From contig NC_060112.1 in assembly GCF_021155765.1 (NCBI RefSeq), positions 6,820,001-6,884,000 on the forward strand: a stretch of 64,000 bases of DNA, written 5' to 3'. Within the stretch, counting starts at the first letter, position 1; every line of letters starts with the position of its first letter. The notes beneath the pieces are model-generated. The model was not told the DNA's origin, ran no database searches, and saw only the letters and a program-made list of their open reading frames with translations. A program made the translations under genes and the position numbers. Shown piece after piece: positions 1 to 64,000 of the stretch. Source of the DNA: Diprion similis. Lineage: Eukaryota; Arthropoda; Insecta; Hymenoptera; Diprionidae.

Positions 1-2300
1 GATCACCTCGGGAATTATTGATGTTTTACAAGTCGATGTAGAATCGGTTGACCCGTTAGCCTCGAATTATTCACAGAATTATTATTCAAGAATTTTTAAG
101 TTTCAGTCAACTTTTCGTAACACTTTTATTCTTTTCGATATATATATTTATCTCGTAATTTAACGTCTATAATATATTTTATTATAAGTACAAAACTAAT
201 AAAAGAATCCATGGAAAGTTTGAAAAAAGCGTGTAAATAATGGGGGGGAAAAAATTTCATCTCGTTACGATGTGTTTTAGGTTGTATCTGAAATTTTGAA
301 AAAAAAAAAATACTTTGATCAGATCAGAACACTTTCAGTAATTACTGTACAATGATGTAAATGCGATGAAATGATTCGACGGGTTTGGAAAATAATTGAT
401 TCACAGTCATTTTGTAATTCACTGAGAGCTTTGTAAAATATTATGCTATATGTAGAGGTCGAAGGATTCACCTTCTTTTGTTTTTTTATTCTGTTTTGGA
501 AAATTATCGCTCGCGTTAGAAAAAATAGTTCGATCAGTAGAAACTATATCAATTATTCCACCTTACATGAAGATATTTGCTCGATTCTTTTTTAATCCTT
601 GAAGAATTTCAAAAAGCGATAACTTTTCTCACCGGCAGCGCGGCGTTCAGATTACAAAAAAACAATTGGAATCTAATTTCAATACTTAATAATAAGAGAT
701 AATTTTACGGTTCAATTGTGTAAAAAAATTTGCACTGCAAATTCAATCCGATAATCATTACAGGATAAAATACATTCGTTTCTTAATTTGGGTCAGTTTT
801 AATGTAAAGTAACGTTAATCTCTTTTGCCATTTTTTCTCTTTGGTCTATCTAACAGATTTTTAATCGTTTCGGCACGCGGATCTTAACGGTTTCGTTAAG
901 TTACGACGCCGCGCCGCGGCGAGATGAAACCTCCTGACAAAGAACGAGAGATTGCTAAGGATGAAGTGAAAAATAAAGAGGTCAATGACTCGGAGGCGAG
1001 GCATTTGCATCTGGAATAAAATTTAACAGCGATTCGATAGTAAAATTGACACTCGTATCTCGATACGTGAGGTTATAGACGAAAATAAAAACGAGATATT
1101 TGATCTACAAAATCTTACTTTTCTTTCTTTCTTTTTATGAATATCAAAGATGTTTATCACGTATTAATGCCAATTATATTAATTGTCTGGATGTTCCCGT
1201 GTCAAGGAAAACTCGTGTCCGTCAATTACACGACATTTCGTCTTCCTCGTATTCTTCTTCTTTTACCCTTTTTCTCATTTCCATGTCTTCAGAAACGTTA
1301 AATGGGTGTTAAAAAAAAAAATCACACAAGAATTATGCCATACATTAATTACGTAAGGGTCCCAAGGGGGAGGGGGAGGGTTAAAAGTCATAGGTAAGTC
1401 ATATTTTACTAATTCGAATGTGCATAATAAATATTTTCCATTGAGTCAAAATTTCCGTACAGCAATGTCTCAGAAAACAAAAGTCGCCTAGAAAATTAAA
1501 AGGCTGTATCAAAAACTAAAGAAAATTTCTATTCAGACGTTCCATAAACTGTAAGATCTATTTCTTCATTTTTAATATACTATTTCATTTATATATTGTT
1601 ATTGTGAGAAATTTTATTTCTTAATAAGTTTTTAAAATTGTAAATATGTTCATATTTGCACACTTTAAAATTTGTAAATGAAAACTATAGGTAAAATCTT
1701 ACGTAAGAAGTGGGAAGGAGAGTCCAAGAAATCTTATGTGTTTTTACATGGGGGCAGGAGGGGTTAAAAATGGCTAAAATTGTCCTTTGATGAATTAATT
1801 AACGCAATTAATGAATGGCCCCTAATTACATGATTGAATTCGCTAAAAATTTAGGACGATACGGGTGTATGAAAATCAATTCCAGAAAAACATTCCACGG
1901 CTACATCATTATAGGGCATACATATATGTATAATGATTTGAGTACAATGAAATAAATGCATTATTGCACTGCTGACTGCGCGTTGAACGAAGAAGTTTTT
2001 TTTTTTCTTCTTCTTCTTTATTCTTTTCTACACTCAGCAATTATTGTTATTATTATTCTATACAGCAAGTATCGTACACCGATCGTTGTTCTAGTTTTCA
2101 TTAAAATATCGATCGTACACGGTGTATAATCAACGGTTAATTATACGATATAGTGAAAAATTTTACCGATCTGGTGACTGGCTTTGGAATTAAAAAGAGG
2201 ACGAGGATTAGAAAAATTATTAGTTTTTTCTTACTTTTTTTCACTCTTAATAATTTTTTCTGCAATTCATATATACATATATAGATATTGTACTATCATC
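1..2300. other. Non-coding region upstream of the ABC transporter
   Basis: No conserved protein is visible here. The stretch is AT-rich except for a GC-rich patch at about 905-925 and a G-rich run at 1357-1380. It may hold the promoter and 5' UTR of the ABC transporter whose likely first coding exon starts at 2301. A 31-codon open frame (924-1019) is listed separately. Confidence 0.5.
924..1019 (+). other. Small charged open frame (31 codons), possible uORF
   Basis: An ATG at 924 follows a GC-rich patch and opens a 31-codon frame ending in TAA. The peptide is rich in Lys, Glu and Asp (it starts MKPPDKE), unlike the Phe/Tyr/Ile-rich translations of the surrounding AT-rich DNA. It could be an upstream ORF in a 5' UTR or simple chance. 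No homologue is recognised. Confidence 0.2.
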
Positions 2301-2418
2301 ATGGGAAAGGGCTTCAGGATATCGTTGACTCGGTCCAATTCCATGGAACGTTTATTGCCGGCTAATTCGTCGAAATTATCCAATGCTGCGAACAAGAATG
2401 GAAAATATTGTCACAAGA
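2301..2418 (+). CDS. Likely first coding exon of the ABC transporter
   Basis: The ATG at 2301 sits in a good context (ATCATGG) and opens a 39-codon segment beginning MGKGFRISLTRSNSMERL. It ends at a strong donor (GTGAGT at 2419) in phase 1. The next recognised transporter exon, at 29011, begins with two bases that complete a phase-1 codon, so the join is in frame: it gives a Lys and then REYLTEED. With this exon the full coding sequence is 2310 nt (769 residues). The Ser/Arg-rich sequence suits a cytoplasmic N-terminus ahead of the nucleotide-binding domain. The assignment rests on phase and residue composition across a 26.6-kb intron. Intervening exons or an alternative start, such as the ATG of MTAKEA in the 29011 exon, remain possible. 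Confidence 0.45.
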
Positions 2419-5400
2419 GTGAGTCGATCAATTTTTATCACCGAAAATTACAACATATTATTACGTGCCCCTTAATTTTTAATTCTATAGCGATTTTACT
2501 CAGCATTTGAACGTATATTTTCGGCAAAAATGAGAGTTTAAAAAATATTGCAAATGTTTTTCGATTACCCAGTGTTAAAAACAGTTTGACAATATCAAAG
2601 AAAGAGAAAGATTTTCTTCTAAAAATGTAGTGGATCGAATGTATAATTTCCCGTTCGATAATTCTGACTTTAGGTTTATCGGTTTTTAAATTTTCAAATT
2701 TTCATTCAATCCGGCTTCGCGAAATTGAAAACTGTGCGTCGCTGCGGAGACGCGTTATTCATGCAAACGCGCCTTTATCGTTACGTCGTACCGATTCTAC
2801 AATTAATACGCTGCAATAATTGCTGCAGGTGTAAATTATGCGAATACGAAGAACGCGAGAATAATTACATGTAAGTTTCAAGCTGGTCGAGTAGGAATGC
2901 ATTTGATCCTGCAGACTGCTGCAACCTCTTTGGACAATGATCTTGCGGTGTTTGGAGAGACATTCCTCAGCGAATGACGCTGAACAAAAGAGGAAAAATA
3001 AAGAGGAAAAAGAAAAACGTATACAATATACATATATACGAAATAGAAGATAATGTGAGGCGAAATACAGATGAAAAAAGGGCAAAACCGCTGACATCAC
3101 TTTTACCATTTTATACACGCACACTTAGGTTTACTTCGTTAAACCGGTTTTCACGTCAGGCGATTGTAACAAACGCGAAAATAGGAAAGAAAAGAAATGT
3201 TGCTAATTGTTCAATATTTCAAAACGGAACGCACAGTATTGATTTCCATTATAATTCCTTCATTCAATGTGTGTTGAATGTGTTTACACTATACATGTAA
3301 TACTTTTGGATGCTACATAATTCAAATTACAGTATGACATAAAAATGGGAATGAAAATTTGAGAATTTTTATCTTTCGTACGAAATATCAACGCAGACGA
3401 TGTATTTTTCCTTAATGCGAGTCGGTAAAATGTAAATTTTTAGAATTTTTTAACAGTTTCTTTGATTCATAGAAAGAATAAAGCGTAGGGTGAAAATATT
3501 TGGGAAAAAATGGGCTGAAAACTGTACGTAATCGTAATTTTCAACGATTTATTTTTTTTTGATAGAAATTCAAGTTTTTTACCCAAAAATATGGCACCGC
3601 TGATGCACGACGAAAATTTTATGATACTTGTCCATGCAGATGAACTTGAGAATTCTGGACTTTATTTACATTTCGCTTGACCCACGTCTGCGGTTGTTTT
3701 CTCATTATTCTGTCTGCAAAGTTGCAACAAAGTTAGATTTGCAAATGTAACAAAGTTTCGCATTGCAGGCGGATAGATGGAAAATGATAAAATAAATGTA
3801 GCAGTAGAATACATAACAATTGTTTAGCACTTTCGTTATTTCGTCGGTTGAAAATAATAGTCTACATTTGACGGTAAGATGACGGATTGCAAATAGTCGA
3901 ATAAATTTCCTACACCGATGATCTAAATTCAATTTTTCTATGACGAAAAAATAAAACAATACGAAGTAATTGAACCAATTTGAAGTGCGGTTAAAATATA
4001 TTCAAATTGCAAAATTCGAATACTGAGGTACCATATGCATAAAAAATTATAACGAAGAGTAGTTTAATTATTCACAGCTACGTAAAAAAAAAAAAGTTAT
4101 TACAGCATGTATGCGATGGATTGCAAAATATTGGGGGAAATATAAATCAGCTGCAGTCTGCGCTGCGTCACGATGCCTGCGCAATTAGGTGGTTACAGTT
4201 TCTCCTCTTTTCTTTCTTTTATACACTTCTTTCGCTCTTTCTCTCTGTCTTTTCATGAGTCGACAACCTGTTATTGAAATTTTTATTTCATCCTACTGAC
4301 CTTTTTTATCGTGATTATTTTTATTTTTATTTTTACCTAAAAGTAAAGGACGAAAACCATAATACTTTCAAATAACCTTGGTACATTTCGTGATCTTACG
4401 CGAAGAGAACATTGAATGAATTTTACGTTCAGTCTGCATACACGTAACTGCTTTGGTAAATTATCATACGCAGGAAAGATTTAATAACACTGATGGTAAC
4501 GAAGGAAATTTATCTGGAAAACAAATTAGACTTCTACCTGTGATTGTCGGTAAGAAAGAAAATACTAGCGAAGAGCTAAGGACAGTAAGGAAGAAACAAT
4601 CGGTAAGGAGCCGTAATCGGTAAGGCAGAAGACGCGCGAAACAGGTAACGATTATGCCGGTAAAGGATCGACGTCGGATCATCTTATCGAGAGAGAAACA
4701 ACGATTTAGAAATATGTGTAAAAATGACTTGTTTTTTTTTTCATCTTATAATTCATTTCCGTTTACTCTGGCGAAATGCGAAAATAAAAAGTTGACTAAA
4801 ATAACAAATGAAGGTAAACATGGAGCATTCGATACCGGTTGTCTACATACGGGCGCAATTTAAATTGCAGAATGAAGGGTGGCATTGTAGCAACACTATC
4901 TCTAATATAATACTCCGAAAATAATATTAAAAATTAGGATTTTCAGTTCAAATTTGTGAGTTCTGAATTCGTTTTAAAACCAAGTGAAAATTGCCTGGAT
5001 TCAATTAAGCTGGATTGTCGTCAGTGACAGTTTTTAAATCTTTGTTTAATTGTTTAATTGTTTGTTCAATTATTTCGAAAGATTTTTTCCAGCAATTAAG
5101 GGTGTAATCATAATTTAAGACGAAATTTGTTGAAACCCGTAAATACGCAGTTACGCAATTATAAATAAAGTATAAATTCTCAACATGAGACGAAACTTTG
5201 ATTGATACTGTGTCATTTGAATTTATTAGCATTTTTTCTTCGTTTTTTATAATTCATTTTTCAGGTGAAAATCTTCTCAAGTTACTCTGTTTCGTTACTT
5301 TAATATTTTTTATAAATCTCTTTTTCTAATATTTCGAGCCAGTAAAGACAAGAATGCACATACAATTTTTCGAACTTCGGATATCATGTATTTATCACTT

Positions 5401-5727
5401 AAATATTCAATTCAATCATATCTCAAATGGGAGTGAATAGAATATGAAAAGAATTCCGTAAAAAAATTTACGATCTCAACCTCTACTCCTGATCGATACC
5501 TTGAAAAATGCCGCATACATTTGAATAATAAAGTTCCAATATCAACCGGCTAGAGCACATTTGGTCTAAGCATACATTACAAACTAGCATATCAACAATT
5601 TTGGACGCGACGCGGACGTTAGAATTACGTGAACCTACCGACATTTGTAATTTCCGATTTTCTATCAAAACCTAATGACACAGATTGACCTTGTGTTTAA
5701 AATAGTCTGAAAGCCAATTAATATTTC

Positions 5728-5735
5728 AATGCATA

Positions 5736-5792
<57 letters not shown>
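5728..5792. repeat. (TA)n microsatellite
   Basis: About 65 bp of nearly uninterrupted TA dinucleotides with one CA interruption. It generates a meaningless Tyr-Ile open frame on the minus strand. Confidence 0.95.
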
Positions 5793-5795
<3 letters not shown>

Positions 5796-8615
5796 TGATG
5801 TAACTAATATTCGCGAATTTCTTAACAACCACTCGCTCAAAATAGTCGTTAAAATCGTGCGAATATTGTTCGAATGTAACCGTCACAAGTACTTCATATT
5901 TTGGTTATAAAATTTTTGAAAATAGTATTAAATAAGCCAAAAAAACGTTAGTCTGATAGAGAACTTTTATAATAAAAGTTTGAATCACACTCTAACCTTA
6001 AGATTAATTTGCTTCTGTTATCAAATTATGTGGTTAAAAAATCAAACAAACATCCGGCTTGGACTGATCATCTCGGCAATTTCGGGAATTAGATGCAAAC
6101 AATTATTGTTGGTTTGCGACTTGCATGGTGTACTTGTCAGTCAATCAATTGTCAACTCATGGAGTAGAAAGAGACAAATCTCCTCCATATTTCACTAACA
6201 GGAAGTGGTCCCATTTGGTAGGAAAAATCATTCGGAATTCGAATCGGTTCAATTTGCAATACAAAAGTCATAAAATTTATGGAAGAAGTTAGTATTGAAC
6301 GAAACTGTATTACGTATGATATTATAATTTAAAAAATATCTCCACATCGGTTTTAGGTTTCATGTCTTTTTTCCCCGAACAAACAAAGCGATCTTGTATA
6401 AAGCTTTTGAAATCTGTACTGAAAGATACATGGGATCGATAAAGTCGTAATTAATCATAATTAATAATAACGTTGAAGTGGAATAAAAAGGACTAAAATC
6501 TACTGCGCAAAGCACATGATACTATGAAGAACTATGCATGCAATTATCATCAATAGCCTCGTGCGAACTCTGCGAATCCGTATAAGTGTATATCGGTTCA
6601 GGTCAAGGATATCCCTCCACTGTATGTGAATTGTAATATGGGAATACTGGCCGTTTATCTACCTATACACACGCGCACATAAGAAAACATTGCGCATTGC
6701 GGATGAAATATTTGCGCACGGGGATGTGTTTGAAAGTGCCGCAGCGCTTCGACGCAAATCACGCGAGCTTTTTACCGCGTCAATATTCGGATGGGAAAGA
6801 ATTTTTTAACCAATGAAATGGATTTTGTGGATGTCCATTCACTTTGATCTAGCATTTTTTATTTGTTGAAAATACGATGACTTCGATTCAGTTAACTTGT
6901 GAAAATGATTCAATCGCGCAGATTTCTTGATTTAAGAAAAGACTTGAGTGAAGTATTGATTTGATATATTTCCGAAATTGAGTCAACTAAATATCACTTC
7001 ATTTAAAGTTTATTTATTCTTCCTCCAAGTCGCATGTTCGTTGACAGGAATAATTATGTACTTTGAATAGAATAAATATATGAATCCATATATATATATA
7101 TATATAGCCAAGGAAAAATTTACATCGATTGAGTCCCATACTTCGTTGGTATAACCGGAACTTGTTTGACGTAACTGGTTTAATTAATTGTAATAATTTG
7201 TTTACAAGGTAAAAGAAACACCACATACTTTGAAACATGTAAATAGTTATAAAACCGGATAGTGGTTGTCGGATAGTAAGTTAGATACGGATAACGTAAG
7301 ATAAATTCTTCATCAAACTTGTTATAAACGAAGAAAGTTTGATACCGAGTTTCGAGTGATCGAAATTGACATTTTCGATAAATAAAAAAAAAACTATTGA
7401 CACATGTTCAACTTATGCTTCTACATTTGCAACGATAACTTTTCAGGATTTACCTGTTAAATACCGGCTAAATCCCATCAAATTTGGAGTCAATAAAATT
7501 ATAAATTGTTATCATTCGTGGAATACGGTTTTTACGCTGGAATAACTCTGACGAATAGTCAATGCAGTTAAGATTTTTGTAACAACAAATTTCATTACCC
7601 GCTTCAACCATTGAACTTGTGACTGAAGAAAATATCATAATTTAGAACAAGCTTAATTATTTTTGATACAATAATTACGAATTTTTAAAAGAAAACTACT
7701 GAGGTGCGTTGAATAAAATTTTTAGTCATTACATCACACATTTTCTTGATGCAAAAGTCACATTATCGCAAGGAAATCACGCCGTCTTGTCTTTAATAAA
7801 TTGTTAGTCCATTCAACGGCTTGATTAAATTCTATAACGAGTTATCACAAGTATTTGGTTGAATTAAATAAATATTGTGTTTACTGCATTTGACTATAGG
7901 ATTTAGTTGATCGTGAGTCAAACGAATATCACTTGACTCCTGTGGAGTAAAATCATTTGCAGAAAATATTAAATTCGACGTCAACTGATTAAACTTGTAT
8001 CCTTTTCAAGGCATCGATTAGTGACTTATATTATGCGAGTTGTGACGAAGAGGAAGAAGCGCGTTTGCGCATATATCATATATATATATATATGTATGTG
8101 CATCATATACATTTACAAATGTATAAGCACTGGTGTAGTGCTTCACAATCGGTTAAATCACGTAGAGGCAATATTGCCCAAGGATTTACGATCGATTATC
8201 TATCATTTATATACCAGCTGGTTCGTCGGTGGCTATATAAAGAAAATACAGACAACAACTTGTATAGTAGTTTGACGTTATTTTAAACCCGTTATGTATC
8301 AAATCGTGGGGTAGAAAATTCAGTTCGCTGTACTTGATAATGGCTTCGCGGTTTAGATATATAAATACTTGTATCATCAAATGTACGAAATAATGAATGA
8401 ACATAGTATTAAGGTTGAAAGAAATTTTACCTCCGAAATCATGAGCCTTGTTCAAAATCGCAAATCACTTCGATCTTAAAGATCTGATTATTCGAATCTC
8501 TTTGTGAAACTTCGAAAACGATTTTCATTGAGTTTTCGTGCGATTGATCCAACGAAAAAATATGCCGAAGTATATTATTTAGACATTCACTTTACTCATT
8601 ACATTCTGCAATAAA

Positions 8616-8651
<36 letters not shown>
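8616..8651. repeat. (AAT)n microsatellite
   Basis: Twelve consecutive AAT units. Confidence 0.95.
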
Positions 8652-8652
<1 letters not shown>

Positions 8653-9787
8653 CATTTATTTAAATCGTTCGATGAAAATCTTTTCATATTTTCCTTTACA
8701 TTATCTATTATTTTATGAAGCAATTGTATGCTTCCCTACCTCTCTCTGTCTCTCTCACACATGTTATTAGCTTTTTTAGTTTACAATACAAAAAAATAAA
8801 AATAAATAAACAAACCACGCCTGGTATAACGTTGACGGTAAATTCCACTAATCATGGCTACGCAAATTTAAAATGAGGTAAGGAGTTGAAAGGAGGAGAA
8901 GTTAGGGTTTTTGACGTTTTTTTATCTTCCATTATTGACAAAAACTCGTTTTCATCCGTCGCCTGTGAAACTAGAAGGGAATAAAATGAAAAAGAAGAAT
9001 AAAAAGTTAGAGGTAGGAGGTGAAAAGAGGGAGGGAGAGGAGGGCATACGATTCGTCGTTCTGGACAGGTGAAATTCTCAAGCCTTAACACAAGCCGAAA
9101 GTATGAGCTGACGAGAGTTGCTTTGCAATAGCTTGTCGAACTGTTATAACTGTAATAGAAATTTAAAGTAATATTCGCTTCTGCTGAAATTCATGTATAT
9201 ATATATACATATTTATACAGACAGTAAATTTGCGAAAAAATAAATAACAATTTTTCGCGAAAAAAGGTGCCGCGCAGTGCATTTTATACAGGTACTTCGT
9301 TCAAATGCATAAATACGAAACGTATATAAAGCAATAGACACGGAGTATAGTACAACATATATTTAGTGAAAGTGCTGAAACAAGGTTCGCCGCTTATTAC
9401 ACATACATATACGTATATGTCCGCAGCACACATGGTTTACTATTGCACATCTACGCCCTGTGCTGTGCTGAAAAAATTCTGCAAAAAAAAATACACCCCG
9501 CGCGAGTTTATTGTTTCTCTGAAGAATTGGTAATTTTTTATTTTTAATCCTTTAATTGGTTTTTTTCATTTTCCACACTTAAAACACCACATAATTAACT
9601 GTGTCATACTTTGAGGGTAAGTAAATTGATGGTTTTTTGTTTTACTTTTTTTTAGAAATAGTTTACATCGCTTTGTAATATCGATCGTAATTTTTTGTCC
9701 GTATAACAATATCCATTAAGGGAGTTAATTCGTGAGACATTGTTTGTAACAACGGTAAAAATACAAGAGGAAGAAGCACAAAGGTGG

Positions 9788-9833
9788 GGAGAGAGTGAGA
9801 GAGAGAGAAAGAGAGAAAGAGAGAGAGAGAGAG
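9788..9833. repeat. (GA)n-rich microsatellite
   Basis: A GA-rich purine tract with occasional A or T interruptions. Confidence 0.9.
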
Positions 9834-10838
9834 TTGGCTGTTATGTATTCGGTTGCGTATAACATGTTTAGATATGTATTATAATATATTATGTATATTA
9901 TACGGACAGTTTCAGGTCAACATCACGCAATTTTCAGTACATATATATAACGAGCATCATTTATGTTTGAATAATAATGATAAAAAATGAAAAATCTTTG
10001 ATTAAGGTATTAAGAAAACAAAAAAAAAACGAAAAAATACGGTGAAGTTTAGTTGAATGAAATTGAGAAAGTTACTTAAAAATTAACGTAACACGAATGT
10101 ATAATATTGAGGCAAGTGTTTCAAGTTGAAAATACTTGTAAAAACCACATTCATTTATTTATTTCTTTTCTCTTCTTCTATTTCAAGTAAAAAAAATTGA
10201 GCTTGGCTTGTATGTAATAATACAATAAAAACGTGATTTGCTTCTGGTTTTCGTATTAACAATTATTTATGTCTATAAGATATTATGATTATTCAGGTAT
10301 CGTAATGTATTATACTCACAAATTATACGCAGCGCACTTGTAGAGATTGTACGATTATATCTTATGTTCACGAATTGAGGTACCGGGGGATAAAAAAATA
10401 GAGAGATCGATAGAGAAAATAATATTTATATTAATTTTTCTATTTTCGTGTTTAACTTTAGTGCAAGTAAAAATTGTTGAAAAATTAATCAATGAACGGC
10501 TAATCTTCTTTTTCGTTTAAACATTTATAAATTTGACCAGAATCTGTAAATTCTGCGATTCAGAGATGGGTCATGTATAATCACAACAGCAACAACAACA
10601 ATAATAATAATAATCATGACAACCACAGAAACTGGAAAGAAAACTACTGCGCCTATGATGATAATAACACTATAATTTAATATACCTAATATACCTATAT
10701 AAAAAAAAATATATTCTGCAGTAATTGTCTGCACTATGATGATAATCACAATCACAATATGAATAAGAAGAAGAATAATGAATAGAAATCGTATGTGTGA
10801 GGTAATATCACGCGGCGTGTCGTTTCATATTATATATA

Positions 10839-10857
10839 CAGGGTGGGACCAAAAATG

Positions 10858-10888
<31 letters not shown>

Positions 10889-11937
10889 GACCAATTTAAA
10901 ACACGTATAAAATCCAATATTCCGAAACTTTTCTTTGCTCGAAATTATAGGAATAAACCTTTCGTTTCGCATTTGAAAATCTGACAAACCTTCATTCCTT
11001 GCTGACAATGAGATACATGCTTTTGAAAAACGACTTTTGAATAAGTCCTTAGGAGGGTTAATCTTTAACTTAATTTGCATCTGAAATTGTTATTCGACGT
11101 TTGATTCTCTCTTAGATTCTATTCACATAAGATAAAACGTTTCTTGTAATATTAAAGTCAAAATGCACGCAATGAGGTTTAAATTATGTTTGCGGGAAAT
11201 GATAAAAAAAAAAACAGGCGGCTTTAAACGATGTCGAGAACTGAACCAAAGCTGTTGAGCCTCAAGTAAACAGTTAATCAGAATTCAATTCGAATTTAAT
11301 CAGGAACGACCAGCCACCAGGTAGATAAGACAACCGTTTGCAAGATACTTCAAGACTTTTGCAAATCACGTAGAACATTGCATTTGCATTTGTGGGGGAG
11401 AATCGTAGACTGGTCAATGGTACTTAAACCCACACAGCCTATTTGTATCCTTGGTGCAGAAGAGCTCTGGCAGTAATAGCTGCAAATTATGGACACATTG
11501 AACTTTTTCATCAATTTCCGCTCTTCATTAGCCTTTTTTTCGATCGCGTTGACCGTATGAATTATTCAACAAATTTTAAATTTAAAAAATAAAGAGCATA
11601 AGAGCAAAACACAAGTGTCTGCAGTATTTTTCTCACTAATTCAACAAAAATAAATCGGTAGTTTAAGATGGAAATTAACTTCAACGTTCGTCATAATTGA
11701 TTTTTTTCATCTTTCCAAAGACTTCTTCAAAACCGGTTTTTCAAGAACGTGTATCTCAGCAAGCGAGAAATATTTTTTCAATTTTCAAACTCAAAACGAA
11801 AGGTTCGTTCTTCTAATTTTGAGCGAAAAAAAAGTTTTCGAAAATCTGTCAACGCACTCGGGTTTTATTCATGTTTTAAATCGGTCCGATTTTTTTTTTT
11901 TTTTTTTTTTTTGTTTTTTCTATTTGGGCCCACCCTG
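10839..11937. mobile_element. Non-autonomous DNA transposon with long inverted repeats
   Basis: The left end reads CAGGGTGGGACCAAA followed by a poly(A) tract; the right end is its inverted counterpart (TTTGGGCCCACCCTG) preceded by poly(T). The inverted repeats extend about 200 bp inward with divergence, for example the left segment around 10887-10980 matches the complement of 11800-11880. There is no transposase frame in the roughly 700-bp middle. The flanks TATATATA (10831-10838) and TGTATATA (11938-11945) match at 7 of 8 bases, which would suit an 8-bp hAT-type target duplication, but the local TA-richness weakens this. The open frames in the arms are by-products of the repeat. Confidence 0.75.
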
Positions 11938-13570
11938 TGTATATATATAAAGTCAGCTTAGTTATTATACTACATAGAAAGTAGTATTAAGGTATGTACG
12001 CACCTCAGTAAGTGCAACTTATAACGACGCGCAAAATCCTGATTAAATAACACCATAATTTATATATACATGCGCGGCTGTATCGAAATGATTGCAATTT
12101 TTTTCTTACTATTTCTCAAACTCAATTTAGTTGATTATCTTCTTTAAAAATTTGCGCAAGTGTTTTCTGACCTGAATAATAGTAATAATAATGATAATAA
12201 TAATAATAATAATATCTTTGACTAGATAATTTGATTGAAAATTAATAAGCAAATAAAATTTCGAATTCGAATACAATAAAAAGGTACTTACGTATCCATA
12301 TATATATATATTTACTGTATACCTGCGTAGGTATATGGAAGTAATCACGCGGCTCGACCTCGTCAGAAATTCACTTTCGTAATCGAATTATTATACATGC
12401 GTATAAATTTATATCAGCTACCGAGCAGCCTGTCTTTATATTAATATACCTATAATGTATTTTATGGGTGCTAATCAAGGATTGTCGTAACTTTTAACAA
12501 CGCTTTGACGAAACCGCACTTAAATCGGATCTATATTTCTCGAATGGCAGAATTTTTAATCAATCGTAACTTATAATGTGTATTACGTATACTTGAATTT
12601 TATTGAATTGAAAACGAAAAAAGTTACAAACTAGGGACGGAAAATATGTGATTAGAGGCCCGTGAAACTTTGTGAATTGCTGTCGTTTAGGTATACTGCA
12701 GGTATTATTCAGGGTGGCCACACTCCTGGAAAGTCTGGAAAAACTGGAAATGTCAGGGGATTTAAAAGGGGTGACGAAAAACCTGGAATTGTCAGGGGGG
12801 TTTTAATTTGGTCATGGAAAAAAACTGAAAACGTCATTTTTCTATCATGGGAATTGGAATTGATTTTTTGATGTAATCAGTCAAACAAATTAGCTTGAAC
12901 TGACTTTTTTTACGTTATTTTTTTACTTCAATTTAAATTGAATCTTAACCGAATATATAGATAATAAGCTGAACGATTTGGGTTTTAGTAACTTACTAGA
13001 ACCGGGAAAATGTCGGGGAAAATTAGGTTTTAAGTACTGGAAAAACATGGAAATTGAATGGAATTTTATTTACCAAAAATTTTTGGTTACCCTGTTATCA
13101 GAATTATATAAAGAAATTAATCACGCGTTTAAACAAAGAATTTTACATATTCTATCGTACCTGATTCCTGAATTAAATATACTACTGAACATAGCAATGC
13201 GCGCGCACGTTTTATGGATTATTTTAAGCCGCACCGATGACCGTGAATGCGACATATAATCGTCAATCGAGGATTCTAACTCACTTCAACAGGCTTCGAC
13301 TTACTTTAGTTCATTAAGTCTGGTTTGCAATTCCAGCTTAATGACGGGGAGACGTGCGTGTTGATTTGATATTTATAAAAGATCGTATAATTGCAGTAAC
13401 TTCTTGCGGGCGGAAAATTTAACTGCAAGTTTTTTCAACATTTTTTTTATACAAAACAAAAACATGTACCAGTACAACTTCTTTTGAACTGTCGTAAGGT
13501 GTAATATTTTGAACTTAAAATTCTGAGTGAAGTTTTTTGTTTATTAATTATCAATTTTTTTCTATAAAAT
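11938..13570. other. Intron sequence between mobile elements
   Basis: Contains a (TAA/TGA)n run near 12181-12212 and the MITE at 12710-13094; otherwise nothing recognised. Confidence 0.5.
12710..13094. mobile_element. MITE with CAGGGTGGCC/GGTAACCCTG ends
   Basis: The left end (CAGGGTGGCCACACTCCTGG) is answered by an imperfect inverted right end (TTGGTTACCCTG). The interior carries runs of CTGGAAA, TGTCAGGG and CTGGAATTGTCAGG, which are internal repeats typical of this kind of short palindromic element and account for the Gly/Lys-rich open frames here. No clear target-site duplication is visible, so the exact ends are tentative. Confidence 0.6.
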
Positions 13571-13999
13571 TGTTACGGTACAGGGGGACGGCAGTCCATG
13601 TACCCACCCGATGATGTTGGTTCGGGTGATATTTTTGTAGGTTCTTAGTCGTCGCCGTTTTCGTTCAGGGAACGGAAAGGAAGGAACAGTAATTACAGAA
13701 TGATTATAACTTTTATTTTAATGAAGTCGATGAGGAGTAGTTGAGACAATGGTTTTGGGGAACGGGAGTTGGAGTTGAATGCAAGAGGTAAGAGCGTTGG
13801 AATCAGAGTGGGTCTCTTGCATGAGAAAATGAGCGAGGATACAGGGTAGAGGGGGATCGAAATAGCAAGGTAAGGGCGATAGCGAGTGGTGTAAGCCAAG
13901 ATGGAAATAGGATGACAAGATATGGAGTGTGGGAATGGTAGGTAAAGACAAGCGTCGAGGAAGGTGGGAGAAACGTGAGGCGGGACGTCGGACGTAACA
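13571..13999 (-). repeat. 3' LTR of the Ty3/gypsy element
   Basis: 429-bp direct repeat of 22194-22622, apparently without differences. It starts and ends with TGTTACG/CGTAACA and is flanked outside by AAAT. The overlapping open frames in it are not genes. Confidence 0.95.
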
Positions 14000-14000
14000 C

Positions 14001-14017
14001 GCCCCCCCTTCGGGAAG
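14001..14017 (-). promoter_or_regulatory. Polypurine tract
   Basis: On the minus strand a purine run (CTTCCCGAAGGGGGGG, ending in the G-run) lies directly before the 3' LTR, where the plus-strand primer for reverse transcription is expected. Confidence 0.7.
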
Positions 14018-14256
14018 AACATTCGGTGAGGGTACAGAGCCGAATGTTCGAAGGAAAACCGAATTTTTTGGGTAATGTATCGACTCACTTACGAAAGATT
14101 ACAATATAGTTTGCCTTAAAGAGTATAGCGCCTAGGGTTAATGCGCGTTTAAGCGGGTTAGTATACATTTTTAGCAGAAATGTTTTTTTTTTTTTTTTGT
14201 AACAGTTGGTATGTTCTTATAATTTAAGCGTGTAGTAGTTACATATTATAAAGGTA

Positions 14257-14466
14257 CAATTATAATTAAATTATAATTTTTTAGGGTTTTGATTGTAGAT
14301 AATATAGATACACTCAAAGTTAAATGACAATGTCAGGGGTATAATTGTAGATAGTATATATACGATTATAGTTAAATTATAGTTTTTAGGGTTTTGATTG
14401 TAGATAATATAGATACAATCAAAGTTAAATGACAATGTCAGGGGTATAATTGTAGATAGTGTATAC
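14257..14466 (-). repeat. Two-copy 105-bp tandem repeat in the element's 3' region
   Basis: Units 14257-14361 and 14362-14466 are near-identical, with GGGTTTTGATTGTAG recurring at 14284 and 14389. The tract lies between the last frame of the element and the polypurine tract. No function is evident. Confidence 0.85.
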
Positions 14467-14557
14467 GGTTATTATAATAGCGTAATTTGAGACATTTTTA
14501 TTGAATGATATTTGGGCATAACAATGGATATGTTCTTATAAATATGTAGTAGAGGGC

Positions 14558-14986
14558 TTAGTCTGTCCAGATGAAGAGGGAGTCGGAACTAGCGTCAAGG
14601 CTCTGATCGCGGGGCAGTTTACGTGGGTGTTGTCGTAGCTTGGACATTTCCATCATTTCAATTTCTGAATGAGCTCGGGGCAGCGACGAAGTGCGAGGAG
14701 ACAGGTCCTTAGGGAATGACCTATTTTCTAGGTGAGGGTGGGAAATGGCATGGTGGGAAAGGATTTGCGGTCTTGGATGACGTGAGTCGAGGTTGTGGCG
14801 TATTCGCCTGGGTTTACAGCAAGAGTATACTTTTGAGATTCTTCTAAATAATGAGAGTTTGTAGCAAAAGAAAACTGCTGAGAGGGACGCGAAGGCGATT
14901 CCGCCATAGCTGAGGCTGGTGGTGAGGCGATGCATGTTACTTTGAGTACGGTAGTGTGTGCTTAGATCGGCTGAGCGTTTGAGCAC
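14558..14986 (-). CDS. Small membrane-anchored ORF3 of the retrotransposon (envelope remnant?)
   Basis: A frame of about 142 codons downstream of pol, in the place where envelope sits in errantivirus-type gypsy elements. There is one hydrophobic stretch of about 20 residues (around GGIAFASLSAVFFCY) followed by a basic tail with CCKPRR. It lacks a signal peptide, a fusion or receptor region and glycosylation-rich ectodomain, so it could at most be the C-terminal anchor of a lost envelope. It has no good start: the frame begins after a stop near 15020 and the first internal ATG is at the MHRL segment. It might be expressed from a spliced RNA or not at all. Confidence 0.4.
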   Translation of the reverse strand: MLKRSADLSTHYRTQSNMHRLTTSLSYGGIAFASLSAVFFCYKLSLFRRISKVYSCCKPRRIRHNLDSRHPRPQILSHHAISHPHLENRSFPKDLSPRTSSLPRAHSEIEMMEMSKLRQHPRKLPRDQSLDASSDSLFIWTD

Positions 14987-15065
14987 GTCATTCAGGGCAT
15001 GAGGCGGAATATGATGCAGTTACGGGTAGATTGATAATATACGGCTGTTGACTTCTAAAGGTGGT

Positions 15066-18000
15066 TTAATTTGAATCACTTTCTTCCTGTGCTAATTTGA
15101 GTTTATTCAGATGGACAATTTTGGTCTTATGGGGGGTGATGAAAATTTCGGCATTGATATCGTCAATTATGCGCTTGATCGTATATGCTCCTTTATAGTG
15201 GTCGTCAAATTTAGATCGGGTTTCGTTTAGTAGATAGACCTTTTGGCCTGCTTCGAAATTTTGGTTATTGGTACGACGGTCGTAGTACGTCTTGGAACGG
15301 TGCTTTGCTAAAATGAGGTTAGCCGCGGCGTTTTTTCGTATGCTGGATAGGTTGGAAATTAAATCTAGAAGGAACGAATCGTAGGAACGGGTGTAAGCGC
15401 TGGCAGGGTTCGCGTCTGTCGGAAGTCTGGCATGGGAACCGAAAATTAGCTGATGGGGAGTGAAGTTAGTGCCTTCGTGCTTCGCGGTGTTATAACAGAA
15501 AATAGCAAAGCGGATGTATTCATCCCAGTCTTTACCAGCATTCGTGTAATGCTTGACGTGTTCGGTGAGAACAAGGTGACTGCGTTCTAGCGATCCGTTA
15601 GATTGTGGGCGGTAAGCTGTAGTTCGAATTTGTTTTATTTTAAAGAGTTTACAAAGTTGCTTAATGACTGTGCTCATGAAATTCTGTCCTTGGTCTGTAA
15701 GTATTGCTCGAGGGGCACCGTAACGTGTAATGTATTCTTTCGCGAATGCTGCACCTATTGTTTTGGCAGTGGCGTCGGGTAAAGGGATGGCGTCCAGAAA
15801 TTTCGTCAAGTTGCATTGTATCGTCAAAAGGTATTTGTTGTTTGATTTAGTAAGGGGGAGAGGACCAACGATGTCTAGTGCTACTTTGTCGAATGCATCG
15901 GCAGGAGTATCTGTTATCACCATCGGCAACCTGGTTTTTACTCTTACTAGTTTTTTCTTTTGGCAACTCTCACAGGTTCTTATAAAGTCTTGGATTTGCT
16001 CTTTCATGTGGGGCCAAAAATATTTTTGTCTAATGCGGTTGTATATTTTTGTGACGCCTTGATGACCGCCAATTAATGATTCGTGGCATTCTTTAATTAT
16101 TTCTTTACGTAAACATTCGTCTGGGGTGACAGTCGTGTTGCGGCAAAGCGTAATTTGAATTTGTAAGTCTGCGAAAAGGTAAGATAAGAGTTTTCGGATA
16201 ACACGAGGATCGAGTCCACCTAAACTATCGTCCGTTATTGGGAAAGCGAGGGATTTCGGAATTGAATCGGTCAAGACTGTTTTCAGTTTAGACAAGAGTT
16301 GAAAAATATCATATAGGTTGCTTTTATCTGATTCTTTTGATTTTAGTACTAGAGTAAAGATCTGTCGGCTGTTATGCTTGGATTCGATAATATCAAATTT
16401 CTGTGGACGGGGCGTCATAACTATATCTGGGTCAACGATATTATTGTGGGCAAGTTGTGATGATATGCCTTTGGTCCAAGAGCAGTCTGTTGATATAAAG
16501 TGTGCATAATTGGTTTTGAGCATCAAAAGACCATCATTGGTGTCTTTGACATTGTCAGCTACCGGTATGTCGTCCAAGTTGTCAACAAAGTTCGTGAAAT
16601 CGTGGGAGGTATCGGTCAAATCGTCGTCGACATTGGGATCAATGTCATGGTCAGGGTGTGTGGTTTCCATATCGGATTCGGATTGTCGGGCGCATGTATG
16701 GTATTCGGTATCCGTGAGCGAGTTGGAGCTGTTGTCGTTATCAGAGGCCAGTGTGGGTACTGAGGGAGGAGGCGGAGGGGGGTGAGTAGTAGAGTTCGCT
16801 GGCCTGGGGACAGCTGTTGGGCGTCTCTTAGCACGACGCGGGGGTCCTACAGGCGGGGGCATGACGACGTTCGTGGCTGGGAGGGGAGGTGGGGTCGCGA
16901 GAGGTGCGACTGATTTGGTCGGAGGTCGCGGTTTCTTACGCGGCGGACGAAGAGAGGGAGCGGGGTTACCAGATGTGGAAGGGATGGGGTCAGGTGAGGC
17001 GTTATCAACGGACACCGTTGTGTCGTCGTGGTGTGTGGGGGTTGAAAGCGGAGGGTCAAGGCGACAAACGTTGATATTCATTTTTGAATCTTTGAAAATA
17101 TAGTGGATCATTTTGCGCACCGTGCTCCATTCTAGTTTGTCGAGTCCGCAGCCTATTAACGGGATTGAGACAGATGTTACACCATCTTCTTCCAAGGTTT
17201 TCCTAAAGTTGACCAAGGTATCAAAAAAAACGTGTGGTAAGGGTTTGTCATTGTACTTTGGCTTTGTCACTAGGTTATAAATTTTTCGGTGTCCGTGAGT
17301 GGTAGAAATAACGTCAGTCACAGTCGGATTGAATTCTCTAAGTTGTTCGCGATTTATGAATTTACGTTCTCTTAGCTGTGACGCGATTCCTTTTGACATT
17401 TGGCAATCAGCTGATATGCAGTGAGCCAAATTATCTTTTTGCTGTAGTAGGTCGGCTTTTATTTCTTTAATATATTTATTACGCATAAGAGGGAACGTGT
17501 CGCATTCTATAAGGAAATCGCTATAGGAGGGGTTGTGAATGTGAGGGGAGCTAGGTAAATCGGTAGACGAATTAATGTCATCAACTTCTGAGTTCGTCTC
17601 TGGGGTTTGTAGGTCATCTGAGCTAGTTGAAGTGTCCGAAAAGTAGCTCAGGTGTGGTCTCTTACGTGGTCCAGGGTTTGTAGAGGAATTCGTTTCTCGA
17701 TGGCGTTTCGGGTAGGGATGAACCGGGTGCGGAGGTGGGATGGAGGGGGGAGGTTTAAAAGGCATTGCGGTTTCTTTGTCACTGGATTCGTCATCTGAGA
17801 GATCAGAAGAATCAGAGGGGTATATCATTTGGTAGGTGGGTTGTGAGATTTTTGGGCATTTTAGCGGGGCCGGGTTCGTAGATTCGTCTGTGGTCTGTCG
17901 AGGGCGTCGGGGGTACTGATGGGTCTCTTTGGTGCGTTTTTTCGGTTTGCTGTCAGAGGATTCGGTCGTGGGACGAGGGCGTTTTGCATCTATAGGAAGG

Positions 18001-20441
18001 ATTTGTACGACGTCAGGCGGCGTGTTTCTTGATAGAGCATCGGCGTTGACATTCGCTTTTCCCGATTTATGTTTGGTATCAAAATCGTATTCTGCTAGTT
18101 CTAGACTCCATCGTAATAAACGAGAATTAGGCTTCTTAACGCTTTTTACCCACTTGAGGGGCTCGTGGTCTGTAACTAAAGTAAATTTCTGACCGTAGAT
18201 GTAGGGGCGAAAATGGTTGATGCTCCAGTAGGCGGCTAAAAATTCTTTATCGGGCACCGAGTAATTTAATTCAGCGGATTTGAGTGCTCGGGATGCGTAC
18301 GCTACTGGTAAGTCGGCACCGTTCTTATCTTGACTCAGAACCGCACCGATGGCGAATTTTGACGCGTCGGTAGTGAGCGTAAACGGCTTACTGAAGTCCG
18401 GGTATTGGAGAATTGGTTCTTTGCATAAACAATCACGTAAGGTTTCGAAGGCAGATTGGTGTTCGGATGTCCAAATGAAAGGGGTATCCTTCTTGGTTAG
18501 GTTAGTGAGGCATTTTGCAATTTTTCCGAAATTTGGGACAAACCTGCGATAATAACCCAAAAGACCGAGGAACTGTTTAACATTTTTGGGATTTTTCGGG
18601 ACGGGATATTCTTTCACGGCTACTAACTTCCCGGGGTCAGGTCTAACTCCTGACTCAGTGATAAGGTGACCAAGGTAAACGACTTCTTTGCGCAGGAATT
18701 GGCATTTGTCTGGCTGCAGAGTCAAGCCGGCTTCAGTTAGTCTTTTCATCAATTTTCTGAATTTAATTTCATGTTCTTGTAAATTTCGAGCGTAAATAAC
18801 TATGTCATCCAAATATACGAACATCTCGTTGCCTTGTAAGCCTAGCAGGACTTGATCCATGAGCCTTTGGAACGTGGCAGGGGCGTTTTTTAGTCCGAAG
18901 GGCATTCGGGAGAATTCATAGTGACCCCGGGGCGTCGAAAACGCAGTTTTTGCACTGTGATCGGGGTGCATGGGAATTTGATGAAAGCCGGAAGCAAGGT
19001 CGAATGTAGAGAAATATTTAGCTGAGCCGAGTTGATCAAGAATTTCGGTGATGTCGGGCATTGGATAGGCGTCGCCGATTGTTTTTTCGTTGAGCTTTCG
19101 GTAGTCGATCACCATGCGCCATCGTTTATTACCGTCAATATCGGGTTTTTTGGGGACGATCCAAACCGGAGAATTATAAGGAGATGCGGAATGTTTAATA
19201 AGGTCTTGCCGAAGGAGTTTATTGACCTGGGATTCGATTTCATCTTTGTGGATTTTTGGAAAACGATATTGTTTGGTGTGAATTGGTGTGTCGTCTGTCG
19301 TGGGGATAGTGTGATGGGTTAGATTGGTATGGCCTAATTTATCTCCCGGGAGATAGAAAAGATGGTTAAATTCTGTTAGCAGGTCGAGTGTTGATTGTTT
19401 TTCGGTGTCATTTAGATGATCGAGGCACACACTATTCTTTAGTGTGTCCAATCTCTCTGACCTACTGTCAGTTAAGAGTACTGTTGCGGCGCCACGACGA
19501 GGTGCACTGTTATCAGGTATGCGGGGCTCAGGTTGCCGATGTGCGAGGTCAGTGAGCTGGCGGGGGTTGGAGGGGGGGTAATGGGGCGGACGGGATATGT
19601 GATTATTAGTGGAAAGAATTAATGAATTATTATGAGAAGTGGTTTGGGTAGGAAGGGGGGATTTTTGTCCATTATTTTTGTCAGAATTATTCGGCGGGGT
19701 AGACTTAATTTCGGGCATGGCTGTGCTCAGTGGTTCGTCGAATTCTTCCAGGGTTGCCGTTGGAGATGCTATCTCTACGACAGATTCGTTGCAATTGAAC
19801 ACGTAGGAATAAGCGATGCCGTTCTGATTTCGAACTATTGCTTCACCACAAAGAACATTGTTGCCTAAATTAATGTGTTTAAGGTAGCCTACTTTGATAT
19901 CTGGGTTTGCAACTATTATCGGGATGACCTTCGCGGTGCGGGCCTGTATTGTGATAACACGTGCGGTTTCAGGAGGAGGTTGTTCGATTTTGTTGAAGTG
20001 GATTGGCAATGAGGATCCAAGCATTACCGAGTTTGAGTTGAATGAGATAGTTGCTTTCTCTTTTCGTAAAAAGGGTTGGCCTAAAATACCGTCATGTGGG
20101 ACTGGGAATGAATCAGGGACCAAGTGAAAGGTATGGGAGTTGTTATTAAAGCGTATTTCCGTTTTTGCGATGGTTTCCGTCTTTTCGTCCGTTATACCAG
20201 TCAATGTCAAACGTTCGTCTGTGGTGCGACGTACGAAGGGCTTAACACAACTTTCTTTGATTAAGTTTACGTCTGCACCGGTGTCGATAATAAATTTAGA
20301 GATCTTTGTCAATTCAGGGGTATCGATTGAAATTAAAGGGGGATCAGCTGAAGCTGTTATTAAGATGTGTCTTGTGGATCGGAACGCTAGTTGTTTGCAT
20401 AGCTCGCGGGCGCGTTCTCCCCGCGGGCAGTGTTGCCGTTT
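15066..20441 (-). CDS. pol: Pol polyprotein of a Ty3/gypsy element with two TARG1-like macro domains
   Basis: Expressed by -1 frameshifting from gag; residues below count from the codon at 20312. Order: aspartic protease (DTGAD at 10-14); reverse transcriptase (WRMVIDYRKLN; YLDD at about 498-501); RNase H (TDAS at about 647; the domain ends at NADALSR, about 759); a basic, Pro/Ser-rich linker; macro domain 1 (about 930-1087); a second Pro-rich basic linker; macro domain 2 (about 1255-1390); integrase with an HHCC zinc finger (about 1409-1450), the DDE core (Asp about 1477, Asp about 1539, Glu about 1574) and a GPY/F-like end (YKGAYTIKRI). All usual catalytic motifs are present and the frame is uninterrupted. 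Pol is far longer than the usual 1000-1200 residues because of the inserted module. Macro domain 1 has the signature AHCIS.DC...KGI, a Lys at 1017 and GCGLD with Asp at 1058. Novelty of the arrangement could not be checked. Confidence 0.95.
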   Translation of the reverse strand, partial: KRQHCPRGERARELCKQLAFRSTRHILITASADPPLISIDTPELTKISKFIIDTGADVNLIKESCVKPFVRRTTDERLTLTGITDEKTETIAKTEIRFNNNSHTFHLVPDSFPVPHDGILGQPFLRKEKATISFNSNSVMLGSSLPIHFNKIEQPPPETARVITIQARTAKVIPIIVANPDIKVGYLKHINLGNNVLCGEAIVRNQNGIAYSYVFNCNESVVEIASPTATLEEFDEPLSTAMPEIKSTPPNNSDKNNGQKSPLPTQTTSHNNSLILSTNNHISRPPHYPPSNPRQLTDLAHRQPEPRIPDNSAPRRGAATVLLTDSRSERLDTLKNSVCLDHLNDTEKQSTLDLLTEFNHLFYLPGDKLGHTNLTHHTIPTTDDTPIHTKQYRFPKIHKDEIESQVNKLLRQDLIKHSASPYNSPVWIVPKKPDIDGNKRWRMVIDYRKLNEKTIGDAYPMPDITEILDQLGSAKYFSTFDLASGFHQIPMHPDHSAKTAFSTPRGHYEFSRMPFGLKNAPATFQRLMDQVLLGLQGNEMFVYLDDIVIYARNLQEHEIKFRKLMKRLTEAGLTLQPDKCQFLRKEVVYLGHLITESGVRPDPGKLVAVKEYPVPKNPKNVKQFLGLLGYYRRFVPNFGKIAKCLTNLTKKDTPFIWTSEHQSAFETLRDCLCKEPILQYPDFSKPFTLTTDASKFAIGAVLSQDKNGADLPVAYASRALKSAELNYSVPDKEFLAAYWSINHFRPYIYGQKFTLVTDHEPLKWVKSVKKPNSRLLRWSLELAEYDFDTKHKSGKANVNADALSRNTPPDVVQILPIDAKRPRPTTESSDSKPKKRTKETHQYPRRPRQTTDESTNPAPLKCPKISQPTYQMIYPSDSSDLSDDESSDKETAMPFKPPPSIPPPHPVHPYPKRHRETNSSTNPGPRKRPHLSYFSDTSTSSDDLQTPETNSEVDDINSSTDLPSSPHIHNPSYSDFLIECDTFPLMRNKYIKEIKADLLQQKDNLAHCISADCQMSKGIASQLRERKFINREQLREFNPTVTDVISTTHGHRKIYNLVTKPKYNDKPLPHVFFDTLVNFRKTLEEDGVTSVSIPLIGCGLDKLEWSTVRKMIHYIFKDSKMNINVCRLDPPLSTPTHHDDTTVSVDNASPDPIPSTSGNPAPSLRPPRKKPRPPTKSVAPLATPPPLPATNVVMPPPVGPPRRAKRRPTAVPRPANSTTHPPPPPPSVPTLASDNDNSSNSLTDTEYHTCARQSESDMETTHPDHDIDPNVDDDLTDTSHDFTNFVDNLDDIPVADNVKDTNDGLLMLKTNYAHFISTDCSWTKGISSQLAHNNIVDPDIVMTPRPQKFDIIESKHNSRQIFTLVLKSKESDKSNLYDIFQLLSKLKTVLTDSIPKSLAFPITDDSLGGLDPRVIRKLLSYLFADLQIQITLCRNTTVTPDECLRKEIIKECHESLIGGHQGVTKIYNRIRQKYFWPHMKEQIQDFIRTCESCQKKKLVRVKTRLPMVITDTPADAFDKVALDIVGPLPLTKSNNKYLLTIQCNLTKFLDAIPLPDATAKTIGAAFAKEYITRYGAPRAILTDQGQNFMSTVIKQLCKLFKIKQIRTTAYRPQSNGSLERSHLVLTEHVKHYTNAGKDWDEYIRFAIFCYNTAKHEGTNFTPHQLIFGSHARLPTDANPASAYTRSYDSFLLDLISNLSSIRKNAAANLILAKHRSKTYYDRRTNNQNFEAGQKVYLLNETRSKFDDHYKGAYTIKRIIDDINAEIFITPHKTKIVHLNKLKLAQEESDSN
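16141..16540 (-). other. Macro domain 2 (degenerate TARG1-like copy) within pol
   Basis: The segment aligns by eye with macro domain 1: AHFISTDC...KGISSQL, then LVLKSKESDK, then LGGLD. The GCG loop before the Asp is replaced by SLGG, and the Lys-to-Asp distance is 44 rather than 41 residues. It therefore looks like a diverged tandem duplicate, perhaps a binding-only or structural domain. It lies directly before the integrase zinc finger. Confidence 0.75.
17050..17520 (-). other. Macro domain 1 (TARG1/OARD1-like) within pol
   Basis: Encodes about 155 residues beginning near FLIECDTF and ending near INVCRLDPP. It contains the DLLQ...LAHCISADC...KGIASQL start of the ADP-ribose-binding fold, then IYNLVTKPK and IPLIGCGLDKLEW. 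The Lys of LVTK (codon 17264-17262) and the Asp of GCGLD (codon 17141-17139) are 41 residues apart, the same spacing as Lys84 and Asp125 of human TARG1. This suggests a catalytically competent ADP-ribosyl-acylester hydrolase. The assignment is from motif recognition only, without a profile search. Confidence 0.85.
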
Positions 20442-21505
20442 AAATCTTGATTCGAACTTACATGGTTTTGGTTATCACGCGGGGGAAATCTACATTGGTC
20501 TGATGTGTGGCCTCTGCGCTTACAGTTATCGCAGTACAGTTTGTCGCTTCTGCTGGGTTGGTTGCACTCATTGTAAAAGTGGCCCATTCTGCGACATTTG
20601 GTACAGTATCTTGTATTTTGCAGGCGATGGCATTCCGTGATCAGGTGACCTCGGTGGTTGCAGAATTGGCAAATAGTCGGCGAGGTCCTCGTTCGATCTG
20701 CGGGAGGTGCGAGGGTGCTTGCACCGAGCGCTTGGGCGTAGGACATGGGTTCGATACCGGGCGCTTGCTGATGCGCGTAACCAGGTGTGGGCAATGACAT
20801 TAGAGGGGGGATGAGGGAGGGGGTTATGGACACCTGAGGTGGAGGGGTATCGTTTTGGCAGGCAGAGACGGAAATTGGGGGATACATAGGTGTAAGAGGA
20901 GTACAATATTGTGCAAAGCGTTGCATTTGACGGTTATTTAACTCGGTCTCCTCGCTTTCGGCGACGCTGACGGCGATATCAAAGGTAGGGAGTGGTCTGA
21001 TGGTAGCTATTCTCCACTCTAATTCTGGTCTAAGCCCTCTAATGAATGTTCTAGCAGTGTCTTTTCTTAAGTCATTTAGCAAAGCGCTTGCTATGTCTGG
21101 CGGGTATTTTTTTTCGATAGCTTTGCTTATTTCGTTTGATATTACTCTTATTCTGCATGAGTAATCGATGACACGCTCACGCGGTTGTTGGGTAATTCTA
21201 TCTAATTGAATTGATAATTGACGTACGGGGATGTCTGGACGGTATGCTCGGCTGAGGGCCGTTATAAGGTCTTCGACGTCGTTGCAATTAATGCCTACTA
21301 AATATTGGGAAGCGGGGCCGGTAATTTTTGATTGTGCAAATTTAGCAAGGGTCATTTTGTCTGAAGCTCTAATGAGGGTTTCCACGTGGCGCAATTGTTC
21401 CACAAATTGGTCAAAAGGCATGTTGTTGCCATCGAATGCAGGGATCGTCGGTAAGACGTCTTTTACTGACCAAAAAGATGGACCGGTCTCATTAGTTGGT
21501 GCCAT
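20387..21505 (-). CDS. gag: Gag polyprotein with three CCHC zinc knuckles
   Basis: Starting at the ATG at 21505 (MAPTNETGPSFW) gives 372 residues; the frame is open further upstream but without a better start. The N-terminal two thirds is an all-helical retrotransposon capsid region of the Ty3/gypsy kind (for example SQYLVGIN... and LSRAYRPD). The C-terminal part carries three CX2CX4HX4C knuckles: CQFCNHRGHLITEC, CTKCRRMGHFYNEC and CDNCKRRGHTSDQC, for nucleic acid packaging. The frame ends at a TAG at 20387, about 50 bases after a -1 slippery site that leads into pol. Confidence 0.9.
   Translation of the reverse strand: MAPTNETGPSFWSVKDVLPTIPAFDGNNMPFDQFVEQLRHVETLIRASDKMTLAKFAQSKITGPASQYLVGINCNDVEDLITALSRAYRPDIPVRQLSIQLDRITQQPRERVIDYSCRIRVISNEISKAIEKKYPPDIASALLNDLRKDTARTFIRGLRPELEWRIATIRPLPTFDIAVSVAESEETELNNRQMQRFAQYCTPLTPMYPPISVSACQNDTPPPQVSITPSLIPPLMSLPTPGYAHQQAPGIEPMSYAQALGASTLAPPADRTRTSPTICQFCNHRGHLITECHRLQNTRYCTKCRRMGHFYNECNQPSRSDKLYCDNCKRRGHTSDQCRFPPRDNQNHVSSNQDLNGNTARGENAPASYANN
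20400..20444 (-). promoter_or_regulatory. -1 programmed frameshift site between gag and pol
   Basis: On the minus strand the heptamer T TTA AAC occupies 20444-20438 in exactly the gag frame (codon starts at 20443 and 20440). This is the canonical X XXY YYZ form. The -1 frame is open from here into pol, while gag stops 51 bases later. Two potential hairpins follow: GGCA/TGCC with a 4-base loop immediately after, then CGCGGG/CCCGCG with a 9-base loop, giving a plausible stimulatory structure. Confidence 0.8.
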
Positions 21506-21872
21506 ATCGATTTTCGTAGATGGGCAATGGGTACGGGGATGAAATATCAACTTATTACTAAGGATTACAACAAACTTACAGAGCAAAGATGAACACAAAC
21601 GCAAGGTACAGCATGGTTGTAGGCGGCTGAAGGCAGGTGAGACTTGAAGATGTGATGCACGTCGTCCGACGGCAAGAGGAGGGTGTAGGCGGGGAAGTCC
21701 GTTGCGTGTTGAAGAGTCTCGGTTTGGTGTTCCAGGTATCTGAGTGATGCCAATCTTGGGTCCAAATTCTTGTTCCAGCGTCGCAGGCGTCCAGAAACGG
21801 GTGGGGGCTAATCACAATTTTGGGTTCCAAAAGGTGATGTGTGGTATAGATCGGCTTTCGTCCGTATATTTA

Positions 21873-22158
21873 GTTCGTTGCGGGTTCTGAATTTGTCAGG
21901 TTCACACTTGATTTGCCGGCGAACACTCTTGACGTGGCTATCACTTATTGATATGATATCGGGAGTTTTGCGTATTAACACTTTTCTTGCGTCGTATATT
22001 TCCACTCGTTGCACAGTTCGTTGCGGGTCCTGAATTTGTCAGGTACGCACTTGATTTGCCGGCGAACACTGTCTACGTGGCTATCACTTATTGATATGAT
22101 ATCGGAAGTTTTGCGTATTAATACTTTTCTTGCGTAGATTTTCCGAAGCACTGAACAA
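21873..22158 (-). repeat. Two-copy 143-bp tandem repeat in the element's 5' leader
   Basis: Units 21873-22015 and 22016-22158 share GTTCGTTGCGGGT..CTGAATTTG and GATTTGCCGGCGAACACT with a few differences. They lie between the primer-binding site and gag. Confidence 0.85.
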
Positions 22159-22178
22159 AGGGTAGGTCGACGGCAAAA

Positions 22179-22190
22179 CCGCTGCCACCA
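22179..22190 (-). promoter_or_regulatory. Primer-binding site
   Basis: Three bases inside the 5' LTR, the minus strand reads TGGTGGCAGCGG, which begins with the TGG complementary to a tRNA CCA end. The tRNA species was not identified. Confidence 0.55.
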
Positions 22191-22193
22191 GAA

Positions 22194-22622
22194 TGTTACG
22201 GTACAGGGGGACGGCAGTCCATGTACCCACCCGATGATGTTGGTTCGGGTGATATTTTTGTAGGTTCTTAGTCGTCGCCGTTTTCGTTCAGGGAACGGAA
22301 AGGAAGGAACAGTAATTACAGAATGATTATAACTTTTATTTTAATGAAGTCGATGAGGAGTAGTTGAGACAATGGTTTTGGGGAACGGGAGTTGGAGTTG
22401 AATGCAAGAGGTAAGAGCGTTGGAATCAGAGTGGGTCTCTTGCATGAGAAAATGAGCGAGGATACAGGGTAGAGGGGGATCGAAATAGCAAGGTAAGGGC
22501 GATAGCGAGTGGTGTAAGCCAAGATGGAAATAGGATGACAAGATATGGAGTGTGGGAATGGTAGGTAAAGACAAGCGTCGAGGAAGGTGGGAGAAACGTG
22601 AGGCGGGACGTCGGACGTAACA
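22194..22622 (-). repeat. 5' LTR of the Ty3/gypsy element
   Basis: 429 bp, apparently identical to 13571-13999. In the element's direction it starts TGTTACGTCC and ends CCGTAACA, and is flanked outside by AAAT. Confidence 0.95.
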
Positions 22623-24074
22623 AAATAATACCACAGTTTCCTCATTTATTCACTGATTTTAGAAAAACTTCATTATTATTATTATACCGATGAAGGATAA
22701 ACGCATCTTTAAACCCCGGAGGATAAATGGTAATAATATGGCTGGACTTTTAAAAGCAAACACAAACTTCCTACCGTGTAATTCAATGCTAATTTTCTGC
22801 CCAACCAATGTTCAGAAATTGTTGAACAATTGCGATAAAAAATTGACTAAAACAGTCTTTTGACCGTTGTTTTTTTTTTTTTTATGGTTTTATTTTCATA
22901 ATCTGCATCGTCAGTCTTCTCATTCTGTTTGTCTTTTCTTCCTTCATTGTTAATAAATCCTTACAAAATATTCATCCATATTGACTTTACAACGATTTCG
23001 CGTTGTAAAATTTCATATTTATTGTTAGTTAATTGCACACTGTGATTATTATCACTGAACATCTTTATTTTGCATTACGGTGGGAAAAATTAACACCTAC
23101 GGAGATGCGATCGGGGTTTGAATAAAAAAAACACAGTATAAAAGCAATGTCAATATAGAATAAAACGCTCGTTATACGTATCACATACGGATAATTGAAT
23201 CGCGTTGAATTGAATTATCGATTATAGTAAATCACGATTTATATTTTGCATGCGCTCGTCTTATAAAGCATGCGATTATAATATTGATATAATATTAATG
23301 ATTTCCCGTGAAGAATAAATCAAATCGCGACGAAAATAACTGGACATTATTATTGCCTGGTGTTTCGTTGACGTTTTTTTTTTCTTTGTCAAATTATCGC
23401 GCCATATTAGTTTGAAAAAATTGTCAGATTATTTTCTGGCGTATTTATAAAATATTATTATCGTATTACACATACTTGTTGCAATAAATTAAAATAATTA
23501 CGAGACTGGTGAATATTATACGTTTGAAAAGCAACAGAAATGATGTTGAAATTCCAATCGTTTTACCTATTTCCGGGTTTTCTTTCGATGATTTATTATT
23601 CTCATTAGCGGTTTATACATTCATTATTTACCCTTTGATATTAAACATAAAAAATCATCCGTTAATATTCATAAATAACATATAAAACGCCCATCCAATC
23701 CTTTTGACAACGGATTATAAGTCGCGATATGCAGGATTGGATCGTTTGGCAAATAAAATATTCGTACCCACCAGTTTTTATCACTATACATATATTTACA
23801 CGTTGGCCAACTGTAGGCAATGATATAAAAAGTTGATAAGGTTTTTCTTCTTACGTCCTAGTTATTATTTCAAAGTAACCTCATTAGTTATGCACGTAAG
23901 ATTTTGCTATTGCCAAAATTACTTCTTCATTTATCATTACACTTGTATACGTGCGTACGTGTGTGGGTTTTCGGTCGGTTTCATTTACACCTATGTGATG
24001 ACAATCCTCAGACAGCTAGAAAAAGTTGTCTGAAGGATGCATCGCGTGAACTTATATACGTATTATATCCTAAA

Positions 24075-24525
24075 CAGTGGCGTAACTAGACTTTACGGGC
24101 CCCGAGGATTTATCGGAAAAAAAACTCCTACTTCGAAGTAGATAATTAAACTTTAGAATAGCGTGAATTGTAACGGCCAAAGTCTAGATTTATTCCGAAT
24201 GAAAATAAATTTAGCAAAATAATATGGAACTTCTCATTAATTCCCATACAGAAAAACGATATGCAGAAAATGACACGTTGACTGAACAAAATGTTGATGA
24301 ACTTCGATGTATTCCAATATAAAATATTGCTAAATTATTATTCAACTTTAAAAGTTTTATAGTTCAAACCACGAATTGGCTTACTTCACGATACTTTTTT
24401 ATCTTGCGGAATTTTGGAGCTGCTTTTTGTTGAGAGTTTAAAAAAAAAAAAAAAACAATCTTCTTATGCATAGCTGGGACCCCTTGAAAACGCATTACTT
24501 GCATTGGCATAACTATACGCCAATG
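24075..24525. mobile_element. hAT-type MITE with perfect 8-bp target-site duplication
   Basis: The terminal inverted repeats are CAGTGGCGTA on the left and TACGCCAATG on the right (complement CATTGGCGTA). The flanks ATCCTAAA at 24067-24074 and 24526-24533 match at all 8 positions. At 451 bp with no protein frame, it is a non-autonomous hAT derivative. Confidence 0.8.
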
Positions 24526-27500
24526 ATCCTAAAGTTGTATAAATGCATTTACCAGACTTATTATACAATATTCACAAGAGGCGCTACTTTCGAAGTCTAA
24601 CTATTAGTTGAAACCAAGGCGAACGACGTAATTGAGACGATCCTTGTAATTTTTTTACACTCCCGGAATTTGTTTAAAGCTTGTAGTATTCTTTACAAAC
24701 AGTAGGCCTTAGTCAAGGAGCCTTCGGATCGGATCGATAATTCTCTTGATAGCGTATTTTTGGAGGTTTAGTTTTGACGGCGTTCACGCGGTTCTTTTTT
24801 ATTAATTTCCTCTCGCTTCTCATCCTATTGCGTGTATGATACGTAATATAACGATATACGTACGTGATTTTATACCTCCTCTATGACTTTGTTATGTCAC
24901 TTGAAATGCGAGCGAGGAAAACGATGAAGGAAGAAAAAAAATTGTTGAATAATAGGGTACAAAAAAAAAAATTAAATCAGGAAACGTTCTTATCATAACT
25001 CGCTCTGTTTTATGAATATATATTCTATCATAAATCCTATGGGTGAATTGTTTTTTCTTTTTTTCCAACATTCGTCGCGCAGTAATTTAATCTAAAAATG
25101 TCGTATCAAGACGTTTATCTTCTAATTATATTCAAGTTTTTGCGTCTTACGTCACTTCGAAGATATAAACTTGATAAATTCTTGTTAGGTTTTAAATCGC
25201 CGTTTTATCGTATATATATATTTGTTCATCGTTAATTAAATAAGAAATACAACCGATCAACTTGACTTTGAGATTCACGCACACCTTTATTTCGTTCATA
25301 TGTGATGGAAAAAATGGATTCCAGTCAAGAATGTTTAGTCAGAATTTAGTGTCGAGCTACGATTTTTTGTTTCACTCGGTCACCTGATTACAGGTAGGCC
25401 TGAACTTGATACAGGCGGCGAAACGTATCTAGAAACCACATAAATTGATGCTCGCTTATCCGAAAAGTATAAATATAGTATTGAGGTAGAGAGAGGAACA
25501 GTTATTATGCCAGTCCAATGGAACTTTTTTGATTGTGAGTTATAAGATAAAAATGTTAATTATCTTATTCGTGAACCGAGAGATGAATTATCAATTGTGC
25601 AAGTACCATATATACTATACAGTTTTCCACTGTTTTCTGTTTTCACCAGAACCGAAAGATATAATTTAACAGTTCTGATAATTTCTAGTTTTGTAAAATT
25701 CAATAACAATTTCCTAGTACCTATACAATTTTCCTTGTTGGTAGTGGTTTCCTAATCCTCTTAATAATTTGCAGTGTCCACTTGTCATTTCGCGAATGGA
25801 GAATTATCGCATCAGCCATTAATTTGAGCGCAAAAAGTTTACAGTCGGGGGTGTTGCTTGTATATGGATCGTCGTAAAATGTTTTTTTTTTTGGAAGCTT
25901 AATGTTGGATGCTCGTAGATCGGCTTTGAATATAAAAAAAAAATCTTTGGTTTTTTCAAATTCTAATTCCGAGTCCTGCTGGCTTTTTTTATAATTAATT
26001 ATTAGCACCAAAATAGGATTCCTTACACATCTTCTTCCTATACCATTGAAACTAACGACGATTCGAAATTCAACGAAGATTAGAAAAAGTATAAAATTCG
26101 ACGTTATATAGCTTGAGAAATGATCGAAAAATAATATATTAAACTAAAACACGCACGACTCGTGCGGAATGTAGGTTCTACAGGGAGACTAAGGGCTGAG
26201 AATAAAAATCTGAAGAAATTAAAGCAATTATTTCTACATTTGAAACCGATTTGTATCATCCAACATGACTTCCATTTAACGACCGCCCTAAGGTATATAC
26301 CTATAATTAAATAATCTTAATGTTACACATGCACAGTAATAACCAACGACGATTAAATAATCCTTTTTTCGTTAGTTTTTCACTAATCGTACTGCGTTAC
26401 ACACATTATACAGCGCCATTTTTCAAGTGCGAGAATTTACGCAGGACGATGGTAATCAGTTTGTTGTGTTAATCTTCGACTTGACTTTCAACAAGTCTGG
26501 AATGAAAGGCCACTCAGTCTGCTCGGAATTTACAATATTGAAATTTGTTACGTGGAGGTTATGAAATGGTAGGAAAAGCCTTGAAAAAAAAACTGTTCTC
26601 CATTCGAACGAGTTACCTGAATCCGTAAAACTATTTTTACTCCCGATCACTTGGCGCAAATGTTTACACGGGTAATTCGACTTCATTTAGCGCAGGAAAA
26701 ATTTGCCTGCAGTTATGCAACTCGGTGTACGTTTGATAAAAATTCGCCTGAATTTATGCAATTCGACGACCTTGAGAAAAGAAAACCAGTAGAATGTAAC
26801 TTCGGTTGCCGAAATGCAGGCGGATTTATCCTGCACCGTTAAATCTGCGCACAATTTACTCTGATTCAAACTAGCGACTTTTCCGCATTTGCTGCGTCGT
26901 TACACAAACTCGCAGTAAACTTCGGCCTAAATTTAGGCTTGTCAGAATTTTGGTCGGAGGAAAGTGACGGCTGCAGGTGCAGACGAGAAAGAGTTCTTCG
27001 ATCCCTTCTCCGCTCTCCGTTCTCCGTTCTCCGTTCGAAGCCAGTCCAATCCAATCCAATCCCCTCTCACTTCCTCGAAGAGCTCTCTAAGTTCTCTCCC
27101 TTCCCACCTACAAAGAAATGTGCAGGACTGGCACGATGCACGCGGTTCATTTCAGTCCTCTTTTGTCTTTGGTATGCGACGGTCGCCACCTAGTTCGTTA
27201 ATTAGCCAATATTCACCTCGATCAGGTGTCTAAAGTACTCGGAGGTCATGCGGTGATTTCGATCGATAAGTTGTACCAGTGAAGTGGAAAAAAATCGTGA
27301 AAGAACAGCTCGTTAGTTTCTTTTCAGAGGATAAAATTCGTTATTCTTCAAGTGTCTGTTGATTTGTTTACTTGTTGACTCATTTATTCATACATTCAAC
27401 GGATCTCCGGAATTAGGAAAGGCGATCAGGTTGGTAATAGATTCGATCGACGATTTATATAAAGAGGAGAAACTTTTCCACTTATAGAAATGTACATGTA

Positions 27501-28550
27501 TTATGGACCGAGTGTATAGTCGAGGAGAAAGAGAGAAATTTAGGAAAAACAAACAGTCGTTTTAGGTCGTACAAACTTACGCGATCTTGTCCGTCTAACT
27601 CTTGATCACTCCGACAATTCATCGATCACGTCGCGGTAATGGAACAATTTTTTGACATTACTAGAATTGAAGGTGTTTTTGGTTATTCTCAGCTTCCGCA
27701 TAATCATTATTGCATAAATATAGGTATATATATGACGCAGGAAACTTTCGTTAACCGCATTCGCATAGCAGTGAAAAACTTTCCAAAAATTCGATGGGTA
27801 TAATATACGACATAGGTGGTATAGAAGAGGATTCGTTGCGTAAGATAATTATCATTGATATCTTGAAAACGAGATTTACCTTGTGCCGCATTTTACGAGT
27901 TTTGTGAAATCATGGTTCTGTACATGTAAAGTAAAATCAATAAGGCAAACGAAATTTTATCACATTAGAAAGGAGTATCTCGATGTTATAATGATCATCA
28001 ATTGACTACATCGAGGGCCTCTTAATTCCACGTATAAAATTACAATTTTCTATTGGCCAGTAAATTATCGCTATAATTTAGACACGCAGTGGTTGATTAT
28101 CTTCATGTTCAGATCATACTTTGTAAAGTCGTCAAACAAATAACGCGAATTAACGCACCTTGGAATATATTTTTTCACCAATGATTATCACCTGATTAAT
28201 GATCCTCTTTTTATCCATCTTGGATTCTGCAAAAAATCAAAGCTCCTACACCAACATTTCTTTACCACTCGTCATATGCATTCAACAAAAAGTTGCACAA
28301 GAGGATTTTCATCTTCTCCTTTTTTCACGCCTAATTAACGTCACATCTGTTTTAAGATTTCACTGGAAATAAGTGTTGCAAGTATATACCTATATGTGTA
28401 TTCACATGGCTCAGGTTACACTCACGAAAACAGGAGGAAATTGTGTGCTATAGGGAAGGTTGTTTTTTCTTATTTTTTACCTCATTGTTTTAGTGCATCG
28501 GAAGAGGAAAAATAAAAAATGCGCTCCGATCACCTTCGGTGTAACAATCA

Positions 28551-28610
28551 TCCTCTCTCTTTTCTTACTTCTCTCTTTCTCTCTCCCTCTCTCTCTTTCT
28601 CTGTCTTCTG
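28551..28610. repeat. (CT)n-rich microsatellite
   Basis: Pyrimidine tract of CTCTCT and TTTCT units. Confidence 0.85.
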
Positions 28611-29010
28611 TTATTCCGAGTCTACTGTACACCATATCAGTTCCCCATACGTGACGGTAATACACAATATCCGTCGATTCCATATACAATATACATATAC
28701 ACACACGTATGTAGACATACATATTACCAATGCATATATACGTACGAAATGCAGAAATCCTGTGTGTATTAATCAAACACAAGTTATCGTCCTAAGCGGT
28801 GAGGCGAATTGAATTATTATTTTTATGCGGTCAGAACGTGCGTCGTTTATTTCATTTCCGTGAGAAAATTTAAATCAGTTACCGAAGATGTTGCATGTAT
28901 ATTTGTCTATCATAGATATTTCACTATACCTATTCGATGTATAATAGTTATATTCTGTCATATTCCTCCTCTTTCTTCTTTATAGTCAATTAAATTTCGT
29001 TCTGTTGCAG

Positions 29011-32000
29011 AACGTGAATACTTGACCGAAGAAGATCGCAGATTTTACGAAATGACTGCCAAGGAGGCGATCGTCATTAGGAACGCACGGAAATGTTACA
29101 CGAAAAATGTTGCAGTTTTGGATAACCTTAACATGGTCGTTTCGCGAGGCTGTATGTGAGTATAAAATCCAAAAGATAAGACAAAAAAAAGGGAAAAAAA
29201 ACGCCCAGACTCTTCGAGATTGTAATAAATTAATTGTGTATGGAGCGTGTCAGTTTTACGTGAAACTTGCCACTCAACGCCTGTCGATAGGCAACCGAAA
29301 CTGCTTTTTCAACACGCTGTAATACAAAATGCAGCTTATCCGGTTACCCACCTGCCGCCTTTGAGTGGAAAAATTCACGGAAAACTCCTGGTATCGTATA
29401 ATGAAAACTACACTGCAGTTAGGAAAACGAGTAAATTTTGGTGAAATATAGTATGCATGAGTTTTGCTATTGTAAAAATGAACAGCGCAGAGAACAGGTT
29501 GAATATTATTTTGGTTTCTATGATTGGTCGACATGGACGGTTTTTGAAATTAAAGGAAATGCACTGAATTATTATTGAATGCACTGTTTGTGTTTGTGCC
29601 ATCTGCAAAGCCATTAATTTGCCCTAGTTTTAGACCGTGTTTTTCACCGACCTGTAACGTTAGACGATGAATATATTAAGAAGAAAACAACGCTTTGACG
29701 TTTTCATTCGTGTAACGAAAACATATTCTATATTTGGTCAATATACATCGTCGTTATAATTATTTGCATTTCTTTTCTGTAGCCCAAACTATGTAGTTCC
29801 AGGTGCGAACTGAAAATAAGTTTTGTAAATGTAGTCAGAAAAATTTATAATAATCGTGTAATTATATATTATTCTTTTTTATTCTGATCACTTTTACTAT
29901 TGTAATAATTTTATACCGTTGCAACAATAAATTGATATTCAGGCTTACTTGCTTGACTTAAAAGAAGTATTTATGTAATCAGAACAGATTTAAATAACGT
30001 TGGAACAATCAAGCAATTTAGTATCGAAAATTGTAGTTTCCAATTCAATTCTTTGTCGTAATTATCAGCTATTTTCCAGAAGTTCTTTAGGAACCGTAAC
30101 ATATAAAATTTTCCTCACTATGCGATAATGATCTTATTATACAATAAGTAAACGGGAAATAGAACGATCGGTGTAAAGTGGAAAAAATCAACGGCGAAGG
30201 TAAAGAAAAAAAAAAGTTATTGGATGATCCATCAATTTGTGCGTCTTAAGTAAACATTCTGCATTATAGGAATTTTTTTATTCCGCCGTTATGTATGATG
30301 TTACGCGTGATATGTTAATTAAACAGAACAGCAATTACGGGCTGCTTGCCTCGAGTGACATTTACCATCACGTGCACGTGCTTACTATAAATTTTTTTTA
30401 TAATACATCATGTCTTGCCTAATTCTTTGAATTTTTTTACTCTCCATAAGCATCGTTCGCGGATATTATTATTAACAGCTTTTGCAGCTGGACAACACTT
30501 TGCCGACGGCACCGATTAGGTCGTCCATCTACTCGTCTGCTTGACCCGAATTCTTTCCTCGGCTACCAACTTCACTTACGATTGATCGCGGTGTCGTTTT
30601 TCGTTGGAATACTTGGGATTCATTTTGGCGCTAGCTTTCGGCCAGTTTGAATCGGTGAATTCGTCCACATTCGAATTGAAGTTAGCTTTGTTCGTTTAAA
30701 TCAGGCGATGATGATTCGTCCTTATGAACGGCCATTATTCCGGTTAGTACCGTTTTACTGACTAACGGTGGGTTTCGAATTATACCGGTATTATTGTGAC
30801 CTTCAGGAACCGCATCCTTGCCTACGGAACTTTCATCTTTTTCGTCCTTGATCAGCCGAATTGAAGAATCCGGTGAACTTGGAGGCCGCACCCGAACTGG
30901 TTTCGATGTTTTGTTATATCCAGATTCTACCTTCGTCAACTTTTTTTCGTCCCAAATTGACTTGTTGCCTGCTGCAGCTGCAGCGCTGATTTAAAAAAAA
31001 ATTTCTTCTTTTGCAATTATCGCTTTCCTTTACGGTACTTCGGAACTCTTATGAAACGTCAATCGATGCCGCCAAACTATCAATATCCGGTCTGCATTTC
31101 TGGGTACTATTACTGTCGCTTAAACCTTTTTTCCTCCTGTTTTTTGTCGGTTATTAAAGTTTCAGATTTTCGAGCAGCAGTTTGTTGATTGTTTTCAAAT
31201 TTTTCCTCTTACGTCGAAACGTGATTCACCGATTTGTTCGTCGTTGGATAATCGTTATTCTGACTCATCGTGTTTTGTGATTTCATCGGAAAAATCTCTC
31301 GCTCCAGTTCATCGATCATCAACCTGTTTGAGAAACTCTGTTCCTTTACCTTAATCTCTTCCTTCTTCTCACGATAATCGATCATCAGATTTTGCCACAT
31401 TTTTACTTGTGAATCCAATCCTTTCTTCATTTAAAGAACTCTTCGAAACCCTGACGTATTTCTGCATGCTTCTCCCCGTGTACACTGTAAAAAAAATTCG
31501 ATGTGGACTTTTACAGAACATTTTTACTGTCGATCTAACACTATTTGATGACAAGATCTGACGTTCAAGTTCTGAATTGACCACAAAAAATGTTCTATAA
31601 TAATCCACACCGGCCATTGTTAGTCAATTTTAAGACCGCCAATTTTTGACAGTGTAAATAGCATGAAAATTAATCGGATCGACCTCGTGCCTCGATCATT
31701 ATACCTTTGTCCAAAAGTTTAAACACTCTCGCTAGAGTTCACGTATAATGCAATGTTAAGTGCGAAGCGACGACGCGAGTCGAGCTGACTAATGAAGTGC
31801 TAATTGTTTTTGACATCAGGATTTATAGACCTCCGAGAAAAACAACTGTAATAGTGTAACCATACATGGGCGAAGAAACGAGCCGACGGCCATGTTTTTA
31901 CTTTCCGTTTTCTGCGACATTCTGAATGCTTGAAATTATTAGTTTTGCAAGGAATCGGGCTTATTAATTACTCGGACGTATGTAAACAATTTGCGACGTG

Positions 32001-35000
32001 ATTACGCGCTACGAAGAAAGAGAGAGTAAAATAATTCCCAAAAAAGACTGGCTGTATATAACCTATACATACCTACATAGAGATTCGCATCCGCAAATCC
32101 CTTTCACTTTGCATAATATGGAACGCGAGTGTAATTTAACTCTAAAAATTTTAACGCATCCAGGACATTGGTGATTGGCCAGAAATCGATAACTTTGTAA
32201 TTGATATGCGATTAGTCGGTTTTATTTGGAAGACTATTTTATACCAAAGCATCGACGATAAGACAGAGTTTCTTTTTTCACTTTCAGTAGAAAATTCAAT
32301 GGTGCCAGATATTTGTTGATCAGATTCAATATCAGTGGAGTTTTGTTGAATTAAATATTTAACGATGCCAACATGACGAAAAAAAAGAAGCTTCGATATT
32401 TGACTGACCTCTTGTTTATAATTCTATGATTCTCTATTTGTAAGAAGATCTTCGTATGCAATAATTTTATAAACACTTACTGTACTAAAATTGGTGCAAA
32501 AGTAGGTGTAGATTTTCGGTTAAACAAGCCCGTTAAGACGATACTATAGTCAGTCTTTACCGACCGAGTAAAATGTCACTCATTTTTATTATTAACAAAG
32601 CCCTCACTGATGTGACTCATCACTGATGTGAAAATGTCGAACATAAATATCTAAAAAAAACAATCTCAGTCTCATGCACGATAAAAGTGCTACGAAATGC
32701 CTGCAATTTAATTAGAGAAATACATATCTCGGTATTATCATTGCGCGAACGAAACTTTATTTTGGCCATTTGTACTCGAAATTGGATGTAGAATGGCGTT
32801 ATAGATGTACAGATTTTTTGCGTCATACGTAGATTCAGGTAATAGTCAAAAACGAGGCAAATTCTACTCGGTCGGTAAAGAGAAACTCATCGAATGAAAA
32901 ACATGAGAAAATGACAAAAAGCGACGTGAACTTGCTGGTGAAAATATAGTTGAATAATAATATCTCTATGATGTAATTAATACGACAAGGTGTTTATAGC
33001 CGAAGTTCATCGTTTCAACATTCTCTTCGCCATTACAGGAACCCCATATAGTCGAATGTAACTAGATTGGCTTTAGTGACATTATATCGTCTCTGTTTCG
33101 TTAAACTTTAGTTTCAACACTCTTTCAACCCGATCGTACACCCTGTAAATCCTTAAACGATGTTTTCCACAATTTCCCCGTCTTGCAGCTACGGTCTCCT
33201 GGGTGCCAGTGGCTGCGGCAAATCAACCCTGCTCTCGTGCGTCGTTGGAGTGCGACGCCTCGACAGCGGTGACATTTGGGTCCTGGGCGGCAAACCGGGA
33301 TCCAAGGGTTCCGGGATACCAGGACCCCGAGTTGGCTACATGCCGCAGGAAATATCCCTCGTCAATGAGTTCACAACGGCAAACGCGATGTACTATTTTG
33401 GCCGCATAAGCGGCGTCGAGGACGACGTGATCGGTAAGTTTTTCCTGAATCAATTTTCTTCCTCATTCAAGCGCGACGCGCAAAGCAAAGAAAAACAAAG
33501 GACACCAAAACATTTCATCTAATTATCCTTCGCTTTGCAGAGGAGAGGCTCGCGTTTTTGACAAAATTGTTACACCTCCCGCCGAGAAATACTCAAGTGA
33601 AACACATGAGCGGTGGACAACAGAGGAGGGTGTCATTCGCTGCCGCTATGATACACAAACCAGAATTACTCATTCTTGACGAACCAACGGTCGGATTGGA
33701 TCCGGTATTGCGCGCGGAGTGAGTTAATCTTCGAGATTATCCATTTTACATTATAGAGCGCCGTTAATTGAATAGTTTTTGGATGCGATTGATCCAACTC
33801 TCAATGACGTCAGAATATTGTTCACGTTTTTTAACGTCTTGTAATATAAAATTTTCATGTGCGAAAATTTTTTCAAGAGGAGAAGTGTAATTAACAGACC
33901 AGTCAACATATATGAAATTACTGGAATTCTATCGATTCTATAACGTTCTGGCGTTCATGTACGTTATGAAATTTTGTACTGAAACAGATTTTCGCGTCTT
34001 TGCAAATTCATAACTGTGCAGAGCCTCTTGTGTTATTTGGGTATTTTCTGCTTTTTTTCCCACATATGAACACGCGATTCTTTTCAAACTATGGATAATT
34101 GTATAGGGCAAAAAAATTGCAAAAATTTGAGTATAACGTCATTGCAATATCAGCAACTAAACTGAAACTGCTAGTCGATTTTCGGCATTGAAATGAAGAC
34201 ATTGACTATACATATACACACCGTGACATTTCAGCATATGGGAGCACCTGATAACCATCACAAAGGAAGAAGACACGGCCGTTGTAATAACGACACATTA
34301 TATCGAGGAAGCGAAACAGGCGGACAAGGTAAAATATCGAAAGATTATACGTGTATATATGTATAGGTGTACAGACATACGTGAGAGCTGTATTGGTGTG
34401 AGTAAGGTGAGCGAGTGATTTCCTTATTGTATGATATTTCAATATTATGTATACCTGTACGTGCAGAAGATACCAAAAACCAATGTCGAGCTTTGCTTTT
34501 ACATATCTATAATGCATACAGGTAGGGATGATGAGATGCGGACAATTACTAACGGAGTCAACGCCTGGACAGATTATGTCACAATTTCAATGCCCGACAT
34601 TGGAAGAAGCGTTTTTGACGTTGAGTCAGAGGCAGGCCGACAATCAAGAGAGAGGAATAACCGAAGTTGTTAGCAACGAGGTGACGTCTCACAATCCTAC
34701 GGAGGTCAACTCGTCGACGGTTTCACTTCACAACGGACATTACAGCAGCACCGATGTAGGATATAAAAATATGGTTATTGTTTTTTGTTTTTGTTTTTTT
34801 TTTTTTATTCATTTTTTATACAGTTCCTAGAGAAAAATCTATGAAAATGCCTATCGTACGATCACGATTTAAATACTAGTGAAATTATAAGAAAATTTGA
34901 CGCAAGTAACTATTTAGTGTAATTATAATTGTTAATGACACACTTTCTGGTTATTGTAACGTTTAATCTATTTGTTTGTGCTTTACCTCCATCTTTTCGG

Positions 35001-38000
35001 TCCAGTTAGGGTCCAACATCGATTCATTACAGTAGATACAAGAAAATATAGCACGAGTCACAATAATCAAAAAGAATAGTAACACATGCTAGATTTTTTT
35101 TTTACGTAGCACTATGCATTTTTCGGTCATGGTCAAAAGTGAAAACAGTTCATTAGAATGTATAGTAATTACAACTATAAGTTTCTCTGGGTGTACTTGA
35201 ATTTTTTTCACTGTTACATCTCAAAGTCTAATTATGGCCGATTTTTCTAGAATATAATCAGCTCCGAGAAACAACAGATAAGGGACAACGAGGACATGGG
35301 AAAAGTCGTGACAGCGAAATGGAAAAAATTCAAGGCTTTGCTCACCAAGAATGCTTTGCAACTGGTCAAACACCCGGGGTAAGTTTGTTTTGTATTGTTA
35401 TTACTTTTTTGCTCTTTAATACTTTCTGTGGAGGCAGATGAAGAAAAAAGAAAGAAAGAAATTCACGATATAGAAATTGAAGTATCGATTGAAGTAAAAT
35501 AATGTCTAAAAATTTTTGGACAGGTGTTGAATGTCTGTTTATTCAATATTTCGTCTTTTAGAGGTGTCACTTTTGCAATGATATTTCCCGTTCTTCAAAC
35601 GTTCTTATTCTTTAACGCGATCGGAGAAGATCCGAAGAATTTGCACATGGCCGTGGTGAACAAGGAAGCCGGAAATTGTAACTACAGCAATATTTGGGGC
35701 GAAGTTAATTACTACGAGGATACCGAGGATTGCGATTTCGTCGATTTGAGCTGCAGGTATTTGCACGGCTTCGACGACTCCATCATCATAAAGGTGAGTT
35801 GAAAGTTGAGGATTCTCTCGCAAATTGGAATTTGCAATTATTTTTACACGAGATTTATCATGCGGTTAATTATCGCTCTCAGAGATTGTTCATAGAGCGT
35901 AATTGACTATTGCAATTCAATACCGTTTCTCCAGGATTATTACCCCGACCAAAATAGCGCCTACGAAGCTGTTAGAAATGGAAAAGCTGTGGGCGCGATG
36001 TTCTTCAGTAGCAATTTTTCCGAAGCTCTTCGGAACCGAAGGGACAACGCTAGATATTTAACCGACGAGGAACTCGACGACAGTGCAGTGCAAATATCGC
36101 TCGACATGGGAAGTGAGTGTAACATAATGCCGATATAAACGTAATTGGAGCGGGGCGGGCAAACCGGGGTACCCTTAAAATTTGATAAAAAAATGTTGTT
36201 TTTCAAAATGCTTTTTAAATAGTCAAATATGACTTCTATAAACATTATTGAGCATTATTTTGAATTTTCAAAGATTTAGCGTACTTGCGTCCTCGCAAAC
36301 TAAGTATTTCCTTAAGTACCTCGTATTGCCCCCCCCCCCCCCCCCCCCCTCCATAATTTATGCAAACTTTTGGCAACTGCATGAATCGTATATATAGCAA
36401 TTATCGTAAAGTTTTTCTACACACTTGAAATATTATCATCGAATTACAGATCGACAGATCGGTTTGAACGTGCAGAAACGATTGTTCGATCGGTTTTTCG
36501 AAATTCAGGACAGCATAATGCAGGAATGTCACATCGATCCGAGATTCGGTGAAATGCCGTTAAGGGTGAGTCAAGAATCCTCGTTAATAAATCAACGACG
36601 CATTGTTCTATTATACGATATACATATTGTACCGATATAGTTATATTTAAAAATATTCAATCTTACAGTTCGAGGAGCCGTTGCTTGGAAGTGTTGATCA
36701 GAAATATTCAAATTTCATGGCACCTGGATTTTTACTCACGTAAGTAGCAGCATTCGATTGTTACTTGTAGTATGAAACCATTAAATTTGGCAATTAACTG
36801 ACGGTTGCATATGCTTCGCGATATTCTCAACGCATTTACAAGCGTACCGCTTATCCTCATTTCTCTTCTTTTTTTTCCATTTTAGTTTTCTTACCCAAGA
36901 ACATTACAAGGAATATTGCGTAGATGCGGATTTAAAAGTATTATAAGATGCGGTGTGATTACAAACGGTTTTCGCAATCGTTTATTTTTGCAATTTCGTT
37001 TTTATTACACCACGGCAGCAGACGAACGAATCCGTCGCTTTGCTTTTGAAACTGACGAAATTGATATGAAAAAAAATAATGCAAATCTTATTACTATGTA
37101 CTTTCGATTACGGAACGGTTTTCGCACAGTCTTTGTTTTTTTTTTCTTTCTCTTCTTTAACGACACTTATTGCAGCAGTGGCGAAAGAATAATATACATA
37201 AGAGAACAAAAAGCATCGCCAAAAGAGAAAATAATTCGCAAGGGTTATTAAATTATCTTGTACCATTATAATTACATTTCAGGGTAATATTCTTCTTGGC
37301 AACCTCGCTGACGTCCGCAATCATCATTTCGGATCGTGTTGAAGGCGTGTGGGACAGAACATTAGTAGCAGGTAATATAATTTTTTTTATTTTTAGATTG
37401 GTGTATTCATTTCTAATAATACCTTTCCGTATAATACTTTCGTGATTTTTTCCACAACCTGCGAATATAATTATGAAACATTGCACGGCGAATAAGAGGG
37501 TCTGAAAGTGTATAGACAAAAAGAATACTAACATAACTATGGATGAAGATGAAAATAATTCAACTCTGCAGATCGTTAACTTCACTTTCAATCGATATCG
37601 ACGTACGAGAGAAACTTGTAAAAAATCCGTTACTGGCGTTTAGTGTAAAGCGTATTTGTATAATATCAGCTATAATATAACGATCACGAAGTGTCTTTCA
37701 TAAGCGAAATTATTGTTCTTTTTTTGCTAAGTAGAAAGAAAATTGAGCAGCAGAGGGGGAAAAAAAACATGCGAAAGAGAGCCAAGAAATCATTTATTAC
37801 CATACGCTTGCCTTTTTTTCATCCAGAGTATAAAAATGGCGATTAATTTTTTGTCGTACAAATAAACATCTATCTGGCTGTACTTCATATGATTGTTGTT
37901 TTTTTCTTCCTTTTTTCACGCAGGCGTTACCGTACAGCAAATTCTCGCAGCTCACGTCACGGTGCAATTCGCTTTGACCTGCCTCCAGGTAACGTTGGTT

Positions 38001-38802
38001 CTATGTGTTGCACTTCTGGGATTCAGTTTACCATGTCGAGGACCTTTACTGGGTGTAATTGTATTGGTCCTGATGATAGGATTCTGCGGCATGTGTTACG
38101 GTGAGTAAAAAAAGCCATAAGGAATACAAAATCGGTGTTTCCGTTTCTAATTATTGGACTCTTTTATTATTGAACTTATACTAACGAAATATTTGTTATA
38201 TATACGTTTAAACGACCGATAAATCTAATCAATCCTCTTTGTATATCGTCTTACTAATGAATAACCAACGGTTCTATTAAAATTGCATTATATTAAATTA
38301 TCCATGCAGGTTTCTTCATCTCAGTAATGGTATCGACTCATACGGTAGCCAATTACGTATCAACGGGTAGTTTTTACCCCCTAATTTTACTGTCTGGTAA
38401 GTTTTTATCGATTTCCTTCATTTCTTTATATTGCTACATACGAATCGAGCGTGAAACCTATATTATTTGCATAATAACTTGTAATAGAAATTTGTATTAT
38501 ACGATGATTATAACTGTATTATAACAATAGAGAAATCGTTATACTACAATAATGCCGTATAAAAGTGTATACGTATGTATTTGATCGAAGATTGTGACCG
38601 CCAATTTGGATAAACGGTGACATACGTTTGGGACGTATTATCAATTACGTGAGCATTGGGCTAAATGAATTTTTAATTTGATGGCGAATGTAACCTAGAA
38701 TATATCATATTTCGAGGTCTTGAACGAAATCTTCTACCTTCGAACAATTCTGGCGGCGATTAATACAATTACATTGTGTAAAATTGAGTCCCATGCGTAC
38801 TC

Positions 38803-38833
<31 letters not shown>

Positions 38834-39156
38834 CAGAGAGACTGAAAAACAATCATCAGAATTTCAGGGATAATTCATCGCATACCATCTTTGTTACTTT
38901 CACGTTTTTTTCACCCATTAATTTCGGTATTTTTACAGGATGTATCTGGCCGATGGAGGGGATGCCGGTATTTTTGCAATGGATAAGCCGCATCTTGCCA
39001 ACAACGTTACCTTCGCTCTCGATGCGAGCAATGCTCGAGAAGGGTTACTCGATAGACGAGTTCGAGGTGTATATAGGATTTTTGATAATAGCCGCATGGA
39101 CCGTGGCTCTGATGATCAGCTGCATACTTGCCCTGAGATCAAAGACAGCGGGATAA
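29011..39156 (+). CDS. ABC half-transporter, ABCG23-like / ABCH subfamily
   Basis: Fourteen exons follow the exon at 2301: 29011-29155, 33189-33433, 33541-33718, 34235-34328, 34522-34755, 35251-35378, 35562-35793, 35935-36112, 36450-36565, 36669-36739, 37283-37371, 37924-38100, 38310-38396 and 38939-39156. All have GT-AG ends and compatible phases. Including exon 1 the protein has 769 residues. The ATP-binding half comes first: Walker A GASGCGKS (93-100), signature SGGQQRR (193-199), Walker B LLILDEP (212-218), D-loop GLDP and H-loop TTHY. A membrane half of about six helices follows, with a large Cys-containing loop (GNCNYSN...DCDFVDLSC) after the first. This NBD-TMD order and the sequence style fit insect ABCG23-like proteins, often classed as ABCH. 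Drosophila relatives are linked to cuticular lipid barrier formation; the substrate here is unknown. The internal ATG in the 29011 exon is an alternative start. Confidence 0.92.
30682..31430 (-). CDS. Possible nested two-exon gene of unknown function
   Basis: Two minus-strand blocks have protein-like composition unlike their AT-rich surroundings. Exon A, 31430-31213, starts at an ATG and encodes a Lys/Glu-rich, probably helical segment ([16 protein letters not shown]). It ends at GTAAGA in phase 2. Exon B, 30985-30682, follows TTTTTTTTAAATCAG and encodes [19 protein letters not shown] and then a charged, Pro/Ser-rich tail with a stop. The phases join without a gap, giving about 173 residues. 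No family was recognised. It lies inside an ABC intron on the opposite strand, so it could be a nested gene, the 3' end of a longer one, or a decaying pseudogene. Confidence 0.4.
31483..31654. mobile_element. Short mariner-like MITE
   Basis: 172 bp with inverted ends CACTGTAAAAAAAATT and AATTTTTGACAGTG, flanked by TA on both sides (31481-31482 and 31655-31656). The open frame starting at 31617 is mostly made of this element. Confidence 0.6.
36329..36349. repeat. Poly(C) tract in an ABC intron
   Basis: Twenty-one consecutive C bases within the intron between 36112 and 36450. This is unusual in an otherwise AT-rich region and prone to sequencing-length error. Confidence 0.95.
38807..38833. repeat. 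Poly(A) tract in the last ABC intron
   Basis: Twenty-seven consecutive A bases, about 100 bases upstream of the final exon. Confidence 0.95.
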
Positions 39157-42100
39157 CGATGAACTCGTTCGGATCGTACGCTATGAAATACGCTATGTAT
39201 ACTCGTGTGTATATATGTAACAATGTACGATGGAAATGCGTACATTTATTTGCACTGTTTAGCTCAATCTCGATTCGTCGCCATATAATTGTGGCTGCGG
39301 GTGATATCACGGAGTTGTTACTCTTCGTAACTCCCACTGCAGTATTTGATTCGTGTATTTTCTTTATTTTATTTGATTTTTTTTTTTTTTTTTTGTCAAC
39401 AAGTATGATATAATATTTGTCTCTCTCTAGACATGCATGGCTAGTTATGAATAATCTTCATTAGGCGCTCTTTTGATTTTTAAAAGGAAATACAAGAAGT
39501 AGAAATACTACTTAAATTTTCAACGAGACAGAATTAGGCATCGTATTTTTAATTAGGCTGCGGTTAATATTCCAAACTGTATTGTTTTTTCACTGCTTTG
39601 TTCGTTACGATTGGGTTAATATACAAATATTGTAATTTTCAGTGGAAAAATTCATTGTTACAATGCGTGATTGTGAAATTTCTCAGCAGGTTTTTCATTT
39701 CCATTATCGTGTATATTCAACTTTGCATCAATATATGGATAATTGATGTGCGAGTATGAAAATACCCGAATTTGTAAATGTCATATATGACTTTGCGTTG
39801 TGAATTTGTTGTAAATTTGAGATCTTTTTTAATATGTGTAATATTGTAACCTACCCTCTAAAACTGTGACACAAATACCCATAAAAATTATAAATCACCT
39901 GATGCGACTCAAACTACATACATATGTGTATATAATTAATGTATTATAATAACCCGCGTTGATATATACACGTTTTACTACATGAAATAAATTATATGTA
40001 ACTATGCATAAGAGTAACATACACACGAAGAAAGGACAGCGCTCAATTATCGTTAATTGAACAAAGAACCGAGAAAAGAATTAAAAAGAAATAGCACTTC
40101 AATTTCTAATATGTAAAAAAAAAAAAAAAAAAGAAAAACAACAAAAATTGAAAGGATCTTGAAAAAAGCAGTTGCGGAAAATTCGGTACCGTGTATAATT
40201 ATACAATGATAGTAACAAATATGCGCGATAAATGAAAAAAGATTTACGTTTTATAATTATTTCTAGGATACAAAATTTCCTGCACATAAAACTTTTATAA
40301 TATCGAATGTTTGATACATATTGTAAATAAATTATTTATAAATATTGATAATTGCCGGGTTTTTATTTTAATTTGAGTGTGTTATAAAGTCAATGATTGT
40401 AAATATACATAATTTTCTTGTTTTTTTTTGAACAATTTTATTTTCCAATCATGATATACGCAGGTATATATAATAATTATAGAGTCATTCGATTGGAGCG
40501 TTCTGGACGCTCTTATTTTTCATTTATATAAGATTAATATATATATATATATATGAATATTTGACAAACATATATGGTACATATTTTTTCTATAGGAATT
40601 ACAATAATCTTTCAAATGTATTCGAGAAAGATAACCTGAAAGAATTCATTTCAATTTTGATTTCATCATTTTTGTTTGTGTTCCTAATTCATACAATTGA
40701 ATATTGCCTGGAATAACGATCGTTAAACTAACACTTGGAACAGTTTCGAATAAATTTATCGTAAACACGCCTTATGATCAATTAATCAATCATTAGTTTC
40801 CATATATCTTTCAAAATACTTCCTTTTTTCGTTCGTTTCGATCACGAACACAAAAAAAAATATATATATATATCGTATCGTCTTCTTTTTTCGCTTAAAT
40901 GTTCACCGACCATCTTCGATAGCGTTCGGTAGGAAATATCGAAATGATAAATTCTAATGATAGTAAAAAATATACTATAAACTCTCGAGCTTAATTGCTC
41001 CAAGATTCTCATCTCCTTATCACGTGCACTAAATGTATATAATGTATATAAGATTCGAAATATATATCTATGTAGGTATTATAACGTACTGAAAGTATAA
41101 TATCTACTAACTTGCGAAGTCCTGCAGCGCAGTGTCATTCTATGTTTAAAGAAAGTGTAAATTAACAATGACTAACAATTAATTGTTTGCTTGATGAAAA
41201 AAAAAAAAATAATAATAATCAACACGACTATAAGCTGTATTTCTACACATACATATGTCTAATTGTATACATCGCTATAACCTGTGAAATAATTAATCGG
41301 GTTCACTTGTCATATTATGAATGCAAGAAAAATGTACATTTAATTAAGAATAATTACAGAAAATTTCTTATTAATATCTCTTTTATAAAGCAAAGAAGAA
41401 TCGCAGCAGATAAATGATATTTAAATGACAGATAAACCAATAATTCAGAATTCTGTTATAACATTCAAAGGGGAAATTGGAAAATATTGAAACGAAACTG
41501 TCCCGTCAAAATTTAATTTTCTTTTTTTCCTCTATAACTCCGATTTTCAATCAACTTCATACAATGTAAATAATATTGATAATTGAATACAATTCACCAG
41601 GTAATTTAATATAACCACGCTTACCACAGCCTTTTGTAAATATAAATAATACATATATATGTATGTATAGATATAATGTACGTACATAATAATATTTAAT
41701 TAATTCTTGCTACATTTCCGTGAGCACGAGCTGCTGGATCATTAATATTGTCCCGCAATAAGTTAAAATTCTGTCCAATATCGATCAATATCAAACGTGT
41801 TTATTATCATTGTATCATTTATAACCGGCTGAATGCCCGCGTGATCTTTTTCATTATCTTTGTCATTGCGGTTGAATGTACAATCTTTGCTTATGGGACG
41901 TTTGTTATTGGCTTTGGTATTATCGTCATTATTGTTATTATTATTATTACTATTATTAGTATAATTGTTAATGGTAAGACAGGGGCCGCATCGGATGGGT
42001 ATGGAGCGAGCAGCGACAAGATGGTCAACTAGTTGTCTTACAGAAGGCATGCAGGTTTTGCCGTTCCCTGGAAAACACATTTAACATGCCGCGTCAGATC

Positions 42101-44222
42101 CAGACTACACACTAACTTCTTCTTTGCAAAACTACACACACACACACACGCGCGCGCAAACACACAGATCATCAACACAGCAATCAAACACTGCAAGGAA
42201 TCATTCTTCACTTAACTCAATTCCGTATTTTTATTAAACTGACGGTAGCTTGTTAAAACTCAGAGAAGAAACTATAAAACAGTCGTGAAAATATGAATAT
42301 ACATAGACGTGGGTATATTTGCATCGAAGAAGTTGTGTAGGCTTGAAAATATAGGTAAACATGATTTATTCAATTAAAAAACAATAGAACAAAAGAAAAC
42401 TAAAAAGAAACACAAGTAGAAAATAGGAACGTTTATGATTACGATTAACATTTATGTAAAGGAAGTAGAAAAAGCATGAATATATATATATATATAGGGA
42501 GAGTAGTAATTGTTAACATTCTATTAGAATCTTAGCAGCTATGAAGCGTATAACTATGTATGTATGTGTATTTGAGCAATTATTTATTTAATTTGCAACC
42601 ATATGTGAATTTTTCTCTTGTATTTTCAAATTTAATTATTAATCATAGTAGTTCGAATCATTACACGAATGGTTGCAAGCTATAAATATAACTGGTAATA
42701 CTGTACAGGTAACACGTAATATTAACTTGCATGTAAGGAAGAACTGATGAATGTTTTTGGCTTTGAGCCTCCACAATGCTGCTGTACTAAAAGCATTCGA
42801 TATCTAGATAGATGTTATAACCTATATACCTATGGAAAGATGTCGAAGCGATTTTTTGAAGTAATGGAAGATAAACCAAAGAAATGATTGTGGAAAGAAA
42901 AAATTTTTAAACAAAAACGCATACCATGCACTACATGACGATTCGATACATACATGTATATGAGTATACAATGTCCATGTAACGTGTATTGTATGGATAT
43001 ATGACCATTTAAGGGCGGAATTTTCTTTGTTTCCGCTAAATTTATCGCTTTCTTCTAATTTTCAAGGAAATCATTATCAATTTTTTTTTGTGAATACATA
43101 AAAGATAAATGAATCTTCATGTCAAATTTCGCATTGATCCGTTGTGTAGTTTCTTTGTCAGGAAATTAGAAAAAAAGCGATAAATTTAGCGAATAAAAAG
43201 AAAATCCCTCCCTAAGCACTGTTGTGCTCATTAAATTCAACATTCAATTTAATATATATATGTATATATATACACGAGTATAAACGTATAACGTTATACG
43301 CTTATGTTTAAAATTTTTGTTTTTCGTTTAAATATTTTACTCCAAATTGGAAGTTTACTTTTAATATCGAGATCTTGTATAGTATATAATATAATTTATT
43401 TACGGTTAATCGACATAACGAATATTCTATATACTTCAATAACCGCGAATTATGTAACAAAATCAGTTTTTATATCTCTATTTCAGATATTTATAATATA
43501 GTATATTTAAATAGGATTGTCTTTTAACCACAGGATTGTAATAATCAAGATTTCCAAACGTCGTAAAAACGTCGGATTAAATTCTATAATGAAAATCCTT
43601 TAAACTTGTGAGGCAAAAAGAAAATATACAGTGAAACTCAACGTTCACGGATTCAAACAAGACCGCGTTGATCGGGGTGACTCGTGAATTCCAAACAACT
43701 AACGAGCAGTGACAAGCTACATAGATTTCTCTCGACTTATGTCGATAAAAGGAAAAATATGTGAAAAAAAAATGAGTTACTATTCTTTGCACAATCGAAA
43801 GAATGAATAAATTGTCGTACGCGTTAACTACTCAGTAATTATCTGTGTAGCAATTTAACCACATACCTATAGATGCACAGAAACATTAATAATTCGTTAA
43901 ACGTTTGTACATCCATACATGACAACATTGTAATTGTACGTGTACTTAATCCGCATACATGCATGACACAGAAACATTAATTTTTGAAACAGTGAAGGTA
44001 TCAAAGGTGTGTTAGGGTGCGAAGTGAGAGACGATTTTCTTTCGCGCAGTTTTTTTTTTTTCTCATTTTTATCGTATAAATTTCTGCGCTGAATTATTCT
44101 AGATTTTTTCTTCTTTTTCGCTAGTCTCTTGAATCTCGACAACGCAGATTTTCTTCCGAATTTTTGTTTGAAGCGGGTTTTCGTGAAAATAAAAATGTAC
44201 GGTTTCGTCGGAAAACCATCAA
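39157..44222. other. Convergent intergenic region between ABC transporter and NMNAT
   Basis: Holds the 3' UTRs of two genes that run toward each other. An AATAAA at 39986-39991 is a candidate end for the transporter mRNA. A palindromic MITE lies at 43011-43215 and a CA/CG-rich repeat near 42131-42165. A 105-codon minus-strand frame at 41763-42080 contains a long Asn run from an AT microsatellite and is not convincing as a gene. Confidence 0.5.
43011..43215. mobile_element. Palindromic MITE
   Basis: About 205 bp with imperfect inverted arms: AAGGGCGGAATTTTCTTTG and CGCTAAATTTATCGCTTT on the left are answered by the complement of GCGATAAATTTAGCG and AAAATCCCTCCCTAA on the right. The target duplication is unclear and there is no protein frame. 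Confidence 0.6.
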
Positions 44223-46629
44223 CTACAGAGCTGTTTCTTTCTCGCTGATTATTTTTATTCCGTGTTTAGTCAATATCATTTTCACCATGTCGCTGTCCCT
44301 TATCTTAATGTTGGCACGTAAATTGGCGCTGTCAGGTGTGAGATCGTTCTCTGATAGCGTGAAATTTTCGTTGGAAGAATTGATAAAATTCTCTGTAAGC
44401 GAGTCAATGTCGTTGACAGACTTTTGGAGTTTTTTCAGCTTGGCGGAGCGCTCGGTGGTTCGGTTCGATTGTATGTTGTCAGCCGACGCGATGAGCTTGT
44501 TACCTTTGAACCGCTGAAATCCTCTCTCCGGAAGTTTTATGATCTGTTTAGATTGCTGCAAGTTATCGACCGAGGAATACCGCCGCTTGTCCTGAAAGAA
44601 CTTGGAGCTCGAATCGCTTATCACGAAGGATCCTTTTCTAACGATTCTCTTCCCGCCATCGCGCTTCGAACCGATGGGCAAGTAATACTTTGGCAGCGAT
44701 AATTTGGCAGAGTAAATATTAACGTTCTCGTTCGACGAACCTATCCCCTCCTCCTCGATAGCGTTCCCTGATTCTTCGCGATTATCGTTAACGCTGTTCT
44801 TCGTTAAGTGTAAATTCAACCTGGACGAGTCTCTCGCAAAAGTCTTGACGCTGTTGTCCAAGCCGCAGTTCTCGATTTCAAAATCATCGTTGTCCACCTC
44901 CTGATCCCTACGGTTCATTTCCTCGTCAAATTCATCCCCGCTTTCGTCCAGCCGAGTCTCATCCCTAATTTTTTCCTCTTTGAACTCCTCGATCGCTTCC
45001 TTCTCTTCCACGAGCGTCGGCTCGGAGTCGGCGTAGGGCATTATCAGGTCGCCTTCGAAGTCGGCGTTGATGTCGTTGCAGATTTCGCACAAATCGCACT
45101 TGTCGCCGATTCCCGGGGCTGATTTTGGTTCGAGAATATCGTTCGAGTCGAGGTTGCAGGCGCTGCAGATGTCGCACTCTGTGGAATCGTCATCCACCGA
45201 GCACGTGCTGCGGTTCGATTGTACGGTGTAAAAGGTCTCTTGGTTCAAACTGACCTCGGTAGCACTCGCGTAACAGCACTCGCTGCAGAAGTTTGCCGTC
45301 GTCATGAGCTGCGACGTGCTGTCAGATTTGGGCTTAAGAGTGTCGCTGAAAGAGATCTCGAAGCTCTTGTACGACATGGACTTTGAACTGTCGCTGCATT
45401 TTATCGACTCGTAGCTCTTCGACTTCTTGGAACCGGTGTCGAGGCCCATTTTTGAGCTCCTCTCCTGCGGGAGGGTGAATTTTACAGAATCCAAACTCCC
45501 CTGGACTCCGAATTGCGACCGAAGCGCCCGCTCGAACAGCTTGACGTCCTTATCGTCGGCGGTGAAATTCAGGTCCGTCTGCGAGGCTGAATTTACGCTG
45601 TCGATCTCGTCGCACTGCGTGCAGCCGTCCTCCTTAGTTTTCGACGCTTTTGTCTCTCCGGGCAAAACCGGCAAGGAGTTCTCCTTTCGTACGACGCTCT
45701 TTTCTACGCTGTCTTTACACTTCTTCGGACTCTTGCGCGAGTTGACCAAAGACTTTAGGTACTTTCCGTCTATTTCCAACGTCTCTCTGTTCACCGCGCA
45801 TTCTTCGTTCTCTTCTTCAACGAGAAGCGTGTCATCTACTTTCGAATCCTTGTTTTTTGCACCGTCGTTCGCGGCTCGTTCGTCTCTTTCCTTAACAACG
45901 GTTTTTTCCACCTTGGTTTCTGCAATATCCAGTTTCACATTCGAATTGTCTCGATTCTTTGCCGTTGCTGCTGCTGTACGTCGGTTGATTTCAGCGTTGT
46001 TTAATTTCTTATAACTTAATTCTAAAAAATCATTCTCATCTTCGATAAGTGCAGTTAAATTATCCGAACCGCGATCTGTGTTTACGAATGAATTGTGATC
46101 GTTATCTACTACAATGGCGTTATTTGTTAAGCTGATGTTACTGTGATCATTTTTTACAGTTAATGAGGGATTACTTCGGTCGGAGTAGATGCATGAACCT
46201 ACCTCGTCGAGAATATGAGATTCTCCGGTCTCTGTCGCAATGATCTGCTTCGCCTGTCCAGGGTAAGCGCTTTTCATACTGTTCAGAAGCTTGTTATTAC
46301 CGTTCTCTGACATAACGCTGATGAACTTATCGCGTACCGAATCGTTATCATCTTCTGTCTTACCGATTGGTAACTTGCAGTTGGTATTATTTGCAAAGTT
46401 TGAATTGTTCAAAAAATTCTTCTTCATTATAGAATCGGGGATATCGATCGATATGATTTCCACGGGACTCGGTGTTTCCATTGTAATATCACTCGGCGAC
46501 GGTGTTAAAAATGTATTCTCATACTTTTTATCTATGTGCAAATAATTACTTTCGATATTATTTGGAGATTGTTCCAACTTACTTTTGTGTCCGATGATAT
46601 TTGGCAGCGTGAAAGAAAATACAATTTTC
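44223..46629 (-). CDS. Nmnat: Alternative 3' exon of NMNAT encoding an ~800-residue C-terminal extension
   Basis: A continuous 2407-bp open exon begins after TTTACAG at 46629 and ends at a stop at 44223. The phase (one base, then AAA ATT GTA) matches the phase-2 donor overlapping the NMNAT stop codon at 47683, so splicing yields a 1054-residue protein. The extension (801 residues) is acidic and Ser/Asn-rich, looks largely disordered, and carries spaced Cys clusters (CTQC, CSECC, CDICSAC, CDLCEIC). A conserved-looking C-terminus ends ILTKHGIKIISEKE. Such a long open frame in this AT-rich DNA is very unlikely by chance. No known domain was recognised in it. It could instead be a separate downstream gene using the first internal ATG (METPSPVEI). 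A strong internal donor at 46582 suggests a further isoform. Confidence 0.7.
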
Positions 46630-47678
46630 CTGTAAACTGATTTCAGAATAATTTTGTTGATGATTAAAATTTAACGATTTCTTCATAAAACTGATCAAAG
46701 ATAAGTTCATTGGTAACTTATATTTACTTTTTCTTTTTTATCTATACTTTGTCGACCAATTAAAATAAACCTGATACAAGTATAAAATAACGGAAAGAAA
46801 AAACCAAGGTTTCGTGTAAAAATATATAAGAATTCTATGTGTTTTTTTTTTTTTTATTGCATTTTTTGCATGGCTTATTGCACATCGTATAAATTACTAT
46901 TTTTTTTTCTCTTTAACAAATAAACAATATATATGTGTATGTGTATAAAAAAAACACGAACGTAAAATTAGTTAAAGTGTTAAACTATAATTTTCCTGTA
47001 CATCTTGTAACTACATCTCAAAGAAGAACAATAATAATACTAAACTATGTGTTTGTACATCAAAGTCAATTAGAAGAACCGTTTTTGGCAAACAATTAAA
47101 ATAACAGTAAACATTTTCATAAGTAACAAGCTAAATCCTTGCTTATATTCTCATTTTCTTTGTCCATTTTGCTTTTCCGCTTTGAGCATAGATTAATGTA
47201 AAACCATTAGCTAACTAGTTCCTTACAACAGATGAACTTGACACACGGAACAAATATAAAAATTCTAAACACTAAACATTTCAACAGAAGAAAAAACAAT
47301 GTAAGTCCCTGGCCATATTTACATATTAACTAAAGATAAAAAAAATCTTTACTAAATTAACTAAGATCTGCGTAGATCTGACACCGACATTTACAGATGT
47401 CTTGAGAGATTGTCTGTACATAGATGGTAATCGTCTGACTCGCCAATCAGAGGAAACAATGAAGTAAAATATACGACCAATTTAGAGGTGAACAAAAATT
47501 GAAAGTATCATCCAAAGAAAATGGTAATTTCATGATCATAATTTTATGATGTATTTTATAAGTTTTTTCGTAGTTCTCGTCCATCCAAAAAGCGAACAGA
47601 CCAGACAATAGACAAATCTCCACTGTCGACAAATGTATAGTAACGGTAAATTCATTTGAATCCTAATGGCATAAAAAC
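46630..47678 (-). other. 3' UTR of short NMNAT mRNA / alternative intron
   Basis: If the donor at 47682 is not used this is the 3' UTR of the 253-residue form; an AATAAA on the minus strand at 46858-46853 is a suitable end signal. If it is used, the region is an intron ending at TTTACAG (46636-46630). Confidence 0.55.
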
Positions 47679-49189
47679 TCACATTGCTGAGGAATGTCTA
47701 GCATCGTATATTCCATGTTTGTATATGTAGTCAAGAACCGAATCTTGAAGAAGGTACTTGGCGCTTTCTCCGCGTCTTAAAGCCCTCCGAATTTTAGTGG
47801 AACTAATTTCGTTCGTTATCCATTCGGTGACAATAATGATGTTGTGCTGAATAAAAAATTAATTGAAAAAATTTGTTACAGTGAAAAATATGAGTTTTCA
47901 GGAATAATAAAAAAAAGATATCCGTTACGATGAACTCACCATGTATTTGGTAAGGAGATCCGAATCATATATGAATTTATTTGGGTTCGAACCTTCCCTG
48001 GTCACAACGACTAGACCATGCTGTCCAACTATGGCGTCGAGCTGAGGAATAATAACAAAGTGGAAAAAAGTATGAGACTTTGTTCACTTGGGTCATTACT
48101 AAACTTAATGAAAAATATACAGCGAAATTAACAATATTTTTATACACAGTCTCATTTCATGTAATATATCTGTGAAAACATTTGGTGATAGCTTCGATGC
48201 TTACATCTTCTTCTGCCCACAGACCGGGAGTACCAAAGCTCTCGAGGAGGTCGGCACCGCATAACAATTTCACTTGGATGGGATTCTGCTCTGCATTTGC
48301 ATCTTTTCTTACATTGTCTGGTATCCAGTCCATGTCCTCGATCTCTGAGTGATGCTTAATATCGTATGTATCAAATAGCCAAGAATTTAAGAGGTTTTGA
48401 TGGTGTTGTATGGTGACTCGTGTTTTTGTCCATCCTTCCCGCTTCGTCTCCCAATCGCTCAGTCTAATCCAATCATTATTTTGCAGTGCCAACCTGAGCA
48501 TTGCGCATCTGTGAGTTGCACTCGTCAATTCTTTCTTACCATAGCCGTCGTGCACTGGCGATATCACGCCGCCTATTACGACGTGTGATCCCATTTTGTG
48601 GAGATGATCGCGGGCAATTTCTGTTTGTAAGAAATAAATATGTATTATGTATTTCTTATCACATTAATTATTAATTATTGTCGCATGTTTTTTCTTCAAG
48701 ATAATCATATGACAGCATTAAAGTGAACAGAAAGTACTTGGATACAGAGTTAGTGAAGCGATATGCTAAGAATACAGTGAGTTTTGCTAAGGTGAATTGT
48801 TGATTTATGGATAGCAAGTCATCCTTGTCTCACTCCTTTCCTGAAGACATTACAAATAGTCGTTTCCAAAATTATTAAATGTGGATATTTTGTTGTTGGA
48901 GATTGAAGAGATTTTCAATTGTAAAGATTTTTTGCCACTTATAAACGAAGAGGGGAATTGAAGGGTGGGAAGAGTCGAAGTTTGTTGATTTTGACATGCG
49001 TTGAGCGTTCGGATCGGGATTAGGTTCGGGGATATATCGATCGCTGATGACGATGACGGGACGGTGAAAATGAAAACTGACGGAACATATTTTTACAAAT
49101 TACTTCAACTAACCGAACATTCTTAGATGCATATTCGTCGGAGGATTATAACTTCCGCAGGAAAGAAGTATCACCTTGGTCGGCGCCAT
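47679..49189 (-). CDS. Nmnat: Nicotinamide/nicotinate mononucleotide adenylyltransferase (NMNAT)
   Basis: Four exons: 49189-49114, 48620-48205, 48041-47940 and 47846-47679, giving 253 residues. The enzyme joins NMN or NaMN with ATP to make NAD or NaAD, and in insects it also maintains axons. The start [26 protein letters not shown] carries the nucleotidyltransferase GSxNP..NMH motif. [19 protein letters not shown], the DWE of the substrate loop, [11 protein letters not shown] and the C-terminal [13 protein letters not shown] complete the family set, and the length is normal. The last codon is followed by TGA inside a donor (ATGTGAGT), so the same position is either the stop or a splice site to the long 3' exon at 46629. 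The gene is divergent from the lectin gene at 49864, about 675 bp away. Confidence 0.95.
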
Positions 49190-49863
49190 TTCACCTCGTT
49201 TTACGTGATTAATACAGAGCTACATCAACTGACAACTGTTTAACCGTTACAACTGAACTCGAGACTTTTCTTCGGTGCGATCTGATATGAAATAGCCTTG
49301 TGAAATTCGTTTGTAAATTCCTGACCGCAACACGTCTCTTCGAAGACGTCACACCGCCGTCATTAGCGTTTCGGCCATCTTTGATTCTAAGCCGTTGATT
49401 TCATTTTTTTTTCAACCGACCTTCACGTTTTAGTTTTGTCCCTGGAAATTGCGCAAAAATTAACCATCTTGCTTAACTCCATGGTCAGTGGATAACGATT
49501 ATGTCACGGAGATTCCACTTATGGAAGATAGCCAACTAGATGGGCAATAGATAGGAAACCTTGAAGCATAGGACACTGATAAAAATACGAGATAAGTGAT
49601 AACCCTACTGATAAGGTTGGCAAGACTGACATGAGTAAAGCGTTTGAGAACGTTATGCGATGAGTCCGCCGCCGGCTGAGGCGATCAGTTATTCAGTTGA
49701 GTTCAGCTTTGGTCGACGGAGTCTGTGGACGGAGTGATACGTCATCGCTTGTGGTGATTGTGTGATTGCGGACGGTTTTAATACATATATATTTTTTCTA
49801 TCGTTTAGTGAATATTGCTGGAAGATTATTGAAATTCCAATCCGGCCTTGAAGCAACCGTACA
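49190..49863. promoter_or_regulatory. Shared 5' region of NMNAT and the VIP36-like lectin
   Basis: The 674 bp between two divergent start codons must hold both 5' UTRs and probably a bidirectional promoter. No TATA box or other defined element can be assigned with confidence. Confidence 0.5.
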
Positions 49864-52091
49864 ATGATCATGACTTTCCCGTGGTGCTATGTCTTTATCA
49901 CAGGATTATTGCTGTTCGAAACGTCCAAGGGAGAATGGAACACGAGAGATTACCTCAAGCGAGAACATTCCTTAATCCAGCCGTATCAAGGTACATGGTA
50001 TTTCCGTATGTAGTATATATTCTCCTATGTGCGTGCATACGTCGTGTATATTTATCTGCGTATATATTAAAATATCATTATCTATCTATGCACGGTTTTC
50101 CGTATACGATCAACTCCCCGGTCGCACGTGTCATATGCTAATTTGACGATTTTCGTACGCGTTAATAGAATAAAGCATTTCGAAACCGTACGGCTGCATG
50201 CTTGATAATATTTTTGCAGAACTCTTTGAAAGCTTTTCCTGGTAACATGAAGTTTCGTTGTACTGTCAAACGTACAGGTTATGTTAGACGGTAGAGATTT
50301 TTGTTTACATTTTGGGCAAAATTACATTTAAGATTAACATTCACACCTTGGCTAATTATTGTCTGAAGATTTGGCCAAAGATTAGCTATTGATATAGTTC
50401 TTCAATTATCAAGGTGAAAGTACCAGGAAAAGATGACTCGCTTATTTCGAAACTAAAGTGATTTTGCTTATCTGTTCATTTGTTGCTTAACAATTTTATT
50501 CTTCTTTATTCTCTTCTTTCCATAGCTACCGGAATGACGATACCTTATTGGGATTTTGGCGGTGTGACAATAGTGACAAATAATTATATCCGCCTAACAC
50601 CAGATGTCCAAAGTACCCAAGGATCGCTATGGAATTCAGTAGTAAGAATTGAGTCTAATGCATACAAAGGGAGATATCTCCACAATGACCAAAATGCTAT
50701 CATCGAAATTTGCTAAACTCAAAAGACTCAGTGAACGATATTTTACAGCCATGCTATGTCAGGAATTGGGAACTTCAAGTACAATTCAAAGTTCACGGAA
50801 AAGGGAAGGAATTATTCGGTGACGGACTTGCCATCTGGTATGCCAAAGACAGAATGGAAGGTGGCCCAGTTTTTGGTAACAAAGACTTTTTTCAAGGGCT
50901 TGCCATAATTTTGGACACTTACAGCAACCATAACGGTCCACATAATGTAAGTCAATGATAGTAGACCGTGTCTCATTTAGGATATAATTAAAAGAGGCTG
51001 ATATCGGTTTATTTAAGATGAGCTCATCATTATCATTAAGCCGTTTCTAATCGTACTCCACAAACATAGGAAATTTTGAGTTTGGTCATGATGCGTTACG
51101 AATGAAGTAAACACGACAAGTAAGAAAAACCACGTGTTCTAATACTTTTGAACTACTTTTTTCCAGCATCAACATCCCTACATCTCAGCGATGATAAATA
51201 ATGGGACTTTGCACTATGACCATGACCGTGATGGAACGCATACGCAGTTGGAAGGCTGCGAGGCTAAATTTAGAAACTTTGATCATGACACTCATATAGC
51301 TATAAGATATGAAAAGGATACCTTGTCAGGTAATATGTAGATGCATGGATTTCGTAATGAATTGTTAGAAATGCGGAAAACTCGGATAAAATTAAAAGAT
51401 TTTATTGAAAACTTGAAAATCAGACGATTCATCTGATTATAATTTGTATTTTTATTTTATTTTTCAAACAGTATCTACTGATCTCTCGAACAAGGCGGCT
51501 TGGAAGGAATGCTTTTCCGTCCCTGGCATAAAGCTTCCCACAGGTTACTACTTCGGAGTTACAGCAACCACTGGTGACCTTTCCGATAATCATGACGTAA
51601 TATCAGTCAGACTCTACGAGCTTGACCTGCCCGACGATGTGAGTGATTCTGATTCAGTTTATTTTTTTAATCAGTTTGAATCTTTCATTTATTCCTAATT
51701 TTTTTTCTTTTCCCATTTTCCTTCTCGTAGGTTAAAGATGAAGAAGACAGATCTCAAATTCTGCCTTCAGCAACGCATTTCGAATCTCCAAGAGGTAAGA
51801 GTAAAGTTGACTCAATTCGAATGCATTCAAATTCGCACACTAAATATACGGAAACTATTTGTAAATTGGAATATCCTCCATTTTTTTTCTGAGACAGCGT
51901 ACCAACTACGATTCATCATATTATTCTTTTTCTTTGCAGAACATGTAGAGGACCCTAAGCCATCAGCTTTGAGTGGTGTCAAAACTTTCTTCTTGATGCT
52001 CGTAGTCGCAATTGTTTTGATCGCAGCGCTAGTACTGGGAATTATGTATTACCAGAAGCATCAAGAAAACAGTAGAAAACGTTTCTATTAA
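49864..52091 (+). CDS. L-type lectin of the VIP36/LMAN2 (VIPL) family
   Basis: Seven exons: 49864-49990, 50526-50641, 50749-50946, 51167-51329, 51472-51638, 51731-51794 and 51940-52091, all in phase, giving 328 residues. A signal peptide (about 1-22) is followed by the legume-lectin-like domain: PYWDFGG, RLTPD..S..GSLWN, HGDGLAIWY-type GDGLAIWY, GPVFG, LDTYSN, YDHDRDG, FRNFDHDTHIAIRY and GDLSDNHDVISV, including the Asp, Asn and His residues used for calcium and mannose binding. One transmembrane helix (about 285-310) precedes a short cytosolic tail ending KRFY, the ER-exit signal typical of this family. It is a cargo receptor for high-mannose glycoproteins in the early secretory pathway. Confidence 0.95.
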
Positions 52092-55000
52092 GCGATACGT
52101 CTGACAGTGCGTGCGGAATGATGCAACTTTGTACTGTGAGAAGCATTCAGTTGGATAAAATAAATCACGTGGTTACAGTGCTGTTGAATAAATATTTTAA
52201 ATATTGCGAGATCAAGAGAATTTAAAACAAGTTGTAAAGAAGTAAATTATTACATGAACTGGTGTTCAATCTATGTGCAGATAAAATAATTTTTATTTAT
52301 CCAACTGCTAGTCACAGTCAGATCTCTCATAAAGTAACGGGTCAACCATGTCTTCTTGCAGTTCATAGTAATACAGAGGTAAACAGACATTTGCATGTGT
52401 TTCACATTCTCATATCTAAATGCGTCTACCAAAAAAAAAGAAAGAAAAAAAAAACAGGAAATAAAACCTGGAAGAAACGGAGAAAAAAAGGAGGGGAGAA
52501 AAACGAGAAATTCGCGTATTAGTTATATAAGTTCATAACCGAATCTAACAATACCTGTTCTAATTGGGAGACTTATAATCATAGCCATTGCGTGAATCAA
52601 AATCTATTAAACAAGTGTACATTTTGAACGCTGAGAAAAATTGTTATTTCTACTCTCCAATGATTGAAACGTAAAGTAAAGTCGCGAAGATACGAGTTAA
52701 AAGGCTGCTGATGTTCTTATCGATTGTAAAAATACAATAATATTGATAATAATAAGAAAGTAATAAATATTTTGTCACTAATATTATTTTATCTCCAAGA
52801 CGGATCAGAGAGCATAAATTCTGTGAAAATGATTCTTAGTGATAGACAATTTCTTTTTTACCGTATATACTTTGAATAACGATTGTTGTTTTCCCATAGT
52901 TAAATATCATAATATTGCACTCGAGTTTTAAGCTAGTTAAACGTCACCCGATGGGCAGCTAGACAGAGTGAAACAATTGAAAGTTTAAAATCTATCATAC
53001 AATGAATATTGTTTCAGTCTCATTATGTTCCCAACACGCCATCGCGTCGTTTGATTTTATCGATTCATTTTTAAACACGAAATGAGTGCATACAGCTGTA
53101 ATAGCAAAGGCAATATGCTGTCGGACGAATGAGAATGACTTTCGTATGGAAAAATATTACCTTCTTTAACATCCGCGTTGTTATCTTATTATATGAGGGT
53201 TGTAAGAATGTGTGTACGTTGAATTTAGCGCGAATCGCGGTGATAAGACTACTTTTTGCTATACGTATAGGTATATTAATCGCGACTGTAAATGAAAAAA
53301 AATTTACATATATGTCAGAGATATATGAAATAAATTAGTGCATTGCGTGAATCTGAGGGAACAAATTTCTCTGAATGTTTATTTAAATGAATATGGAAGT
53401 AATTGTGTTGTGTTTATGGAGTCTTCCAGCTCAATAGAACCAGTCTCAGACCATTACCTCTGATATTAATACATCCTTTTTTCATAATTATTCCAAATTG
53501 TTGCATTGTATTTGTGATAAAGAAAGTAGGATATACCTGTTAATTTATTATCAATAGTTGCTCATAAAAATGTTGTCATTTGTAGCTTAGAAATATAAAG
53601 TTGTGAGATTCTTGGATAATAATTATCTTTTTATAAGGTAAGCATTGTCAGTGGCTGGTTAAGTTTGACCGGAATACCTAGTATATGTATAGTATGTCTT
53701 TCTAATGATCGGTATCAACGATTAATCACGGATGGAATTGGCGAAAGCAAGTAACTCAATTTTATGAAATTAAGAATTTATTAGTCAATAGGATTGGGAG
53801 AAAGATTTTAACTGAAAACGTAAAGAAAAATCTCAAAGAAACATCACACAATCGATTCTCGATCAAATGCAAAGACAAAAATAAAATATATTATAACAAT
53901 GAAACGTTGCATGTATATTGTGATCGATTAAAAACTTGAAAGAATTTTTGTTTTATTCGAATATGCTATAATAAATACCTGATGACTGAGACTTTCTAAA
54001 ATTAAGTAATGTTTTGGTGCATAAGACTTTGAAGAAATTGGTTGAATAGCTCAAATTTGATAAATTTCTTTCATTTATCATGAGTATATCCAACCGATAC
54101 ACCAATGAATCAGCAATAACTTGGAACAATTTTTCTTTCCTACAAGTCAGTTTGAAAAAGAAAAATTCTGTGAACCGTATATATATAAAAGGATAATAAT
54201 GATTATGAAGACAAGATATTACCTAATATAGATTTATTATTCCTATGTACATACATACATAAATAACTAATTATATTGATTACACATATACCTAATGAAA
54301 ATTAATTAGTTTATTAAGATATCCCCAGGTTTCTGAGCTAATCCGTTTTGTTTTTTCTCTCGCGCGAAATTTCATTAAATTATTGAGACTGTTAAATAAC
54401 GGACATAACATAACTGAAATTGATCACTTGTTATGCATCGTTGCCAAATATAAATAACAAATAAGTATTCGAATAGAAAAAAAATTCACTGCCAAATTCT
54501 GCGGTATGTCATAAATTTTTTTAACCACTTTTTAGACACAGAAGTTGAATTTCTCTCTGCGTATACCGATGATAGAATTGCGGAATTAACATTGTGGAAG
54601 TAAGGACTCATTTGTCACAACATTTGCTTATCTTATATTTAATTCTTTCAGATGAAATTAACAAAAAAAAAAAAAATACATTGGCACATTTGTAATCGTT
54701 AGAATTATCTAGTAACTTGATAATAGTCTCCATGAATAGATCAGGAAAAAGCTACAATATATAAACTAAATACATCAAGGCACACAGCTATCATTTTCAT
54801 TTCACTCCACTTGTTTGCTCACATATTGGCATATTGGTCATTATTGTCCTTTCATCCGACGGTGTAAGATACATTTTGGATTTCACAGCTTTAATAGCGC
54901 AAAAATCCAGTTTATCTCTACCGTCAACATTTCTACGCGATCCTCTAAACGTTCAACATTGATATAGATATATATATATTTGATTTCGTTTTTCTTTTAA

Positions 55001-56864
55001 TTCTGAATCGAAAACTTAGCAGACTTTCTTTTTATAAAATCGAAGTACAAACCTAATAATTCGGGTCTAAAACTTTATAGACCGTTTGGTGTCGTGTTAT
55101 CAACAACGAAAAACTCAATACAAATAGATATTGTTTTAAAAACAGTTCCATACTACGTGCAAATGGTATCAAGTGAATAGAAACTGTCATTTACAATAAT
55201 AATATGCATCAATACAATTACAGTTCAACGAAAATTCAAAGTAATAATCGCAGCATGAGTTCTGTTCTGTTATCAAGATTAAAATTATAACAGTCACATG
55301 ATTCAGCATATCGAAATATAATAAAAAAATATCATAGTTTGTTTTATTGTTTTCTGTCTGAACGAGTAGGAGTAATTTTCGGAAAATACATACATTCTAA
55401 AATATACATATATTACAAGGTTTTGTTACCTTATTTTGCTTGCTTTTTTTCTCTCGATCTAATCACAATATTCTTTCTTTAATCTACATCTAAGAAATAT
55501 AAGGTTCCTATGGTAACATACGATTATATCTATATTTATACATACATAATATAGTGTGTATACATATTTTTTTTGTATTTTTCAATCTGTATAAATATAT
55601 TTTTTGAACCTTTTTGTGGTACCGAGTATTCGTTAAAACGCGACCACACTAAGCTTGTGTAGAATTTTTGATAATACGCATTAAAGCTAGTAACGCGATA
55701 CTTGGTACAATTTTGAAATGGAAAAAAACAGATACGAATAGAAAAAGAAAAAACATTGGTATGCTAGTCATGAATGGATGATTTTATCTCTTATATTTTA
55801 GATAGCGATTCTATGTATAATTACGTTTATTCATGCCCCTAAGAAAACTTAGTGTTTAACATTTACAAGGACCACCAGTTTGGTGTCCCCGTTCAAATTC
55901 GTTGTAATTCATGCATGTTATAGAACGGTGAAAATTAAATGAGACATATTTTTTTTCATTGGTGCAAAAACGGTTTAAAGGGATGATAAAGACCCCCAAA
56001 GAAGGGGGCCTAACGGGATGATTCTTGATTCGCTTGATGTATTTGAATGAAACCAACACTGAAATGTTTCTATTGATGAATGAAAGATTGCAGCGTTGAC
56101 TTCATTCAACTACATCAAACTGTTCTATCCGAAACTGAGAAACCAACCCATTCGGTGCCATTTTGCCACCAATAAAAAAAAAGACCTGACTTTTAATTTT
56201 CAATTTCCTACAACATAGATGAGTTGTGAAAAAATTGAAGAGGGCCATCAAACCGATGTTCCTTGTTAGTATGATAAATTTTATCTCAAAGCTATTGTAA
56301 ATTTGGCAATGACTATATTTACCGGACATTTGTAAATATAAGGGTGATTTAATGTAAACATTACTTTTAATGCGTATGTGTAGATACATACATACATTCA
56401 TTGCCGAAAACTATAGGTACATTGTTCTCTCATCGTAATTCGTCATGGTCGTTTGTTTTAGAATTAACAACAACAGTATTTGGTCCATGCGAGGAATAGG
56501 GAAGTGATTAATTTCAATCCCGAAGTTACTGGCCCGTAAATCGAAGACAATAGCACTAACTAACATGAGTATGTAATCACGAATGTGAAAAGATGGTTCC
56601 TCCAATTGTTGAACTATTATCATTGTAGCATTTCTATCTCTTATCTTTCATATTTTTATCCATTCTGGCAAACAAGGTCATGTATATTTACTTATTTTTG
56701 TACTTGATAGTATGCTAAATTTTATTCCTTTTTGAAAATTTATAGCACCATCTTACAGCTTTTGTAATATAATGAGACTGCACGAATTCAATGATTGACG
56801 AGTTGAACAGAGACTAGAGCGAGGTGCCATTTTTTATGTGTTTGATTTTTTGTCATTATATCTT
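52092..56864. other. Convergent intergenic region between the lectin and wolframin genes
   Basis: AATAAA signals at 52159-52164 and 52187-52192 are candidate ends of the lectin mRNA. The remainder is AT-rich with short low-complexity frames; no gene or clear repeat family was recognised. Confidence 0.55.
56721..56726 (-). promoter_or_regulatory. Candidate polyadenylation signal of wolframin
   Basis: AATAAA on the minus strand, about 140 bases after the wolframin stop codon. Confidence 0.45.
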
Positions 56865-59800
56865 TTACTTAAAAATGACCAACGGATTCAATAAGAAATT
56901 CAGCACGGATTTAACACCAAGATAAATGTCTTTCATTACAGATGTAAATGTTACCTGATATCTGTATCGTCTAAACGATTTTAACTTTGTCGTGTGACAA
57001 ACATGACAGCCAACTTCTTCCAATTGTAAATGGGGCCGGTTTCCACCAAGCAAAGATTCACCCTCAAATTCAGTGTTGGTCAGCTTACCAACAAACCATA
57101 TTTTATCACCGGAGTAAATGTTCAGGCTAAAGTTAGTGAAGGAATGATCGGCAATCAGAATTAGCTCGCCATTGCTGCCCCAAATACCGCTTTTTATTTT
57201 TACTGAGATCTCAAATTCATATTTATTCCATGCGGACAAGTGACATTTGTTTCGTCTTTTCTGAATATTTAACATAGTCCTGCAGTTTTGTTTCCTCAAC
57301 TCGTCACCCGAGGTACAATTATCTTCGTAAGCTTCTCCATAAGAACAAGTTAAGGGTATTCTTATCGCATCTGGTAACTTGTTGAATACTTTTCCAAGAT
57401 CGTTTTTTATAGATCTGAGTTTTACTTTTGTCACATATCCCTCCCACGACACAGAGACACCTTCCAAATGTGCACATTTCACTTGTACCTGTGCCAGCGA
57501 CGACGTCTCTTCCCAAGCTGGCTGGTGACAATAGTTCTGATACTGTTCCCATGACAATGTCGGCATCGCTTCGTACATGGCTGATTCCAGCTCACGTTTG
57601 TTACCCGCAAGAATTGACCAACCAAGCCATAGTCCAGCGGCGATTCCCATTGTGATCTGAAAAATTGTTAAAGAAACGATGAAATCTGCTTGTGACGACA
57701 AACGAGGGTAAGGGTGAGTAGCTTTCCAGAATTTCATACCTGTGTAACAGTCATGATTTTGTTGTATCGCTGACTTCGTGTTTTCTTGACATACCACGAT
57801 ATTAGAAATGGCAGTATTCCTAGAACGGCGGTGATCCCTGCTCTCAGCAGAAGATCACTTTCCGGTAGATACTTCGCTGCCGCAATGATTGGCAGAGCAA
57901 TCGACGCGATTCCTGCGATAGGAAGAAAGAGAACCATCCCGACTATCGCCAGAGCTCCTCTGATCAAACCGTACCAAGTTGCACCTTGGGAACTGAGTAT
58001 GGCGATTTGCCACCAGCTGAGTGTGACGCAGTGAGGAATAAGTGTTTTGTATGTACCACGCCAGCTGTCCCTGGCTGCCATTTTGGCAAACACAGCAGGA
58101 ATCAAGAGATAAAACACAGCACGAAAGTTCAGGCAAAATTCGATGCCATTTCCCACGACATATGACGCGAAAGTCGGTACTCGTATGTCAATGAATCTCC
58201 AACCTTGAGCAACGACCATGTCAGTTTCATATGGATATTTAGCCAGGACGTGTACAGCAAAGCTGAAGAGCGCCAGGAAGTCCGGAAACCTTGAACTATC
58301 TTTCCACATGAAGTTCAAGAGCGTTGTTAGCGTCAGTACAAATGCTATAATGGTGAATTCCGACTGCGGTGTCCATTGCTGGGCTATGATGGGATAAATC
58401 ATGAGATTTGTCAGCAGTGCTAGGAAGAAGTGACCGTAGGGTTTCAAATTGTTGCGGCAGTACTGATACTCTGCTTCTTCCGGATTCAAGTTGCCTCCCG
58501 AGTAACTGAGAAACAAACCCGACCAGATTCGGAAATCGGTCAACTCTCGTTTTGTTTGCAACATTTGAAACGTCGCTACGACCATAACGACAAATGACAA
58601 ATAGTACAGTGTCATGGGTATAAAAAGTATCAAGCTTTCGGTACCAAACAAGGAATAAAGCAGAAGTAACAACAGCGTGTGAATGTTGGAAGTGAAGAAT
58701 ATCTTTTTGAATATTGGAGTTCCTCTGCGGCCGAGCAACTGAACTAGCCATATGTAAAGCCTCTTAAGCGAAGCCAATGGATGCAACAGAGGTCTTTGCA
58801 GCAGCGGAATCGTGTCTAAAGCTATTTGCGAAGGTTCGACCAAACATATGACTCGAGAAACGATTGGAAGCGATCCGCGAGCATAACTTGCAGCGGCTGA
58901 GACCAACGCTGCTTCAGTTAGCTTCTCTCCTTGATGCTCGGACCAATCTGTGGATGAAAAGAAAATGAGAGTCGTAATTGCAAAACTTGAATTTGATGCG
59001 GGTCCTGAGATAGAAATTCAAGATAAATTGTTACAGGTACCTGGCATCGAATCTGAGGATCTTTCTCCTTCTTTGACCGGCAAAGGATCGTCCGGAAATT
59101 CATCCCTTGGAGACGAATCGCCAAAGCTGTCTCCCAGTGATTTTTGTACATTGATGAACGATGATTCATTGGAACTAGAACAGCTTGCTCTGTTTGTTGA
59201 GGGAAAGGCTACGTCTCGCATTCTCCTTTGCAGTTGTTCTGTAGTGATGAATTCCTCGCCATTGGATAAACTGTTGAAGAAGAGAGGTGATATATTTTAT
59301 TTTTTTCTGCCAAACTCAAGTTAGCACTAGCACAATTTCTCGTTTACCTCGTAAACATTTCCCTAGCTGCCCTTCTGGCGAGTTTTTCATCCTGTGACAT
59401 GTCCAGGCAACTCTTAACATCGTAATAATTGTGCTCTGTGATTCCCTTGCCTGTGGCTAAACATTTCCTCAGAATATCGGTCGCTTCCAAGTTTCCCTGT
59501 TCTGAAGCTTTGGTGAGCCAATAAACTCCCAATTTTGCATTCTCCTCTTTGTCGACATCCAGTTCTGGGGGCAAAATATGACATAAAGTATAGTTGTAAT
59601 CAAGATTTTCCATTAATAACAAATGAAAAAACTACTACTGGAGTTGTGTTGTTTTGAGCAAGAGGAACTAGGAAAAATGAACAAAAAACCCTACACTAAA
59701 GTTGTCTCATCGAACAGAACATCTTTAAATTTTAAAACTCACCGCAGCGTTCCTCCAAGAGTTGCTTAGCGAGAACAACTTGGGACTCTGGACATCCATC

Positions 59801-60762
59801 CTCTGCCAACTGGGAGCGTAATCTTCGAAGAGAACCTCGTGGGCCATCTGAAAAGTACAGAGGAGTAAGTAACCTTCGGAAGAATATCTTTAGGTACCTT
59901 TAACTAGTTTAAAACGAGTTAAAAAAGCAACCCAGATAACTACGCTGAAATAAAATAGGCTGCCAAACAGCCATTGATATTTTCCCGTTATTATTACTGA
60001 TTGTAGTCCAAAAGAAATTTAACGAAATTGTATTCAAAGTTTCTTTTTTCTCAAACATTGGAACTCTGGAGGCCCGTCTGGCGTTTTGTCATCATCACAG
60101 TATTGATCAAACAACATCGCTTAAAGTTAGATATATTAGCAGATTATCTTCGATATTATAAAATGAGAAGAATTAATGAAATGTTGTTACAGAGCCACGA
60201 GGATGTAGCATTATATTCGCATCAGTACTCGATGAGTGAAATATCAAAGTAACAACAGAGGTCAGAATTTCATGTAGCCGAATGACTTAACATGCATATG
60301 TGCGTGCCTGTTTATTGGTGCTCAAACTATTGTCGAATTCAATTATCCTCGCTATGTTATTGTTTAGATCGATTAAAAAGATACAACAATGCTGCTTTAC
60401 CAACTTGCTTGTATTACAAGTATGTATCTGGTGCTCACAAATTTACATATAGCAGTTTGAATTCGAATAATCTGTAGAGAGTTTTTACCTGAAATATAGC
60501 ATAGGTGTATTTGTGTCTTTTTTTTTTTTTTATCATTTCATTTCATTTTATGTCTAAACATATAACAGTTGCGATATAAACAGTCTAAATGCAGCTCTGC
60601 TGCTGCCGCATACAAACGCACGGAACCAACCACACAGATGCATGTAATTCATCATATTTTAGTTATAAATACGACGGGACGCGGTATTTCATGCGTCTTA
60701 TTACCGTGGAGGGTCCACTGCTTTCTTCCAGATCTTCCGGACATCGGAACGACTCCTGCCAT
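56865..60762 (-). CDS. Wfs1: Wolframin, ER membrane protein
   Basis: Six exons: 60762-60705, 59847-59743, 59564-59348, 59270-59041, 58947-57740 and 57656-56865, giving 869 residues (human wolframin has about 890). The start ATG is preceded by an in-frame TAG nine bases upstream. Order: short N-terminus; helical Sel1-like repeats (SQLAEDGCPESQVVLAKQLLEE, then GVYWLTKASEQGNLEATDILRKCL); a Ser-rich acidic linker (about 135-200); a core of about nine membrane helices encoded mainly by the large fifth exon; and a lumenal Cys-rich C-terminal domain (NYCHQPAW, KCAHLEG, CTSGDELRKQNC, CHVCHTT) followed by a hydrophobic end. The family acts in ER calcium handling and unfolded-protein stress control. 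No damage is visible. Confidence 0.95.
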
Positions 60763-61886
60763 CCGCTTCTATCGTTCGAAACGCCGGGAAATGTCTTGAT
60801 TCAACTGTCAATGCAGCGTTGAAATTCGCCTACTTGCTGGCTTGCTGCCGTGGGAAAACGAACGCTTTCGCGACCTGCTGCAGCGGCTGACTGACGTCTC
60901 AGACTGAAAACATTGGTTGAGTGGTGTGGCGACGTGGAGGGAGGAAATATCTCGTTGAATAGGCCGGTAAGTCAGAGAATTGCAGAACTACTACTCTGTA
61001 TAAAGGTCACGTCTTGAGAATCTTTCGAAACTCGTTAAAATTTCATGTTTCCAAAATTGACGGTATTACGGCACTTACAGTGCTGTTTGACTGTTCAAAC
61101 TAATTCCATACTCCATGAACGTGACGTAAATATAATATTTCGGGTTGGATTATTACTTGCGATTTATTGGGGCAGACCAGTCAGTTATACGTGTGTTATA
61201 CATGGTCAGTATGCATACTACATAGTTAGATAATCGCTTCACAATGATTTACGTTTCACTTTCTAAATACAGCATTAGATGTATTTTATACATAGATGTT
61301 TATACATGTATATGATCTATGCGGTGTTTTTTTTCACTTGTATTGGAAATCTCATGTATTATATATGGTTACATACTATAACAATAAGACAATCTACATA
61401 AACACTTCTCCAAGCAATTATGGGAGTTACAAAAGGGCACCAATTTGACAAAATAATCATTTTGATCTACTAGACAATTTCTACGTAATAGCAGTATTAA
61501 TCGGTACTACGGCATTACAATAACTGCTGGTATTACAAGTAAGTGATATAAAATGCGGTACATGTAGGTTCTTAGGCCTATTAATCATAGAAAGCGAATT
61601 TCGGAGCCAGTTAATTTAATGGTTGTGCGGAACTTTAGACAGTTGGAAATGATGTTTCGTACTAATCCCACTGTCTGTAGAGTTTGAATTTGATGTTGTT
61701 TCTTTTCTTTCTTCACTCTTCAGCAATACCACATCACTGCCGGCTCCTCGTGTAGTCAGAAATCAGCTCGGTTTCCACCTCTGGATGTATAGCGTTCCGA
61801 TTATGATACAGCGATACGTAGAGTCAAAATAAAACATAAACAATTTCATTATTCACATATCTATCATCAATCACGGTATGTTTCAA
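60763..61886. other. Intergenic region upstream of wolframin
   Basis: Expected to hold the wolframin promoter and 5' UTR, and the 3' UTR of the small minus-strand gene ending at 61887. A CTGCTGC-type stretch is present near 60880. Nothing more can be assigned. Confidence 0.45.
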
Positions 61887-63748
61887 TTATACTAACACGT
61901 TATTCGATCCCATGTATGGCGGCGGATTCGGTCGTACATAAGGATTTGTACGCTCGGTGGTCGTCCTGGAAAAGAGAATAAATTTGAAAACTCAAAGTTC
62001 CCACATATTCACTAAAAATTAGCGATTTGCACTTCCTCCGTTGTGTACTCTATTTTCAAAATAAGCCATACTTAAGGACCCGGAAAAATATCAGAATGCA
62101 ATTTCATGCTCAAGTTTAGAGAAATATATGTTTTAGGATTCTTTTGTTCGCTCAATGAATTCATATTTGTCGTGGATAATTCGGAATTCGGAATAACGGA
62201 GAGTGCGAGAAAAATGCGATCAAATTTTCAAAATCATTTAATTATGTGGCCGCTTTTTCCAGACTTTTCCTTGAAAGGACGCAACAAGTCGGCTCCTTTG
62301 CTCGTTTAGAACCGACAGCGGGGGGCTGTAAAACCGGCTACAATCCAGTCAGAATTCTCTCTGACGTAAACTTGGGTCATAGCTCACGGTTGTATCTAAA
62401 GGATAATCTCTCAAGTTCTGTATAAAACATGTGGACGCATTTCTATGCGTGTATTGTTGCTACGTTTATTTTGTATCTGTTATATTCCACTTCGTTAAAA
62501 ATTCGTTGAGAAAAAAAATTAGACGCGCGTTATATAATAAAAGTAAGAAAACGGACTAATTGTTAGCAATGAGTTTCGAATATTCACAAGTCCGATTTTG
62601 TTAAATGAATGAACAAAATCTGTGGGTTGTAATTTTATAAAATAATTATTGCGAAAAGAAAATCGAAAAACGTAAACGAGTAAAATCGATCGTCAATTCT
62701 ATTTGGGAACCACTGTTGAAGGGAGCTTGAGCACTGTATTCCCACAGTAGAATAACGAACGCTCTCGAGATGCCGAAATTCCTAGAAAAGGAACGTAACG
62801 AGTTGTTCTTTTCATCTCACAAAACGTCCCCCGCCCACGTGAGGGTATAATAACGGCATTTCAACCGCTAGAACAGTTTCAGAGTTTCAACTTTCAACTT
62901 TGAAGAATCCCGCTACGTGGGCAGTCCTTCTGTTATTACTGTATTTTTTTTTTTTTTTAATCAATAATACCGAAATTCGGCAATTTCGAAAACGAAATTA
63001 GACTTACAAAAATGCATCGTGAAAAAAAAAATTTTTGTACTCCTATTGTAAGCGAAGCCGATTCATTTAGATCTGAAGGGAAAACTGCGTCGACTGACGA
63101 TGGGGTGAAAAATAATGGTTCATTTATTATCATCTCGTTATTTTTTATACCTTGGACCACGCGTCAAGGAGTCGCTGGGACTCGACGGCTGTGCTGACAA
63201 AGATCTCAGAGTGCCTCTCTGGGACGAAGCATACTGCACCATTTGAACTTCGGAACCATTTCCGAGTCCTTCGACGGGAGTGGGTTCTCTTTTAGGACTG
63301 AAAAAATTATTCAGGTAATTTTTGCTTGCTCTCTTTCAATTTCAGAAAATCGTTGAATAATTATTGATGCTATGTGTGTTTTCAAATTGAAACATCGTAT
63401 GTTGAGATTCGACAAATATGGCGCCGAAAAGAGAGTTTTCAAACAACCATCATCATTTTACAAGTTAATCGTGCGGATATACGGCCACAGAAAACTGCAT
63501 GCAAACTGTCAAGTTCATGTTTTGAAATTTTTAATTAAGGCGGGGTAAAAGATAGGATGAAGAACGGCTTATAAAATTAAATACGACGCTCATGTTTTCA
63601 CCGGAAGATGGCGACTGCCGATATTGTATCGGATCCCAACGTGTTTAAACCTCTTTGCACCTTACCTTCGTTCGGTTAAAGAGAAAGCAGGAGTAAATCC
63701 AGCACAATTCGAATACTTCCAACCGTGCGTCGTTAAGATAAAACACAT
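61887..63748 (-). CDS. Small or partial gene of unknown function (C-terminal exons)
   Basis: Three phase-compatible exons: 63748-63666, 63297-63151 and 61965-61887, totalling 309 nt (102 residues). The middle exon is the most convincing: a Pro/Ser/Arg-rich coding segment (EPTPVEGLGNGSEVQMVQYA) between TATTCAG-type acceptor and AAG|GTATAA donor. The last exon encodes TERTNPYVRPNPPPYMGS and a stop; NPPPY is a WW-domain-binding type motif. The first exon starts at an ATG after an in-frame TAA and ends at AAG|GTAAGG, but it might instead be part of a longer transcript starting outside the window. No family was recognised. Confidence 0.45.
61966..63150. other. Intron of the small minus-strand gene
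   Basis: AT-rich, from GTATAA (63150) to TTTTCCAG (61966). Nothing else was recognised. Confidence 0.4.
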
Positions 63749-64000
63749 TTGTTAATTGTTATGATAACAATATTTCAGATACGTATAATTAGGACCGCTG
63801 CACGTGTCATATGCCTCTCTCACACGGAAATAGTGAGAACTGTTTAGGATTCAAAATGTAAGCGGGATCGCCACTTTGTTCGTGATTTGAACACGAAGAA
63901 CAGAAATCCTATTTGCGATGCGAACCACCTGTGTGTCAGATTAATAAACAAAAAGAGAACGAAATATTGTATTATACTATAATAAAAGGAAGTGTATAAT
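63749..64000. other. Window end, no gene recognised
   Basis: AT-rich sequence upstream of the last ATG on the minus strand. It may hold a promoter or an intron of a gene that continues outside. Confidence 0.35.

What the first reader, a model, noticed from the sequence alone, without database searches (positions are those of the whole stretch)
17050..17520. Ty3/gypsy retrotransposon encodes a TARG1-like macro domain inside Pol
Seen: between RNase H and integrase the intact pol frame contains a roughly 155-residue segment with AHCIS.DC...KGI, IYNLVTK and GCGLD. The Lys (1017) and Asp (1058) lie 41 residues apart. Known: human TARG1/OARD1 uses Lys84 and Asp125, also 41 apart, to remove ADP-ribose from acidic residues, and several RNA viruses carry macro domains that counter PARP-based defence. 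Inference: this element may have captured a host ADP-ribosyl hydrolase to counter host ADP-ribosylation or to act on its own integration complex. I know of no described LTR element of this type but could not search.
Basis: partly seen in the sequence, partly recalled or inferred. Interest (0 to 1): 0.95.

Follow-up and report, generated by a model that had tools for sequence, protein, structure and literature searches.

The report
Retrotransposon carrying tandem TARG1-like macro domains
A young, intact insect jumping gene carries, inside its polymerase protein, a look-alike of the human enzyme TARG1 that strips ADP-ribose tags, plus a second worn-down copy next to its integrase, suggesting that some jumping genes tamper with the host's ADP-ribose signalling.

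The parts
13571..22622 (-). whole Ty3/gypsy LTR element, 9052 bp
   Evidence: identical LTRs, TG...CA ends, flanking AAAT duplication
22194..22622 (-). 5' LTR, 429 bp
   Evidence: 100% identical to the 3' LTR
13571..13999 (-). 3' LTR, 429 bp
13567..13570 (.). target site duplication AAAT (other copy 22623-22626)
22179..22193 (-). putative primer binding site just after the 5' LTR
   Evidence: position and sequence; tRNA not identified
14000..14012 (-). polypurine tract just before the 3' LTR
20387..21604 (-). gag with three CCHC knuckles; pol lies in the -1 frame and overlaps its end
   Evidence: Pfam Retrotrans_gag only E 0.031; CCHC read by eye
15066..20471 (-). pol open frame, stop to stop (1801 aa)
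20046..20300 (-). aspartic protease
   Evidence: Pfam RVP E 0.00084, just under its cut-off
18666..19154 (-). reverse transcriptase
   Evidence: Pfam RVT_1 E 1.3e-38; Ty3 RT 306 bits
18087..18473 (-). RNase H
   Evidence: Pfam RT_RNaseH and RT_RNaseH_2
17529..18032 (-). linker 1, rich in Pro/Ser/Thr, with repeated basic clusters (KRPR...KKRTK) that look like nuclear localisation signals
   Evidence: the NLS reading is recalled, not tested
17052..17528 (-). macro domain A, TARG1-like
17262..17264 (-). codon of Lys1017 (aligned with TARG1 Lys84)
17139..17141 (-). codon of Asp1058 (aligned with TARG1 Asp125)
16560..17051 (-). linker 2, fast evolving
16134..16559 (-). macro domain B, degenerate TARG1-like copy next to integrase
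16341..16343 (-). codon of Lys1324 in macro B (aligned with the catalytic Lys of A)
15951..16121 (-). integrase H2C2 zinc-binding domain
   Evidence: Pfam E 3.3e-22
15606..15878 (-). integrase core (rve)
   Evidence: Pfam E 3.5e-8

Best explanation
A lineage of Ty3/gypsy retrotransposons took up a cellular TARG1-class ADP-ribosyl hydrolase between RNase H and integrase and duplicated it in tandem. Copy A keeps the TARG1 fold, most pocket motifs and the Lys/Asp dyad and is most likely an active hydrolase that removes ADP-ribose from acidic residues (possibly also from nucleic acid). Copy B, joined to the integrase zinc domain, lost parts of the ADP-ribose pocket and probably serves as a binding or structural module of integrase. 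Made within Gag-Pol, the domains would ride in the particle and into the nucleus with integrase (basic clusters precede A), where A would erase PARP-made marks on the integration complex or on chromatin at the element, relieving PARP-based repression. Shown: place, tandem copies, predicted fold, conserved catalytic residues, moderate purifying selection, spread over several element families with open frames. Inferred: catalysis, substrate, delivery with integrase, benefit to the element.
Against: No activity, expression or protein data. The TARG1 loop MGAGIA reads MSKGIA in the window domain (also so in several stand-alone relatives). The window domain misses Pfam's cut-off. Linker 1, which is not a macro domain, shows a selection ratio as low as A's (0.51, p 0.0013), and for variants shared by two or more copies the ratio of A is not significant (0.53, p 0.13). 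Three of the eight fly elements went down, and the authors say de-repression may be indirect. The catalytic Asp site is degenerate in P0010, a relative of another group (by eye), so the enzyme is not kept in every lineage. Whether A and B stay joined to integrase after protease cleavage is unknown.
Confidence: 0.5

Rival explanations
1. Reader, not eraser: A and B, lying just before integrase, bind ADP-ribosylated chromatin or repair factors and steer integration, as chromodomains do in chromoviruses (recalled).
For: B abuts the H2C2 domain in the window and in the four relatives read that reach integrase in one frame (P0002, P0003, F3, F4); macro folds bind ADP-ribose (the TARG1-ADP-ribose complex is a top match); B keeps the fold in prediction and shows mild constraint.
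Against: A keeps the full catalytic Lys/Asp dyad, which a mere reader would not need; B lost pocket residues. Integration-site bias was not tested.
Confidence: 0.25
2. Nucleic-acid eraser: A removes ADP-ribose from the element's own DNA or RNA rather than from protein.
For: TARG1 and DarG reverse thymidine-linked ADP-ribosylation (PMC9411070 passages); NCBIfam's only match for A is DarG, E 4e-10 but far under its cut-off (39.5 against 250 bits).
Against: DarG is said to lack the Lys/Asp dyad that A has; no DNA ADP-ribosylation was looked for in this host.
Confidence: 0.15
3. Passenger: the domain was captured once and is now tolerated structural filler in a long spacer.
For: The spacer tolerates change (linkers differ freely); B is degenerate; selection ratios are moderate and linker 1 scores like A.
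Against: Fold motifs and catalytic residues of A are kept across families that differ by 24-36% in RT-RNase H; linker 2 next door is near neutral; separate elements have a macro before RT.
Confidence: 0.1

Closest known systems
human TARG1/OARD1 (C6orf130), ALC1-like class of macrodomain hydrolases
   Same: fold, closest sequence among solved structures, Lys/Asp dyad with the same 41-residue spacing
   Different: here inside a retroelement polyprotein, duplicated, without intron (the host's own two TARG1-like genes appear split in two exons), MSKGIA in place of MGAGIA
Ty3/gypsy (Metaviridae) retrotransposons
   Same: LTRs, PR-RT-RNase H-IN order, CCHC gag, RT closest to Ty3 among solved structures
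   Different: two macro domains between RNase H and integrase
macro domains of teleost epsilon-like endogenous retroviruses (Basta et al. 2009, seen only through a passage of PMC4977317)
   Same: a macro domain carried by an LTR retroelement
   Different: mentioned there as additional reading frames in fish retroviral sequences; their macro class was not seen by me; here inside pol, TARG1 class, tandem, in an insect
macro domains of alphaviruses and rubella virus
   Same: macro fold

Membership tests
TARG1 subgroup of ALC1-like macro domains | macro fold closest to TARG1 | tested here: met
TARG1 subgroup of ALC1-like macro domains | sequence closest to TARG1 among known structures | tested here: met
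   E 4.6e-20, next molecule 0.0049; profile 6e-38
TARG1 subgroup of ALC1-like macro domains | catalytic Lys84/Asp125 dyad | tested here: met
   Lys1017 and Asp1058 aligned
TARG1 subgroup of ALC1-like macro domains | ADP-ribose pocket loops (HCIS.D and GAGIA) | tested here: inconclusive
   HCISAD kept, GAGIA reads SKGIA, as in several stand-alone relatives
TARG1 subgroup of ALC1-like macro domains | hydrolysis of acidic-residue ADP-ribose | not testable with these tools
   needs purified protein
TARG1 subgroup, macro B | catalytic dyad and pocket loops | tested here: not met
   of five aligned B domains Lys is kept in 5, Asp in 4 and lost in the window copy; pocket loop degenerate; in F2's B the Lys position reads Thr
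Ty3/gypsy LTR retrotransposon | LTRs with TG..CA, short target duplication, PR-RT-RH-IN | tested here: met
Pfam Macro PF01661 | curated gathering score | tested here: not met
   17.1 of 22 bits for the window domain; F4 35.3 and F3 22.4 pass

The most novel reading that the evidence does not exclude
ADP-ribosylation is a recurrent battlefield between LTR retrotransposons and their hosts: TARG1-class hydrolases were taken up perhaps two or three separate times by Ty3/gypsy-type elements, and in sawfly elements a duplicated pair, eraser plus reader, became a working part of the integrase complex that removes or reads PARP marks to allow integration or expression.
Probability: 0.35. Interest if true: 0.92.

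Novelty: new variant of a known kind. Interest (0 to 1): 0.8.

Why it matters
Viral macro domains point to ADP-ribosylation as an antiviral defence (recalled), but the case for a role against transposons that I saw rests on expression changes in PARP mutants, which may be indirect. An intact, multi-copy element family that encodes its own TARG1-like domain beside its integrase makes the question directly testable, and gives a natural catalytic/degenerate domain pair whose roles can be compared. It also warns annotators: one 'OARD1-like' gene model in a sawfly (P0042) groups with element-borne macro domains.

Tried and rejected
Not a chance motif match: shuffles and profile hits speak against it. 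Alphavirus and rubella macro domains, and E. coli YmdB (MacroD type, recalled), score clearly lower than TARG1. Not a phage-like gene: 50 viral-contig loci with TARG1-like macros were fetched and none of the 50 matches the three RT queries or the integrase query by tblastn. Not a host gene interrupted by an element: the domain lies in the open pol frame and recurs with it in other copies. Donor: the trees do not settle it; A of families F4-F6 falls with TARG1-side sequences (96/82) and A of F1-F3 outside, and the A domains are not one clade, which may mean replacement or merely unequal rates.

An OTU-like peptidase in P0005 (residues 374-503, DGNCG...HW by eye) was not supported by Pfam. ORF 14558-14986 downstream of pol has no Pfam match. 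A first selection count saw only the loci on one strand and is replaced (pooled ratios 0.44 A, 0.65 B, 0.81 linker 2, 0.25 integrase part, 0.45 linker 1). A control count of related RT copies without a macro domain in the same genome could not be run. Literature: ten searches listed no report of a macro domain in a Ty3/gypsy pol; three listings were cut (20 of 365, 20 of 481 and 15 of 35 papers), asked other questions, and most subscription papers are not held.

Full report
The element. The finding lies in an LTR element on the minus strand, window 13571-22622. Its two LTRs (22194-22622 and 13571-13999, 429 bp) are 100% identical, begin with TG and end with CA, and are flanked by AAAT on both sides, so the insertion is young. 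Gag (20387-21604) has three CCHC knuckles (read by eye; Pfam support is weak); pol is in the -1 frame relative to gag and is open for 1801 codons stop to stop. Pfam finds RT, RNase H and integrase above their cut-offs and the protease just below. Among solved structures the RT-RNase H is closest to Ty3 (306 bits).

Distribution in this genome. The window is part of a 269-Mb assembly. The macro A search gave 150 matches (150 of 243 candidates scored). Of these, 35, the window included, are near full-length copies (at least 150 of 159 residues) at 84% or more; 8 have an identical domain and 8 of the 35 lie in a 1801-1802-aa open frame. The order RNase H-A-B-integrase was read in one frame in F1 (window), F3 (L095; six copies in 1841-aa frames) and F4 (L090; 11 matches assigned by similarity, open frames up to 1724 aa, of which five loci were fetched), and in frame-broken copies of F2 (L097) and F5 (L096; only the start of its B is readable, by eye). 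F4's A is 48-49% identical to human TARG1 and F5's 50%; F4's passes Pfam's cut-off. RT-RNase H identity among F1, F3, F4, F5 is 64-76% (F2 had only 58 residues to compare). A sixth type, F6 (C14:3852400-3861400), has RNase H, a B-like stretch (by eye) and integrase, then after integrase a degenerate macro (27% to human TARG1, E 4.9e-10), a second protease-like stretch (by eye) and a macro A-like stretch (45%, E 2.2e-33, one stop inside), and downstream a fragment matching the Monjiviricetes fusion glycoprotein (E 8.4e-28). The host's own TARG1-like genes, two in tandem whose matches fall in two exons each, lie at C2:13509262-13512665, so the element domains are not host exons.

Distribution elsewhere. 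A homology search with the A-B part of pol returned 5 proteins among 7397 candidates. Athalia rosae P0002 and unnamed P0003 have RNase H, A, B and integrase sequence; Neodiprion virginianus P0004 has RNase H and A but its gene model ends before B and integrase. Both named species are tenthredinoid sawflies, so the host is probably a sawfly (inference). The other two, P0005 and P0006, have the macro between a protease-like domain and RT; P0007-P0010, found with P0006 (5 hits with P0006 itself among 111 candidates), have it before RT (by eye; P0009 starts after the protease). Clusters P0006, P0008 and P0010 stand for 617, 498 and 108 member sequences. Their organisms are unnamed. In the macro tree the P0005 type (100/99) and P0006 type (100/100) are separate clades, and neither joins the sawfly A+B clade (100/98); in the larger family tree the B domains of F1-F4, P0002 and P0003 form one clade (100/95) but the A domains do not. 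Ty3, which is not among the 10 chains matched by the macro profile, has an RT-RNase H nearer to the window's (306 bits) than P0005 (277) or P0006 (153). With the different insertion site this suggests separate captures, though one old capture with later moves and losses is not excluded.

Selection. Among the window and copies at 30 fetched loci (one of them, L062, is the window's own place; identical sequences count once), counting each distinct variant once in stop-free copies and treating variants as independent, the nonsynonymous to synonymous ratio is 0.51 for linker 1 (p 0.0013), 0.47 for A (p 0.0016), 0.86 for linker 2 (p 0.27), 0.59 for B (p 0.018), 0.43 for the integrase part (p 0.0028). 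Copies with stops (4, 4, 1, 1 and 5) were dropped, and 28 of 30 loci held the integrase part. For variants shared by two or more copies the A and B ratios (0.53 and 0.49) are not significant (p 0.13, 0.11), while linker 1 (0.38, p 0.029) and integrase (0.06, p 3.5e-5) are. So A is constrained, but less than integrase and no more than linker 1 by this measure. Across relatives A is 49-53% identical, RT-RNase H 70-74%, B 35-41% (two relatives), linker 1 34-40% over 128-151 residues, and linker 2 aligns only over 34 residues with one of three relatives.

How it most likely works. Shown: an element-encoded domain with TARG1 fold (predicted) and dyad, under moderate constraint, beside a degenerate copy joined to integrase, preceded by basic clusters. 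Inferred: A hydrolyses ADP-ribose from protein, travels with Pol to the nucleus and relieves PARP-linked repression. In parp-1 mutant flies five of eight significantly misregulated mobile elements were up and three down; ten more were up without passing the false-discovery limit, nine of them gypsy superfamily; the authors allow an indirect cause (PMC7712786, passages). Rivals are a reader that targets integration, an eraser of nucleic-acid ADP-ribose (TARG1 and DarG reverse thymidine ADP-ribosylation, PMC9411070 passages), and a tolerated passenger.

Novelty. Ten library searches listed no report of a macro domain in a Ty3/gypsy pol (limits in Tried and rejected); one review passage states that fish epsilon-like sequences occasionally include reading frames for macro domain proteins (PMC4977317; the primary paper was not held). 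Two recent papers on insect endogenous retroviruses and on the Troyka lineage hold none of the macro or ADP-ribose terms searched (PMC12992720, PMC12440569; term searches only). I therefore call this a new variant of a known kind: TARG1-class, inside pol, tandem, joined to integrase, in insects, with a second insertion site in other elements.

Noticed in passing
L098, L099, L100 (G000:C14:3852400-3861400): A related element with unusual order (RNase H, B-like stretch, integrase, degenerate macro, second protease-like stretch, macro A-like stretch) and downstream a fragment matching the Monjiviricetes viral fusion glycoprotein (E 8.4e-28): an env-like gene in an insect LTR element.
   Followed up: partly
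P0005 residues 374-503: Between macro and RT of this unnamed element lies a stretch with DGNCG...HW that looks like an OTU-type cysteine peptidase by eye; Pfam gave no support.
   Followed up: partly
P0042 (Athalia rosae, annotated 'ADP-ribose glycohydrolase OARD1-like'): Groups with the element-borne A domains, so this gene model is probably a retrotransposon fragment, not the host TARG1.
   Followed up: partly
window 17529-18032: Linker 1 carries repeated basic clusters, in P0004 spaced 26 residues apart, that look like nuclear localisation signals.
   Followed up: partly
window 21872-22135 and 14255-14465: Tandem repeats of 143 bp in the 5' leader and 105 bp after pol.
   Followed up: no
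window 56868-57854: Minus-strand open frame with two Wolframin domains, a host gene.
   Followed up: no
L001-L050: TARG1-like macro domains occur in 50 loci of viral contigs, none of them near a match to the RT or integrase queries.
   Followed up: no
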